Of a stretch of DNA of 43,512 bases, positions 1 through 43,512 are shown piece after piece. The stretch is taken from positions 1-43,512 of the forward strand of contig PMUI01000015.1 of NCBI GenBank assembly GCA_003166955.1, written 5' to 3'. The position numbers were made by a program, and so were the translations under genes. Under the pieces are notes generated by a model. That model was not told where the DNA came from. It did no database searches and saw only the letters and a program-made list of their open reading frames with translations. The first letter of the stretch is position 1. Every line of letters starts with the position of its first letter. The DNA comes from Acidobacterium sp. (GTDB lineage Bacteria; Acidobacteriota; Terriglobia; Terriglobales; Acidobacteriaceae).

Positions 1-5
1 GGGGC

Positions 6-227
6 ATGGAGAAGTGGAAACCGCTGCGCGCTTCCCACTTCTCCACACCCCCGACGGCGACGGACTTACTAACTCATCCGCTGCGCTACACTAACAATCT
101 CACTGGTACAAAACATCGGGCAGGCCAACTGGACCCTTATGCGGTCGCGGCTGCAATCGGCATAGCGCTGCCAGGATTCGGATTGCTATATATCGCGTTC
201 AGGCGCTATAGGGGAGGCGTGAAATAA
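6..227 (+). CDS. Possible C-terminal end of a membrane-anchored protein
   Basis: I do not recognise this protein. The last 30 residues form a hydrophobic helix (about residues 47-65, A/G/L/I-rich) followed by a basic tail (RRYRGGVK), the usual look of a C-terminal membrane anchor or sorting tail. The reading frame is open to the window edge and the first ATG has no Shine-Dalgarno sequence, so the true start may lie outside the window and this may be only the tail of a larger surface protein. The first 44 bases also hold a 10-bp inverted repeat (8-17 with 35-44). Low confidence that it is a complete gene. Confidence 0.25.
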   Translation: MEKWKPLRASHFSTPPTATDLLTHPLRYTNNLTGTKHRAGQLDPYAVAAAIGIALPGFGLLYIAFRRYRGGVK

Positions 228-249
228 TCCTAGCAGCGAAGGACAGTAT

Positions 250-435
250 ATGAGGCGATCAAAGCTCACAAAAAAAGAGAAGAAAAACGGCAAAAGAAAA
301 CTCCTGATTCCCTCGAAAGAGATTCAGGAGTTGATGCAGCCCGTCACGCGCGAAGACTTTGAGAGTGTTGTTACCCGTGCTATTCCGCCCGCGTCACAAC
401 CTGATCCAGAAGAGAAACAAACATCGGCTCATTAG
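250..435 (+). CDS. Small charged hypothetical protein, 3' end overlapping the transposase gene
   Basis: A 61-residue protein of unknown function, very lysine-rich over the first 20 residues. A good ribosome binding site (GAAGGA) lies about 7 bases before the ATG, which favours a real gene. The last 18 residues are read antisense to the 3' end of the IS1595-type transposase gene. The native C-terminus may therefore have been replaced when the element inserted, or the ORF may run by chance into it. The base composition here is lower in GC than the rest of the window. Confidence 0.4.
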   Translation: MRRSKLTKKEKKNGKRKLLIPSKEIQELMQPVTREDFESVVTRAIPPASQPDPEEKQTSAH

Positions 436-1288
436 CCGCTCTGCGGTTGTAGCGGAATGAGTACTCATTCAGGTAAGTCTGAAGATACTTCTTGCTGACG
501 GCGTGATAGACGCCACCGATTCCACGCTTCACCAGACTCCAGAACCCTTCAATCGTTTGCGTGTGGACGTCGCCCATGACGTAGATTCCGGCGCTGTGAT
601 TGATGCGGCGGTGATTGTATCCCTTCGCCGCCAGCCCATGGTAGGCGTTGAAGTCATCCGTATAGACCGTGGACTCAGGCAGGATGCGTTCCTCTGCGAT
701 CCCGTGCAGTGTCTTCCGCGTCACGTCGTCCGCGACCATCGCGACCACGCGCCCTTTGCCCGTGCGCTCCACGATCCCGACGACAATGGCCTTGCCGCCC
801 TTGCCACCAGTGGGACGGCCTTGCTTGCCACGGCGCTTCCCTCCCACATAAGTTTCGTCCATCTCTACTGTAGGCCCCTCCAATCTGATGTCTTCCGACA
901 TCAGGGTTCGGACCTGCCTGAAGATACGCCACGCGGTTTTGTACGTGACGCCAGTCTCGCGCTGAATCTGTTTCGCAGAGATGCCACAGCGCGTCGCGGA
1001 CATCAGGTAGATGGCGTAGAACCATAGCCGCAGGGACGTGCTGGACTTCTCAAAGATCGTCCCCACCATCGGGGAGACGTAGGTTCCGCAGTGGTCGCAG
1101 GCGTAGGCCTTTTTGCTGACGATCCGATGGTGCAGCCGTTCCGCCCCGCAGTATGAGCACAGGGCGCGAGCGCCGGGATAGCGCTTTTCCATGAGCCAGT
1201 CCAGGCAAGCATCATTGTCGGGAAATAACTCGTTGAAGTCGTTGATTGTAAAGCGCCGCGTGGTCGGGATGGACTGTGGGACGTTCAT
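380..1288 (-). CDS. IS1595-family (ISXO2-like) transposase
   Basis: A 302-residue transposase of the ISXO2-like type. The N-terminal third has a zinc ribbon with two Cys pairs (CSYCGAE at about 44-50, then CDHCG near 68), followed by a helix-turn-helix-like stretch (about 103-130). The catalytic core contains the first Asp in MDETYVGG, the second in VYTDDFNAY, and the third acidic position in the TIEGFWSLVKR segment near residue 248. Its length fits the family and no frameshift is visible, so it may still be active. It starts at ATG. Terminal inverted repeats could not be fixed by eye. Confidence 0.9.
   Translation of the reverse strand: MNVPQSIPTTRRFTINDFNELFPDNDACLDWLMEKRYPGARALCSYCGAERLHHRIVSKKAYACDHCGTYVSPMVGTIFEKSSTSLRLWFYAIYLMSATRCGISAKQIQRETGVTYKTAWRIFRQVRTLMSEDIRLEGPTVEMDETYVGGKRRGKQGRPTGGKGGKAIVVGIVERTGKGRVVAMVADDVTRKTLHGIAEERILPESTVYTDDFNAYHGLAAKGYNHRRINHSAGIYVMGDVHTQTIEGFWSLVKRGIGGVYHAVSKKYLQTYLNEYSFRYNRRAANEPMFVSLLDQVVTRAE
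380..1288 (-). mobile_element. IS1595-like insertion sequence (coding part only; ends not resolved)
   Basis: The element is inferred from the intact transposase. I searched for inverted repeats on both sides (about 230-380 and 1289-1440) and found only a weak candidate pair: GGACAGT near 241 against GGACACT on the minus strand near 1304. No target duplication supports it, so the limits given are those of the gene. The flank at 1289-1449 carries no gene, only an imperfect palindrome around CCTTACGTAAAGG near 1316. Confidence 0.55.
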
Positions 1289-1449
1289 AACAAGATCAGT
1301 GTCCCATATTCCTTACCTTACGTAAAGGGATATTTGCCATCCAAAGTAATGACCGCTGACTGACAACGACTTACAAGCCACCAAGCCCAAACAAATTCGG
1401 CAGTCTCTATTCTCTGAACTTGGTATTCTGACAATAGAGGGTAAGAAAC

Positions 1450-1481
1450 AAAAAAGGCCGCTCCATGGAGCGGCCTTTTTT
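1450..1481 (-). terminator. Strong bidirectional intrinsic terminator
   Basis: This is a perfect 32-bp palindrome: six A, a GGCCGCTCCATGGAGCGGCC core and six T. It therefore has a T-run on both strands. It sits about 50 bases after the stop of the FKBP gene, which it most likely terminates, and insulates it from the insertion-sequence side. Confidence 0.9.
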
Positions 1482-1529
1482 CTTCTCAACGAATTAGAAT
1501 CCCTCGCGCAACCAAAAAATCCGAAGGCC

Positions 1530-2429
1530 CTACCGCTGCGGCTTGCTAGGCGGAGGCGTCGAAGCCGGCGGGGTCGAACTCGGCGGAGTTGAAGCTGGTG
1601 GCGTTGAACTCGGAGGCAGAGTCGTGCTGCTCGCCGGCGGAGTCGCCCCAGCCGGCGGAGTCGCCCCCGCCGGCGGAGTCGCCCCCGCCGGAGGAGCCGG
1701 CTTCGGTCCCGCTCCCGCCGGAGGCGGCTGCCGCTGCGGCGGCGGAGCTGGCTTGCTGCACTGCGCTCCCGGAGGCGCGCCCGCGCGCGGCTCGGTCTGG
1801 CTCACCGCTTCAACGTCGAAGATCAGCTCCGCCTTCGCCGGAATCGGACCCCGTCCGTTTTCCCCATAGGCCAGCTCGTAAGGAATGAACAGGCGCCGCT
1901 CGCCGCCCATCTTCATCCCTTCGAAACCGGTGTCCCAGCCCGGAATCACCTGGTGGCCGCCGTACAGAAACGCGATCGGCTGCGCGCCCGGCCGGTCCCG
2001 CGACGAGTCGAACTTCGTCCCGTCCGTCAGGTATCCGGTGTACTGGACGTTGATGCATTTGTGCTGCACCACCGGATCGCCGGTCCCGAGTTTGGTTTCG
2101 ATGTAGTTCAGCGAAAACGTCGCCGGACCGCCGTTCAGTTCTTCGCGAACCGGCGCGCTCACCAGTGGAGAAGCGTAGTCCAGCTTCATCGCCGGCACGC
2201 GCGTCAACGTGTAAAGCGTCTTCGCGCAAGGCACCGACGGCGGAAGCGCCGGAATCTTTGGCGACAATTCCGGCAGCGTCACGCACCCCGGCGCCGCACG
2301 ATGCGTCGCAGTGCCCGCCGCCGTGTGCGCAGGCGGGGTTGTCGTCTTCGGAGCCGTAGTCTGCGCCGCCAGCGGCAGCGCCGCCGCTGCCAGCAGTAAG
2401 GATGTGCAATACAGAGTTGTCCTGGTCAT
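1530..2429 (-). CDS. Secreted FKBP-type peptidyl-prolyl isomerase with proline-rich tail
   Basis: A 299-residue protein with three parts. A signal peptide with a Leu/Ala-rich core and an AAA-LPLAAQ cleavage region covers about the first 22 residues. A typical FKBP domain lies at about 95-215 (VQYTGYLTDGTKFDSS, then VIPGWDTGFEGMKMGGERR and IPYELAYG, the usual active-site strands). A low-complexity tail follows, made of PPAGAT and STPPA/STPPS repeats. It should catalyse cis-trans isomerisation of X-Pro bonds outside the cytoplasm. The tail is probably a flexible spacer or a wall/envelope contact segment (inference). It starts at ATG and is followed by the strong palindromic terminator. Confidence 0.9.
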   Translation of the reverse strand: MTRTTLYCTSLLLAAAALPLAAQTTAPKTTTPPAHTAAGTATHRAAPGCVTLPELSPKIPALPPSVPCAKTLYTLTRVPAMKLDYASPLVSAPVREELNGGPATFSLNYIETKLGTGDPVVQHKCINVQYTGYLTDGTKFDSSRDRPGAQPIAFLYGGHQVIPGWDTGFEGMKMGGERRLFIPYELAYGENGRGPIPAKAELIFDVEAVSQTEPRAGAPPGAQCSKPAPPPQRQPPPAGAGPKPAPPAGATPPAGATPPAGATPPASSTTLPPSSTPPASTPPSSTPPASTPPPSKPQR

Positions 2430-2521
2430 CGCTTCCCAGTGTAAGCGAAGCGACGGGGGGATGCGACATCTGCGCCGCCCTCCGTATAATTCCCGCCACG
2501 CCCCTGGGAGGGGCTTGCACG

Positions 2522-2851
2522 ATGCGTATGATGCTTCACGTCGTTATGCCAATCGAAACAACGAATGCCGCGATTCGAGCCGGTGAGTTCGCTCCTTTTG
2601 TCCAGAAGGTCCTCGCGGACCTCAAACCCGAAGCTGCGTTTTTTACGGAAACCAATGGTTCCCGCAGCGCTTACATATTTTTCGATATGAAGGATTCCTC
2701 ACAACTGCCCGCCATTGCAGAACCATGGTTCCTGGCCCTCAACGCGACTATCACCGTCAAGCCTGCCATGACCGCGCAGGATCTCGGTGGCCCCGCCGGC
2801 GCAGCCATCGAGGCAGCCGTCAAAGCTCACCCCAAGACCTTCGGCTCATGA
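2522..2851 (+). CDS. Small cytoplasmic protein of unknown function
   Basis: A 109-residue protein with no signal peptide. Its pattern (MLHVVMPIE, then FFTETNGSRS and an FFDMKD strand) suggests a small alpha/beta, ferredoxin-like fold of the kind seen in GYD/DUF3303-type stress or monooxygenase-like proteins, but I cannot assign a function. The open frame begins at 2402, but the start is placed at the ATG of MRMML because a GGGAGGGG ribosome binding site lies about 10 bases before it. The upstream part would overlap the divergent FKBP gene. A second in-frame ATG lies two codons on. Confidence 0.75.
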   Translation: MRMMLHVVMPIETTNAAIRAGEFAPFVQKVLADLKPEAAFFTETNGSRSAYIFFDMKDSSQLPAIAEPWFLALNATITVKPAMTAQDLGGPAGAAIEAAVKAHPKTFGS

Positions 2852-2986
2852 TGGTTCGGCGACTCCGCTGGCCGTTCCGGGCTCCAGAGCCTCCCCCAGG
2901 ATTCTCCTCAGCTCACCGGCAAAGGAACCGCGGTCTTCCGAGGGATGTACAATTCCCCCCGGACCGCTGAGGAGAACCGCGCCGTT

Positions 2987-4174
2987 ATGAAGATACGCAC
3001 CTGTTTCCTGTTCCTCGCCGCGATCGCTGTCGCCGCCGGCCTGCCTTCCCGCGCCCTCGATAACGGCGTTGCCCGCACTCCTCCCATGGGCTGGAACAGC
3101 TGGAACAAGTTCGCCTGCAAAGGCCTCAACGAGCAGGTGGTGCGCGCCACCGCCGATGCCATCGCCACCAACGGGATGAAAGATGCCAGCTACATTTACG
3201 TGAACCTTGACGACTGCTGGCAGTCTGGCCGCGACGCCGACGGCAACATCGTCGTCGACCAGGAGAAGTTCCCTTCCGGCATCAAGGCCATCGCCGACTA
3301 CGTCCACAGCAAGGGTCTCAAATTCGGCCTCTACTCCGACGTCGGAACCAAAACCTGCGCCGGTCGCCCGGGGAGCATCGGCCACGAATATCAGGACGCG
3401 AAGCAGTACGCCGCCTGGGGCGTCGACTACCTGAAGGAAGACTGGTGCAACACGCTGCCCGGCCAGAACGCCGAGTCCTCCTACACCCTGATGCGCGACG
3501 CGCTCGCCGCCACCGGCCGTCCCATCGTCTTCAGCCTCTGCGAGTGGGGATCGAACAAGCCGTGGCTCTGGGCTGGACCCGTCGGCAATCTCTGGCGCGC
3601 CACCGGCGACATTCAGGATTGCTGGGACTGCAAACGCCAGTGGGGCGGCAACGGAGTCGTGCAGATCATCGATCTGATGAATGGCATCGAGAGCTACTCC
3701 GGCCCCGGCCACTGGAACGATCCCGACATGCTCGAGGTCGGCAACGGCGGCATGACCACCGAGGAATATCGCGCGCACTTCAGCATGTGGGCCATCTTCG
3801 CCGCGCCGCTGCTGGTCGGCACTGACGTCGCCAACATGTCTGCCGACACCAAATCGATCCTGCTCAACCGCGCCGTGATCGCCGTCGATCAGGATTCGCT
3901 CGGCCAGGCAGGACGCCGCGTGAAGAAAGATGGCGACATCGAGGTCTGGTCCCGGCAGCTTGCCGACGGCGGCCGCGCCGTCGTTTTACTCAATCGCAGC
4001 GCGAATCCGCTCTCCATCGGCGTCGCGTGGACCGACATCGGCTATCCATCGGCGATCCACGCCACGATTCGCGACCTCTGGACCGATAAGGAAACCAGAG
4101 ACCAGACAGACCACTACGCAGCACAGGTACCGTCGCATGGCGTCGTGATGGTCATCATCAAGCCTCACGAATAA
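2987..4174 (+). CDS. Secreted GH27 alpha-galactosidase
   Basis: A 395-residue glycoside hydrolase of family 27 that releases terminal alpha-linked galactose from oligo- or polysaccharides. A signal peptide (about residues 1-23) leads to the family opening PPMGWNSWN. The nucleophile Asp lies in YLKEDWCN. The acid/base Asp is in the GHWNDPDMLEVG segment. A beta-sandwich C-terminal domain (about 310-395) follows. The start is the ATG with a GAGGAG site about 12 bases upstream, giving a clean signal peptide; the frame is open a little further upstream without support. The protein is presumably periplasmic or secreted and serves plant polysaccharide use. No sugar transporter is adjacent. Confidence 0.93.
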   Translation: MKIRTCFLFLAAIAVAAGLPSRALDNGVARTPPMGWNSWNKFACKGLNEQVVRATADAIATNGMKDASYIYVNLDDCWQSGRDADGNIVVDQEKFPSGIKAIADYVHSKGLKFGLYSDVGTKTCAGRPGSIGHEYQDAKQYAAWGVDYLKEDWCNTLPGQNAESSYTLMRDALAATGRPIVFSLCEWGSNKPWLWAGPVGNLWRATGDIQDCWDCKRQWGGNGVVQIIDLMNGIESYSGPGHWNDPDMLEVGNGGMTTEEYRAHFSMWAIFAAPLLVGTDVANMSADTKSILLNRAVIAVDQDSLGQAGRRVKKDGDIEVWSRQLADGGRAVVLLNRSANPLSIGVAWTDIGYPSAIHATIRDLWTDKETRDQTDHYAAQVPSHGVVMVIIKPHE

Positions 4175-4504
4175 GTCATCGGCAGTAACACTTTCGTCTC
4201 AGGTCGAGACGTATGCCGCTCGTATCTCCCGCAATTGCTTCGCGCTCTCGCTGTGGCCGTTCGTTCAACTGCCTTCCAATCTCCAAATCGCCTTGCGCCA
4301 CCCCACAACAGTAATCCGGCGTGGCGGTGACCCTCGTGCGTATGCAGTAACAGCACAGCCCCTTTCTAAATGATGGGCCTTTCATTACTCAAATGGAATT
4401 GTTGCCAAAGCCGAAACCGGGCAGAATCACAACATCGAAGCAAACGCAGCGCGTTCCCCCAGGGTTCCATGGCCGTGCGGCACATACACAGGAGGAAATC
4501 GCAC
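4175..4504. other. Intergenic stretch without a recognised gene
   Basis: About 330 bases between the galactosidase and the pilin gene. No convincing coding frame is present on either strand. A short inverted repeat (GTCTC-aggtc-GAGAC, 4197-4211) follows the galactosidase stop but has no T-run. I looked for a cyclic-di-GMP riboswitch and a sigma-54 promoter before the pilin gene and found no good match. Confidence 0.5.
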
Positions 4505-4675
4505 ATGAACCGTACGAAGCAGCTTCTGAAGAGTTTCCTGAATGACGAATGCGGAGCGGATCTCATCGAGTACGCTCTGGTCGCCGCCATTCTTGCCCTT
4601 AGCGCCGTTGCCGCCGAGGCTTCGCTGACCAAAAAGATCGGGAACGAGTTCAACTACATCACCAATAATTTCTAG
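4505..4675 (+). CDS. Flp/Fap-type type IVb pilin
   Basis: A 56-residue prepilin: a short basic leader, then a G-A-D-L-I-E-Y-A-L-V motif. This gives the prepilin peptidase site after Gly with the conserved Glu-Tyr at +5/+6, followed by a hydrophobic helix of about 20 residues. It would be inserted in the inner membrane, cut by a TadV/CpaA-type peptidase and assembled into thin adhesive pili. A GGAGGAAAT ribosome binding site lies about 7 bases before the ATG, so the longer frame upstream is rejected. No tad/cpa assembly genes are in the window, so this is an orphan pilin locus. Confidence 0.9.
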   Translation: MNRTKQLLKSFLNDECGADLIEYALVAAILALSAVAAEASLTKKIGNEFNYITNNF

Positions 4676-4906
4676 TTTCGCCGTCTCCTTGCTTTGCGCC
4701 ACTGCTGTATTTGCCACGCTTCTGCCGCCGTTCTCCCGCATGCCCGATTGGTGACGTGATCTTCATTGTGACGACCGGAAAATGAAGAGCGCTTCACCAT
4801 TCGGGGAAAACTCCAGGTCAAGTCGGAGTCGCGGGTGTCAATGAACTGCACCAACGGAACGACCACTCACTCGCTGTTGTGGTCACTCACTCGGGAGGGT
4901 CTCATT

Positions 4907-4999
4907 ATGTTGATCATCGTAGCGCTTGCTGGTACCGGGCTCATTGTGGCGTTCATGGGTTTCGCACTTCCGCTCGCCGCCGCCATCAAAGGCAACTAA
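4907..4999 (+). CDS. Tiny 30-residue membrane peptide
   Basis: An ORF of 31 codons: ATG, a hydrophobic stretch rich in L/I/V/A/G spanning nearly the whole peptide, then KGN and TAA. A GGGAGGGT ribosome binding site lies about 7 bases upstream, good for so short a frame. It would be a single-pass inner-membrane peptide. It follows the Flp pilin by 231 bases on the same strand, so a role with the pilin is possible but only a guess. Directly upstream, the decamer CACTCACTCG occurs twice (about 4865 and 4884). Confidence 0.45.
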   Translation: MLIIVALAGTGLIVAFMGFALPLAAAIKGN

Positions 5000-5078
5000 A
5001 TTCCGCGGTGCCGGCGCGTGATCCGGCAGGTTGCAATGGGAGCCGTCATGTGGATGCGTGTCGGGTATCGCCCGCTGT

Positions 5079-5729
5079 CTAACGGACCGATTCGTCCATC
5101 GAATCGAAAATGTGACCCATCTTCTCCTGCTTCACGCGCAGGTACTGCTCAAAACTATCCTGCGCGGGCACTTCCGCTGAAACGCGCTCGGCCACGTGAA
5201 CCCCGGCTGCTTCCAGCGCGCCCACTTTTCCGGGATTATTTGTGATCAGCCGCACCGACTTCACACCCATCTGCCGCAGAATCTCCGCGGGCAGCTCGAA
5301 CTCCCGGCAATCGGCCGCGTATCCCAGCTGCAAATTCGCCTCCACCGTATCGAGGCCCTGATCCTGCAACTCGTACGCGCGCAGCTTCGCCATCAACCCA
5401 ATGCCTCGTCCTTCCTGCTGCTCGTAGATCAGAATCCCCGCCCCGGCATCGGCAATCTTGCCCAGCGCCAGCTCCAGCTGCAACCGGCAATCGCAGCGCA
5501 GCGAATGAAACACGTCCCCGGTCAGGCATTGCGAGTGGATCCGCACCAGCGGCGGCGCGGCGTGCACATCGCCCATCGTCAGTGCTACGGCTTCTTCCTT
5601 CGCCGCCGTCTGCCCGCACCGCGCCGGATCGTCGTCCGCATACACCCCCTCAAAGCCCAGAATGCGGAAGTGTCCCCAACGCGTAGGGAAATCCGCATCC
5701 GCAACTTTGCGCACAGAAGCGATGGCCAT
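5079..5729 (-). CDS. ribA: GTP cyclohydrolase II
   Basis: A 216-residue stand-alone RibA, not fused to RibB. It converts GTP to 2,5-diamino-6-ribosylamino-pyrimidinone phosphate, the first step of riboflavin synthesis. The three zinc Cys are in the pattern C-x10-C-x-C (CLTGDVF to RCDC), followed by EQQEGRGIGL and DTVEAN with the downstream LGYAADCREF segment, all family hallmarks. The frame is open further upstream, but those residues come from GCTCG-type repeat DNA. The ATG chosen lies 6 bases after a perfect TATAAT on the minus strand, suggesting a leaderless transcript. Confidence 0.95.
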   Translation of the reverse strand: MAIASVRKVADADFPTRWGHFRILGFEGVYADDDPARCGQTAAKEEAVALTMGDVHAAPPLVRIHSQCLTGDVFHSLRCDCRLQLELALGKIADAGAGILIYEQQEGRGIGLMAKLRAYELQDQGLDTVEANLQLGYAADCREFELPAEILRQMGVKSVRLITNNPGKVGALEAAGVHVAERVSAEVPAQDSFEQYLRVKQEKMGHIFDSMDESVR

Positions 5730-5735
5730 ACTTCG

Positions 5736-5741
5736 ATTATA
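5736..5741 (-). promoter_or_regulatory. -10 box of ribA (possible leaderless promoter)
   Basis: A perfect TATAAT on the minus strand ends 6 bases before the ribA ATG. Transcription would then begin at or next to the start codon. No good -35 hexamer was seen at 16-18 bases, so this rests on the -10 box alone. Confidence 0.45.
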
Positions 5742-5754
5742 GAAGCCGCGCTTA

Positions 5755-5910
5755 AGCAAGCGTGAGGCGAGCAAGAGACGAGCGAACGACGAGCACAGCA
5801 GCGAGCGGAGGGCGCAAGGACCCGTTGGCACGGCGCTCGTTTCCGGCTCGTCGCTTTTTGCTCGTTTCCGCTCGCATCACGCTCGCCTTTTGCTCGCTTG
5901 TCGCTCGGCC
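5755..5910. repeat. Imperfect large inverted repeat of CGAGC / GCTCG units
   Basis: The left part carries many GCGAGC, ACGAGC and GAGCGA units. The right part carries their complements (GCTCGT, GCTCGC), around a short centre near 5817-5835. The outer arms match as an imperfect inverted repeat of about 60 bases. It lies between the divergent ribA and histidine kinase genes, and would be translated as false N-terminal extensions of both. Confidence 0.6.
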
Positions 5911-5925
5911 CTGTACGCTGAATGG

Positions 5926-7272
5926 GTGCTCGACTCGCGCATCATCCTCATCACCCTGCTCATCAAGCTCGGTGTTGCCGCAGCCGTCTCCTCGGCACTC
6001 GGACGTTCGCGCGAATTCAAGAACCTCCTCTTCCGTGACGAACGCAGCCTCACGCAGACCCTCGGCCTTCTCGCGTTCATCTGCGTTCCTCTCGGCCTCG
6101 GCGTCCTCGTCCGCGTTGCTGTCTCTAACTTCTATGCCGCCGACATCTCCTTCGAGACCACCATCATCCTCGGCATCCTCATTGGCCCCGGTGCCGCGCT
6201 CATCGGCGCCACCGCGCTTTCGCTCCCCGCCGTCTTTCACGGCGAATTCCTGGCCCTCCCCTTCCTGCTGGCTGTCGCCATCACCGCCGGCATCTACGGC
6301 CGCTTCGTCGACAAGGAGGAAGTCTGGTCCTTCTCGCCCTTCGTCGACCTCAGCCTCTATCGCTGGGTGCGCCGCACTCTGCTTCGCCCCCGCATCGACC
6401 GCCAGATCCTGCTGCTCATCCTCATCGTTGCCATGGAAGTGCTGCGCGAGTGGACTGCGCGCATCTCGCACCGCCGTCTCTTCGCGCTCGTTTCTGACAG
6501 CTGGCTGATCCGCCTCGCCATCTGGACCTGCGCCGCCATGGTGGTCGGCATTCCTCTCAAAATCTGGAACGCTATCCGCATCGAGCAATCCCTCGAGGAA
6601 CAGAAGCGCCTTCTGCTCGAAGCGCGCTTCGACGCTCTCCAGCGTCAGATCAACCCGCATTTTCTCTTCAACACGCTCAACTCCATCGCGTCGCTCGTCC
6701 GTTTCCGCCCTGAACAGGCCCGCGAACTCATCGTCAAACTCGCCAATATCCTCCGCAAGATGCTCAACGAGCACGACGCCTTCGTTCCGTTTCGCGACGA
6801 GCTCGCCACCACCGACGACTATCTCTCCATCGAAATCGCCCGGTTCGGCGCGGAAAAGCTCTCCGTTGCCAGGGAAATCGATCCCGCGACGCTGGAAATC
6901 GCCGTGCCCAGCATGCTCCTGCAGCCGCTGGTCGAAAACAGCATCAAGCATGGACTCGAGCCCCGCATCGCCGGCGGCGTCGTCACTCTCCGCAGCCGCC
7001 TCGAACGCGAAAGACTAATCATTGAAGTCGAAGATGACGGCGTCGGCATCGATCCGGGCCGCGCGCATTCCAGCGGCGTCCTCCAGGGAAACGGCATCGG
7101 CATGAGAAATGTTCGCGAGCGCCTCGAAGTCCTCTACGGTGATGCCGCACTCTTCGAAGTCATGAGCCGCCCCGGCCGCGGCACCAAAGTGACGCTCGCC
7201 TTCCCCGCGCAAATCCCCGACGCGGACCACCCCGCCTCCCGTGCCACCCTCACCGCCGAGCCAAGACGATAA
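5926..7272 (+). CDS. LytS-type membrane sensor histidine kinase
   Basis: A kinase of about 448 residues. The N-terminal half has five to six hydrophobic segments (about residues 3-190, resembling the 5TM-5TMR_LYT sensor). It is followed by a His_kinase domain with the H-box QINPHFLFNTLNSI (phospho-acceptor His) and a HATPase_c domain with the N-box PLVENSIKHGLEP and the G-box segments VEDDGVGID and GNGIGMRNVRERL. This is the LytS/YehU class that normally pairs with a LytTR response regulator, but none is adjacent, so it is an orphan here. The start is uncertain: a TTG at 5890 is in frame but lies in repeat DNA, so the GTG before LDSRIILI was chosen. Confidence 0.88.
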   Translation: MLDSRIILITLLIKLGVAAAVSSALGRSREFKNLLFRDERSLTQTLGLLAFICVPLGLGVLVRVAVSNFYAADISFETTIILGILIGPGAALIGATALSLPAVFHGEFLALPFLLAVAITAGIYGRFVDKEEVWSFSPFVDLSLYRWVRRTLLRPRIDRQILLLILIVAMEVLREWTARISHRRLFALVSDSWLIRLAIWTCAAMVVGIPLKIWNAIRIEQSLEEQKRLLLEARFDALQRQINPHFLFNTLNSIASLVRFRPEQARELIVKLANILRKMLNEHDAFVPFRDELATTDDYLSIEIARFGAEKLSVAREIDPATLEIAVPSMLLQPLVENSIKHGLEPRIAGGVVTLRSRLERERLIIEVEDDGVGIDPGRAHSSGVLQGNGIGMRNVRERLEVLYGDAALFEVMSRPGRGTKVTLAFPAQIPDADHPASRATLTAEPRR

Positions 7273-7478
7273 ACTCTAACCTCTAAATTCTCGTCTTCCA
7301 CCCAGCCCCTTACTTTTCGAAAAGCTGTCACTCGGCTGCCCCTCCAATTCCCAGCTCATCCAGCTCTGCAAAGCTGGCCGGGCAGACGTTTACTCATTCG
7401 TTAACATGGAGAGGTCTACCCCTCCGTATCTCCCTGATTCCGCGTGCAGCCAAGGGGGGTCAACCCCCCATTCCTGGC

Positions 7479-7961
7479 CTACCCCCAAGCCCCCAGCAAT
7501 CTCCGCAGCAGCACAATCTGCCCCAGGTGATAGCTCGTGTGCTGCCCGGCTACCAACACCTCCCGCAGCAGAGTCTGCCCGTCACCCCACGGAATCGTCG
7601 CATACAAATTGGACTCCGGATTCCCCACCAGCTTCTCGAAATCCGCGATATCCTTCTTCACCGCCTTTACCGACCGGTCCCACGCCGCACCATCCTTGGG
7701 CGCAGTGTCCTTCGGCCAATAATCCTTCGGCCATTCCGGCTGCACATAGTTAGGATTCGTCGAGAAGTCCATCAGGTCATGCAGCGCGATCCGGATATGC
7801 TCCAGCAGCTGCCACGCCGAATGCTCTGCCCCCTTCGGCACTACACCCCGCGCCTTCACCGGAAAATCATCCAGCACGGCCTTCAGCTCAGCATGCGCCT
7901 CGCCGCCCCTCAAAAACTTCACCAACTGCTCGCGCAACGCACGATCCTCAGTCTTCGCCAT
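7479..7961 (-). CDS. DinB-like (DfsB-fold) protein
   Basis: A 160-residue four-helix-bundle protein of the DinB/YfiT-like superfamily. It has an early His (AWQLLEHIRIALHDL) and a late pair in the helix VAGQHTSYHLGQIVLLRRLLG, typical of the metal-binding triad. Members act as thiol-dependent transferases or are of unknown role in detoxification. The start is the ATG before AKTEDR because GGGGAG lies about 9 bases upstream; two earlier in-frame ATGs lack such a site. It stands alone between two regions without genes; 7273-7478 showed nothing else. Confidence 0.8.
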   Translation of the reverse strand: MAKTEDRALREQLVKFLRGGEAHAELKAVLDDFPVKARGVVPKGAEHSAWQLLEHIRIALHDLMDFSTNPNYVQPEWPKDYWPKDTAPKDGAAWDRSVKAVKKDIADFEKLVGNPESNLYATIPWGDGQTLLREVLVAGQHTSYHLGQIVLLRRLLGAWG

Positions 7962-8047
7962 CGCATTTCTCCCCTCGGCCATAGGATGCGCAGCCCATCG
8001 ACGACGCTTCACCCGTTAAGGAAACTCGGATTAAGCTGCGCTTTGAA

Positions 8048-8108
8048 GGGGCACGGCTTCAGCCGTGCCGAAAAGATCAGTGAAAAATGGGCTTTAGCCC
8101 CTGAGGGA
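8048..8108. repeat. REP-like pair of palindromes
   Basis: Two neighbouring hairpins: GGCACGGCT-tc-AGCCGTGCC (8050-8069, perfect 9-bp stem) and GGGCT-tt-AGCCC (8089-8100), joined by an A-rich spacer. The layout (paired imperfect palindromes between genes) is that of REP/BIME elements. It lies between the DinB-like gene and murA and could also act as a transcript end for murA. Confidence 0.65.
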
Positions 8109-8145
8109 TGGTTCTCGAAGGTTCAATCAGACCTTCCTTAAGTAC

Positions 8146-9507
8146 CTAACCGTGCTTTGTGCTCTGAACGCTACCGCTTTCTGCTCCCTGTTCCCTGTTC
8201 TGAAGCGTCGCCATCTCCGGCTCGCGCTTCTCCTGAAACACGTTCCCCATCCGCCGAATCTGCGCACCCACCCCGCGCAGCTTCTCCTCGATGTGTTCAT
8301 AGCCGCGATCGATGTTGTACACGCGATCCAGAATCGACTCGCCATCCGCCACCAGCGCCGCCAGCACCAGCGACGCCGAAGCCCGCAGATCCGAGCACAT
8401 CACCGCCGCCGCCGACAGCGGAGTCCGCCCGCGCACCGTCGCTGCTCCTCCATCGACGCGAATGTTCGCGCCCATCCGCACCAGCTCCTGCACATGCATA
8501 AACCGGTTCTCGAAAATGTTCTCCTTCACCGTCGACGTGCCTTCCGCCTGCGTGGCCAGCGCCATGTACTGCGCCTGCATGTCCGTCGGAAATCCCGGGT
8601 ACTCCTCCGTCGAAATATCCGCCGCCTTCAGCGCGCCATCGCTGCGCACCCGAATCTGATCCTTCGCGATCACCTCAACCCGCACGCCACACTCCTGCAG
8701 CTTGCCCATCACCGCCGTCAGATGCCCAGGATTGCAGTGCGCCACGCACAAATCGCCGCTCGTAATCGCACCCGCCACCAGGAACGTCGCCGCCTCGATG
8801 CGGTCTGGATTGATCCGATGTTTCACACCGCGCAGCTTAGAAACGCCGTGCACCTGAATCGTCGATGTGCCCGCTCCTTGAATCTGCGCGCCCATCGCGG
8901 TCAGCATCGCCGCCAGGTCCGTCACCTCGGGCTCGCGCGCGCAGTTCTCCATCACCGTCTCGCCCTCAGCCAGCACCGCGGCCATCAGCAGGTCTTCGGT
9001 CCCCGTCACCGTAATCTTGTCGAAAACAATATGCGTGCCCTTCAGCCGCTCCGCGCGCGCCTCAATGTAACCGTGCTCGTAGCTGATCTTCGCGCCCAAC
9101 ATCTCGAGGCCCTTGGTGTGCAGATCGATCGGCCGCGCCCCAATCGCGCACCCTCCCGGCATCGACACCCGCGCCACGCCCATCCGCGCCACCAGCGGCC
9201 CCAGCACCAGCGACGACGCCCGCATCGTCTTCACAATCTCGTACGGCGCCGTCGGATCCTTGATCGTCCTGCAGCTAATCGTCGTCCGATGCTGCGCCCG
9301 CCCGTAACCCAGCTCCACTTCACCGCCCATCGACACCAGCAGCTTCCGCTCCGTCTCGATGTCCCGCACCTGCGGAATGTTTTCCAGAACCACGTCATCT
9401 TCGGTCAGAAGCGCCGCAGCCATGCACGGCAACGCGGAATTCTTCGCCCCGCTGACCCTGATCGTCCCAAGAAGCGGATTGCCCCCGCGAATAACAAACT
9501 TGTCCAT
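8146..9507 (-). CDS. murA: UDP-N-acetylglucosamine 1-carboxyvinyltransferase
   Basis: MurA of 453 residues transfers enolpyruvate from PEP to UDP-GlcNAc, the first committed step of peptidoglycan synthesis, in the cytoplasm. Visible hallmarks are GAKNSALP (catalytic Lys/Asn near 21-23), [15 protein letters not shown] with the PEP- and fosfomycin-binding Cys, and the closing [17 protein letters not shown]. The usual family end is near residue 427. About 25 further residues, rich in Q/E/S, are encoded partly by TGTTCCC-type heptamers (8182-8202), so the tail looks like repeat-derived read-through. The gene lies upstream of an ftsB-like gene in a cell-envelope neighbourhood. Confidence 0.97.
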
Positions 9508-9564
9508 AGATTCCTTCAGATTAATTGCGATCGATCAGGAAAAGATGTAGGTGGAGATTGAAAC

Positions 9565-9622
9565 GAATCCGGGTGCCCCATCCTGGGCGCGCCCGATTTT
9601 GGCGCGAGCAGGGTGGGATCCC
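9565..9622. repeat. Hairpin repeat, copy A
   Basis: About 58 bases: left arm GAATCCGGGTGCCCCATCCTG, an inner stem built on GGCGCGCC with a GATTTT loop, and right arm CAGGGTGGGATC. It sits between the ftsB-like gene and murA. Copies B, C and D in this window share the outer arms while the inner stem differs. Confidence 0.8.
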
Positions 9623-9624
9623 AT

Positions 9625-10002
9625 CTACTTCTTTGGCTGCGCCGTCTGCTGCGACCCCTGCGGAGCGTCTTCCGTCCAGATCACTTCCCCAGGCCGCGCA
9701 TAATGGAGCCGCTCCCGCGCCTCATGCTCAATCGCATCGGGATCGGTCTTCAACGCCTTCACCTGCTGCTCAAGCCGCGCATTCTCCTTTTGCAATTCGC
9801 CAATCCGCTTCCGGACCACCCGATCCTCGGCGCGCCGCTGCCCATACACGGTCAGTCCATTGCCGCCGAAGATCGCGTGATACCCAAACAGCAGCGCCCC
9901 CGCAATCACCGCGCCCGTCGCGATCCGGCGCCGCATCCGATAAAGCGCCTGCCCCACCCGCTCCACCAATCCAACCTGCGTCTGTTCTCCGCTCAACGTC
10001 AC
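9625..10002 (-). CDS. FtsB/DivIC-like septum formation initiator
   Basis: A 125-residue bitopic membrane protein. It has a short basic cytoplasmic N-terminus, one hydrophobic segment (about residues 28-45), a coiled coil with the classic RIGELQKENARLEQQV heptads, then the ARPGEVIW motif that closes the DivIC/FtsB domain, and a short polar tail. In the divisome such proteins link FtsL and FtsQ and help switch on septal wall synthesis. The neighbours murA (downstream) and the phosphohexomutase (upstream) fit an envelope cluster. Confidence 0.88.
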   Translation of the reverse strand: MTLSGEQTQVGLVERVGQALYRMRRRIATGAVIAGALLFGYHAIFGGNGLTVYGQRRAEDRVVRKRIGELQKENARLEQQVKALKTDPDAIEHEARERLHYARPGEVIWTEDAPQGSQQTAQPKK

Positions 10003-10051
10003 GCCCGCCGCCTCTACTAATCCCTGATCCCTAAAATCTAATCCCTGGCCG

Positions 10052-11461
10052 TCAGGCCATCACCCAATCCTTAGCAGCCTTGCTCAACGGCCCCTTGTCG
10101 CTCTCTTTCCGCGCCTCGGAGTAAACCCGCACCACCGGCTCGGTTCCGCTCAGTCGATAGCACACCCACGAGCCATCCGCCAAAATCAGCTTCAGACCGT
10201 CGGTCCGCACCACCTGCACAACTTTGCTGCCGCCCACTTCCTGCGGATCATTCTTTATCTTCTCAGTGAACTTTTCCTTTACCTCGGGCGTCAAGCGGAA
10301 ATTCTCACGATTCGGGTAAAAGGAACCTACCCTGCCAAATATCTTCTTCAATTGTTCGCCCAGGCTCCTCCCGCGCACCGCCACCATCTCCGCCGCCAGC
10401 AGTCCCGCCAACACTCCGTCCTTCTCCGGAACATGCCCGCGAATCGTCAGCCCCGCGCTCTCCTCGCCGCCAATCGCAATCTTGTCCTCGTTGATCAGCT
10501 CCCCAATGTACTTGAACCCCACCGGCGTCTCATACAGCGGTACCCCAAATTCATCCGCCAGCGCGTTGATCAAATTCGTCGTCGCCACCGATTTCGCTAC
10601 GCCGTTCTTCCACCCGCGCGACTCCACCAGATAATCGAACAGCAGCGCGATGACGTAGTTCGGCTGCATGAACGTCCCATCCCCATCCACAATCCCGAAC
10701 CGGTCCGCATCTCCGTCCGTCGCTATCCCGATCGCCGCGCCCGTCTCCTTCATCTTCTCTTTGCACGCATCCAGCAACTCGCCATCCGGCTCTGGCGCGT
10801 GCCCACCAAACAGCACATCGCGATAATCGTGTACCGTCCAGGTCTCCACGCCATGCTCGCGCAGAATATGGCAGCTATACCCACGCGCCGCGCCCCAAAA
10901 CGGATCGAACACAACCTTCAGCCCTGCTCGCTGGATCGCCTTCAAATCCACCAGCTCCGCAATCCGCTTCAGATAATCCGGCTTCACGTCGACCTGCTCA
11001 TACTTCGCATCCCCGTTTTCGGATCCGGTCGGCGGCGACGGCACCTCCGCCAACGCCTTCACATTCGCCTCAATCTTGTGCGTCACCTCCGGCAGCGCCG
11101 GCGCGCCATCCGGTGTCGAATACTTGATCCCGTTGTATTCCGGCGGATTGTGCGACGCAGTAAAGTTGATCGACCCGCCCGTCTTCAGCCGCCGCACCGC
11201 ATATGCAATGGCCGGTGTCGGAGCCGGCTCCGGAATCACCACTGGCGTCACGCCGTTGGCCGCGAGCACCTTCGCCGCCTCCGCCACAAACATCTCGCCC
11301 AAAAATCGCGGATCGCGCCCCACCAGCACCGTCTTCGGCCCCGGCTGCGACGCAACATACTGCGCAATCCCCGCTACCGCCCGCCGAATATTCCCCAGCG
11401 TGAAATCCTCGGCAACAACGGCGCGCCACCCCGACGTACCAAACTTAATTTCGGCCGCCAT
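10052..11461 (-). CDS. Phosphoglucomutase/phosphomannomutase family protein
   Basis: A 469-residue alpha-D-phosphohexomutase. It has the phosphoserine loop TASHNPPEYNG (catalytic Ser near 100), the metal loop ATDGDADRFG, the sugar-binding GGEESAG loop and the phosphate-binding RLSGTEPVVR near the C-terminus. It interconverts hexose 1- and 6-phosphates. The exact sugar (glucose, mannose or glucosamine) cannot be settled by eye. The start is the ATG of MAAEIKF, preceded by GAGGAAG; the frame open upstream codes for an unlikely basic extension. Confidence 0.92.
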   Translation of the reverse strand: MAAEIKFGTSGWRAVVAEDFTLGNIRRAVAGIAQYVASQPGPKTVLVGRDPRFLGEMFVAEAAKVLAANGVTPVVIPEPAPTPAIAYAVRRLKTGGSINFTASHNPPEYNGIKYSTPDGAPALPEVTHKIEANVKALAEVPSPPTGSENGDAKYEQVDVKPDYLKRIAELVDLKAIQRAGLKVVFDPFWGAARGYSCHILREHGVETWTVHDYRDVLFGGHAPEPDGELLDACKEKMKETGAAIGIATDGDADRFGIVDGDGTFMQPNYVIALLFDYLVESRGWKNGVAKSVATTNLINALADEFGVPLYETPVGFKYIGELINEDKIAIGGEESAGLTIRGHVPEKDGVLAGLLAAEMVAVRGRSLGEQLKKIFGRVGSFYPNRENFRLTPEVKEKFTEKIKNDPQEVGGSKVVQVVRTDGLKLILADGSWVCYRLSGTEPVVRVYSEARKESDKGPLSKAAKDWVMA

Positions 11462-11593
11462 CTTCCTCGTTCTCCCCTGCGTTTTCCTTGGTAGGATGCT
11501 GCGAACCCGAAACCCACCATACACCCTAAACCGAAGCCGTTAATCCCGTTCCCTGTTCCAATCTCTGTCCACTCATCACTGCACTCGGACTAC

Positions 11594-11627
11594 TGTTCCC
11601 TGCACCCTGTACCCTGTTCCCTGTATG
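11594..11627. repeat. Heptamer tract abutting the cutA start
   Basis: Four tandem 7-mers (TGTTCCC, TGCACCC, TGTACCC, TGTTCCC) are followed by TGT and the ATG of cutA, so the start codon falls inside what would be the fifth unit. No Shine-Dalgarno sequence is present in the tract. Confidence 0.75.
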
Positions 11628-11960
11628 ACCGTACCCGCCAACGATGTACGCCTCATCCTCACCACCGCCAGCTCCCGCGACGAAGCCGAGCAGATCGCCC
11701 GCTCTCTCGTCGACGAGCGCCTCGCCGCCTGCGTCAACGTCATCCCTGGCCTCACCTCCATCTATCGCTGGAAGGGCGAAACCGAAACCGCAGACGAGTT
11801 ACTTCTCCTGATCAAGACCACCGCCGCCAATCTCGACCGCCTCGAAGCCGCCCTGCGCCGCCTTCACTCCTACGAAGTTCCCGAGTTCCTCGTCCTCGCC
11901 CCCGAATCGGCCAGCGAACCCTACCTTAACTGGCTCCTGCAGTCCGCTCCCCCCATCTAG
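11625..11960 (+). CDS. cutA: CutA1 divalent-cation tolerance family protein
   Basis: A 111-residue protein of the PII-like CutA1 fold, which forms trimers and has been linked to copper tolerance. It has the characteristic LTTASSRDEAEQIARSLV opening, then LAACVNVIPGLTSIYRWKG, and YEVPEFLVL near the end. The ATG directly follows the heptamer tract with no ribosome binding site. It is convergent with secA. Confidence 0.92.
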   Translation: MTVPANDVRLILTTASSRDEAEQIARSLVDERLAACVNVIPGLTSIYRWKGETETADELLLLIKTTAANLDRLEAALRRLHSYEVPEFLVLAPESASEPYLNWLLQSAPPI

Positions 11961-11975
11961 CTGCTCCGCGCAGCG

Positions 11976-12016
11976 CCCAAAAACACAAAAGGTGCAGGAT
12001 CGTCACCCCGCACCTT
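11976..12016 (-). terminator. Intrinsic terminator of secA
   Basis: The stem AAGGTGC (11989-11995) pairs with GCACCTT (12010-12016), with two further pairs inside. On the minus strand it is followed by a T-rich run (TTTTGTGTTTTT). It lies about 23 bases after the secA stop, between the convergent cutA and secA genes. Confidence 0.7.
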
Positions 12017-12038
12017 CCTGAACGCCGAGCGCTGAACG

Positions 12039-15014
12039 CTATCCTTCTGTGGCTCCGTGGCACTTCTTAAACTTCTTTCCCGACCCGCAAGGACAAGGAT
12101 CGTTCCGCCCTACCTTCTCGCCCGTCCTTCTCTGCACGGGAGCCGAATCACCACCGCCCGCCATCCGCGCGTGCTCCAGCTCCTTCTGCTTCTTCCGCTG
12201 GAACTCCTTCTCGATATCGTCGATCGTCGTCGTCGGCGCGCGGTGAGGAGCCAAAGGAATCGGCGGTGCGCCCAGCTCTCTGTGCCCGTTCCCATCCGCC
12301 GATGCCACATGCGGCGCCGCTGGAATCTCCGCCCGCGGCCGCGTCGGAATCTCTACCGGCTGCCCATCCGGCCCCACAATTCTCATCAGGAAGAGGAACC
12401 GCACCGTGTCTTCCTGGAACCGCGCCATCATCTCTTCGAACATCTCGAAGGATTCTTTCTTGTACGCCACCAGCGGATCCTGCTGCGCATACCCGCGCAG
12501 CCCAATCCCTTCCTTCAGGTGGTCCATGTTCAGCAGGTGATCCTTCCACAGCCCATCGATCACGCTCAGCATGATCATCCGCTCGTGGTAGCGCATCTGC
12601 ACATCGCCGATCAGCTGCTGCTTCGCTTCGTACTTTGACTTCAGCCGCTCGAAAATCGCCTCGCCCAACTCGTGCCGCGTCATCTGCCGCGCGTCCACGC
12701 CCTCGGCGTCCAGATCGAATCCGAACTGCGCCATCAGCTTCCCGTTCAGCCCCTTCAGATCCCACTGATCCGGATGCACGCGCTCGCCCGCGAACTCGTC
12801 CAGCATGTCGCTCATCAGATTCGGAACGTAATCCTCGACGATCAGTTCCCTTTGATCCAGCCCCTCCAGCAACTGCCGCCGCAATCCATACACGGCCTCG
12901 CGCTGCTTGTTCATCACATCGTCGTACTCGAGCAGATGTTTGCGAGCCTCGAAGTTCTGCCCTTCCACCGCCTTCTGCGCCGCCTCGATCCGGTTCGAGA
13001 TCATCCGCGATTCGATCGGCATTCCCTCTTCCATCCCCATCTTCTGCAGCAGCGTCCCGACCCACTCCCGCGCAAAAATCCGCATCAGGTCGTCTTCCAG
13101 CGACAAATAAAACCGCGAAGCTCCCGGATCGCCCTGGCGTCCCGCACGCCCGCGCAGCTGATTATCGATACGCCGCGACTCGTGCCGCTCCGTCCCCACA
13201 ATGTGCAACCCGCCCGCGCCCACCACCGCCTCGTGGTCCTCCGCCGCGTTCGCCGCATGGCCCTTGTAGACCTGCTCCCAGTTCTCCTGCGAAGTCTCGT
13301 ACTCCTGCCCCGCGTAATAAAAGCGCAGCATCCCCGCGGGCGCCGATGGATTGATCGCGCCCTCAGCCGGCGAAATGGCCCGCGCCATTGCCTTCTTCAC
13401 CAGCTCCTGCCGCGCCACAAAGTCCGGATTGCCGCCCAGCAAAATATCCGTGCCGCGCCCGGCCATGTTGGTGGCGATCGTCACCGTCCCCAGCCGCCCC
13501 GCCTGCGCCACAATTTCCGCCTCGCGCTCGTGATACTTCGCGTTCAGTACCACGTGCCGCACGCCTTTGCGCGCCAGAATCTGCGACAACAGCTCACTCT
13601 TCTCAATCGACGTCGTCCCCACCAGCACCGGCTGCTTCTGCTCGTGCAGCTTCGCAATCTCATCCGCCACGGCGTAATACTTTTCTTTCGCCGTCCGGAA
13701 CACCACATCGGCGTTCTCCTGCCTCCGCATCGGCATGTTCGTCGGAATCACCACGATTTCCAGCTTGTAAATCTTGTCGAACTCCGCCGCTTCCGTCTCC
13801 GCCGTGCCCGTCATCCCGGCCAGCTTCTTGTACAGGCGGAAATAATTTTGGAACGTGATCGTCGCCAGCGTCTGATCCTCGCGCCGGATGTTCACACCCT
13901 CCTTCGCCTCCACCGCCTGGTGCAACCCATCGGACCACCGCCGCCCCGGCATCAGCCGCCCCGTGAACTCGTCGACGATAATCACCTCGCCGTCCTTCTC
14001 CACGTACTGCACGTCCTTCTTGTACAGCGAGTGCGCCTTGATGGCCGTCTCTACGTGATGCTTCAGGTCCCAGTTCTCCGGATCGGCGATGTTTCCGATG
14101 CCCAGCAGCCCCTCGATCTTCTCCCACCCCTCGTCGGTCACGCTGATCGTCTTGTGCTTCTCATCGACGACGTAATCGCCCGTCAGATACTTCTCTTCCG
14201 GACTCTTGATGATTTCCTCGCCCTCTTCCAGCGACGGAATAATCCGGTTCACCCGCGCGTATTTGTCTGTCGTCTGATCGGTCGGCCCCGAAATAATCAG
14301 CGGCGTCCGCGCTTCGTCGATCAGGATCGAGTCCACCTCGTCCACGATCGAGTAATAGTGCCCGCGCTGCACGCAGTCCGCCAGCTCGAACTTCATGTTG
14401 TCGCGCAGATAGTCGAACCCAAACTCGTTATTCGTCCCGTAGGTGATGTCCGACGCGTACGCCTTCCGCCGCTGGTTGTCGTCCAGATCGTGGACGATCA
14501 CGCCCACCGTCAGCCCGAGGAACTCGTAAATCTTCCCCATCCACTCGGCGTCGCGCTTGGCCAGATAGTCGTTCACCGTCACCACATGTACGCCATGCCC
14601 GGCCAGCGCGTTCAGATAACACGGCAACGTCGCCACCAGCGTCTTGCCTTCGCCGGTCTTCATCTCGGAAATCTTGCCCTGGTGCAGCACCATCCCACCT
14701 ACCAGCTGCACGTCGAAATGCCGCATGTTCACGGCGCGCCATCCCGCCTCGCGCACAACGGCAAACGCCTCCGGCAGCAGATCGTCGAGCGCCTGCTTCT
14801 CTGCCGCCACCCGCGCCTCTTCGTCCGTGATCCCCTCCAGAGCCGCCGCAATCCGCGCCCTGAACTCCGTGGTCTTCGCGCGCAGCTGCTCGTCGCTCAT
14901 CGCCTTTGTCTGCGGCTCGAGCGCGTTGATCTCCGCTACGCGCGGCAGCAGGCGCTTCACCACCCGCTCGTTGCTGGTCCCAAATACTTTTGTAAGAACG
15001 TTGCTTCCGATCAA
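12039..15014 (-). CDS. secA: Preprotein translocase ATPase SecA
   Basis: SecA of about 991 residues, the motor that pushes unfolded preproteins through SecYEG. In order: [14 protein letters not shown] (Walker A), [19 protein letters not shown] (Walker B/DEAD region), the preprotein cross-linking domain, [12 protein letters not shown] and [11 protein letters not shown] of the second motor domain, the scaffold domain, a low-complexity linker, and the C-terminal zinc site [14 protein letters not shown] that binds SecB/lipids. The start is chosen as TTG (IGSNVLTK) because AAAGGA lies 7 bases upstream; an in-frame GTG 19 codons earlier has a poorer site. It is longer than E. coli SecA (901), as is usual for this phylum. 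Confidence 0.97.
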
Positions 15015-15212
15015 GTCTGATTCCTTTGGCAGCCGCTTCGGCCCTGGCGCGCCCACTCTCAGCGCAGGCACCCGAAACCGCCTCTCCCGTGAGAAAACTC
15101 AGGGCTCCATCTTTATTTTAAAGTACCCGCGCGATTCCTGCGGCTTCATCCCGGCCCTCGCTTGCCTGCACCTGGCAGGTCACCAGTCGTCGAGGAATAG
15201 CCTCAGGCACTG

Positions 15213-15523
15213 CTACTGCTGTGCATCGCTCAACGCCCTCAGAACTTCCCGGCCGCCGTACAGAATCCGGAGAATTGTGACGGCCGAGGACGACACACGA
15301 AAGGCAATGGTCACTCGTCGCTCGAACCCCATCACCCGGAGACCGGACCGAATATCATCGCGACGAACACCGCGTCCGGAAATCTACTGAGGCTCTCGCA
15401 CCAGCCCTCAATTCGTTCTATGTAGCGAAGCGCCTGAACACCGCCGCTTCTCCCCGCGATGTAATCGTACAGTCCCAGCAAATCCTCGTTGGCTTCGGGA
15501 CTAAACACCACTCGGTGCGTCAC
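15213..15523 (-). pseudogene. parE: ParE/RelE-type toxin, frameshifted
   Basis: The first 45 or so codons read as a ParE toxin (MTHRVVFSPEANEDLLGLYDY to SRFP) and then run out of frame to a stop at 15332. From about 15385 downward the other frame continues the family pattern without a break: GRGVRRDDIRSGLRV, then FERRVTIAFRV and ILRILYGGREVL, ending at the TAG at 15213. Adding one base in the short G run after TTTCC would give one intact frame of 103 residues. It is either a real one-base deletion that inactivated the toxin or an assembly/sequencing error. The start overlaps the antitoxin stop as ATGA. Confidence 0.8.
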
Positions 15524-15801
15524 GCCGATCTTTCACGGCGGTCCGCATGTCGCGCGCGCACAGCCGCAAACACCTCTTCCGCAGCTATGCCCCGGCCGGG
15601 ATCGGCCTCCATGGCATCGCAGACCGCAGCCACATCCTCCCTCAGCCATCGCTCCACCGCTGCGTCGCGCTCTGCAAGAGCGCGCAAACCAGCACGAACG
15701 ACCTCGCTTGCAGAAGCGTAGGCCCCGGACTTTACCAGCTTGTCGATGTAGCGCCCCTGCTTCGATGGCAGGCTGAAAGTACGTCTGGTGGGCGTCGGCA
15801 T
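15520..15801 (-). CDS. parD: ParD-type ribbon-helix-helix antitoxin
   Basis: A 93-residue antitoxin. The N-terminal ribbon-helix-helix (about residues 5-45) contains the typical SLPSKQGRYIDKLVKSG and SEVVRAGLRAL segments. The C-terminal half is acidic and toxin-binding. GGAGG lies 6 bases before the ATG. It overlaps the toxin gene by 4 bases and is preceded by a perfect inverted repeat that suits an autoregulatory operator. With the toxin frameshifted it may act as an orphan antitoxin or repressor. Confidence 0.88.
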   Translation of the reverse strand: MPTPTRRTFSLPSKQGRYIDKLVKSGAYASASEVVRAGLRALAERDAAVERWLREDVAAVCDAMEADPGRGIAAEEVFAAVRARHADRRERSA

Positions 15802-15828
15802 GCAACCTCCACAATGGCAGAATCAACA

Positions 15829-15849
15829 CGGTATGAAAGTATCATACCG
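15829..15849. promoter_or_regulatory. Probable parDE operator
   Basis: Perfect 8-bp inverted repeat CGGTATGA-aagta-TCATACCG, 28-48 bases upstream of parD. The minus-strand reading includes TATGAT, a possible -10 box. Binding by the antitoxin would then block transcription, as is usual for parDE modules. Confidence 0.6.
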
Positions 15850-15917
15850 CCTCGCCGGCCCCACTGGCTGAACAAGAAGGCGCCGGAAGTACCTCCCAGC
15901 GCCCCGCCTCCGTTTCC

Positions 15918-15946
15918 TATTCCCTATTCCCTGTTCCCTGCTCTTA
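15918..15946. repeat. Heptamer tract holding the yeiH-type stop codon
   Basis: Four 7-mers on the plus strand (TATTCCC, TATTCCC, TGTTCCC, TGCTCTT). The stop codon of the minus-strand transporter gene (15944-15946) falls at the end of the last unit. Confidence 0.65.
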
Positions 15947-17029
15947 CAAGTGCCACACCCGAGCCGCCCCATACACCAGCCCCAGTGTGATCGCCGCAAT
16001 CGCCACCTCACCAATCGCCCCCACCAGAAATGGCCGTGCACCCTGCTTCGCCAGCTCCCGCAGATTCGTCCGCAGCCCGACACCCGCGAACGTCAGCAAA
16101 AAAGCCCAGCGTGAAAGATTCCCCAGCGCCGCCGTCTGCCCCTTCGTAAAGAACGCCACCGATGCCAGCAGCGAGATCAGCAAGAAACCCAGCACGAACT
16201 TCGGAAACTTCTTCCACAGAAACGCAGCCTTATTCGTCACCTTCTCCGCCTGCCCCTTGCGCGCCCAGTAAATCGCGTACCCGAGCACCACAAATCCGAT
16301 CAGCGCATTCCGGCAGGTCTTCGCCAGCACCGCCACCTTCCCTGCCGCATCGGAATACAACGCGCCCGCAGCCGTCGCCTCCGCCGTGTTGTCCACGCCC
16401 AGCCCCGCCCACAACCCATACGCGCGGTCGCTCAGGTGCAGCCCATGCCCGATCAGCGGAAACACAAACAGCGACAGCGCTCCCAGCGCCAGAATCGCCC
16501 CAATTGCGTACGACGAATCCTCCTCATCGGCATCGATCGCGCCCTGCGTCGCAATAATCGCCGACACGCCGCAGATCGACGAGCCCACCGCCAGCAACGT
16601 CGTCAGTTTCGGCTTCAGCTTGAACCCGCGCCCCAGCAGTGTCATAAACACCAGCGAAAACGTGACCTCGATCAGCACCAGCCCCAGCGAAATCCCGCCC
16701 AGCCGCAACACATCGCCAATCAGGAACCGCGCCCCCAGCAACACGATCCCCGTCTTCAGCCAAAACTCATACGTCGCCACGCCTGCGCGAAAAATCTCCG
16801 GCACACCCACCGTGTTCGAAATCACCAGCCCCAGCAAAATCGCCCACAACACGTATTCGATATTCGGGAGCACCAGGTGATGCGCCTTCCCATAACGCGC
16901 AATCGACTGCTCGATAATCTTGCCCGCATACCCCACCGCCAGCAGCAGCAAAATCCCCGGCACGATCGCAAAAATTCTCCCAGGCACCGACACCGTCCGA
17001 GGCCGTGGCAACGCAACAGAACCCGCCAT
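15944..17029 (-). CDS. YeiH-family transporter (putative sulfate/sulfur-compound exporter)
   Basis: A 361-residue inner-membrane protein with about ten hydrophobic segments, of the YeiH/UPF0324 family. The signature stretches are IEYVLWAILLGLVISN, GIVLLGARFLIGDVLRLGG, AVGSSICGVSAIIAT and GVDNTAEATAAGALYSD. Members are annotated as sulfate exporters, and E. coli YeiH is linked to sulfur control, but the substrate is not established. AGGAGAGG lies just before the ATG. It is co-transcribed with a 35-residue membrane protein 10 bases upstream, and both follow the polycysteine leader. That arrangement points to control by cysteine supply. Confidence 0.88.
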   Translation of the reverse strand: MAGSVALPRPRTVSVPGRIFAIVPGILLLLAVGYAGKIIEQSIARYGKAHHLVLPNIEYVLWAILLGLVISNTVGVPEIFRAGVATYEFWLKTGIVLLGARFLIGDVLRLGGISLGLVLIEVTFSLVFMTLLGRGFKLKPKLTTLLAVGSSICGVSAIIATQGAIDADEEDSSYAIGAILALGALSLFVFPLIGHGLHLSDRAYGLWAGLGVDNTAEATAAGALYSDAAGKVAVLAKTCRNALIGFVVLGYAIYWARKGQAEKVTNKAAFLWKKFPKFVLGFLLISLLASVAFFTKGQTAALGNLSRWAFLLTFAGVGLRTNLRELAKQGARPFLVGAIGEVAIAAITLGLVYGAARVWHL

Positions 17030-17039
17030 GATCCTCTCC

Positions 17040-17147
17040 TTACCAGGGAATCGTTTTCAGAATGCCAAACCGCACCAGCAGCGCCGCCAACAGCGCCAAT
17101 CCCACTGCCCAGCTGTCGATAGAAATCCGTCGCGAAGACGAAGCCAT
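17040..17147 (-). CDS. 35-residue single-pass membrane protein, operon partner of the YeiH-type transporter
   Basis: A short ORF: a basic N-terminus (MASSSRRISIDSW), one hydrophobic helix (AVGLALLAALLVRFGIL) and a terminal KTIPW. The stop is 10 bases before the transporter ATG, and the ribosome binding site of the transporter lies in that gap. A GGGAG site precedes its own ATG. The D-S-W-A-V opening and the I-P-W end look like a short conserved module rather than chance coding. It may be an accessory subunit or stabiliser of the transporter (inference). Confidence 0.65.
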   Translation of the reverse strand: MASSSRRISIDSWAVGLALLAALLVRFGILKTIPW

Positions 17148-17241
17148 AAAAACCGCTCCCGTTCTGCAGAGAAAAATCCCCGCACTTGAAGTTTTTGATT
17201 ATCAGGAAATGCGCCGAATCACGGCGCGAGAAAGCAGAGCC

Positions 17242-17313
17242 CTAGCGACAACAACAACAGCAGCCGGAGAGGCTGCTCACAAACCGAATCGATGAAATGG
17301 ACAAGGCGCCCAT
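17242..17313 (-). CDS. Polycysteine leader peptide (putative cysteine attenuator)
   Basis: A 23-codon ORF: ATG, then codons ending S-G-C-C-C-C-C-R and TAG. Five Cys codons in a row (TGC and four TGT) just before the stop are very unlikely by chance in this GC-rich genome. The distal arm of a 7-bp stem (17259-17265 with 17271-17277, AGCAGCC/GGCTGCT) overlaps the first Cys codons. A second stem (17211-17216 with 17222-17227, GCGCCG/CGGCGC) follows the stop. Ribosome stalling at Cys codons under cysteine starvation would change which stem forms. AAGGA lies close to the ATG. Similar polycysteine leaders act as cysteine-responsive attenuators in mycobacteria. Confidence 0.7.
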   Translation of the reverse strand: MGALSISSIRFVSSLSGCCCCCR

Positions 17314-17323
17314 GTGTCCTTCG

Positions 17324-17353
17324 TTTGTAGCATGACCTACTTCTTCAAAGCAA
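17324..17353 (-). promoter_or_regulatory. Promoter of the leader/YeiH operon
   Basis: On the minus strand: TTGCTT (17348-17353), an 18-base spacer ending TGC, then TACAAA (17324-17329), i.e. with an extended -10 TGn. Transcription would begin near 17317, giving the leader ORF an untranslated region of about 4 bases. Confidence 0.45.
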
Positions 17354-17466
17354 TGGTGCTTGGCGTGGGGGCAAGCCTTTACTCAGGCACAATTGAACGC
17401 TGCCCGCTTCATCGCTGACCGCTTTATTGCTAACCGGTTTTTAGCTGACCGCTTCTTCGCTGCCTT

Positions 17467-18153
17467 TCACAGCGTCTTCAAATACGCCTTAGCCCGCTCC
17501 AGCTCCGGAAACAACCTCTCCTCCGCCTGAAAAGCCGCCGAATGCACGCACCGGCGCCCATTCTTCTGCTTCACCGGATGCTTCAGATGCAGCATCTCGT
17601 GATACATCAAATACTCAATTGCGTACCGCGGCGTCCCCTTCCGGTCGAACACGCGGCTTACCATAATGGTGTTGTGCGCCGGATCGTAGTGCCCCAGCAG
17701 CCGGCGCGCCGTCACCTCGCTCCACGTCAGCAGCGGCCGGCCCATCAATCCAAAAAAAAACTGCCGGTTCAGCGTCTCGAAAACTTCCTCCAGATCGTAG
17801 TGCTCGCCCTGCGCCGACAGGATCTTCTTCCGCCCCCGCGTCTGCCGGATGCGCTCGCTCTGCCGCACCACAGATTCACTGCTCGTGAACCGCCGATACC
17901 GCCGAGCCTGCCCCGCATCAATTGGCCGGCGGTACAGCTTCGCCAGCAGGATATGCGCAATCGCTCGCAGCACCGGCTCCGGCGCGCCCTCCAGCAAATC
18001 GGAAAGGCTCACACGGATCTGCCCCTCGCGCAGCCGGATCGTCGTGTTCAGCGACGTGAACCGGTAAAAACGAACTTCCATCGGAGGAATCGGAGCCCGC
18101 GGCCGAATCGCGCGATACTCCTCAGAAAAAATGTCGGACAAATGCGAGCTCAC
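17467..18153 (-). CDS. SprT-like zinc metalloprotease domain protein
   Basis: A protein of about 228 residues. The C-terminal half is a SprT-like domain: a helix with EVFETLNRQFFFG, the strand LLGHYDPAHNTIMVSR, then the zinc helix YHEMLHLKHPVK (HExxH) and a distal HSAAFQAEERLFP (third ligand His). It resembles the SprT/Spartan proteases, whose bacterial members are poorly known. The N-terminal 90 residues are basic and helical, without a known domain. The frame is open to 18300, but that part is repeat DNA, so the GTG before SSHLSDIF was chosen, with GAGG about 14 bases upstream. Confidence 0.82.
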   Translation of the reverse strand: MSSHLSDIFSEEYRAIRPRAPIPPMEVRFYRFTSLNTTIRLREGQIRVSLSDLLEGAPEPVLRAIAHILLAKLYRRPIDAGQARRYRRFTSSESVVRQSERIRQTRGRKKILSAQGEHYDLEEVFETLNRQFFFGLMGRPLLTWSEVTARRLLGHYDPAHNTIMVSRVFDRKGTPRYAIEYLMYHEMLHLKHPVKQKNGRRCVHSAAFQAEERLFPELERAKAYLKTL

Positions 18154-18194
18154 TACGATTTGAGCCTCGCATAGCGAAAAGCGGAAATCAAGCG

Positions 18195-18300
18195 GCTGCG
18201 ATCCGGGTGCCCCACAACCTGGCCTGAGCGAGCGAAGCGAGTCGAATGGCTCTCGATTTTGAGATGTGGGAAACGCGCGAAGCGCGCCGCATTTCCGCAA
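18195..18300. repeat. Dispersed repeat of a second type (arm GATCCGGGTGCCCCAC)
   Basis: It opens with GATCCGGGTGCCCCAC, close to the left arm of hairpin copies A-C. It then contains GAGCGAGCGAAGCGAGTCGA and GGCTCTCGATTTTGAGATGTGGGA, followed by an internal palindrome GCGCGAAGCGCGCC. It lies upstream of the SprT-like gene and is read through by its frame, which explains the odd N-terminal extension. Confidence 0.55.
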
Positions 18301-18399
18301 GGCGACCGCTGATCACTGACGATGGATCGCTAATCACTGACTCCTGTCTCGTTTCTCCTCGATTACGATAGAACCTGACCCCAGACCTCGGAGTACCGC

Positions 18400-19701
18400 T
18401 TGCACGCGACCGCCACCGAACGCCTCATCCACCCCGCCCGCAACATTCAGGGCAGCCTCCGCCTGCCCGGCGACAAAAGTATCAGCCACCGTTACGCATT
18501 GCTCGGCGGACTCGCCGAAGGCGCCACCCGCCTCACCAATTTCTCCACCGGAGCCGACTGCGCCTCCTCCCTCGCCTGTGTCAAAGCCCTCGGCGCACAA
18601 ATCACGCGCGACGGAAACTCCGTAGAAATCACCGGCGCCGCCGGCCACTTCACCGCCCCAAAGCAACCCCTCGACTGCGGCAACTCCGGCTCGACGATGC
18701 GCATGCTCTCCGGTCTACTCGCCGGCCAGGCCACCGGCGCCTTCACCCTCACAGGCGACGCCTCCCTCAGCCGCCGCCCCATGGAGCGCATCCGCAAACC
18801 CCTCGCGCAAATGGACGCGAACATCGACCTCACCGACGGCCACGCCCCCATCGTCATCCATGGCGCGCCTCTCACCGCCATCGACTACACCACGCCCATC
18901 CCCAGCGCTCAGGTCAAAACCGCGCTCCTCTTCGCCGGACTCGAGGCGCAAGGCACCACTACCGTCCGCGAATCCGTCCGCACCCGCGACCACGGCGAGC
19001 TCGCCCTTCGCGCTTTCGGCGCCAATATTACACGTACCAAAAACTCCGTCTCCATTGCCGGCGGCCAGTCGCTCCACGCCATCGAAGCCGCTGTCCCCGG
19101 CGACCTCTCCTCCGCCGCCTTCTTCCTCTGCGCCGCCGCGCTCTTCCCCGGCTCCAACCTCATCTTCGACGACCTCGGCCTCAACCCCACCCGCGCCACG
19201 CTCCTCGACGTGCTCACCGCGCTCGGCGCGCACATCGGCGTCCTGAACCTCGAAACCAAAAACGACGAGCTCGTCGGAACTGTCCAGGTCAACGCGCCGC
19301 CCCAGGGCCTCACCGGCACCGCTATCTCCGGCGCACTCTCCGCGCAGCTCATCGACGAGCTCCCCGTCCTCGCCGCCATCGGCCCCTTCACGCAAAATGG
19401 AATCCGCATCCGCGACGCTCAGGAACTCCGCGTCAAAGAGTCCGACCGCATCGCCCTCGTCGCCGCCAACCTCCGCGCCATGGGTGCCGAAGTCGAAGAG
19501 TTCGACGACGGCCTCGACATCCCCGGCGGCCAGACTCTTCACGGAGCCACCATCGACGCCGGTGGCGATCACCGGATCGCTATGGCCTTCTCCATCGCCG
19601 CCCTCCGCGCCACCGGCGACACCCTCATCCGCGGCGCCGAATCCGCCGCCATCTCATTCCCGGAATTCTTCGATCTCCTCGACCGTGTAGCCGAACGCTA
19701 A
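18400..19701 (+). CDS. aroA: 3-phosphoshikimate 1-carboxyvinyltransferase (EPSP synthase)
   Basis: AroA of 433 residues joins PEP and shikimate 3-phosphate in the aromatic amino-acid pathway. Hallmarks are LPGDKSISHRYALLGGLAEG near the N-terminus, DCGNSGSTMRMLSGLLAG (PEP loop), SLSRRPMERIRKPL, SAQVKTALLFAGL, and the closing RVKESDRI and GDHRIAMAFSIAAL. The start is TTG with GGAG 6 bases upstream; no ATG is available nearby. A DNA hairpin repeat and a strong terminator follow the stop. Confidence 0.97.
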   Translation: MHATATERLIHPARNIQGSLRLPGDKSISHRYALLGGLAEGATRLTNFSTGADCASSLACVKALGAQITRDGNSVEITGAAGHFTAPKQPLDCGNSGSTMRMLSGLLAGQATGAFTLTGDASLSRRPMERIRKPLAQMDANIDLTDGHAPIVIHGAPLTAIDYTTPIPSAQVKTALLFAGLEAQGTTTVRESVRTRDHGELALRAFGANITRTKNSVSIAGGQSLHAIEAAVPGDLSSAAFFLCAAALFPGSNLIFDDLGLNPTRATLLDVLTALGAHIGVLNLETKNDELVGTVQVNAPPQGLTGTAISGALSAQLIDELPVLAAIGPFTQNGIRIRDAQELRVKESDRIALVAANLRAMGAEVEEFDDGLDIPGGQTLHGATIDAGGDHRIAMAFSIAALRATGDTLIRGAESAAISFPEFFDLLDRVAER

Positions 19702-19725
19702 ACGGAGTTCGCGACCGGGTGGCCC

Positions 19726-19778
19726 GAATCCGGGTGCCCCATTCTGATCGCGCGTTTTTTGCGCGATCAGGGTGGGGT
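19726..19778. repeat. Hairpin repeat, copy B (perfect inner stem)
   Basis: Left arm GAATCCGGGTGCCCCATTCTG, right arm CAGGGTGGGGTC. The inner 10-bp stem CTGATCGCGC (19744-19753) pairs perfectly with GCGCGATCAG (19761-19770) around GTTTTTT. It lies just after aroA. Confidence 0.85.
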
Positions 19779-19805
19779 CGTTCCTCTGCAGCAACACAAA
19801 GGAAA

Positions 19806-19840
19806 GGAGCACGGGCCATTCAGCCCGTGCTCCTGGTTTT
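19806..19840. terminator. Bidirectional terminator between aroA and the M61 peptidase gene
   Basis: Perfect 11-bp stem GGAGCACGGGC / GCCCGTGCTCC around CATTCA, followed by GGTTTT on the plus strand and by a T-rich TTTCCTTT on the minus strand. It serves the two convergent genes. Confidence 0.85.
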
Positions 19841-19854
19841 CTATACCCTAAACC

Positions 19855-21783
19855 CTACTCCACCGACTTCAATATCTCCCCCAACCGATCCGGCGTCCCC
19901 TCCACCCGCTCCAGATGCGGAATCCGCAGCCCACCGTGATAATCGAGCGCCACTGTCTTCACTTGATCGCGGTCCTTCACCAATACCGTAATCGGCTCGC
20001 TCCCCTTCTCTGCTTTCTTGATCGCGTCCCGCAGTTTGTCCGCCGAATAAACCTGCCCATCGACGGCCAGCAGCTGCATCCCCGGCGTCAGGCCAGCCTT
20101 GAACGCAACGCTGTCCCACCCCACGCCGCCCAGCGTTCCATCCCCCATCACGCTGAAGCCGAGCGACGTTGCAAAGCTGGTCCCAAACCGAGGACTCTCC
20201 CCGCCACGCTTGTCCCACGGCGGTGTCGTGTCGTTGTAAACCAGCCTGTACCCGCCCTGCGTGAACCCGTTCTCCGGCACCTCAGGATGCAGCTGGTACA
20301 CGCGCGTCCGCAGGAACGTCGTCCAGTCATACGGCTGCACCTGATTCAGCGCCGCCACAATATCTTCGAACGTGTACGTATCCGTAATGTAGCTGCCGTT
20401 GTTCACGCCAAAAAATAACTTCGCAAAATCATCCAGCGATTTCTTCCCATCGCTCAGCTCGCGAATCTTCGTATCCGCGTCAAGCCAGATCAACTGCCCT
20501 TCGGTGTAATAGTCCTCAGGCCGCTGCCAGCTCACCCAGCTCACCGGCCTCCGCTGCGACACGATTGGCTGATTCGTCGTATCCACCAGCGGCCGCCACT
20601 CGCGTCCCGGGCTCGCCTCAAATCCCGCCGCCACGCTCGCCAACTCATCCCGCGCCTGTTCCGCCGTGATCATCCCCGACCGCGCCGTCAACACCAGCCC
20701 CCAGTACTGCGTCATCCCCTCATACACCCACAGCAAATCGTCACGCATCGGCACGTTAAAGTTCGGCGTCCACAAATTTGCCGGCCGCCGGAACTTCCCG
20801 TTCCACGAGTGCGTGTACTCGTGCCCCAGCAGATCGCGCCCGCGCACCCCTGCCGCCCAGTCCGTGAAATAGTTCGCCCCTGTGCCGTCCTCGCTCGACT
20901 GATGATGTTCGAGCCCATTCCCTCCCACCACATCGGTCAGCATGAATAGAAAATCGTAGTGATCGTAGTGATGCGACGCGTACAGCTTCTGCGCCTGGAT
21001 CGCCAGGTTCTTGTGCGCATGCAACTCCTCCGGCGTGATTTCAAGATCCTTCGCCTCGTCGGCCACCACATCCAGAAAAACCTTGTTGTCCGGGCCCGTC
21101 GACAAATCCACGCGTTTGAAATTCGCCCCCGCAATCAGCGGCGAATCCTGCAGCTTGTTCAGCATCGTGTCCTGAAAATGAACTGTGTCACCGTCTTGCG
21201 AAGCCGTCTCGAGCGCCGTCGCATACTTCCACCCGCTCGGCAGCACGATGCTCGGCGCAAATTTGATCTGCCGCGAAAAATGCCCCGCCGGATACAGCAG
21301 CACCGTGTTCCACGCAAGATCCGCCAGCTGATTCGAAATTTCAATCCGCCCGTCCTGCGGCCGCACCGCCGACAGATAATCGAAGTCCACATCGAGCGTC
21401 GTCACGCCCTTCGGCACCTGGATGTGAAACGCGTAGACCTCTATCTGATCCCGCACCCACGGAATTTCCTTGCCGTTTGCTTTGACAAATAAGGCCGCCG
21501 CCTTCTCAATCGGCCCTCTCGGCGAATGGGCCCCAGGAACCCACTGCGGATACAGCAGGATCAGCTCGCCCGCCTTCACCGGAATCGTCTCGTGCACCTT
21601 GAACACGTGATCCACCGTGTTCGTCAGATTCACCGTCAGCGCAATCGTTCCCGGATACGGCGTGTCCACCGGCGCAGCAATCGGCGGCGGCATCGGCACC
21701 GGCTGCGGCCCCGGCGAACCTTGCGCGAATCCAGTTGTGGTGAGGGCAAGAACAGCGAAGGACAGGCAGCAACCACGCATCAT
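19855..21783 (-). CDS. M61-family metallopeptidase with PDZ domain
   Basis: A 642-residue exported peptidase. A signal peptide (MMRGCCLSFAVLALTTTGFAQ) and a Pro-rich linker lead to a beta-rich N-terminal domain (about 40-230). The gluzincin catalytic domain has LLGHEYTHSWNGKFRRP (HExxH) and the downstream Glu in LWVYEGMTQYWG. A PDZ domain (about 540-620, GVGWDSVAFKAGLTPGMQLLAVDG) follows. It resembles the glycyl aminopeptidases of family M61, acting in the periplasm. The start is the first ATG of the MM pair with GGAG 7 bases upstream; the longer frame is not supported. Confidence 0.92.
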   Translation of the reverse strand: MMRGCCLSFAVLALTTTGFAQGSPGPQPVPMPPPIAAPVDTPYPGTIALTVNLTNTVDHVFKVHETIPVKAGELILLYPQWVPGAHSPRGPIEKAAALFVKANGKEIPWVRDQIEVYAFHIQVPKGVTTLDVDFDYLSAVRPQDGRIEISNQLADLAWNTVLLYPAGHFSRQIKFAPSIVLPSGWKYATALETASQDGDTVHFQDTMLNKLQDSPLIAGANFKRVDLSTGPDNKVFLDVVADEAKDLEITPEELHAHKNLAIQAQKLYASHHYDHYDFLFMLTDVVGGNGLEHHQSSEDGTGANYFTDWAAGVRGRDLLGHEYTHSWNGKFRRPANLWTPNFNVPMRDDLLWVYEGMTQYWGLVLTARSGMITAEQARDELASVAAGFEASPGREWRPLVDTTNQPIVSQRRPVSWVSWQRPEDYYTEGQLIWLDADTKIRELSDGKKSLDDFAKLFFGVNNGSYITDTYTFEDIVAALNQVQPYDWTTFLRTRVYQLHPEVPENGFTQGGYRLVYNDTTPPWDKRGGESPRFGTSFATSLGFSVMGDGTLGGVGWDSVAFKAGLTPGMQLLAVDGQVYSADKLRDAIKKAEKGSEPITVLVKDRDQVKTVALDYHGGLRIPHLERVEGTPDRLGEILKSVE

Positions 21784-21850
21784 CAGCAATCTCCGAGCAG
21801 TTCTCTCAACGTCTGCAGACATTGCGAAATTCTACCAGGACTCGCGACAC

Positions 21851-21871
21851 TATTCCCTATTCCCTATTCCC
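21851..21871. repeat. Triple heptamer TATTCCC
   Basis: Three exact tandem copies of TATTCCC, followed after a gap by a CTGTACCCTG remnant, upstream of the TIM-barrel gene. It lies in the divergent space between that gene and the M61 peptidase gene. Confidence 0.75.
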
Positions 21872-21893
21872 AGTTTTTCTGTACCCTGTCTTG

Positions 21894-22748
21894 GTGCCTT
21901 CCCGCCGAGCCTTTCTCCAGTCCGGAGCCGCCGCCTCCATCGCCGCTGCCCTGCCGGCGTATCCTTCCCCCGTGCCGCAATCTCCGCGAAAAAACCGCAT
22001 TCACCAGTCCGTCTGCCGCTGGTGCTACAAAGACACTCCCCTCGAACAGCTCTGCCAGTGGGCCGTCCAACTCGGCCTCAAAGGCGTCGACCTCCTCGAA
22101 CTCCCCGAGTACGAAGTTCCGCGCCGCTACGGCCTCCTCTGCACGATGGGCTACGCTGGCGGAGGCACCATTCCCGACGCCCTCAATCGCCCCGAGAACC
22201 ACGCCGCCATCGAAGCCGCCTTCCGCAAAAACATCCCCATCGCCGCGAAAGCCGGTGTCCCTAACGTCATCACGTTTTCAGGAAGCCGTCGCGGCATGTC
22301 CGACGAAGAAGGCGCGCGCAACACCATCCTCGGCCTCAACCGCCTCAAATCCATCGCCGAGGACAACGGCGTCACCATCTGTCTCGAATTGCTGAACAGC
22401 AAGGTCAACCATCCCGATTACATGGCCGACCACACCGCGTGGGGCGCGCGCGTCATGCACGAGGTCAACTCCCCGCGCGTCAAACTGCTCTACGACATCT
22501 ACCACATGCAAATTATGGAAGGAGACCTCATCGACACCATCCGCCAGAACATCGGCGTCCTCGGCCACTTCCACACCGGCGGAGTTCCCGACCGCCACGA
22601 GCTCAACGCCACCCAGGAAATCCAATACGCCGCTGTCATGGAAGCCATCGCGGCTTCAGGATTCACCGGCTACGTCGCCCACGAATTCCTTCCCACCGCC
22701 GACCCGCTCACCAGCCTCCGCCAGGCCGTGGACCTCTGCGACGTCTAA
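21894..22748 (+). CDS. Exported sugar-phosphate isomerase/epimerase-like TIM-barrel protein
   Basis: A 284-residue protein with a twin-arginine-type start ([20 protein letters not shown]) and an AP-endonuclease-2/xylose-isomerase-like TIM barrel. Visible metal/substrate residues lie in [27 protein letters not shown] and YVAHEFLP, the pattern of hydroxypyruvate isomerase relatives (Hyi/OtnI). The substrate is unknown. The start is probably GTG (PSRRAF), with TTG one codon earlier as an alternative; neither has a clear ribosome binding site. The stop overlaps the accC stop from the opposite strand (shared CTAA). Confidence 0.8.
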
Positions 22749-24124
22749 ATCCCCACCACTTCCACCGCTTTCCGCTGCTTCTCCCGCTCGAAAAACCGCT
22801 CCATGTATTTCGTATCGAACTCCCCGCGCTGGAACTCCTCATCCCGAAAAATTCTCTGGTGCAGCGGAATCGTGGTGTAAATCCCCTCGACAATAAACAT
22901 CTCCAGCGCACGCCGCATCCGCGCCATGGCCTCCTCGCGATCGGCCCCGTGCGCAATTACCTTGGCAATCAGGGAGTCGTAATACGGCGGCACCACCCCC
23001 TCGGAATACTGCGCCGTGTCTACACGAATTCCATTGAACCCCGGCACATTGAACGCGGTAATCTTCCCCGCCGACGGCGTGAATTTCTCCGGATGCTCGG
23101 CGTTCACGCGGCATTCGATCGCGTGTCCGCGCATCGGCACCGGCTCCCGCACTATGCTCGAAAGCTTCTCGCCCATCGCGATCTGCAGCTGCGCCTTCAC
23201 CAGATCGATCCCCGTAATCATCTCCGTCACCGGATGCTCCACCTGGATGCGCGTATTCATCTCGATGAAGTAGAGCTTCCCGTCTTCATCCATCAGGAAT
23301 TCAATCGTCCCGGCGTTCTGATAGCCCACGCCTTCCATGCACCGCTTCAGCGTCTTCGCAATTTCCTCGCGCATCTTCGGCGTCACCTGCAGCGACGGAG
23401 CTTCCTCAATCAGCTTCTGATGCCGCCTCTGAATCGAGCACTCGCGCTCGCCCAGCGACATCGCCGTCCCATGCTCATCGGCCAGAACCTGAAACTCGAT
23501 ATGCCGCGGCCGCTCGATGAACTTCTCCATGTACAGGTCGCCGTTGCCGAACGCATTCGCCGCCTCGGTTTGCGCCGCCTGAAACAATCCCGGCAACTCC
23601 TCCGCCGACCGCACCACGCGCATGCCGCGCCCGCCGCCGCCTGCCGACGCCTTCAGGATCACCGGATACCCAACCGTCTGCGCCCACTCCAGCCCCTCGC
23701 CCTCGTTCTGGAGCACACCCTCGGACCCCGGCAGAATCGGCACCTTCGCGCGTTTCATCGCCTGCCGCGCTTTCTCCTTCTCGCCCATCAGCCGCGTCAC
23801 TTCCGGCGGCGGCCCGATGAACTTGATATTCGACGCGCGGCACACTTCCGCGAAGTTCGCGTTCTCGCTCAGCAACCCATAACCAGGATGGATCGCGTCG
23901 ACGTCCGCAATCTCGGCGGCGCTGATCACCGCCGGCACGTTCAGATAGCTCTCCGCCGAGCGCGGCGGCCCGATACAGATGGCCTCATCGGCGAACCGCG
24001 CATGCAGCGAGTGCTGGTCCGCTTCGCTGTAGACAGCGACCGTCCGCAGACCCATTTCCTTGCAGGCACAAATAACGCGCAGCGCTATTTCGCCGCGATT
24101 GGCGATCAGAACTTTACGCATCAT
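22745..24124 (-). CDS. accC: Biotin carboxylase subunit of acetyl-CoA carboxylase
   Basis: AccC of 459 residues carboxylates biotin on AccB with ATP and bicarbonate, the first half-reaction of fatty-acid synthesis. It starts with [15 protein letters not shown]. The ATP-grasp glycine loop [14 protein letters not shown], the [20 protein letters not shown] segment, [16 protein letters not shown] and the C-terminal RVNAEHP domain are all present. The ATG overlaps the accB stop as TAATG, a sign of translational coupling. It is the last gene of the pepP-accB-accC operon. Confidence 0.97.
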
Positions 24125-24630
24125 TATCGGGGACGCACCGCAAACAGCGCCTGGCCGTATTCCACCGGCTGGCCGTTCTGCACAAGACGCTTCACAATTT
24201 CACCGGCAGCGTCGCTTTCAATCTCGTTCATCAGCTTCATCGCTTCCACAATGCACAACACCTGGCCGATCTCCACCCGATCGCCGATCTTCACAAACGC
24301 CCCCGATCCCGGCGACGGCGACTCATAGAACGTACCCACGATCGGCGATTTCACCACATGCAGCGAGGCATCCTCGCCATTCGGCGCCTCTGCGCTCTGC
24401 GTCGCATCCGCCGCCTGAGCCGCCGAAACCGCTCCCGGCGCCATCGCCGGAATCGCGATCACCGGCTGCGCCGCCGGCGATCCCAGCGCCTGCACCAGAC
24501 TCGCCACGCCCTCCTGCGCAAACTTGATGCGAATCTTCAGCTCGCCGCGCTCAAGATCGAACTCGCCAATCTTGTTTTCCTTCAGGAACTCGATCAGTTC
24601 CTTCAGCTCTCGTAATTCGTCTGCTTTCAT
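24124..24630 (-). CDS. accB: Biotin carboxyl carrier protein of acetyl-CoA carboxylase
   Basis: AccB of about 168 residues. It has an N-terminal helical region ([23 protein letters not shown]), an Ala/Pro-rich linker, then the biotinyl domain with the thumb [13 protein letters not shown] and the biotin site [10 protein letters not shown]. The ATG of MKADEL was chosen. A GTG eight codons upstream overlaps the pepP stop as TAGTG and is a real alternative, since that would couple translation of all three genes. Confidence 0.95.
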
Positions 24631-24653
24631 CCTCTGGCGCAGCCTCTCCCGCA

Positions 24654-25754
24654 CTACAGCTCAATCCAGCCTTTGGTCGCAGGCGTCAGAATCCGATGCT
24701 CCGTCTCCGTGACCGCAACCATATCCTCGATCCGAATCCCAAACTTTCCCGGCAGATAAACGCCAGGCTCAATCGTCAACACCATTCCTGCTTCCAGCCG
24801 CATCTCCTGTCCCGCCGCCACGCGCGGCTGCTCGTGAATCTCCAGCCCAACCCCGTGTCCGGTCGAATGCGTGAAGTACTTCCCCAACCCAGCCTTTTCC
24901 AGAACATCCCGCGCGGCCTTGTCCACATCGCCGCACGTCGCTCCAGGCTTCACCGCACTCACTGCGGTTTCCTGCGCTTCAAGCACCGCATCCCAGGCTG
25001 CGCGCTCCTCGCGACTCGCGCCTCCAAGGTGCACGGTGCGCGTCATATCGGAGCAATAACCATTGAGGATAACACCGAAGTCTAACGTCACGAATCCCTT
25101 GCGCGGCAGCTTCGCACGCGTTGCGCGCCCGTGCGGAAGCGCCGACCGCGCCCCTGATGCCACGATCGTCTCGAACGACATTCCCTCCGCTCCGCGCTTT
25201 CTCGCCTCGAACTCCAGCTCCGCCGCCAGCACGACCTCCGTCATCCCCGCTTCGATGCGCGGCAGCATCGCTGCAAACAGCTCGCAGCCCAGCTTCGCCG
25301 CCTCGCGCATCAGCGCCAGCTCCGCCTCGTCCTTCACCATCCGCAGCGCCGAAACCAGCGGCTTCTGCAGAGGAACAAAGAATCCCCGGCTCTTCTTCGC
25401 GCTCACTCCAGACCGCATCAGCGCCAAATCCGCTACCGTCGTGTGCTGCGGATCGAACCACGCCCTCTTCACCGACTCCCCGAGCAGTGCGCAGCATTCC
25501 TTCAGCGCTGACTTCTCCGCAATCGTCACCCGCGCCCCGCGCGACTCCTCCCGCGCCTGCGTCGTGTACCGGCCATCCGTAAACAAAACAGCGCGACTCC
25601 CCGTCACCGCCAGCGCAGCATTCGATCCCGTGAATCCGCACAGCCACCGCACATCCGGCAGATGCGTCACTACCAGCGCGTCGATCTCCTGCGCCGCCAT
25701 CGCGCGCCGCACCGCACGCCACCTTCGCGCCAATGGGTTCCCCGCACTTCGCAC
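24654..25754 (-). CDS. Xaa-Pro aminopeptidase/dipeptidase (M24B)
   Basis: A 366-residue cytoplasmic peptidase that cuts before proline. It has an N-terminal creatinase-like domain (about 1-130) and a pita-bread catalytic domain. The five metal ligands lie in [17 protein letters not shown] (two Asp), [13 protein letters not shown] (His), TIEPGVY (Glu) and RIEDMVAV (Glu). It is the first gene of the operon with accB and accC. In Bacillus the same order exists with efp in between, and efp is absent here. It starts at GTG without a ribosome binding site, 7 bases after a -10 box, so the transcript may be leaderless. Confidence 0.92.
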
Positions 25755-25761
25755 AGGTTTG

Positions 25762-25789
25762 ATACTAAATTCTACTTACCCCTTCCCAA
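25762..25789 (-). promoter_or_regulatory. Promoter of the pepP-accB-accC operon
   Basis: On the minus strand: TTGGGA (25784-25789), 16-base spacer, TAGTAT (25762-25767), then 7 bases to the GTG start. Transcription would begin at or next to the start codon. Confidence 0.5.
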
Positions 25790-25929
25790 ATATTCCGCGC
25801 ACCTCAAATGCGGGGGAATCGCCGCAGTTACCATCACCCGCGCCGCCCAAACGCCAACTGTCCAGAATTGACCTCTGCGGCCATCCCCTCGAGCGTTATA
25901 CTCACACCGCAACTCAGGAGACCCACCCA

Positions 25930-26445
25930 ATGAAAGTTCTCCACAGTCTTCGTTCTTCTTCGTTCGTCCTCGCCGCCATCGTCGCAATGCCGTTTGCAGC
26001 GCTCGCCCAATCCGGCACCATCCTGCACGCCCCCGAGGCCCAGAAGCTTCTTCCTGACGCGGTCTACTACGCCGGCAAATCCGCCAACACGCAACTCCGC
26101 AATTCGGCCGGTATTCATTTCGCTGAAAACCATTACGTCCTGGCAGTCCTCGTAGATACCTCCGGCTACTCCAGCACCATCCAGGAGAAATACCAGGGCT
26201 ATCTCCTCACTGAGGTCCCGCTTGCCATCGGCGACCACACTCTTGTCCCCGGCGCGTACGGCGTCGGCTTCGTCGGCGACCACTTTGGCGTCATGGACAT
26301 CGGCAATCACGACATCCTGCAGGCCCATGCAACCCGCGACGACAAGATGCCTCACCCCATGCCGCTGCAGATTCTCGACGGCGCGTCGCCCGGCACGTAT
26401 CGCCTTTGTTTCGGCCGTAACTGCGTCGATTTCCGGCGTCAATAA
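25930..26445 (+). CDS. Secreted protein of unknown function
   Basis: A 171-residue protein with a clear signal peptide (SSSFVLAAIVAMPFAALAQS, cut near residue 27) and no recognised domain. The mature part has a repeated pattern of short beta strands (YVLAVLVDTSG, TEVPLAIGDHTLVPGAYGVGFVGDHFGVMDIG) and a C-terminal Cys pair region (RLCFGRNCVDF), which could form a disulfide. An AGGAG site lies about 9 bases before the ATG. The frame is open far upstream, but that is antisense to pepP and is rejected. It is followed by the VWA-protein gene on the same strand. Confidence 0.8.
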   Translation: MKVLHSLRSSSFVLAAIVAMPFAALAQSGTILHAPEAQKLLPDAVYYAGKSANTQLRNSAGIHFAENHYVLAVLVDTSGYSSTIQEKYQGYLLTEVPLAIGDHTLVPGAYGVGFVGDHFGVMDIGNHDILQAHATRDDKMPHPMPLQILDGASPGTYRLCFGRNCVDFRRQ

Positions 26446-26491
26446 TCGCTATCTGAGACCAATTCGCTCATAGACCATCTAACCAACAGGT

Positions 26492-26549
26492 GAACGAAGC
26501 TACCCGCCGGCTCCGCAAGGAGCCGCGCATTGCACGGGCAGCTTCGTTC
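26492..26549 (+). promoter_or_regulatory. Structured 5' leader of the VWA gene (two-part stem, GCAA tetraloop)
   Basis: The outer stem GAACGAAGCT (26492-26501) pairs perfectly with AGCTTCGTTC (26540-26549) and continues after one mismatch with CCCG/CGGG. Inside, GGCTCC-gcaa-GGAGCC (26509-26524) is a stable hairpin capped by a GNRA-type loop. The AGGAGA ribosome binding site begins two bases after the outer stem. It has no T-run, so it is better read as a leader RNA or cruciform than as a terminator. Confidence 0.65.
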
Positions 26550-26559
26550 CAGGAGAACT

Positions 26560-27513
26560 ATGAGCAAAATCGTTCAACCCCTCACGCTTGTTATGGCGGG
26601 CCTTCTTGCCGCCTCCCCGCTGGCCTTCTCTCAAAATGAGAATCAGGGCCAGGGTCAGGCAGTCGTCACTATCCTGCCCAAAAAGTCCGACGCCGCCGCG
26701 CCCAGCGTCAACGAGCAAACCATCCACATTGAGGTCAACGGCAAGCAGAGCCAGCTCACCAACTGGCAGCCCCTGCGCGGCTCGCAGGCCAATGTAGAAC
26801 TCGTCGTCCTCATCGATGACGGAGCCCGCGCCAGCCTCGGCAGCCAGTTCGAAGACATCCGGCAATTCGTCCATAGCCTTCCGCCTAACGTCAAAGTCTC
26901 GCTCGCTTACATGGAAAACGGCCGCGCCGTGCTCTCCGGCCCGCTGAGCGCCAATCATGCCGCCGCCGCGCAACAACTGCACCTGCCCCTCGGCGCGCCT
27001 GGCTCCAGCGCCAGCCCGTATTTCTGTCTATCTGACCTCGCAAAAAGCTGGCCCTCCAATGACCGCTCCGCGCGCCGCGAAGTCATCATGATCACTGACG
27101 GCGTTGACTACTACAATCTGCGGTACGATCCCGAGGATCCCTACGTCCAGACCGCCATCCAGGATGCGGCCCACGCCAATCTCGTCGTCTACTCCATCTA
27201 CTGGCGCAATGCCGGACGCGTGGATCGCAGCGAGTACGAGAACAACGCCGGGCAGAATCTTCTCTCCCAGGTCACCGACGCCACCGGCGGCAACTCCTAC
27301 TGGATCGGCCTCGGCAATCCCGTCTCGCTGCAGCCGTACTTTGAAGACTTCAGCCTCCGCCTCAACAACCAGTACGAGCTCGGCTTCACGGCTCCACTGC
27401 GCGGCAAAGCTGAACTCGAAACCCTCAAAGTGAAAGTCACTGCCGACGGCGTCAAGGTCACCGCGCCCAAACAAACCTGGGTCGCACCCGCCGGCATCGC
27501 CAGCACCGAGTAA
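26560..27513 (+). CDS. Secreted VWA-domain protein (acidobacterial type)
   Basis: A 317-residue exported protein. A signal peptide (about 1-25, ending AFSQN) is followed by a short linker. A von Willebrand A-like domain runs from about 85 (VELVVLIDDGARASLG) through VIMITDGVDYY to about 270. The metal site is degenerate: DDGAR replaces the usual DxSxS, while the TDG strand is kept. The last 50 residues form a beta strand-rich end. Proteins like this occur in large families in Acidobacteriota; their role is unknown, presumably protein contacts at the envelope. An AGGAGA site lies 4 bases before the ATG, below a strongly folded leader. Confidence 0.85.
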   Translation: MSKIVQPLTLVMAGLLAASPLAFSQNENQGQGQAVVTILPKKSDAAAPSVNEQTIHIEVNGKQSQLTNWQPLRGSQANVELVVLIDDGARASLGSQFEDIRQFVHSLPPNVKVSLAYMENGRAVLSGPLSANHAAAAQQLHLPLGAPGSSASPYFCLSDLAKSWPSNDRSARREVIMITDGVDYYNLRYDPEDPYVQTAIQDAAHANLVVYSIYWRNAGRVDRSEYENNAGQNLLSQVTDATGGNSYWIGLGNPVSLQPYFEDFSLRLNNQYELGFTAPLRGKAELETLKVKVTADGVKVTAPKQTWVAPAGIASTE

Positions 27514-27538
27514 CGAACGCAGCGCTCGCCGTAAAAAC

Positions 27539-27566
27539 AGAAGGCGCATCCTTGGATGCGCCTTCT
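27539..27566. terminator. Terminator between the VWA gene and uppS
   Basis: Perfect 13-bp stem AGAAGGCGCATCC / GGATGCGCCTTCT with a TT loop. It has an A-rich run on the left (GTAAAAAC, a T-run on the minus strand), so it suits the minus-strand uppS transcript best, but it serves both convergent genes. Confidence 0.8.
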
Positions 27567-27567
27567 C

Positions 27568-27595
27568 TATTGCCTATTGCCTGTTGCCTGTCTCA
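27568..27595. repeat. Heptamer tract holding the uppS stop codon
   Basis: TATTGCC, TATTGCC, TGTTGCC and TGTCTCA in tandem on the plus strand. The minus-strand uppS stop codon occupies the last three bases. Confidence 0.65.
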
Positions 27596-28423
27596 CCCCA
27601 CCAGCTGATTCGCCGGTAAACTCTCCACGTCATCCGACTCAGTACCGTCGCTCAACCCGCCGTACCGCCGCTCTCGCCGCTGATAATCCTCAATCGCCTC
27701 CAGCATGTGAATCCCGCGAAAGTCCGGCCACAACCGGTCCGTCACAAAAATCTCGGTGTACGCGATCTGCCACAGCAGAAAATTGGACACTCGCATCTCG
27801 CCCGACGTCCGCACCAGCAAATCCGGATCCGGCATGTGCGCCGTGTACAAATACCTGTGAATGTCGACTTCGCTGATTTGCTCCGCCCGCAGGCCCTTCC
27901 GCTGTACTTCCGCGGCCAGCTTCCGGAACGCATCCACCAGCTCCGACCGCGCTCCGTAATTCAGCGCCAGCGTCAGCGTCGTCCCGGTATTGTGCTTCGT
28001 CGCCTCCGCCGCCCACTGCATGCGTTCCCTCACCTCGTCCGGCAGCTCTTCGGTCCGCCCAACGTACCGGATGCGCACATTGTTGTCGTTCATCCGCTTC
28101 ACGTTGTTCGTCAGGTAGCTCTTCAGCAGCCGCATCAGGAAATTCACTTCCGCCTTCGGCCGCTTCAGATTGTTCTCCAGCGAGAAGGCGTACAGCGTCA
28201 GCCACGGCAGCCCGATGCGCGACCCAGTCTCCACCACATACTGCACCGCCTCGGCTCCCTGCTGATGCCCGAAGAATCGCTTCAGGCTGCGCTTGCCTGC
28301 CCATCGGCCATTGCCGTCCATGATGATCGCCACATGCTGCGGCATGCGCTCCGCATCCAGACGGCGGTACACCATGGCCTCATCGGCGGGCAGTTCATGA
28401 ACTCGGCTGGAATTGAGTAACAA
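27593..28423 (-). CDS. uppS: Isoprenyl (undecaprenyl) diphosphate synthase
   Basis: A 276-residue cis-prenyltransferase that extends farnesyl diphosphate to the C55 lipid carrier for wall synthesis. Hallmarks are HVAIIMDGNGRWAGKR (catalytic Asp), the GHQQGAEAV loop, TLYAFSLENNLKRP, LALNYGARSELVDA and DLLVRTSGEMRVSNFLLWQ with AYTEI. The start is TTG with AAAGGA upstream; an ATG at codon 17 would also leave the domain intact. It has a short polar C-terminal tail. It draws on the same farnesyl diphosphate pool as hpnC/hpnD further along. Confidence 0.95.
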   Translation of the reverse strand: MLLNSSRVHELPADEAMVYRRLDAERMPQHVAIIMDGNGRWAGKRSLKRFFGHQQGAEAVQYVVETGSRIGLPWLTLYAFSLENNLKRPKAEVNFLMRLLKSYLTNNVKRMNDNNVRIRYVGRTEELPDEVRERMQWAAEATKHNTGTTLTLALNYGARSELVDAFRKLAAEVQRKGLRAEQISEVDIHRYLYTAHMPDPDLLVRTSGEMRVSNFLLWQIAYTEIFVTDRLWPDFRGIHMLEAIEDYQRRERRYGGLSDGTESDDVESLPANQLVG

Positions 28424-28551
28424 CGCGTCCTTTCGAGTGGCTCCCGCCGGGGGACGGACTTGCCTGGCACCGTCTTACCGCGACGTGCCGGCGCGTTGCG
28501 TTCGCGCCAGAGGCAGCGGAAGTTGGGAGCAGCTCCCTCTCTCTCCGCCAA

Positions 28552-28557
28552 ATTATA
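28552..28557 (-). promoter_or_regulatory. -10 box upstream of uppS
   Basis: TATAAT on the minus strand, about 129 bases before the uppS start, just after the hairpin that closes the regulator gene. No convincing -35 hexamer. Confidence 0.4.
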
Positions 28558-28571
28558 CAGACCGCAGCAGT

Positions 28572-28600
28572 CATGGGACGCAGAGAACCTGCGTCCCATG
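28572..28600 (-). terminator. Hairpin after the XRE regulator gene
   Basis: Perfect 12-bp stem CATGGGACGCAG / CTGCGTCCCATG with a 5-base loop, 27 bases past the regulator stop. No T-run follows, so termination would need another factor. Confidence 0.5.
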
Positions 28601-28626
28601 GAGGAAAAGTAATTTGCCTTCTGCGC

Positions 28627-29163
28627 TTACGCCGACCGTCGCCGGCCGCCGGCCATTTCGCGCACCTGGCTCAGGAACATCGAGCGCTGAAACGCATCCA
28701 TCTGCGCCACCAGCGGCGCGATCTCCGCCAGAAACGGATCGGCCAGCACCGACTCGGCTTCCCTCGCGCGCCGGCTGTTGCCATCGTGCAGCAAATCGCA
28801 GATCCCCACTTCCAGCGCGCACGCCAGCCGTTGCAGCGACGACAACGTCGGCACCGCCTTGCCGTTCTCGATCTTCGAAATGTAGGTGCGCGGTACCTGC
28901 ATGCGCCCTGCAAGTTGCCGCTGGCTCAGGCATCGGCCGTGCCGCACTTCCCGTACCGCGCGCGCCACGTTGATGCCCTCGGTTCCCTCCGCTCCCTGCC
29001 CATGGTTCGGCACCAGTTGCGGTGACAGCGGTTCCGGTTCATCGATCTCGAGGGGCTTGCGGCACCGCCTGCACAGCGAATTCGCTGTACGAAACTGCAC
29101 CAGGCTACAGAAATCGCAACGAAGTACCTCGCGGGCCTCAACAGTTGCTAACGTAGTTGCCAT
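28627..29163 (-). CDS. XRE-family regulator with N-terminal zinc ribbon
   Basis: A 178-residue DNA-binding protein. The N-terminus has a Cys4 zinc ribbon (CDFC near 16-19, CRRC near 31-34). An acidic linker leads to a Cro/C1-type helix-turn-helix (about 68-125: LSQRQLAGRMQVPRTYISKIENGK, here split by positions for brevity, then LSSLQRLACALEVG). A helical C-terminal part follows. It probably controls transcription, but its targets are unknown. An inverted repeat TGATTC-N12-GAATCA lies upstream (about 29201-29224) and could be its own operator. It is divergent from the HD-domain gene. Confidence 0.88.
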   Translation of the reverse strand: MATTLATVEAREVLRCDFCSLVQFRTANSLCRRCRKPLEIDEPEPLSPQLVPNHGQGAEGTEGINVARAVREVRHGRCLSQRQLAGRMQVPRTYISKIENGKAVPTLSSLQRLACALEVGICDLLHDGNSRRAREAESVLADPFLAEIAPLVAQMDAFQRSMFLSQVREMAGGRRRSA

Positions 29164-29333
29164 AGGTTGTACGGAACGCCAGAGCGTGCGATCCGGGCTG
29201 ATTCAACGTCCACGACGAATCAACCTTTGAGATACATTGCCTGGTAGGTATCCCCTTTGTCAAGTGAAAACTGTGAGTCTCACCCATAATCTCCAGGAAA
29301 TGCCTGGAAAAACCGAAAAGGAAAATCGACCCC

Positions 29334-29954
29334 ATGCCCCCGTCTTCTTACTCCCGCGAACGCGCGTGGTCGCTGCTGAACCAGCACACGCAGTCACCCA
29401 GCCTCATCAAACACGCGCTCGCTGTCGAAACCTGCGTCGGCTCTTACGCTGAACGTCACGCCGATACAACCGGCCTGGTTGGTGAAGATCGCGATGCACT
29501 TCTTGAAACCTGGTCCGCCACTGCGCTTCTCCACGACTTCGACTACGAGAAGCATCCTTCGCAGCAAGAGCATCCCTTCGTCGGCATCGCCATCCTCACC
29601 GAACAAGGATGGCCGGAAGAAATGCGCACTGCCATCCTCGGCCACGCCGAATATTCCGGCGTCCCCCGCACCACCCCGCTCGCCAAAGCGCTCTTCGCCT
29701 GTGATGAGCTCGCCGGCTTCCTCACCGCCTGCTCGCTCGTCAAGCCGACGAAGTCCATTCACGATGTCGACGCCGCCGGCGTGAAGAAAAAGATGAAGGA
29801 CAAAGCCTTCGCCCGCGGCGTCAATCGCGACGACATCGTCAAGGGTGCAGCCGAACTCGAAATTTCCCTCGAGGACCACATCGCCAACTGCATCGCCGCC
29901 ATGCAAGCCAACGCAGAAACCCTCGGCCTCCAGGGCGCCCCACCCCAGAGCTGA
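29334..29954 (+). CDS. HD-domain phosphohydrolase
   Basis: A 206-residue HD-superfamily protein of the HDIG type. It has LIKHALAVE (first His), TALLHDFDYEKHP (the HD pair), GHAEYSG and a later Asp in FACDELAGF. It should be a metal-dependent phosphohydrolase on a nucleotide-like or unknown phosphate substrate. An AAAGGAAAA site lies about 10 bases before the ATG. Two small inverted repeats lie upstream (GTGAG-t-CTCAC near 29271 and CCAGG-aaatg-CCTGG near 29293). Confidence 0.85.
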   Translation: MPPSSYSRERAWSLLNQHTQSPSLIKHALAVETCVGSYAERHADTTGLVGEDRDALLETWSATALLHDFDYEKHPSQQEHPFVGIAILTEQGWPEEMRTAILGHAEYSGVPRTTPLAKALFACDELAGFLTACSLVKPTKSIHDVDAAGVKKKMKDKAFARGVNRDDIVKGAAELEISLEDHIANCIAAMQANAETLGLQGAPPQS

Positions 29955-30063
29955 TCGCATCTCGGGCCGCTGGCCGTCTGATGCGTCCTCCGTATCGTCC
30001 TTATCCCGGACGTCCCCTCTGTCGAAGTTTCGTTCTGAACGCCGAACGCCGATCACTGAACGC

Positions 30064-30093
30064 TGTTCCCTGTTCCCTGTACCCTGTTCCTTC
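30064..30093. repeat. Heptamer tract before the ICMT-like gene
   Basis: TGTTCCC, TGTTCCC, TGTACCC and TGTTCCT in tandem, ending two bases before the ATG. It is the same unit family as before cutA, and again leaves no room for a ribosome binding site. Confidence 0.75.
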
Positions 30094-30588
30094 ATGCTCC
30101 TCTGGTTCCAGGGACTGATCTTCAGCGTCCTCGTCCCCGGCGTAGTCGCCTTCTACGTTCCCCAGGCACTGCGCAGCGGCCACGCCGCCGCCGGCAACTG
30201 GTGGTCCCTCGGCTGGATCCTCTTCGCCATCGGAGCCGCTATCTACACGATGTGTCTCGTCAGTTTCCTCGCAGCCGATGGAACTCCCGCCATCTTCTTC
30301 ACCCGCCATATCCGCGCGGTCCTCGGCGAAGAGCCAAAAGAAGTGGTGAGCAAAGGCCTCTACCGCTACTCCCGCAACCCCATGTACGTCGGAGTTATCA
30401 CCGCCATCGCCGGCCAGGCCATTGTCTATCGCTCGCGAGGCATCGCCCTCTACGCGCTCATCGCGGCCCTGACCTTCCATTGCGTCGTGGTTTTCCTCGA
30501 AGAGCCGCACCTCGCCCGCGCCCGCGGCCCCGCCTGGGACGACTACCGCCGCCGCGTTCCCCGCTGGCTCGGACTACCCCGCTCCTGA
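30094..30588 (+). CDS. Isoprenylcysteine carboxyl methyltransferase-like membrane protein
   Basis: A 164-residue integral membrane protein with four hydrophobic segments. It has the family's C-terminal methyltransferase motif: GLYRYSRNPMYVGV, then the EEPHLARARGPAWDDYRRRVPRWLG block (split here: EEP, then YRRRVPRW). Bacterial members of the ICMT/PEMT group methylate lipids or unknown acceptors with SAM. The start is the ATG right after the heptamer tract; the longer open frame upstream is antisense-like and unsupported. Confidence 0.85.
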   Translation: MLLWFQGLIFSVLVPGVVAFYVPQALRSGHAAAGNWWSLGWILFAIGAAIYTMCLVSFLAADGTPAIFFTRHIRAVLGEEPKEVVSKGLYRYSRNPMYVGVITAIAGQAIVYRSRGIALYALIAALTFHCVVVFLEEPHLARARGPAWDDYRRRVPRWLGLPRS

Positions 30589-30600
30589 CGCGACAACCAG

Positions 30601-30804
30601 CTAGTTGTACGGCGGTGGCGCAGCCGGCTGCCAGGAGAGCAGTTTCTCCGGACAAATGTGTTTCGCCTCCGTCTTCACCCGCTGCGCAACGCTCCGCATC
30701 GCGCCCAGGTTGCGAAAGCAATGGACACAAAAAGCATCAGGGCTAAGCTTCAACGCGCCGCCCCGTCTGCGGGAGCCTTTGAGGAGATGAGCATGAATAG
30801 GCAT
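30601..30804 (-). CDS. Small putative zinc-binding protein
   Basis: A 67-residue ORF with CVHC (about 27-30) and, 22 residues later, HICPEK, a possible Cys/His metal site. Its ends are basic and Pro-rich respectively. GAGG about 8 bases before the ATG supports translation. It is convergent with the ICMT-like gene, leaving only 12 bases between stops. Function unknown. It could be a shadow frame, but the site and the ribosome binding site argue for a gene. Confidence 0.5.
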   Translation of the reverse strand: MPIHAHLLKGSRRRGGALKLSPDAFCVHCFRNLGAMRSVAQRVKTEAKHICPEKLLSWQPAAPPPYN

Positions 30805-31129
30805 AGAAGACCCTCAAGGATCGGTTGACTGCAAAAGTGAGTGAGACAACTGACTATGTGCGTCGGTTTCCTGCCTGAATTTGGCAGTGAAACCCGCGAG
30901 GAAATTCCGTCGCAGATTGGGTTCAGTCCTCGTCCCCTGCAAATCCGCTCCAGCGCAGCACCGGCAGCCCGGGGGACAACAGGCCCATCAATAATTCAAG
31001 TATTAGTCCGAACCTCGCTGAATAGATGTGACGGCAGTCACATCCCCCGCGCCCCCGCTTCGATCCACCGATCCACGTCTCCCAGGTTTACTTGCGCCGC
31101 GACCCTTCCTTCGATACATTGGTCCGCGC
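30805..31129. other. Intergenic stretch before the acyl-CoA synthetase gene
   Basis: About 325 bases. An open frame of about 100 codons can be drawn here but has no ribosome binding site or family look. An AT-richer spot (about 30985-31030) may hold the promoter of the downstream gene. Nothing else is visible. Confidence 0.4.
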
Positions 31130-32947
31130 GTGCTCCAGCTGCAAACCCTCAACGATATCTTCTTCGCCATCGCGGACAGCCGCCGCGACCGGGCCATGCT
31201 CTTCCAGGACCCGAGCGGCACCTGGCGGCCCCTCTCCTCCTCCCAGGTCTACCAGCGCGTCCGCGCCATCGCCGTCGCGCTCCATTCCTGGGGCATCGGC
31301 AAAGGTGATCGCGTCGCCATCCTCTCCGAAAATCGCTGGGAGTGGGCCGCTGCCGACTTCGCCTGCCTCGCCATCGGCGCCGTCGACGTCCCCATCTACC
31401 CCAATCTTCTCGCCGGCCAGATCGTCCCCCTCCTCGCCGACTCCGGCTCACGCGCCATCTTCGTCTCCACCCGCACCCAGTACGACAAGATCGCCCCGCA
31501 CCGCGCCAGCACCGCACTCGAGCACGTCATCGTCATGGACGACGAACCCATCGCTGGCGCCCACACCTTCTCCTCCCTCATCGCCAACGCCGACGCTCAC
31601 CTCGACCACCGCGACGCCGCCTTCGACCAGGCCGCGCGCCAAATCCACCCCGCAGACCTCGCCACCCTCATCTACACCTCCGGCACCACCGGCGAGCCCA
31701 AAGGCGTCCTCCTCACCCACGCCAACATCGCCTGCAACGTCAATTACTCCCTCGATGAGTTCGGCCTCAACATCACCGACTCCTGCATTTCCTTCCTCCC
31801 GCTCTCGCACATCACCGCGCGCCATCTCGACTACGCCCTCTACGCGAAAGACGTCGCCGTCGCCTACTGCAACAGCTTCGAAAAGTTGCCCCAAACCCTC
31901 CTCGCCATTCAGCCCACCATCCTCGTCGCCGTCCCCCGTGTCTTTGAAAAAGTCCGCCAGGTCGCCGAGCAAAAAGCCGCCGCATCCTCCATCAAGACGA
32001 AGCTCTTCGCCTGGGCGCTCCGCACCGGCCAAAAACATCGAGAAGAAATCGCCGCCGGCCGTACTCCCTCCTCTCTCTCCTGGAAACTCGCCGACACTCT
32101 CGTCTACAAAAAACTTCGCGCCGGATTCGGCGGCCACGTCCGCTACTCCATCGCCGGAGGCGCCCCCCTCGGCCTCGATACCGCCCACTGGTTCGCCAGC
32201 GCCGGCATTCGCATCCTCGAAGGCTACGGCCTCACCGAAACCTCACCCGTCATCGCCCTCAACACGCCGAACGCGAATCGCATGGGCTCCGTCGGCAAGC
32301 CGCTCCCCAACGTCGAGTGCCGCATTGCGGAAGACGGCGAGCTCCTCGTCCGCGGCCCCAGCATCTTTTCCGGCTACTGGAAGAACCACGGCGACGCCGG
32401 CGCCCTCGACACCAGCGGCGACACCCCCGGAGCCATTGATAGCGAAGGCTGGTTCGCTAGCGGCGACATCGGCCACATCGATCACGACGGCTTCCTCTAC
32501 ATCACCGACCGCAAGAAAGAACTCCTCAAAACCTCCGGCGGCAAACTCATCGCGCCCCAGCCCATCGAAAACAAGCTCAAGACCAGCTACCTCGTGGGCA
32601 ACGTAGCCGTCGTCGGCGACCGCCACAAATTCGCCTCCGCCCTCATCATGCCCAACTTCGGCGCGCTCGAGCCATGGGCGAGCGAACGCGGAATTTCCCC
32701 GGCCGATCGCTCCGAACTCCTCAACCACGCCCAGGTCCGCGCCGAATTCCAGGCCATCGTCGACAGAGTCAACGCCACCCTCGCGAATTTCGAAACGATC
32801 AAACGCTTCCGCCTCGTCGCCGAAGAGTGGACCCTCGATTCCGGCGAGCTCACCCCCAGCATGAAACTCCGCCGCCGCGTCATCCACCAAAAATACGCCG
32901 TCGAAATCGCCGAATTCTACATCGACGAATCCACCTCAACCCGCTGA
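31130..32947 (+). CDS. Long-chain acyl-CoA synthetase (AMP-forming)
   Basis: A protein of about 605 residues of the ANL superfamily, FadD15/ACSL-like. It has LIYTSGTTGEPKGVLLTHAN (P-loop, exactly the AMP-binding motif), SFLPLSHITARH, the YGLTETSPV motif, and the hinge DRKKELLKTSGGKLIAPQ. It activates fatty acids with ATP and CoA. The frame opens at 31028, but the upstream residues are Pro/Arg-rich and unlike the family. The GTG before LQLQTLNDIFF is the likely start, without a clear ribosome binding site. It lies on the same strand as the hemQ/hopanoid genes that follow. Confidence 0.93.
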   Translation: MLQLQTLNDIFFAIADSRRDRAMLFQDPSGTWRPLSSSQVYQRVRAIAVALHSWGIGKGDRVAILSENRWEWAAADFACLAIGAVDVPIYPNLLAGQIVPLLADSGSRAIFVSTRTQYDKIAPHRASTALEHVIVMDDEPIAGAHTFSSLIANADAHLDHRDAAFDQAARQIHPADLATLIYTSGTTGEPKGVLLTHANIACNVNYSLDEFGLNITDSCISFLPLSHITARHLDYALYAKDVAVAYCNSFEKLPQTLLAIQPTILVAVPRVFEKVRQVAEQKAAASSIKTKLFAWALRTGQKHREEIAAGRTPSSLSWKLADTLVYKKLRAGFGGHVRYSIAGGAPLGLDTAHWFASAGIRILEGYGLTETSPVIALNTPNANRMGSVGKPLPNVECRIAEDGELLVRGPSIFSGYWKNHGDAGALDTSGDTPGAIDSEGWFASGDIGHIDHDGFLYITDRKKELLKTSGGKLIAPQPIENKLKTSYLVGNVAVVGDRHKFASALIMPNFGALEPWASERGISPADRSELLNHAQVRAEFQAIVDRVNATLANFETIKRFRLVAEEWTLDSGELTPSMKLRRRVIHQKYAVEIAEFYIDESTSTR

Positions 32948-32956
32948 ACAAGACGC

Positions 32957-33010
32957 GAATCCGGGTGCCCCATCCTGGTTGCGCGTTGTTTGCGCAAGCA
33001 GGGTGGGATC
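32957..33010. repeat. Hairpin repeat, copy C
   Basis: GAATCCGGGTGCCCCATCCTG left arm, inner GTTGCGC-gttgttt-GCGCAAG stem, CAGGGTGGGATC right arm. The stem sequence differs from copies A and B but most pairs are kept. It lies after the acyl-CoA synthetase gene. Confidence 0.85.
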
Positions 33011-33078
33011 GCTTTCTGAAAGCTATCCGCTATCCGCCGTCCGCTGACTTCGGACCCCTCTCGTAAAATCAAAACAGC

Positions 33079-33915
33079 ATGCCAGAAACCCCGCCATTCC
33101 CCCTCACCCTCGACGGCGCCAGCCTCCTCCATCAAATGTTCCGCTTCGACTGGTCCGCCTGGCGCCGCACCGACCCCAATGTCCGCCAGCGCACCATCGA
33201 CGAAGCCTCGGCGCTCCTCGCGACCATCGAGCACCCAACCGCCGAACCCCGCCCCGCCCAGTCAGCCGTCTTCGCGCAGCTCGGTCACAAGGGCGACCTC
33301 ATGTTCGTGCACTTCCGCGACTCCATCGAGCAGCTCGCGCTCATCCAGCGCGACCTTGCCCGCACCGAGCTCGGCAGCTTCCTTCAGCCCACGCATTCCT
33401 ATCTCTCCATCGTCGAGCTCGGCCTCTACGAATCCTCCTCGAAGCTCTACGCCCAACTCGCCGCCGAAGGCATCGAGCCCTTCTCCGAACCGTGGAACGC
33501 CCGCGTCCGCGAGACCATCGACCGTCAGTCAGCCGCGATGTCCGCGCGCCTTTACCCGTCGATCCCTGACGCGAAATACCTCTGCTTCTACCCCATGGAT
33601 AAAAAGCGCGGCGAGCAGGTCAACTGGTACTCCGCGCCCATGCCCGACCGCGCCCGCATGATGCAGGACCACGGCCTCATCGGCCGCCGCTTCGCCGGCC
33701 AGGTCAAGCAGATCATCTCCGGCTCCATCGGCCTCGATGACTGGGAGTGGGGCGTCGACCTCTACGCCGACAATCCCGGCGTCTTCAAACAACTCATCTA
33801 CGAGATGCGTTTCGACGAAGCCTCCGCCCTCTACGGCCTCTTCGGAGCCTTCTATGTCGGCGTGCGTCTCCCTGTCGCCGAACTCGGCGCCTGGCTAAGC
33901 GTGGAGCAACGATGA
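33079..33915 (+). CDS. hemQ: Coproheme decarboxylase (HemQ/ChdC), chlorite dismutase family
   Basis: A 278-residue protein. It should turn coproheme into heme b by two oxidative decarboxylations, the last step of the coproporphyrin-dependent route. The family core is plain: CFYPMDKKRGEQVNWYS (catalytic Tyr and Lys), MMQDHGLIGRRFAG (proximal His), GSIGLDDWEWGVDLYADNP, then FGAFYVGVRLP. No N-terminal signal. Only a heptamer tract separates its stop from hpnA, so the two are probably co-transcribed. Confidence 0.93.
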   Translation: MPETPPFPLTLDGASLLHQMFRFDWSAWRRTDPNVRQRTIDEASALLATIEHPTAEPRPAQSAVFAQLGHKGDLMFVHFRDSIEQLALIQRDLARTELGSFLQPTHSYLSIVELGLYESSSKLYAQLAAEGIEPFSEPWNARVRETIDRQSAAMSARLYPSIPDAKYLCFYPMDKKRGEQVNWYSAPMPDRARMMQDHGLIGRRFAGQVKQIISGSIGLDDWEWGVDLYADNPGVFKQLIYEMRFDEASALYGLFGAFYVGVRLPVAELGAWLSVEQR

Positions 33916-33921
33916 CCGTCG

Positions 33922-33991
33922 CGCTACCGGCTGCAGGCTACAGGCTACAGGCTTCCAGCTACTGGCTACTGGCTATTGGCTATTGGCTATG
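33922..33991. repeat. Ten tandem heptamers; the last one supplies the hpnA ATG
   Basis: The units read CGCTACC, GGCTGCA, GGCTACA (twice), GGCTTCC, AGCTACT, GGCTACT, GGCTATT (twice) and GGCTATG. The final unit contains the start codon (33989-33991). The tract fills nearly the whole gap between hemQ and hpnA and contains no ribosome binding site. Confidence 0.9.
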
Positions 33992-34990
33992 ATGGTCTTC
34001 CTCACCGGCGCTACTGGATTCGTCGGCGGCCACGTCGCCCGCGAGCTCGCCTCTCGCGGCGCCAGCCTTCGACTCCTCACCCGCCCCACCAGCAACCTCG
34101 CCAACCTCGAAGGCCTGCCCGGCGAAACCGTCATCGGCGATCTCCTCCAACCCGACGCCCTCCGCAACGCCATCCGCGGCTGCGACGCCGTCATGCACGT
34201 CGCCGCCGACTACCGGCTCTGGGTCCGCGATCCCGACACCATGTACCGCTCCAATGTCGAAGGCACCCGCGCCCTCCTCCGCATCGCCCGCGAAGAAAAC
34301 GTTCCGCGCTTCGTCTACACGTCCTCGGTCGCCACCATGGGCTTCAAAACCGACGGCACCATCGTCGACGAAAACACCCCCGTCACCCTCGACGACATGG
34401 TCGGCCACTACAAGCGCTCCAAATTCCTGGCCGAGCAGGTCGCTATCGAAGCCGCGCGCGCCGGCCAGTCCGTCATCATCCTCAACCCGACCACCCCCAT
34501 CGGCTCCGGCGACCTCAAACCGACGCCCACAGGCCGCATCATCGTCGATTTCCTCAACAAGAAATTTCCGGCTTACATGGACACCGGCCTCAACCTCGTC
34601 GACGTCATCGAAGTCGCCCGCACCCACGCCGACGTCCTCCACCCCTCGACCGGCCGCCCCGGCGAGCGCTACATCCTCGGCGGCGAAAACCTTACCCTCA
34701 AACAAATCCTCGACAAGATGTCCGCCATCACCGGCCTGCCGTCGCCATCGATGAAGGTCCCGCACTCCGTCGCCATGATCTTCGCCTTCTTCGACGAAAC
34801 CATCGTCGGAAAGATCCTCGGCAAAGAACCCCGAGCCACCGTCGAAGCCGTCCACATGGGCAAAAAGAAAATGTTTGCCTCATCGGCAAAGGCCGAACGC
34901 GAACTAGGCTTCCGCGTCGTCCCCGTCTATCAGGCCCTCCGCAACGCCATCGACTGGTTCCGCGCCAATAACTACGCACCCGCATCCTGA
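33989..34990 (+). CDS. hpnA: Hopanoid-associated sugar epimerase/dehydratase
   Basis: A protein of about 333 residues of the extended short-chain dehydrogenase type. The NAD-binding loop is TGATGFVGGHVARELA, with the HVAADYRLW segment, TSSVATMG (catalytic Ser region), the YKRSKFLAE motif (YxxxK), and the HpnA-like NPTTPIGSGDLKPTPTGRI. HpnA is tied to hopanoid side-chain modification, but its substrate is not fixed. Either ATG of the MM pair can serve, the first being part of the heptamer tract. hemQ lies upstream, and hpnG/C/D lie further on, past a foreign-looking insert. Confidence 0.88.
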   Translation: MMVFLTGATGFVGGHVARELASRGASLRLLTRPTSNLANLEGLPGETVIGDLLQPDALRNAIRGCDAVMHVAADYRLWVRDPDTMYRSNVEGTRALLRIAREENVPRFVYTSSVATMGFKTDGTIVDENTPVTLDDMVGHYKRSKFLAEQVAIEAARAGQSVIILNPTTPIGSGDLKPTPTGRIIVDFLNKKFPAYMDTGLNLVDVIEVARTHADVLHPSTGRPGERYILGGENLTLKQILDKMSAITGLPSPSMKVPHSVAMIFAFFDETIVGKILGKEPRATVEAVHMGKKKMFASSAKAERELGFRVVPVYQALRNAIDWFRANNYAPAS

Positions 34991-35122
34991 ACTCCGCGCC
35001 GCCCCAACCAGGATAACTTCCGGGTTGCCGACCATCCGTGATGTGATGTCTTTTTCACCCCGGGATTAGAGTGAAAAGCAATGTTTGAGAGACACTAGCT
35101 CGCAAGTCTGGAGACGGGTCCG

Positions 35123-35506
35123 ATGTATGTTATGACGGTGGTTCTCTTTCTCGTTCCTGCCTCGTTGATCGTGATTGCATGGAGGAGTGCAAACCGATAC
35201 AGGCATAAGTCGCAGGTTCGGGATTGGCGAGATCATCTGATGATAGGTGCTCTCATTTTGGGGAGTTGCGCCATCCCGATGGGTTTGGTAGGAAATCTTG
35301 CTTGGCTGCACCTCGGCGGAAATCCCCACGGACTTGGGACACCACAGGGTATGTGGATACCTTTGCGCCGGGTTTTCTTTTCTGCCATCGCCATCAGCGC
35401 ATGCATGGCAATCTTCGGGAAAGGGGGCGGCAGGGTGTTGACCTTGGTCGCACTTGCTGTCGCATTCGTCTCAGACACCATGGTCGTACTTTTGCAGATG
35501 GAATGA
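35123..35506 (+). CDS. Small membrane protein of unknown function
   Basis: A 127-residue protein with four hydrophobic segments (about 2-20, 38-60, 82-100, 105-124) and a short basic first loop. Not recognised. GGAGA lies about 8 bases before the ATG. Codon use differs from the neighbours: fewer G/C third positions, many TTG/GTT/ATT. With the mazEF-like genes that follow, this suggests recently acquired DNA. Confidence 0.65.
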   Translation: MYVMTVVLFLVPASLIVIAWRSANRYRHKSQVRDWRDHLMIGALILGSCAIPMGLVGNLAWLHLGGNPHGLGTPQGMWIPLRRVFFSAIAISACMAIFGKGGGRVLTLVALAVAFVSDTMVVLLQME

Positions 35507-35595
35507 AGTTTTCAGCGATCGCGAGCGGGTGACCGGCAAACCGGAACAAACCCTTCCTCCAACCCATCCTGCCCCCGCATCCCGCCGCCCCCGCT

Positions 35596-35928
35596 CTAAC
35601 CCTCGTCACACCCGAGCGAGAACCGCATTGCCTCGCAAATTTCCTGCATGCGCGGCGAACTCAACTGCGCCACAAGTCTTCCCAGTTCACTTCGACGAAT
35701 GGTTATAACGTTGTGCAGATTCACAGCACACGGCACTTTCATTCCATCCTCTTCGCTGAGGATCACCTCTGAGGACACACCGCGAATGGTCGATGTGATC
35801 GGCGCCACAGTTACGGCGGCAAGATATTCGACAGCGCCGTCTCGCGTAAGGATAACCACCGGCCTGGTTTTGTCGGGAGGGGAGAACCGGCACAGCCGAA
35901 TATCTCCGCGACTTACTCTTCCGGCCAC
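35596..35928 (-). CDS. mazF: MazF/PemK-type endoribonuclease toxin
   Basis: A toxin of about 110 residues. It has VSRGDIRLCRFSPPDKTRPVV (strand 1 and the conserved RPVV), VAPITSTIRGVSSEV (active-site Arg/Thr), EDGMKVPCAVNLHNV, and a closing LSSPRMQEICEAM helix with LGCD. It should cut RNA at short sequence motifs and be held in check by the antitoxin. The GTG chosen overlaps the antitoxin stop by 16 bases and has AAGG about 9 bases upstream; a GTG six codons earlier is also possible. Confidence 0.9.
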   Translation of the reverse strand: MAGRVSRGDIRLCRFSPPDKTRPVVILTRDGAVEYLAAVTVAPITSTIRGVSSEVILSEEDGMKVPCAVNLHNVITIRRSELGRLVAQLSSPRMQEICEAMRFSLGCDEG

Positions 35929-36146
35929 GCCGCTTTGCCTTCCCACAACCTGATTTCGTCCAGGTTCTGTGGCTGCCTCCTGTAACCCTCGCGATCACGC
36001 TCCTCTTTCGCACGCAGATCCAGCCTCTGCAGATGTTCGCGCAGCGCGTCCCTCATTAGCGCAGAACGATTGCGCTTCGTCCTGCGTGCCGCCTGATCCG
36101 CGGCCTGCAACAGCTTCTTATCGAGGACAACCTGGATCGTTTCCAT
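35913..36146 (-). CDS. Ribbon-helix-helix antitoxin of the mazEF-like module
   Basis: A 77-residue antitoxin. The N-terminal ribbon-helix-helix (ETIQVVLDKKLLQAADQAAR, then RNRSALMRDALREHL) is followed by a basic then acidic tail ending AAWPEE that should thread into the toxin. The start is the ATG of METIQ; the frame is open six codons further without support. Direct repeats upstream look like its operator, and part of its Shine-Dalgarno (GGAG) lies inside a palindrome there, so binding could also affect translation. Confidence 0.87.
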   Translation of the reverse strand: METIQVVLDKKLLQAADQAARRTKRNRSALMRDALREHLQRLDLRAKEERDREGYRRQPQNLDEIRLWEGKAAWPEE

Positions 36147-36148
36147 AT

Positions 36149-36188
36149 GTGGACTCCACTCCACAGTTTACTCCACGTTTACTCCACG
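36149..36188. promoter_or_regulatory. Operator of the mazEF-like module (iterons plus palindrome)
   Basis: Two exact 11-bp direct repeats TTTACTCCACG (36167-36177 and 36178-36188), a partial third (CACTCCACAG), and the palindrome GTGGA-c-TCCAC (36149-36159). All sit within 45 bases of the antitoxin start. Confidence 0.65.
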
Positions 36189-36269
36189 CGACCACCCCTC
36201 TCCGAAAGTATCCCGCGATGGTAGCCTGTTTCCATCCCGCATAAGCAGTCCCAATCAAAAAAGAGGACC

Positions 36270-38198
36270 ATGCCGACTTTCCGATCCGTCACCACCGCCG
36301 CCGCCTGCCTCCTCCTCGCCGCCACCGCCGCGGCCCAACAGCAAAATCTCTCCGCCGACCAGCTCGCTCCCAACTTCAAAGCCCCCCAGCAGCCCAGTGA
36401 CTTCGAGAAGCGCGTCGTCATGGTCCCCATGCGCGACGGCGTCAAGCTCTATACCGTCATCGTCGTCCCCAAAGGAGCGCACGGCGCCCCCGTCCTCCTC
36501 ACGCGCACTCCGTACAACGCCGCCGGCCGCGCCGCGCGTTCGGCCAGTCCCCGCATGATCGAGGCCCTCCCGCTCAGCGACGAAGTCTTCGTCCAGGCTG
36601 GCTACATCCGCGTCTACCAGGATGTCCGCGGCAAGTACGGATCCGAAGGTCCCTACCTCATGACGCCGCCGCCCGTGAATTCCGGCTACAACCCCAGCGG
36701 CGCCGACGACACCACCGATGCCTGGGACACCATCGACTGGCTCGTCAAAAATGTCCCCGAGTCCAACGGCCGCGTCGGCATGATCGGCTCCAGCTACGAA
36801 GGCTTCACCGTCGTCATGGCGCTGCTCCATCCACACCCCGCCCTCAAAGTCGCCGCGCCCGAAAGCCCTATGGTCGACGGCTGGATGGGCGACGACTGGT
36901 TCCACTACGGCGCCTTCCGCCAGAACAACATCGACTACGTCCTCGGCCAAACGTCGCGTCGCGGCGAAGGCGTCCCCGTTCCGCATCAGGGCCGCGACGA
37001 CTACACCAACTACCTGCGATTAGGATCGGCCGACGCCTTCGCGAAGTCCGAAGGCATGGACCAGCTCCCCCTCTGGCATGTCATGGTCGACCACCCTGCC
37101 TATGACGGATTCTGGCAAAGCCAGGCGCTCGACCACCTCATCGTCCAACGCCCCCTCACCGTTCCCACCATGTGGGAGCAGGGCCTCTGGGATCAGGAAG
37201 ACATGTGGGGCGCCATCCACACCTATCGCGCGCTCAAAGCAAAAAACACGCCCGCCAACATGAACTACCTCGTCATGGGCCCGTGGTTCCACAGCCAGGT
37301 CAATCGTGAAGGCCGCGCCCTCGGGCCGCTCATCTGGGCCACCGATACCGCCGCGCAGTGGCGTCGCGAGGTTCTCTTCCCCTTCATGAATCAATACCTC
37401 AAGCCAAGCTCCCCCACCGCCCCAACACCCGCCGTCTTCATCTACGACACAGGCGTGGACCACTGGGATCGCCCGCCCGTCTTCCCCGCCAGCTGCGAGC
37501 AGGGCTGCCCCGCAATGTCAAAGCCTCTCTACCTCGCCGCCGACGGCAAGCTCTCCTTCGACCAACCCTCACCCTCAGCCGCGAAGTTCGATGAGTACAT
37601 CTCCGACCCCGCCAAGCCCGTCCCCTACCGTCCGCGCCCCATCGATGACGCCGACGCGATGGGCTGGCGCACCTGGCTCGTCACCGACCAGCGCTTCGTC
37701 GACGGCCGCCCCGACGTCCTCACCTTTGAAACCGAGCCGCTGAAAGAACCCATGAAGCTCTCCGGCGAAGTCATGGTCCATCTCATCGCCTCCACCACCG
37801 GCACCGACTCCGACTGGGCCGTCAAGCTCATCGACGTCCAACCCGATCAGATTCCAACGACGGCCATGAGCGGATACGAACTCCCCATCGCCACCGACAT
37901 CTTCCGCGGCCGCTACCGCACCAGCTTCGAGCACCCCGAAGCCGTCCAGCCCGACCAGCCGCTCCCCTACGTCTTCGCCCTGCCCATGGTCAACCACACC
38001 TTCAAGCCCGGACACCGCATCATGGTCCAGGTCCAGTCCACCCTCTTCCCCCTCTACGACCGCAACCCCCAAAAATTCGTGCCCAACATCTTCCTCGCCC
38101 AACCCGGCGATTATCAAAAAGCCACGCAACGCATCTGGCACACATCCGGCGAAGCCAGCTACATCAACCTGCCCGTCGTGCCCGTCACCGGACCCTGA
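36270..38198 (+). CDS. Secreted CocE/NonD-family hydrolase
   Basis: A 642-residue exported serine hydrolase of the X-Pro dipeptidyl-peptidase S15/CocE type. A signal peptide (AAACLLLAATAAAQQ) leads to an alpha/beta-hydrolase core with the nucleophile in IGSSYEGFTVVMAL. The Asp region is WEQGLWDQEDMWG and the His region GPWFHSQ. A C-terminal jelly-roll domain (about 440-640) follows. It cleaves acyl/ester or amide bonds; the substrate is unknown. It lies on the same strand as the hopanoid genes but is probably not functionally tied to them. Confidence 0.9.
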   Translation: MPTFRSVTTAAACLLLAATAAAQQQNLSADQLAPNFKAPQQPSDFEKRVVMVPMRDGVKLYTVIVVPKGAHGAPVLLTRTPYNAAGRAARSASPRMIEALPLSDEVFVQAGYIRVYQDVRGKYGSEGPYLMTPPPVNSGYNPSGADDTTDAWDTIDWLVKNVPESNGRVGMIGSSYEGFTVVMALLHPHPALKVAAPESPMVDGWMGDDWFHYGAFRQNNIDYVLGQTSRRGEGVPVPHQGRDDYTNYLRLGSADAFAKSEGMDQLPLWHVMVDHPAYDGFWQSQALDHLIVQRPLTVPTMWEQGLWDQEDMWGAIHTYRALKAKNTPANMNYLVMGPWFHSQVNREGRALGPLIWATDTAAQWRREVLFPFMNQYLKPSSPTAPTPAVFIYDTGVDHWDRPPVFPASCEQGCPAMSKPLYLAADGKLSFDQPSPSAAKFDEYISDPAKPVPYRPRPIDDADAMGWRTWLVTDQRFVDGRPDVLTFETEPLKEPMKLSGEVMVHLIASTTGTDSDWAVKLIDVQPDQIPTTAMSGYELPIATDIFRGRYRTSFEHPEAVQPDQPLPYVFALPMVNHTFKPGHRIMVQVQSTLFPLYDRNPQKFVPNIFLAQPGDYQKATQRIWHTSGEASYINLPVVPVTGP

Positions 38199-38292
38199 TA
38201 CAGACCGAGCCGACTCGCGAAAATGTCTTTCTCTGCGTTCTCTGTTGTGAATTCTCCAGAAAACGGAACTAGACTCATCAACACGAGCCCTC

Positions 38293-39003
38293 ATGAACCG
38301 CATCGCCCTCATCGCCGCTCTTCCCTCCGAACTCAAGCCGCTGACCCACCACTGGGCCCGCAACGGCCCCATCGCCACCGGCCACCTCGGCTCCATTGAG
38401 GCCGTCGCCGCCTGCGCCGGAATGGGCGCCGGCCCCGTCACACGCGCCTGCGAAATCGCCCTCCGCGTCGGCAACGTCGACACCCTCGTCTCCGTCGGCT
38501 ACGCTGGCTCGCTCTCCTGCGGACTCAGCGCTCCCCAAGCCACCACCGTCCGCGAAGTCATCGACGCAGCCACCGGCGAGAGCTTCCCCACCGACCCCCT
38601 CCCCAATCCACCCAAAGATCAGCTCAAAGGCCAGCGCCTTGTCACCCTCGACCACGTCGCCAACCCCGACGAAAAGAGCCGCCTCGCCGAAACTCACCAG
38701 GCCACACTCGTCGACATGGAAGCCGCCACCGTAGCGCGCTTTGCCCGCTCAAAAAACCTTGGCTTCCTCTGCTTCAAAGCCGTCACCGATGGCCCCAACG
38801 ACGAGCTCCCCGACTTCAACCGCTTCACCACCCCAGCCGGCCAGCTCCGCATCCCCGCCTTCGTCGCCTGGGTCCTCTGGCATCCTCAATATTGGCGCGT
38901 CCTCGGCGAACTCGAGAAGAACAGTAAGGCCGCCTCGCACCAGCTCGCCGCCCTGCTCCAAAAGAATTTTGTTTCCCCCTCCGCGCCCACTTCGGTAATC
39001 TGA
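38293..39003 (+). CDS. hpnG: Hopanoid-associated phosphorylase/nucleosidase
   Basis: A 236-residue protein of the PNP/MTAN nucleoside-phosphorylase fold. It has ALIAALPSELKPL at the N-terminus, GMGAGPVTRACE, LVSVGYAGSLS (phosphate/ribose region), and VDMEAATVARFA (the DMEA ribose-binding Glu), then CFKAVTDGPNDELPDF. In hopanoid producers HpnG removes adenine from adenosylhopane to give ribosyl/phosphoribosyl-hopane. The context (hpnA, hpnC, hpnD nearby) supports that role over a plain MTA nucleosidase. It starts at ATG, with a loose upstream region. Confidence 0.85.
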   Translation: MNRIALIAALPSELKPLTHHWARNGPIATGHLGSIEAVAACAGMGAGPVTRACEIALRVGNVDTLVSVGYAGSLSCGLSAPQATTVREVIDAATGESFPTDPLPNPPKDQLKGQRLVTLDHVANPDEKSRLAETHQATLVDMEAATVARFARSKNLGFLCFKAVTDGPNDELPDFNRFTTPAGQLRIPAFVAWVLWHPQYWRVLGELEKNSKAASHQLAALLQKNFVSPSAPTSVI

Positions 39004-39017
39004 TTACTAGAGTCCGC

Positions 39018-40127
39018 ATGGCTACAGCAACCACCAACGACCTGCAGGAACAAACCCCTGCGCCTGGCCCCACCATCATGCGCGCTGCTGTCTATCGCGG
39101 TATCAATGATGTCCGGGTCGAAACCGTCCCCGTCCCCGAAATCGGCGCCGGCGAAGTCCTCATCCGCGTCCACTCTTGCGGCGTCTGCGGCACCGACCTC
39201 AAAAAGATTCACACCGGCTCCCATTCCGCGCCCCGCATCTTCGGCCATGAGATCTCCGGCGTCATCGCGGCCACCGGCGAAGGCGTCCAGGGCTTCGCCA
39301 TCGACGACCGCGTCATGGTCTTTCACCACACGCCCTGCGGCCGCTGCTACTACTGCCGCAAAAACACCCCCTCCCAGTGCAACGACTACAAGCGCGTCGG
39401 CGTCACCGCTGGCTTTGAGCCCGCCGGCGGCGGCTTCGCCGAATATGTCCGCGTCATGCCCTGGATCGTGAACCGCGGCCTCATCAAGATCCCCGACGGC
39501 GTCCCCTTCGAGCAGGCCGCCTTCGTCGAGCCTGTTAACACCGTCTACAAAGGTGTTCGCAACCTCGCCCTCGAGTCCGACGAAACCGTCCTCGTCATCG
39601 GCCAGGGGCCCATCGGCATCCTGCTCGCCGCCCTCGCCGCCCGCTCCGGCGCCAAAGTCCTTACCTCCGACCTCTATCCCGCCCGCCACGAAATCGCCGC
39701 AAACTACGGCCTCAACCACCCCATCGACGCCAGCAAAGAAGACGTCGTCGCCGTCGCCCACCGCGAGAGCGAAGGCCGCGGAGCCGATGCCGTCATCCTC
39801 GCCGTCGGCGGCAATGCCCTCATCCGCACCGCCATGGACGCCGCCCGCCCCGGCGGCCGCATCCTGCTCTTCGCTGCCACCCAGCACGGCGACGCCACCT
39901 TCGATCCTGCCGTCGTCTGCATGGACGAAAAGACCCTCATGGGCTCCTACAGCTCCTCCTTCGAGCTCCAGCCCGAGGTCGAAGAGATCGTCTTCGGCGG
40001 CTATCGCGACGGTTTCGACCTCACCCGCCTCATTTCCCACCGTTTTCCGCTTCAAGACGCCGTCGAGGCCATCCGTGTCGCTTCGAATCCCTCCGCCGCC
40101 TCCATGAAGGTCTTCATTCAACCGTAA
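39018..40127 (+). CDS. Zinc-dependent alcohol dehydrogenase, first of a tandem pair
   Basis: A 369-residue medium-chain dehydrogenase. The catalytic zinc region is CGVCGTDLKK and FGHEISG. The structural zinc site is CGRCYYCRKNTPSQC. The Rossmann loop GQGPIGILLA is followed by an acidic residue in TSDLYPARHE, pointing to NAD. It is close to the sorbitol/threonine dehydrogenase branch. The stop is 27 bases before the next gene, a paralogue or distant relative. The position between hpnG and hpnC suggests a role on the hopanoid side chain, which is inference. Confidence 0.9.
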   Translation: MATATTNDLQEQTPAPGPTIMRAAVYRGINDVRVETVPVPEIGAGEVLIRVHSCGVCGTDLKKIHTGSHSAPRIFGHEISGVIAATGEGVQGFAIDDRVMVFHHTPCGRCYYCRKNTPSQCNDYKRVGVTAGFEPAGGGFAEYVRVMPWIVNRGLIKIPDGVPFEQAAFVEPVNTVYKGVRNLALESDETVLVIGQGPIGILLAALAARSGAKVLTSDLYPARHEIAANYGLNHPIDASKEDVVAVAHRESEGRGADAVILAVGGNALIRTAMDAARPGGRILLFAATQHGDATFDPAVVCMDEKTLMGSYSSSFELQPEVEEIVFGGYRDGFDLTRLISHRFPLQDAVEAIRVASNPSAASMKVFIQP

Positions 40128-40154
40128 GACCCTCATCTTTGAGACAATAGAAAG

Positions 40155-41198
40155 ATGGCAGCGCAAATGACAGCGGCCGTGCTCCACGGCCGCGAGGACC
40201 TGCGCATTGAACAGGTTCCGATGCCGAAGGCCGGTGCAGGCGAAATTGTCGTGCGCGTCCACGCCGCCCTCACCTGCGGCACCGACCTCAAGGTCTATCG
40301 TCGCGGCTACCACGCGCGGATGCTCAAGCCACCCATCCCCTTCGGCCACGAGCTGGCAGGCACGGTCCACCAAGTCGGTCGCGGCGTCGCTGCCTTCCGG
40401 CCCGGCGATCGCGTCGTCGCCCTCAACTCCGCCCCCTGTGGCGAGTGCTACTACTGCCGCCACAACCAGGAAAACCTCTGCGACAGCCTCATCTTCAACA
40501 ACGGCGCCTACGCGGAATTCCTCCTCGTCCCGGCGCGCATCGTCGCCAAAAACACCCTCCGCATCCCCGCCGGCATCTCGTTTGAACACGCCGCCCTCAC
40601 TGAGGCTCTGGCCTGCGTCATGCGCGGCCTCGACGAGTGCCAGCCTCAGCCAGCCGATACCGTTGCCATCATCGGCGCCGGTCCCATCGGCCTCATGTTC
40701 ATGCACGTCGCACAGCTCGCCGGCCTCAGCGTCATCGCCGTCGTCAAGCGCGACGAGCAGGTCGCCGCCGCAAAGCGCTTTGGCGCTTCCGAAGTCATCC
40801 AGCTCCGCCCCGACCTCGATCCCGTCGCCGCCGTTCGCGCCCTCACCCCCAAACGCCGTGGCGTCGACATCGCCATTGAGGCCGTCGCCACCCCTCTCGC
40901 CTGGCATTGGGCCGTCGACATGGTCCGCAAGGGCGGCACCGTCAACTTCTTCGGCGGATGCGCCGCGGGCACCAAAGTCGAGCTCGACACCAACCGCCTG
41001 CACTACAACAACATCACCCTCCGCGCCAGCTTCCATCACACCCCGGCCGCCGCGCGCAAGGCCTTCGACCTCATCGTCAGCGGCCAGTTCCGCTGCAGCG
41101 ATACCATCACCAGCCGCGCCCCTCTCTCCGAGCTCAACCGTGTCTTCCGCCGCCTCATGAATCGCGCCGGCGACATCAAAACGGCGATCATTCCCTAA
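40155..41198 (+). CDS. Zinc-dependent alcohol dehydrogenase, second of a tandem pair
   Basis: A 347-residue relative of the gene before it. The catalytic site has ALTCGTDLKVYRRG and FGHELAG; the structural zinc site has CGECYYCRHNQENLC; the Rossmann loop is GAGPIGLMFMHVA. The residue after the second strand is Lys-Arg (VVKRDEQ) instead of Asp, which could favour NADP over NAD. The two proteins share layout but differ along their whole length, so this is an old duplication or a recruited pair, not a fresh copy. Confidence 0.9.
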   Translation: MAAQMTAAVLHGREDLRIEQVPMPKAGAGEIVVRVHAALTCGTDLKVYRRGYHARMLKPPIPFGHELAGTVHQVGRGVAAFRPGDRVVALNSAPCGECYYCRHNQENLCDSLIFNNGAYAEFLLVPARIVAKNTLRIPAGISFEHAALTEALACVMRGLDECQPQPADTVAIIGAGPIGLMFMHVAQLAGLSVIAVVKRDEQVAAAKRFGASEVIQLRPDLDPVAAVRALTPKRRGVDIAIEAVATPLAWHWAVDMVRKGGTVNFFGGCAAGTKVELDTNRLHYNNITLRASFHHTPAAARKAFDLIVSGQFRCSDTITSRAPLSELNRVFRRLMNRAGDIKTAIIP

Positions 41199-41226
41199 GA
41201 AAATCCGGGTCCCCGGAGGACTCCGT

Positions 41227-41322
41227 TAAGAAGAGCTCCGGGTAAGAAGAGCTCCGGGTAAGAAGAGCTCCAGGGAAGAAGAGATCCGGGTAAGAAGAGC
41301 TCCAGGGAAGAAGATCCGAGTG
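41227..41322. repeat. Tandem 16-bp repeat, five copies plus a decayed sixth
   Basis: Consensus (T/G)AAGAAGAG(C/A)TCC(G/A)GG. Copies begin at 41227, 41243, 41259, 41275 and 41291, with a diverged sixth at 41307. Most contain GAGCTC. It directly follows the second dehydrogenase gene and runs into hairpin copy D. Confidence 0.85.
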
Positions 41323-41330
41323 CCCTAAGA

Positions 41331-41385
41331 GTATCTGGGAGCCCCATCCTGGGCGCGCCCGGTTTTGGCGCGAGCAGGGTGGGGT
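41331..41385. repeat. Hairpin repeat, copy D
   Basis: Partly altered left arm (CTGGGAGCCCCATCCTG), inner GGGCGCGCC-cggttt-TGGCGCGAG stem nearly as in copy A, right arm CAGGGTGGGGTA. Confidence 0.8.
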
Positions 41386-41690
41386 AGTTCCCAAACCCGG
41401 ACCGGTATCCCAACATCTAAACCACGACATCTAAACCCCAAAACGCAGCACAGCCAGGTTCACCCCATGGCAAGAAGCATGCTCTCCTGCCAGCCGATCG
41501 TCAATATAACTTGACCTTGCGTCTCAGTCCGAAAGTACCGTCCTGGACCATTTTGAAACAGCACCCCTTCAACGCCGCCGCATTGCTTTTTCCGCAAGCT
41601 CTTGAGCTCCCGAGTTTTGCCCCGCCGCTTCGAATCGCGGAAATCATCGGTTGAAAATAGAATGGAACTGAGCCCGAGAGCCTCTCCGAA

Positions 41691-42656
41691 ATGCCGGTCC
41701 ATGTCACACAACACGATGAACTCATAAAAAAGGGCTGGTCAGCCCTGCCCCCCGGCTACCGCATCCCCGACCATCCGCCCACCCTCGAAGAAGCCCGCGC
41801 CTGGTGCCGCCGCCTCGCCGAAACCCACTATGAAAATTTCCACGTAGCCTCCTGGTTTCTCCCCGAGCGCCTCCGTCCTCACTTCCACTCGATCTACGCC
41901 TACTGCCGCGTGTCTGATGATCTGGGAGACGAAGTCGGCGACCCCGAAGCCTCGCTCGCCCTCCTCGACCTCTGGGGCCAGGAACTCGACGCTTGCTACC
42001 AAGGCACCGCACGCCATCCCGTCTTCGTCGCCCTCGCAGAAACCATCCGCGCCTGCGACATTCCCAAAGAGCCCTTCGCCGATCTCCTCGTCGCCTTCCG
42101 TCAGGACCAGACCATCAACCGTTTCGCTACTATGGCCGACGTCCTCGGCTACTGCCGCTACTCCGCCAACCCCGTCGGCCGCATCGTCCTCTACGCCTGC
42201 GGCTATCGCGACCCCGAGCGTTTCGCCCTCTCCGACCAGACCTGCTCCGCCCTCCAGCTCGCCAATTTCTGGCAGGATGTCCGCGTCGACTACGCCAAAA
42301 ACCGCATCTACTTCCCGCTCGACGACATGACCCGCTTCGGCGTGACCGAAGAAATGATCGCCGCCGCCCGCTTTGCGCCCCAGTTCCGCGATCTCATGCG
42401 CCACGAAGTCGACTTCGCCCGCGCCATGTTCCAGGACGGCCTTCCCCTCATCGGCATGGTCGACCGCCAGCTCGCCCTCGACCTCGACCTCTTCTCCCGT
42501 GGCGGCCTCGAAATCCTCCGCGCCATCCAGCGCCAGAACTACAACGTCCTCCGCGCCCGCCCCGCCATCTCCAAAACCCGCAAACTCACCCTGCTCCTCC
42601 GCGCGCTGGCACACAAGTTCGTCTACCCCAAAATAAAGAAATGGTCCGCCGCTTGA
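41691..42656 (+). CDS. hpnC: Squalene synthase HpnC
   Basis: A 321-residue member of the squalene/phytoene synthase family. Both aspartate-rich motifs are present: CRVSDDLGDEVGD and LANFWQDVRVDYAKNRIYFP, with HYENFHVASWFLP near the N-terminus, as in HpnC. In the HpnCDE route HpnD makes presqualene diphosphate from two farnesyl diphosphates and HpnC converts it to hydroxysqualene. It starts at ATG. The stop overlaps the hpnD start by 16 bases, which suggests coupled translation. Confidence 0.92.
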   Translation: MPVHVTQHDELIKKGWSALPPGYRIPDHPPTLEEARAWCRRLAETHYENFHVASWFLPERLRPHFHSIYAYCRVSDDLGDEVGDPEASLALLDLWGQELDACYQGTARHPVFVALAETIRACDIPKEPFADLLVAFRQDQTINRFATMADVLGYCRYSANPVGRIVLYACGYRDPERFALSDQTCSALQLANFWQDVRVDYAKNRIYFPLDDMTRFGVTEEMIAAARFAPQFRDLMRHEVDFARAMFQDGLPLIGMVDRQLALDLDLFSRGGLEILRAIQRQNYNVLRARPAISKTRKLTLLLRALAHKFVYPKIKKWSAA

Positions 42657-43512
42657 CCCGGCCGGGCCAGGGGCCCGGTGTGCCGCGCCTTGCTGATCTC
42701 AAACTCGACGCGGCCTACGAAAAATGCGCTGCAATCGCCCGCCGCGAAGCGAAGAATTTCTACTACGCGTTCCTCGCCCTGCCCAAACACAAGCGCAACG
42801 CCATCTGCGCCGTCTACGCCTTCATGCGCCACGCCGACGACATCTCCGACGACGAATCCCGCACCCGCGAACAGCGCCGCGCCAACCTCGCCGCATGGCT
42901 CGATGCCTGGCACCGCACCGCTGCCGGAGAAGCCACCGACGACCCCGGGGCCCCCGGCGCGCCCGATGTTGGCGCGATGGGGTGGGAGCCCGTCTTCTTA
43001 GCCCTCGCCGACACGAAGCTCCGCTTCAACATCCCTCTCGATCTCCTCGACCAGCTCGTCCACGGCACCGCCATGGACCTCAATCCTGCAACCAGTGAGG
43101 CCCCGCCCACCCCCGAGAAGGCCGAATCCAACGGCGCCGCCCAGCTCCGCCCGCACAACAACTACGACACCTACGCCACCTTCGACGAACTCCGCCGCTA
43201 CTGCTACTACGTCGCTTCCGTCGTCGGCCTCGTCTGCATCCGCATCTTCGGCTACTCCGATCCCCGCGCCGAATCCCTCGCCGAAGACACCGGCGTCGCC
43301 TTCCAGCTCACCAACATTCTCCGCGACGTCCGCGAAGATGCCGAGCGCGGCCGCATCTATCTCCCCCTCGAAGACCTCGACCGCTACGGCGTCCGACTCG
43401 AAGACCTCGCCACCCTCCGATCCGGCGCCCACATGACCCTCAACCAGCGCGAGCTCCTCGAAAATCTGACAAAACGTGCCGAGGACTATTACAAATCCGG
43501 CTTCGCGCTCCT
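42641..43512 (+). CDS. hpnD: Presqualene diphosphate synthase HpnD (3' end beyond the window)
   Basis: At least 290 residues, open at the window edge. It is a squalene/phytoene synthase family protein with ARREAKNFYYAFLALP, the first Asp motif RHADDISDDES and the second LTNILRDVREDAERGRIYLP. It would couple two farnesyl diphosphates. Between ATD and PVFLAL the frame carries about 16 extra Gly/Ala/Pro-rich residues encoded by DNA matching the hairpin repeat (see separate entry). A second low-complexity stretch (about 30 residues) lies between GTAMDLNP and YATFDELRRY. The start ATG overlaps the hpnC end. hpnE probably follows outside the window. Confidence 0.9.
   Translation, partial: MVRRLTRPGQGPGVPRLADLKLDAAYEKCAAIARREAKNFYYAFLALPKHKRNAICAVYAFMRHADDISDDESRTREQRRANLAAWLDAWHRTAAGEATDDPGAPGAPDVGAMGWEPVFLALADTKLRFNIPLDLLDQLVHGTAMDLNPATSEAPPTPEKAESNGAAQLRPHNNYDTYATFDELRRYCYYVASVVGLVCIRIFGYSDPRAESLAEDTGVAFQLTNILRDVREDAERGRIYLPLEDLDRYGVRLEDLATLRSGAHMTLNQRELLENLTKRAEDYYKSGFAL
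42943..42991. repeat. In-frame hairpin-repeat relative inside hpnD (copy E)
   Basis: GGCGCGCCCGATGTTGGCGC then GATGGGGTGGGAGCCC matches copy A (GGCGCGCCCGATTTTGGCGC, GAGCAGGGTGGGATCCC) at most positions, with a shortened left arm. It is translated as D-P-G-A-P-G-A-P-D-V-G-A-M-G-W-E and keeps the hpnD frame. Confidence 0.7.

Follow-up and report, generated by a model that had tools for sequence, protein, structure and literature searches.

A candidate cysteine-sensing leader peptide upstream of a small membrane protein and a YeiH-type transporter in Acidobacteriaceae

Organization of the locus

The window analysed here, a 43,512-nucleotide stretch of an Acidobacterium sp. contig, carries on its minus strand, in this order, a -10-like box, a short leader ORF, a hairpin (hairpin B), a 35-codon ORF and the gene of a PF03601 transporter (Table 1). 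Translation and codon reading confirmed the 23-codon ORF of the first-pass annotation, with its five Cys codons, Arg and stop. The Cys codons are directly followed by CGC TAG, so that the C-terminus reads GCCCCCR-stop, with the Cys run near the stop as in polycysteine ORFs of the mycobacterial type. Both stems of that annotation, the 7-bp one over the Cys codons (hairpin A) and the one past the stop (hairpin B), are also found in the sequence, and downstream lies the two-gene operon it had described, with the ORF of a 35-residue membrane protein followed by the gene of a 361-residue PF03601 protein.

Table 1. Features of the leader region and operon in the window, and the second Cys leader of the same genome
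Feature	Position	Strand	Basis
Leader ORF, 23 codons, MGALSISSIRFVSSLSGCCCCCR-stop	17242..17313	minus	ORF translation; kept in relatives
Five Cys codons TGC TGT TGT TGT TGT, proposed sensor	17248..17262	minus	sequence
Hairpin A, 7 bp, 3' arm over first Cys codons	17259..17277	minus	sequence
Hairpin B, GCGCCG-TGATT-CGGCGC, 3' of leader stop	17211..17227	minus	sequence; no good U tract after it
One-helix membrane protein ORF, 35 aa, GGGAG at 17160-17156	17040..17147	minus	ORF translation
PF03601 (YeiH-type) transporter, 361 aa	15944..17029	minus	Pfam, 1.7e-79
Extended -10-like box, TGC-TACAAA	17324..17332	minus	sequence; box ends 10 nt ahead of leader ATG
Weak -35-like box, TTGCTT, 18-nt spacing	17348..17353	minus	sequence; 3/6 matches only
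Second Cys leader and strong terminator-like hairpin, before reductase/siroheme operon	G000:C39, L234	reverse	window's genome

The transporter scores 267 bits against PF03601 (Cons_hypoth698), above the cut-off of 24.5, and 117 bits against the TIGR00698 'YeiH' model, below the NCBIfam cut-off of 232.6. Its description as YeiH-type therefore stands for the Pfam family and does not extend to the narrower one: unlike the YeiH proteins of TIGR00698, it falls under that family's cut-off and would form a separate subfamily. A second, distant PF03601-like protein (29% identity) is encoded in the same genome at G000:C41:388-1149. A homologue of the small one-helix membrane protein lies directly upstream of yeiH in 141 of the 142 loci compared below, the remaining one having no upstream DNA. 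The protein has no Pfam or NCBIfam match, many of its homologues carry the motif S-[LIV]-D-x-W-A-V ... [IV]-P-W-stop, and it is likely the best candidate for a YeiH partner.

Conservation of the leader among YeiH relatives

The search for YeiH relatives covered 250 genomes of the family, 396 of the phylum and a named genome collection. Within the family, 167 genomes had a match, and the stronger matches and a few weak ones were read; the phylum set gave 29 genomes matching at E ≤ 1e-70, all assigned to the same family; of the named collection, 80 of 147 loci were kept. Removal of identical loci and distant paralogues left 142 loci, 139 of them with enough upstream DNA. Defining a Cys-rich short ORF by at least 3 Cys in 8 residues and a start no more than 45 codons from the stop, we found that one precedes the small ORF in 82 of the 139 loci, four of them doubtful by eye (L042, L178, L198 and L200), compared with 10/139 on the antisense strand and 5.6% of 2,780 shuffles; as the loci are related, some nearly identical, these counts are not independent. 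At a threshold of at least 4 Cys in 8 residues, the corresponding figures are 46/139, 2/139 and 0.32%. A Cys run at the equivalent place upstream of yeiH in close relatives, looked for as a test named beforehand, is thus present. In L010, whose YeiH is 95% identical, the ORF is kept as MGALSSFVNRFASSLSGCGCCR, with one Cys codon less and Gly in place of another.

In a YeiH tree of 137 of the 139 loci (two with short YeiH frames were dropped), 80 rows have a leader, presence and absence change 17 times, and like leader sequences mostly cluster. None of six distant YeiH loci (L089-L094, 28-45% identity) has an ORF with a CCC run upstream; this includes the second PF03601-like protein of the window's genome (L093). 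The leaders show two architectures. In the short one, which is that of the window, the ORF ends right past the Cys run, as in LSGCCCCCR-stop (window type), LSACCCR-stop or MPTRCCCS-stop. In the long one, longer leaders with clusters such as CTCCPCCMGTCCCC are followed by a terminator-like hairpin, for example CCCACG..CGTGGGTTTT.

The two hairpins of the window differ in how far they recur. Hairpin B is also present, by eye, in L010 and L068. Of 32 short-leader loci, only 8 preserve hairpin A with six or more of its seven pairs; the others lack it, and it was rejected as a general element; a single pair-keeping double change, from C-G to G-C, was seen.

Promoter and predicted transcript start

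A plausible promoter had been proposed just before the ORF. An extended -10-like box is there, but the promoter is a weak one: the -35-like box is poor and a sigma-70 consensus scan of the leader region gave no site. Among the relatives, a strict pair of TTGACA (5 of 6 matches) and TAnnnT ends 5-16 nt ahead of the leader ATG in 30 of 72 cases, compared with a mean of 0.12/72 in shuffles. This count covers those of the 82 leaders for which the script chose an ATG start, and the real figure of 30/72 is flattered, since leader start and promoter box were picked jointly by the script. The script's choice of start is unreliable at some loci (an internal GTG in L009), and the window's box was read by hand. 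Given how closely that box precedes the ATG, the leader mRNA would be leaderless or nearly so.

Cys leaders before reductase, siroheme and cysD genes

At 32 of the loci, at least one same-strand gene of reductase/siroheme type, as defined by a linked protein group, lies upstream of the small ORF. Three representatives of this group match the Pfam families NIR_SIR, Sirohm_synth_M with NAD_binding_7, and TP_methylase. Nine of these 32 loci end too near the locus edge; in the 23 that could be tested, a Cys-rich ORF precedes the first reductase/siroheme gene 19 times (antisense 1/23), an example being MRNCCQAMCCMCTPNAACRITPISGQESFRT-stop. In this arrangement, yeiH is therefore still preceded by a Cys leader, and the reductase genes separate the two. 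The reductase lies immediately after yeiH in G108 and G154. Neither a convincing leader nor upstream reductase-type genes were seen in 25 of 137 loci; L174, first listed among the leaderless loci, has a leader on closer look. At L158, one of the 25, genes of a sulfonate-type ABC transporter, recognised by eye, occupy -2905 to -224, immediately before the small ORF and yeiH. This locus has no convincing Cys leader, and a 50-residue piece of the ABC transporter gave no NCBIfam match.

We also searched for the reductase itself in 36 genomes chosen for carrying this yeiH. It was found in all 36, and the best 30 loci were read. In these, a Cys-rich ORF lies upstream of the NirA/sulfite-type reductase in 26/30 (antisense 3/30), and in 21/30 at the threshold of at least 4 Cys (antisense 1/30). 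With the loci near yeiH included, 41/46 have a leader, followed in 33 of the 41 by a terminator-like hairpin. The window's genome has such a unit as well: a TTGACC..TAGCAT promoter-like pair, the leader MAVCFNPVACCACCCAPRRTCG-stop and the hairpin CCCGCGCTTCAGC-tatcc-GCTGACGCGGGTTTTTT, that is, CCCGCGC..GACGCGGG-TTTTTT, precede reductase, siroheme and methylase genes. The best NCBIfam match of this reductase is NirA, under every cut-off. Because of its siroheme partners, the Cys leaders and the company of cysD, its substrate is probably sulfite rather than nitrite.

Further genes were examined in 20 genomes. A Cys leader precedes cysD in 12/16 loci (antisense 3/16; at least 4 Cys, 10/16 and 1/16), and the internal cysH in 0/13; these are 29 of 30 loci, L263 being dropped, and cysD and cysH were told apart, by inference, from hit length and order. 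For cysK, the 6/30 loci with a Cys-rich ORF (antisense 3/30; at least 4 Cys, 0/30 and 1/30; all 30 loci used) are a weak signal at best. The ilvC control gave 1/18 on either strand, and 0/18 on either strand at the higher threshold, in the 18 of 30 loci left once weak matches were dropped. Four of the 20 genomes, the window's among them, gave no PAPS_reduct gene (cysD/cysH type). Among reductases of more distant families, none of five near-full-length loci has a leader (0/5; the rest of the 24 were partial, split or remote matches). As sampled, the Cys-leader regulon belongs to the window's family, Acidobacteriaceae; one leader-bearing locus of the named collection, L145, is titled Candidatus Acidiferrum. 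The link of the leader to sulfur is stronger than the first-pass annotation could know, and the similar leaders before sulfate/sulfite-reducing genes suggest that the cell probably turns these genes on when cysteine is short.

tRNA-Cys genes and choice of Cys codon

ARAGORN identified seven tRNA genes in the 142 loci. The four that share the strand of yeiH are all tRNA-Cys(GCA); the other three (two Arg, one Ser) all lie on the opposite strand. The four tRNA-Cys genes lie in or adjoin the yeiH unit: L155 has the order leader, terminator, tRNA-Cys, small ORF, yeiH; in L174 a 3-Cys leader stands ahead of tRNA-Cys; in L044 the tRNA-Cys lies between a methylase-type gene and the small ORF; and in L014 it comes after yeiH. 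With a tRNA-Cys gene in the regulon, a shortage of charged tRNA-Cys would also raise the supply of tRNA-Cys. On the opposite strand of L155, from +1171 to +3156 and adjoining yeiH, we noticed by eye genes for MoeB/ThiF-like, ThiS-like carrier and JAB-domain proteins, a set that presumably resembles a CysO-type cysteine pathway.

The leaders also depart from the genes in their choice of Cys codon. In 78 of the 82 leaders (the four doubtful ones were dropped), TGT and TGC are used in a ratio of 296:109, compared with 65:611 in the yeiH and reductase genes. The other two-fold codons of the leaders (36 T, 135 C; odds ratio of 10 relative to the Cys codons, with cells that are not independent) favour C, so that the preference for TGT is specific to Cys. 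In 57 equal-length pairs of close leaders, the Cys codons differ at 23/229 positions and the other codons at 149/440.

Terminators, antiterminators and the short-leader type

Hairpins with T-rich tails and a folding energy of -10 kcal/mol or better occur in 70/139 sense regions and 35/139 antisense regions, in a scan that also catches hairpins other than terminators. For the yeiH loci with a terminator-like hairpin, we folded the RNA that begins immediately downstream of a ribosome, which was set on every Cys codon in turn or on the stop, with the 3' arm of the terminator not yet made. Over 35 of 37 terminator loci (L009 and L042 were dropped), the median upstream pairing of the terminator 5' arm is 0.76 at the best Cys stall, 0.14 at the stop and 0.57 in shuffled sequences handled in the same way. 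This pairing reaches at least 0.7 in 28/35 loci at the best Cys stall and in 0/35 at the stop, and has p ≤ 0.1 in 23/35. The folding thus predicts, for the terminator-type relatives, an antiterminator that would form upon a Cys stall; as in a classical attenuator, the genes would then be on under cysteine shortage.

At equilibrium, the median pairing of the terminator is 0.97 at the stop and 0.83 at the best stall (37 loci), with a clear switch in 11 of the 35 terminator loci kept; as most terminators survive the stall at equilibrium, the switch would have to be kinetic. In the reductase leaders, the antiterminator has p ≤ 0.1 against shuffles in only 9/33 (medians of 0.67 at the stall, 0.14 at the stop and 0.60 in the control), and that of the window genome's own reductase leader does not rise above shuffles (0.64 vs 0.66, p = 0.63). 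In the cysD leaders, it beats shuffles at p ≤ 0.1 in 5/6.

For the window's copy and its 'CCCR-stop' kin, hairpin scan and folding found no canonical terminator. A long hairpin before the small ORF was considered as the window's terminator and rejected, as it did not respond to ribosome position; the 'T' label given to the window by the tree script derives from this disbelieved hairpin. The proposal of a cysteine-sensing attenuator is supported by the conserved leader and its sulfur-gene partners, and not by the window's two stems, which form no canonical terminator or antiterminator. Translational attenuation was also rejected for the short leaders: whether the ribosome stalls or sits at the stop alters the accessibility of the small ORF start by 0.10 or less in the 17 loci folded. 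Between free RNA and the stop position, this accessibility differs by up to 0.18 in the same 17 loci.

The composition of the region past the leader stop offers another possibility. A hand-picked set of 32 short-leader loci has 40% C and 15% G in the 30 nt that follow the leader stop, compared with 29% and 28% after 124 yeiH stops and with 29% and 20% in the same region of the terminator class (36 loci); the short type differs at p = 2e-11 and 2e-6. Such a C-rich, G-poor stretch suggests a Rho loading site next to the stop that a stalled ribosome would cover, and the window's type of leader may possibly act through Rho-dependent termination. The window's own region past the stop is not clearly richer in C than in G and is a weak example of the pattern. 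By eye, a recurring UUCCUGAAAUC-like stretch was seen about 20-45 nt past the stop of short leaders in several genera.

Discussion

Taken together, the sequence comparisons favour a reading in which the ORF encodes a cysteine-sensing leader peptide of the small-protein/YeiH operon, in a regulon with a NirA-type reductase/siroheme operon and cysD; we would put its probability at about 0.8. In the proposed mechanism, translation of the leader would start at the 5' end of the transcript or no more than a few bases from it. With charged tRNA-Cys plentiful, the ribosome would read through the Cys codons and come off at the stop, and transcription would cease ahead of the genes, in many relatives at an intrinsic terminator and in the window's type possibly through Rho. 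With charged tRNA-Cys short, the ribosome would stall at the Cys run, which mostly uses TGT, the rarer codon. The stall would, in the terminator type, free an upstream segment to pair with the terminator 5' arm, and the genes would be expressed. YeiH would then be made along with the enzymes of sulfate/sulfite reduction, most likely handling sulfite or a related anion under high assimilation. The leader may also be compatible with signals beyond cysteine shortage. A broader proposal, to which we give about even odds, is that a family of Cys leaders with two modes, one intrinsic and the other Rho- or occupancy-based (in the 'CCCR-stop' type), runs sulfate/sulfite assimilation in these Acidobacteria, in a regulon that would include YeiH, the small membrane protein as its dedicated subunit and, in certain species, the tRNA-Cys gene.

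Of the alternatives, the one that fares best, although we consider it unlikely, takes the Cys run of the window's genus as a relic, with control moved elsewhere after terminator loss. The lack of a canonical terminator in the window's copy and the altered run of L010 would agree with it. However, no short leader has a longer unbroken run than the 5 Cys seen here (L009 and L068), and on the YeiH tree whole clades consist of leaders for which no terminator was called.

A little less probable still is that the signal is a metal (copper, zinc) or thiol oxidation, perceived by the Cys-rich nascent peptide, and not charged tRNA-Cys, perceived by the codons. Metal-responsive upstream ORFs containing Cys exist in proteobacteria, and several leaders have spaced CC-x-CC patterns like those of metal sites. 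Yet the leaders keep their Cys density although the residues may form anything between a plain CCC run and spaced clusters, and the targets are genes of sulfate/sulfite-type reduction. The tRNA-Cys genes in the unit, the preference for the rarer TGT codon and the antiterminator predicted to be freed by a stall on Cys codons likewise speak for the reading of codons.

We give even less credit to a leader that is translated but constitutive, serving as a 5' end shield or for translation coupling with no response to cysteine. The missing canonical terminator of the window's copy and the small stall-dependent folding change at the small ORF start in the 17 loci examined are what it would predict, but it leaves unexplained the Cys density kept across deep branches, the TGT preference and the shared use of such leaders before sulfur genes and not before ilvC. 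Finally, chance or a simple functionless TGT repeat has a negligible probability: the window's genome has 91 TGYTGYTGYTGY places (56 for the reversed-pattern control) and 17 TGYTGYTGYMGNTRR places (control 13), but only this one of the 17 resembles by eye a short ORF at a gene start, the other 16 showing nothing leader-like under a pattern that would miss the reductase leader, and the sense strand far exceeds the antisense strand in the 139 loci.

The reading as a cysteine-sensing leader peptide would provide a physiological handle on a widespread and poorly understood transporter family, since YeiH would be made when cysteine is short, and would make what YeiH moves a directly testable question. 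It also draws attention to the conserved small membrane protein, a likely partner of YeiH, and extends cysteine attenuation to another phylum, in units that can be compared within one genome.

Comparison with known systems

The Rfam covariance models gave no match at the gathering score in the window, and a single sub-threshold, unrelated match in 12 loci. In the titles and abstracts searched, a scope that excludes subscription papers, we recognised no account of this regulon or of a YeiH leader. Classical attenuators, such as those of trp and his, combine a leader rich in the regulatory amino acid with mutually exclusive pairings and a terminator. The terminator type described here has the same layout, with presumably cysteine as the signal and a very short or absent 5' UTR.

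Mycobacterial polycysteine short ORFs were reportedly described by Canestrari et al. in 2020 (cited in PMC13236596) and, by the title of that work, start leaderless. Leaders with Cys codons are known for mycobacterial and other actinobacterial sulfur genes (PMC1262725), in agreement with what the first-pass annotation stated of poly-Cys leaders in mycobacteria, and Rho has been suggested for the mycobacterial ones (PMC1262725). The window's copy shares with these ORFs a Cys run near the stop, sulfur genes downstream and the lack of a terminator hairpin. In contrast to them, the leaders studied here belong to another phylum, include a PF03601 transporter and a small membrane protein among their targets, and have predicted intrinsic terminators in many relatives; the likeness is one of features.

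The uORFC-8-2 motif, upstream of cysS in Rhodobacterales, is a short ORF with two conserved Cys codons (PMC8632094). It resembles the leaders described here in its tandem Cys codons and the stem over them, in its terminator and in the expectation that stalling allows readthrough; unlike the leader here, it controls a cysteinyl-tRNA synthetase in alphaproteobacteria.

Sulfite resistance of Salmonella requires YeiH, whose gene is turned on through YeiE (PMC12880088). Both systems tie a YeiH-type transporter to sulfite, whereas control there lies with a sulfite-binding LysR regulator and here with a predicted Cys leader. The genetic partners of yeiH in our loci also point to sulfite. The transported anion is most likely sulfite or a related anion, and both export of sulfite made in excess and import of a sulfur source are compatible with the data. 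The principle of the Cys leader is known, while the regulon, the YeiH unit, the phylum and the arrangement with tRNA-Cys appear to be new.
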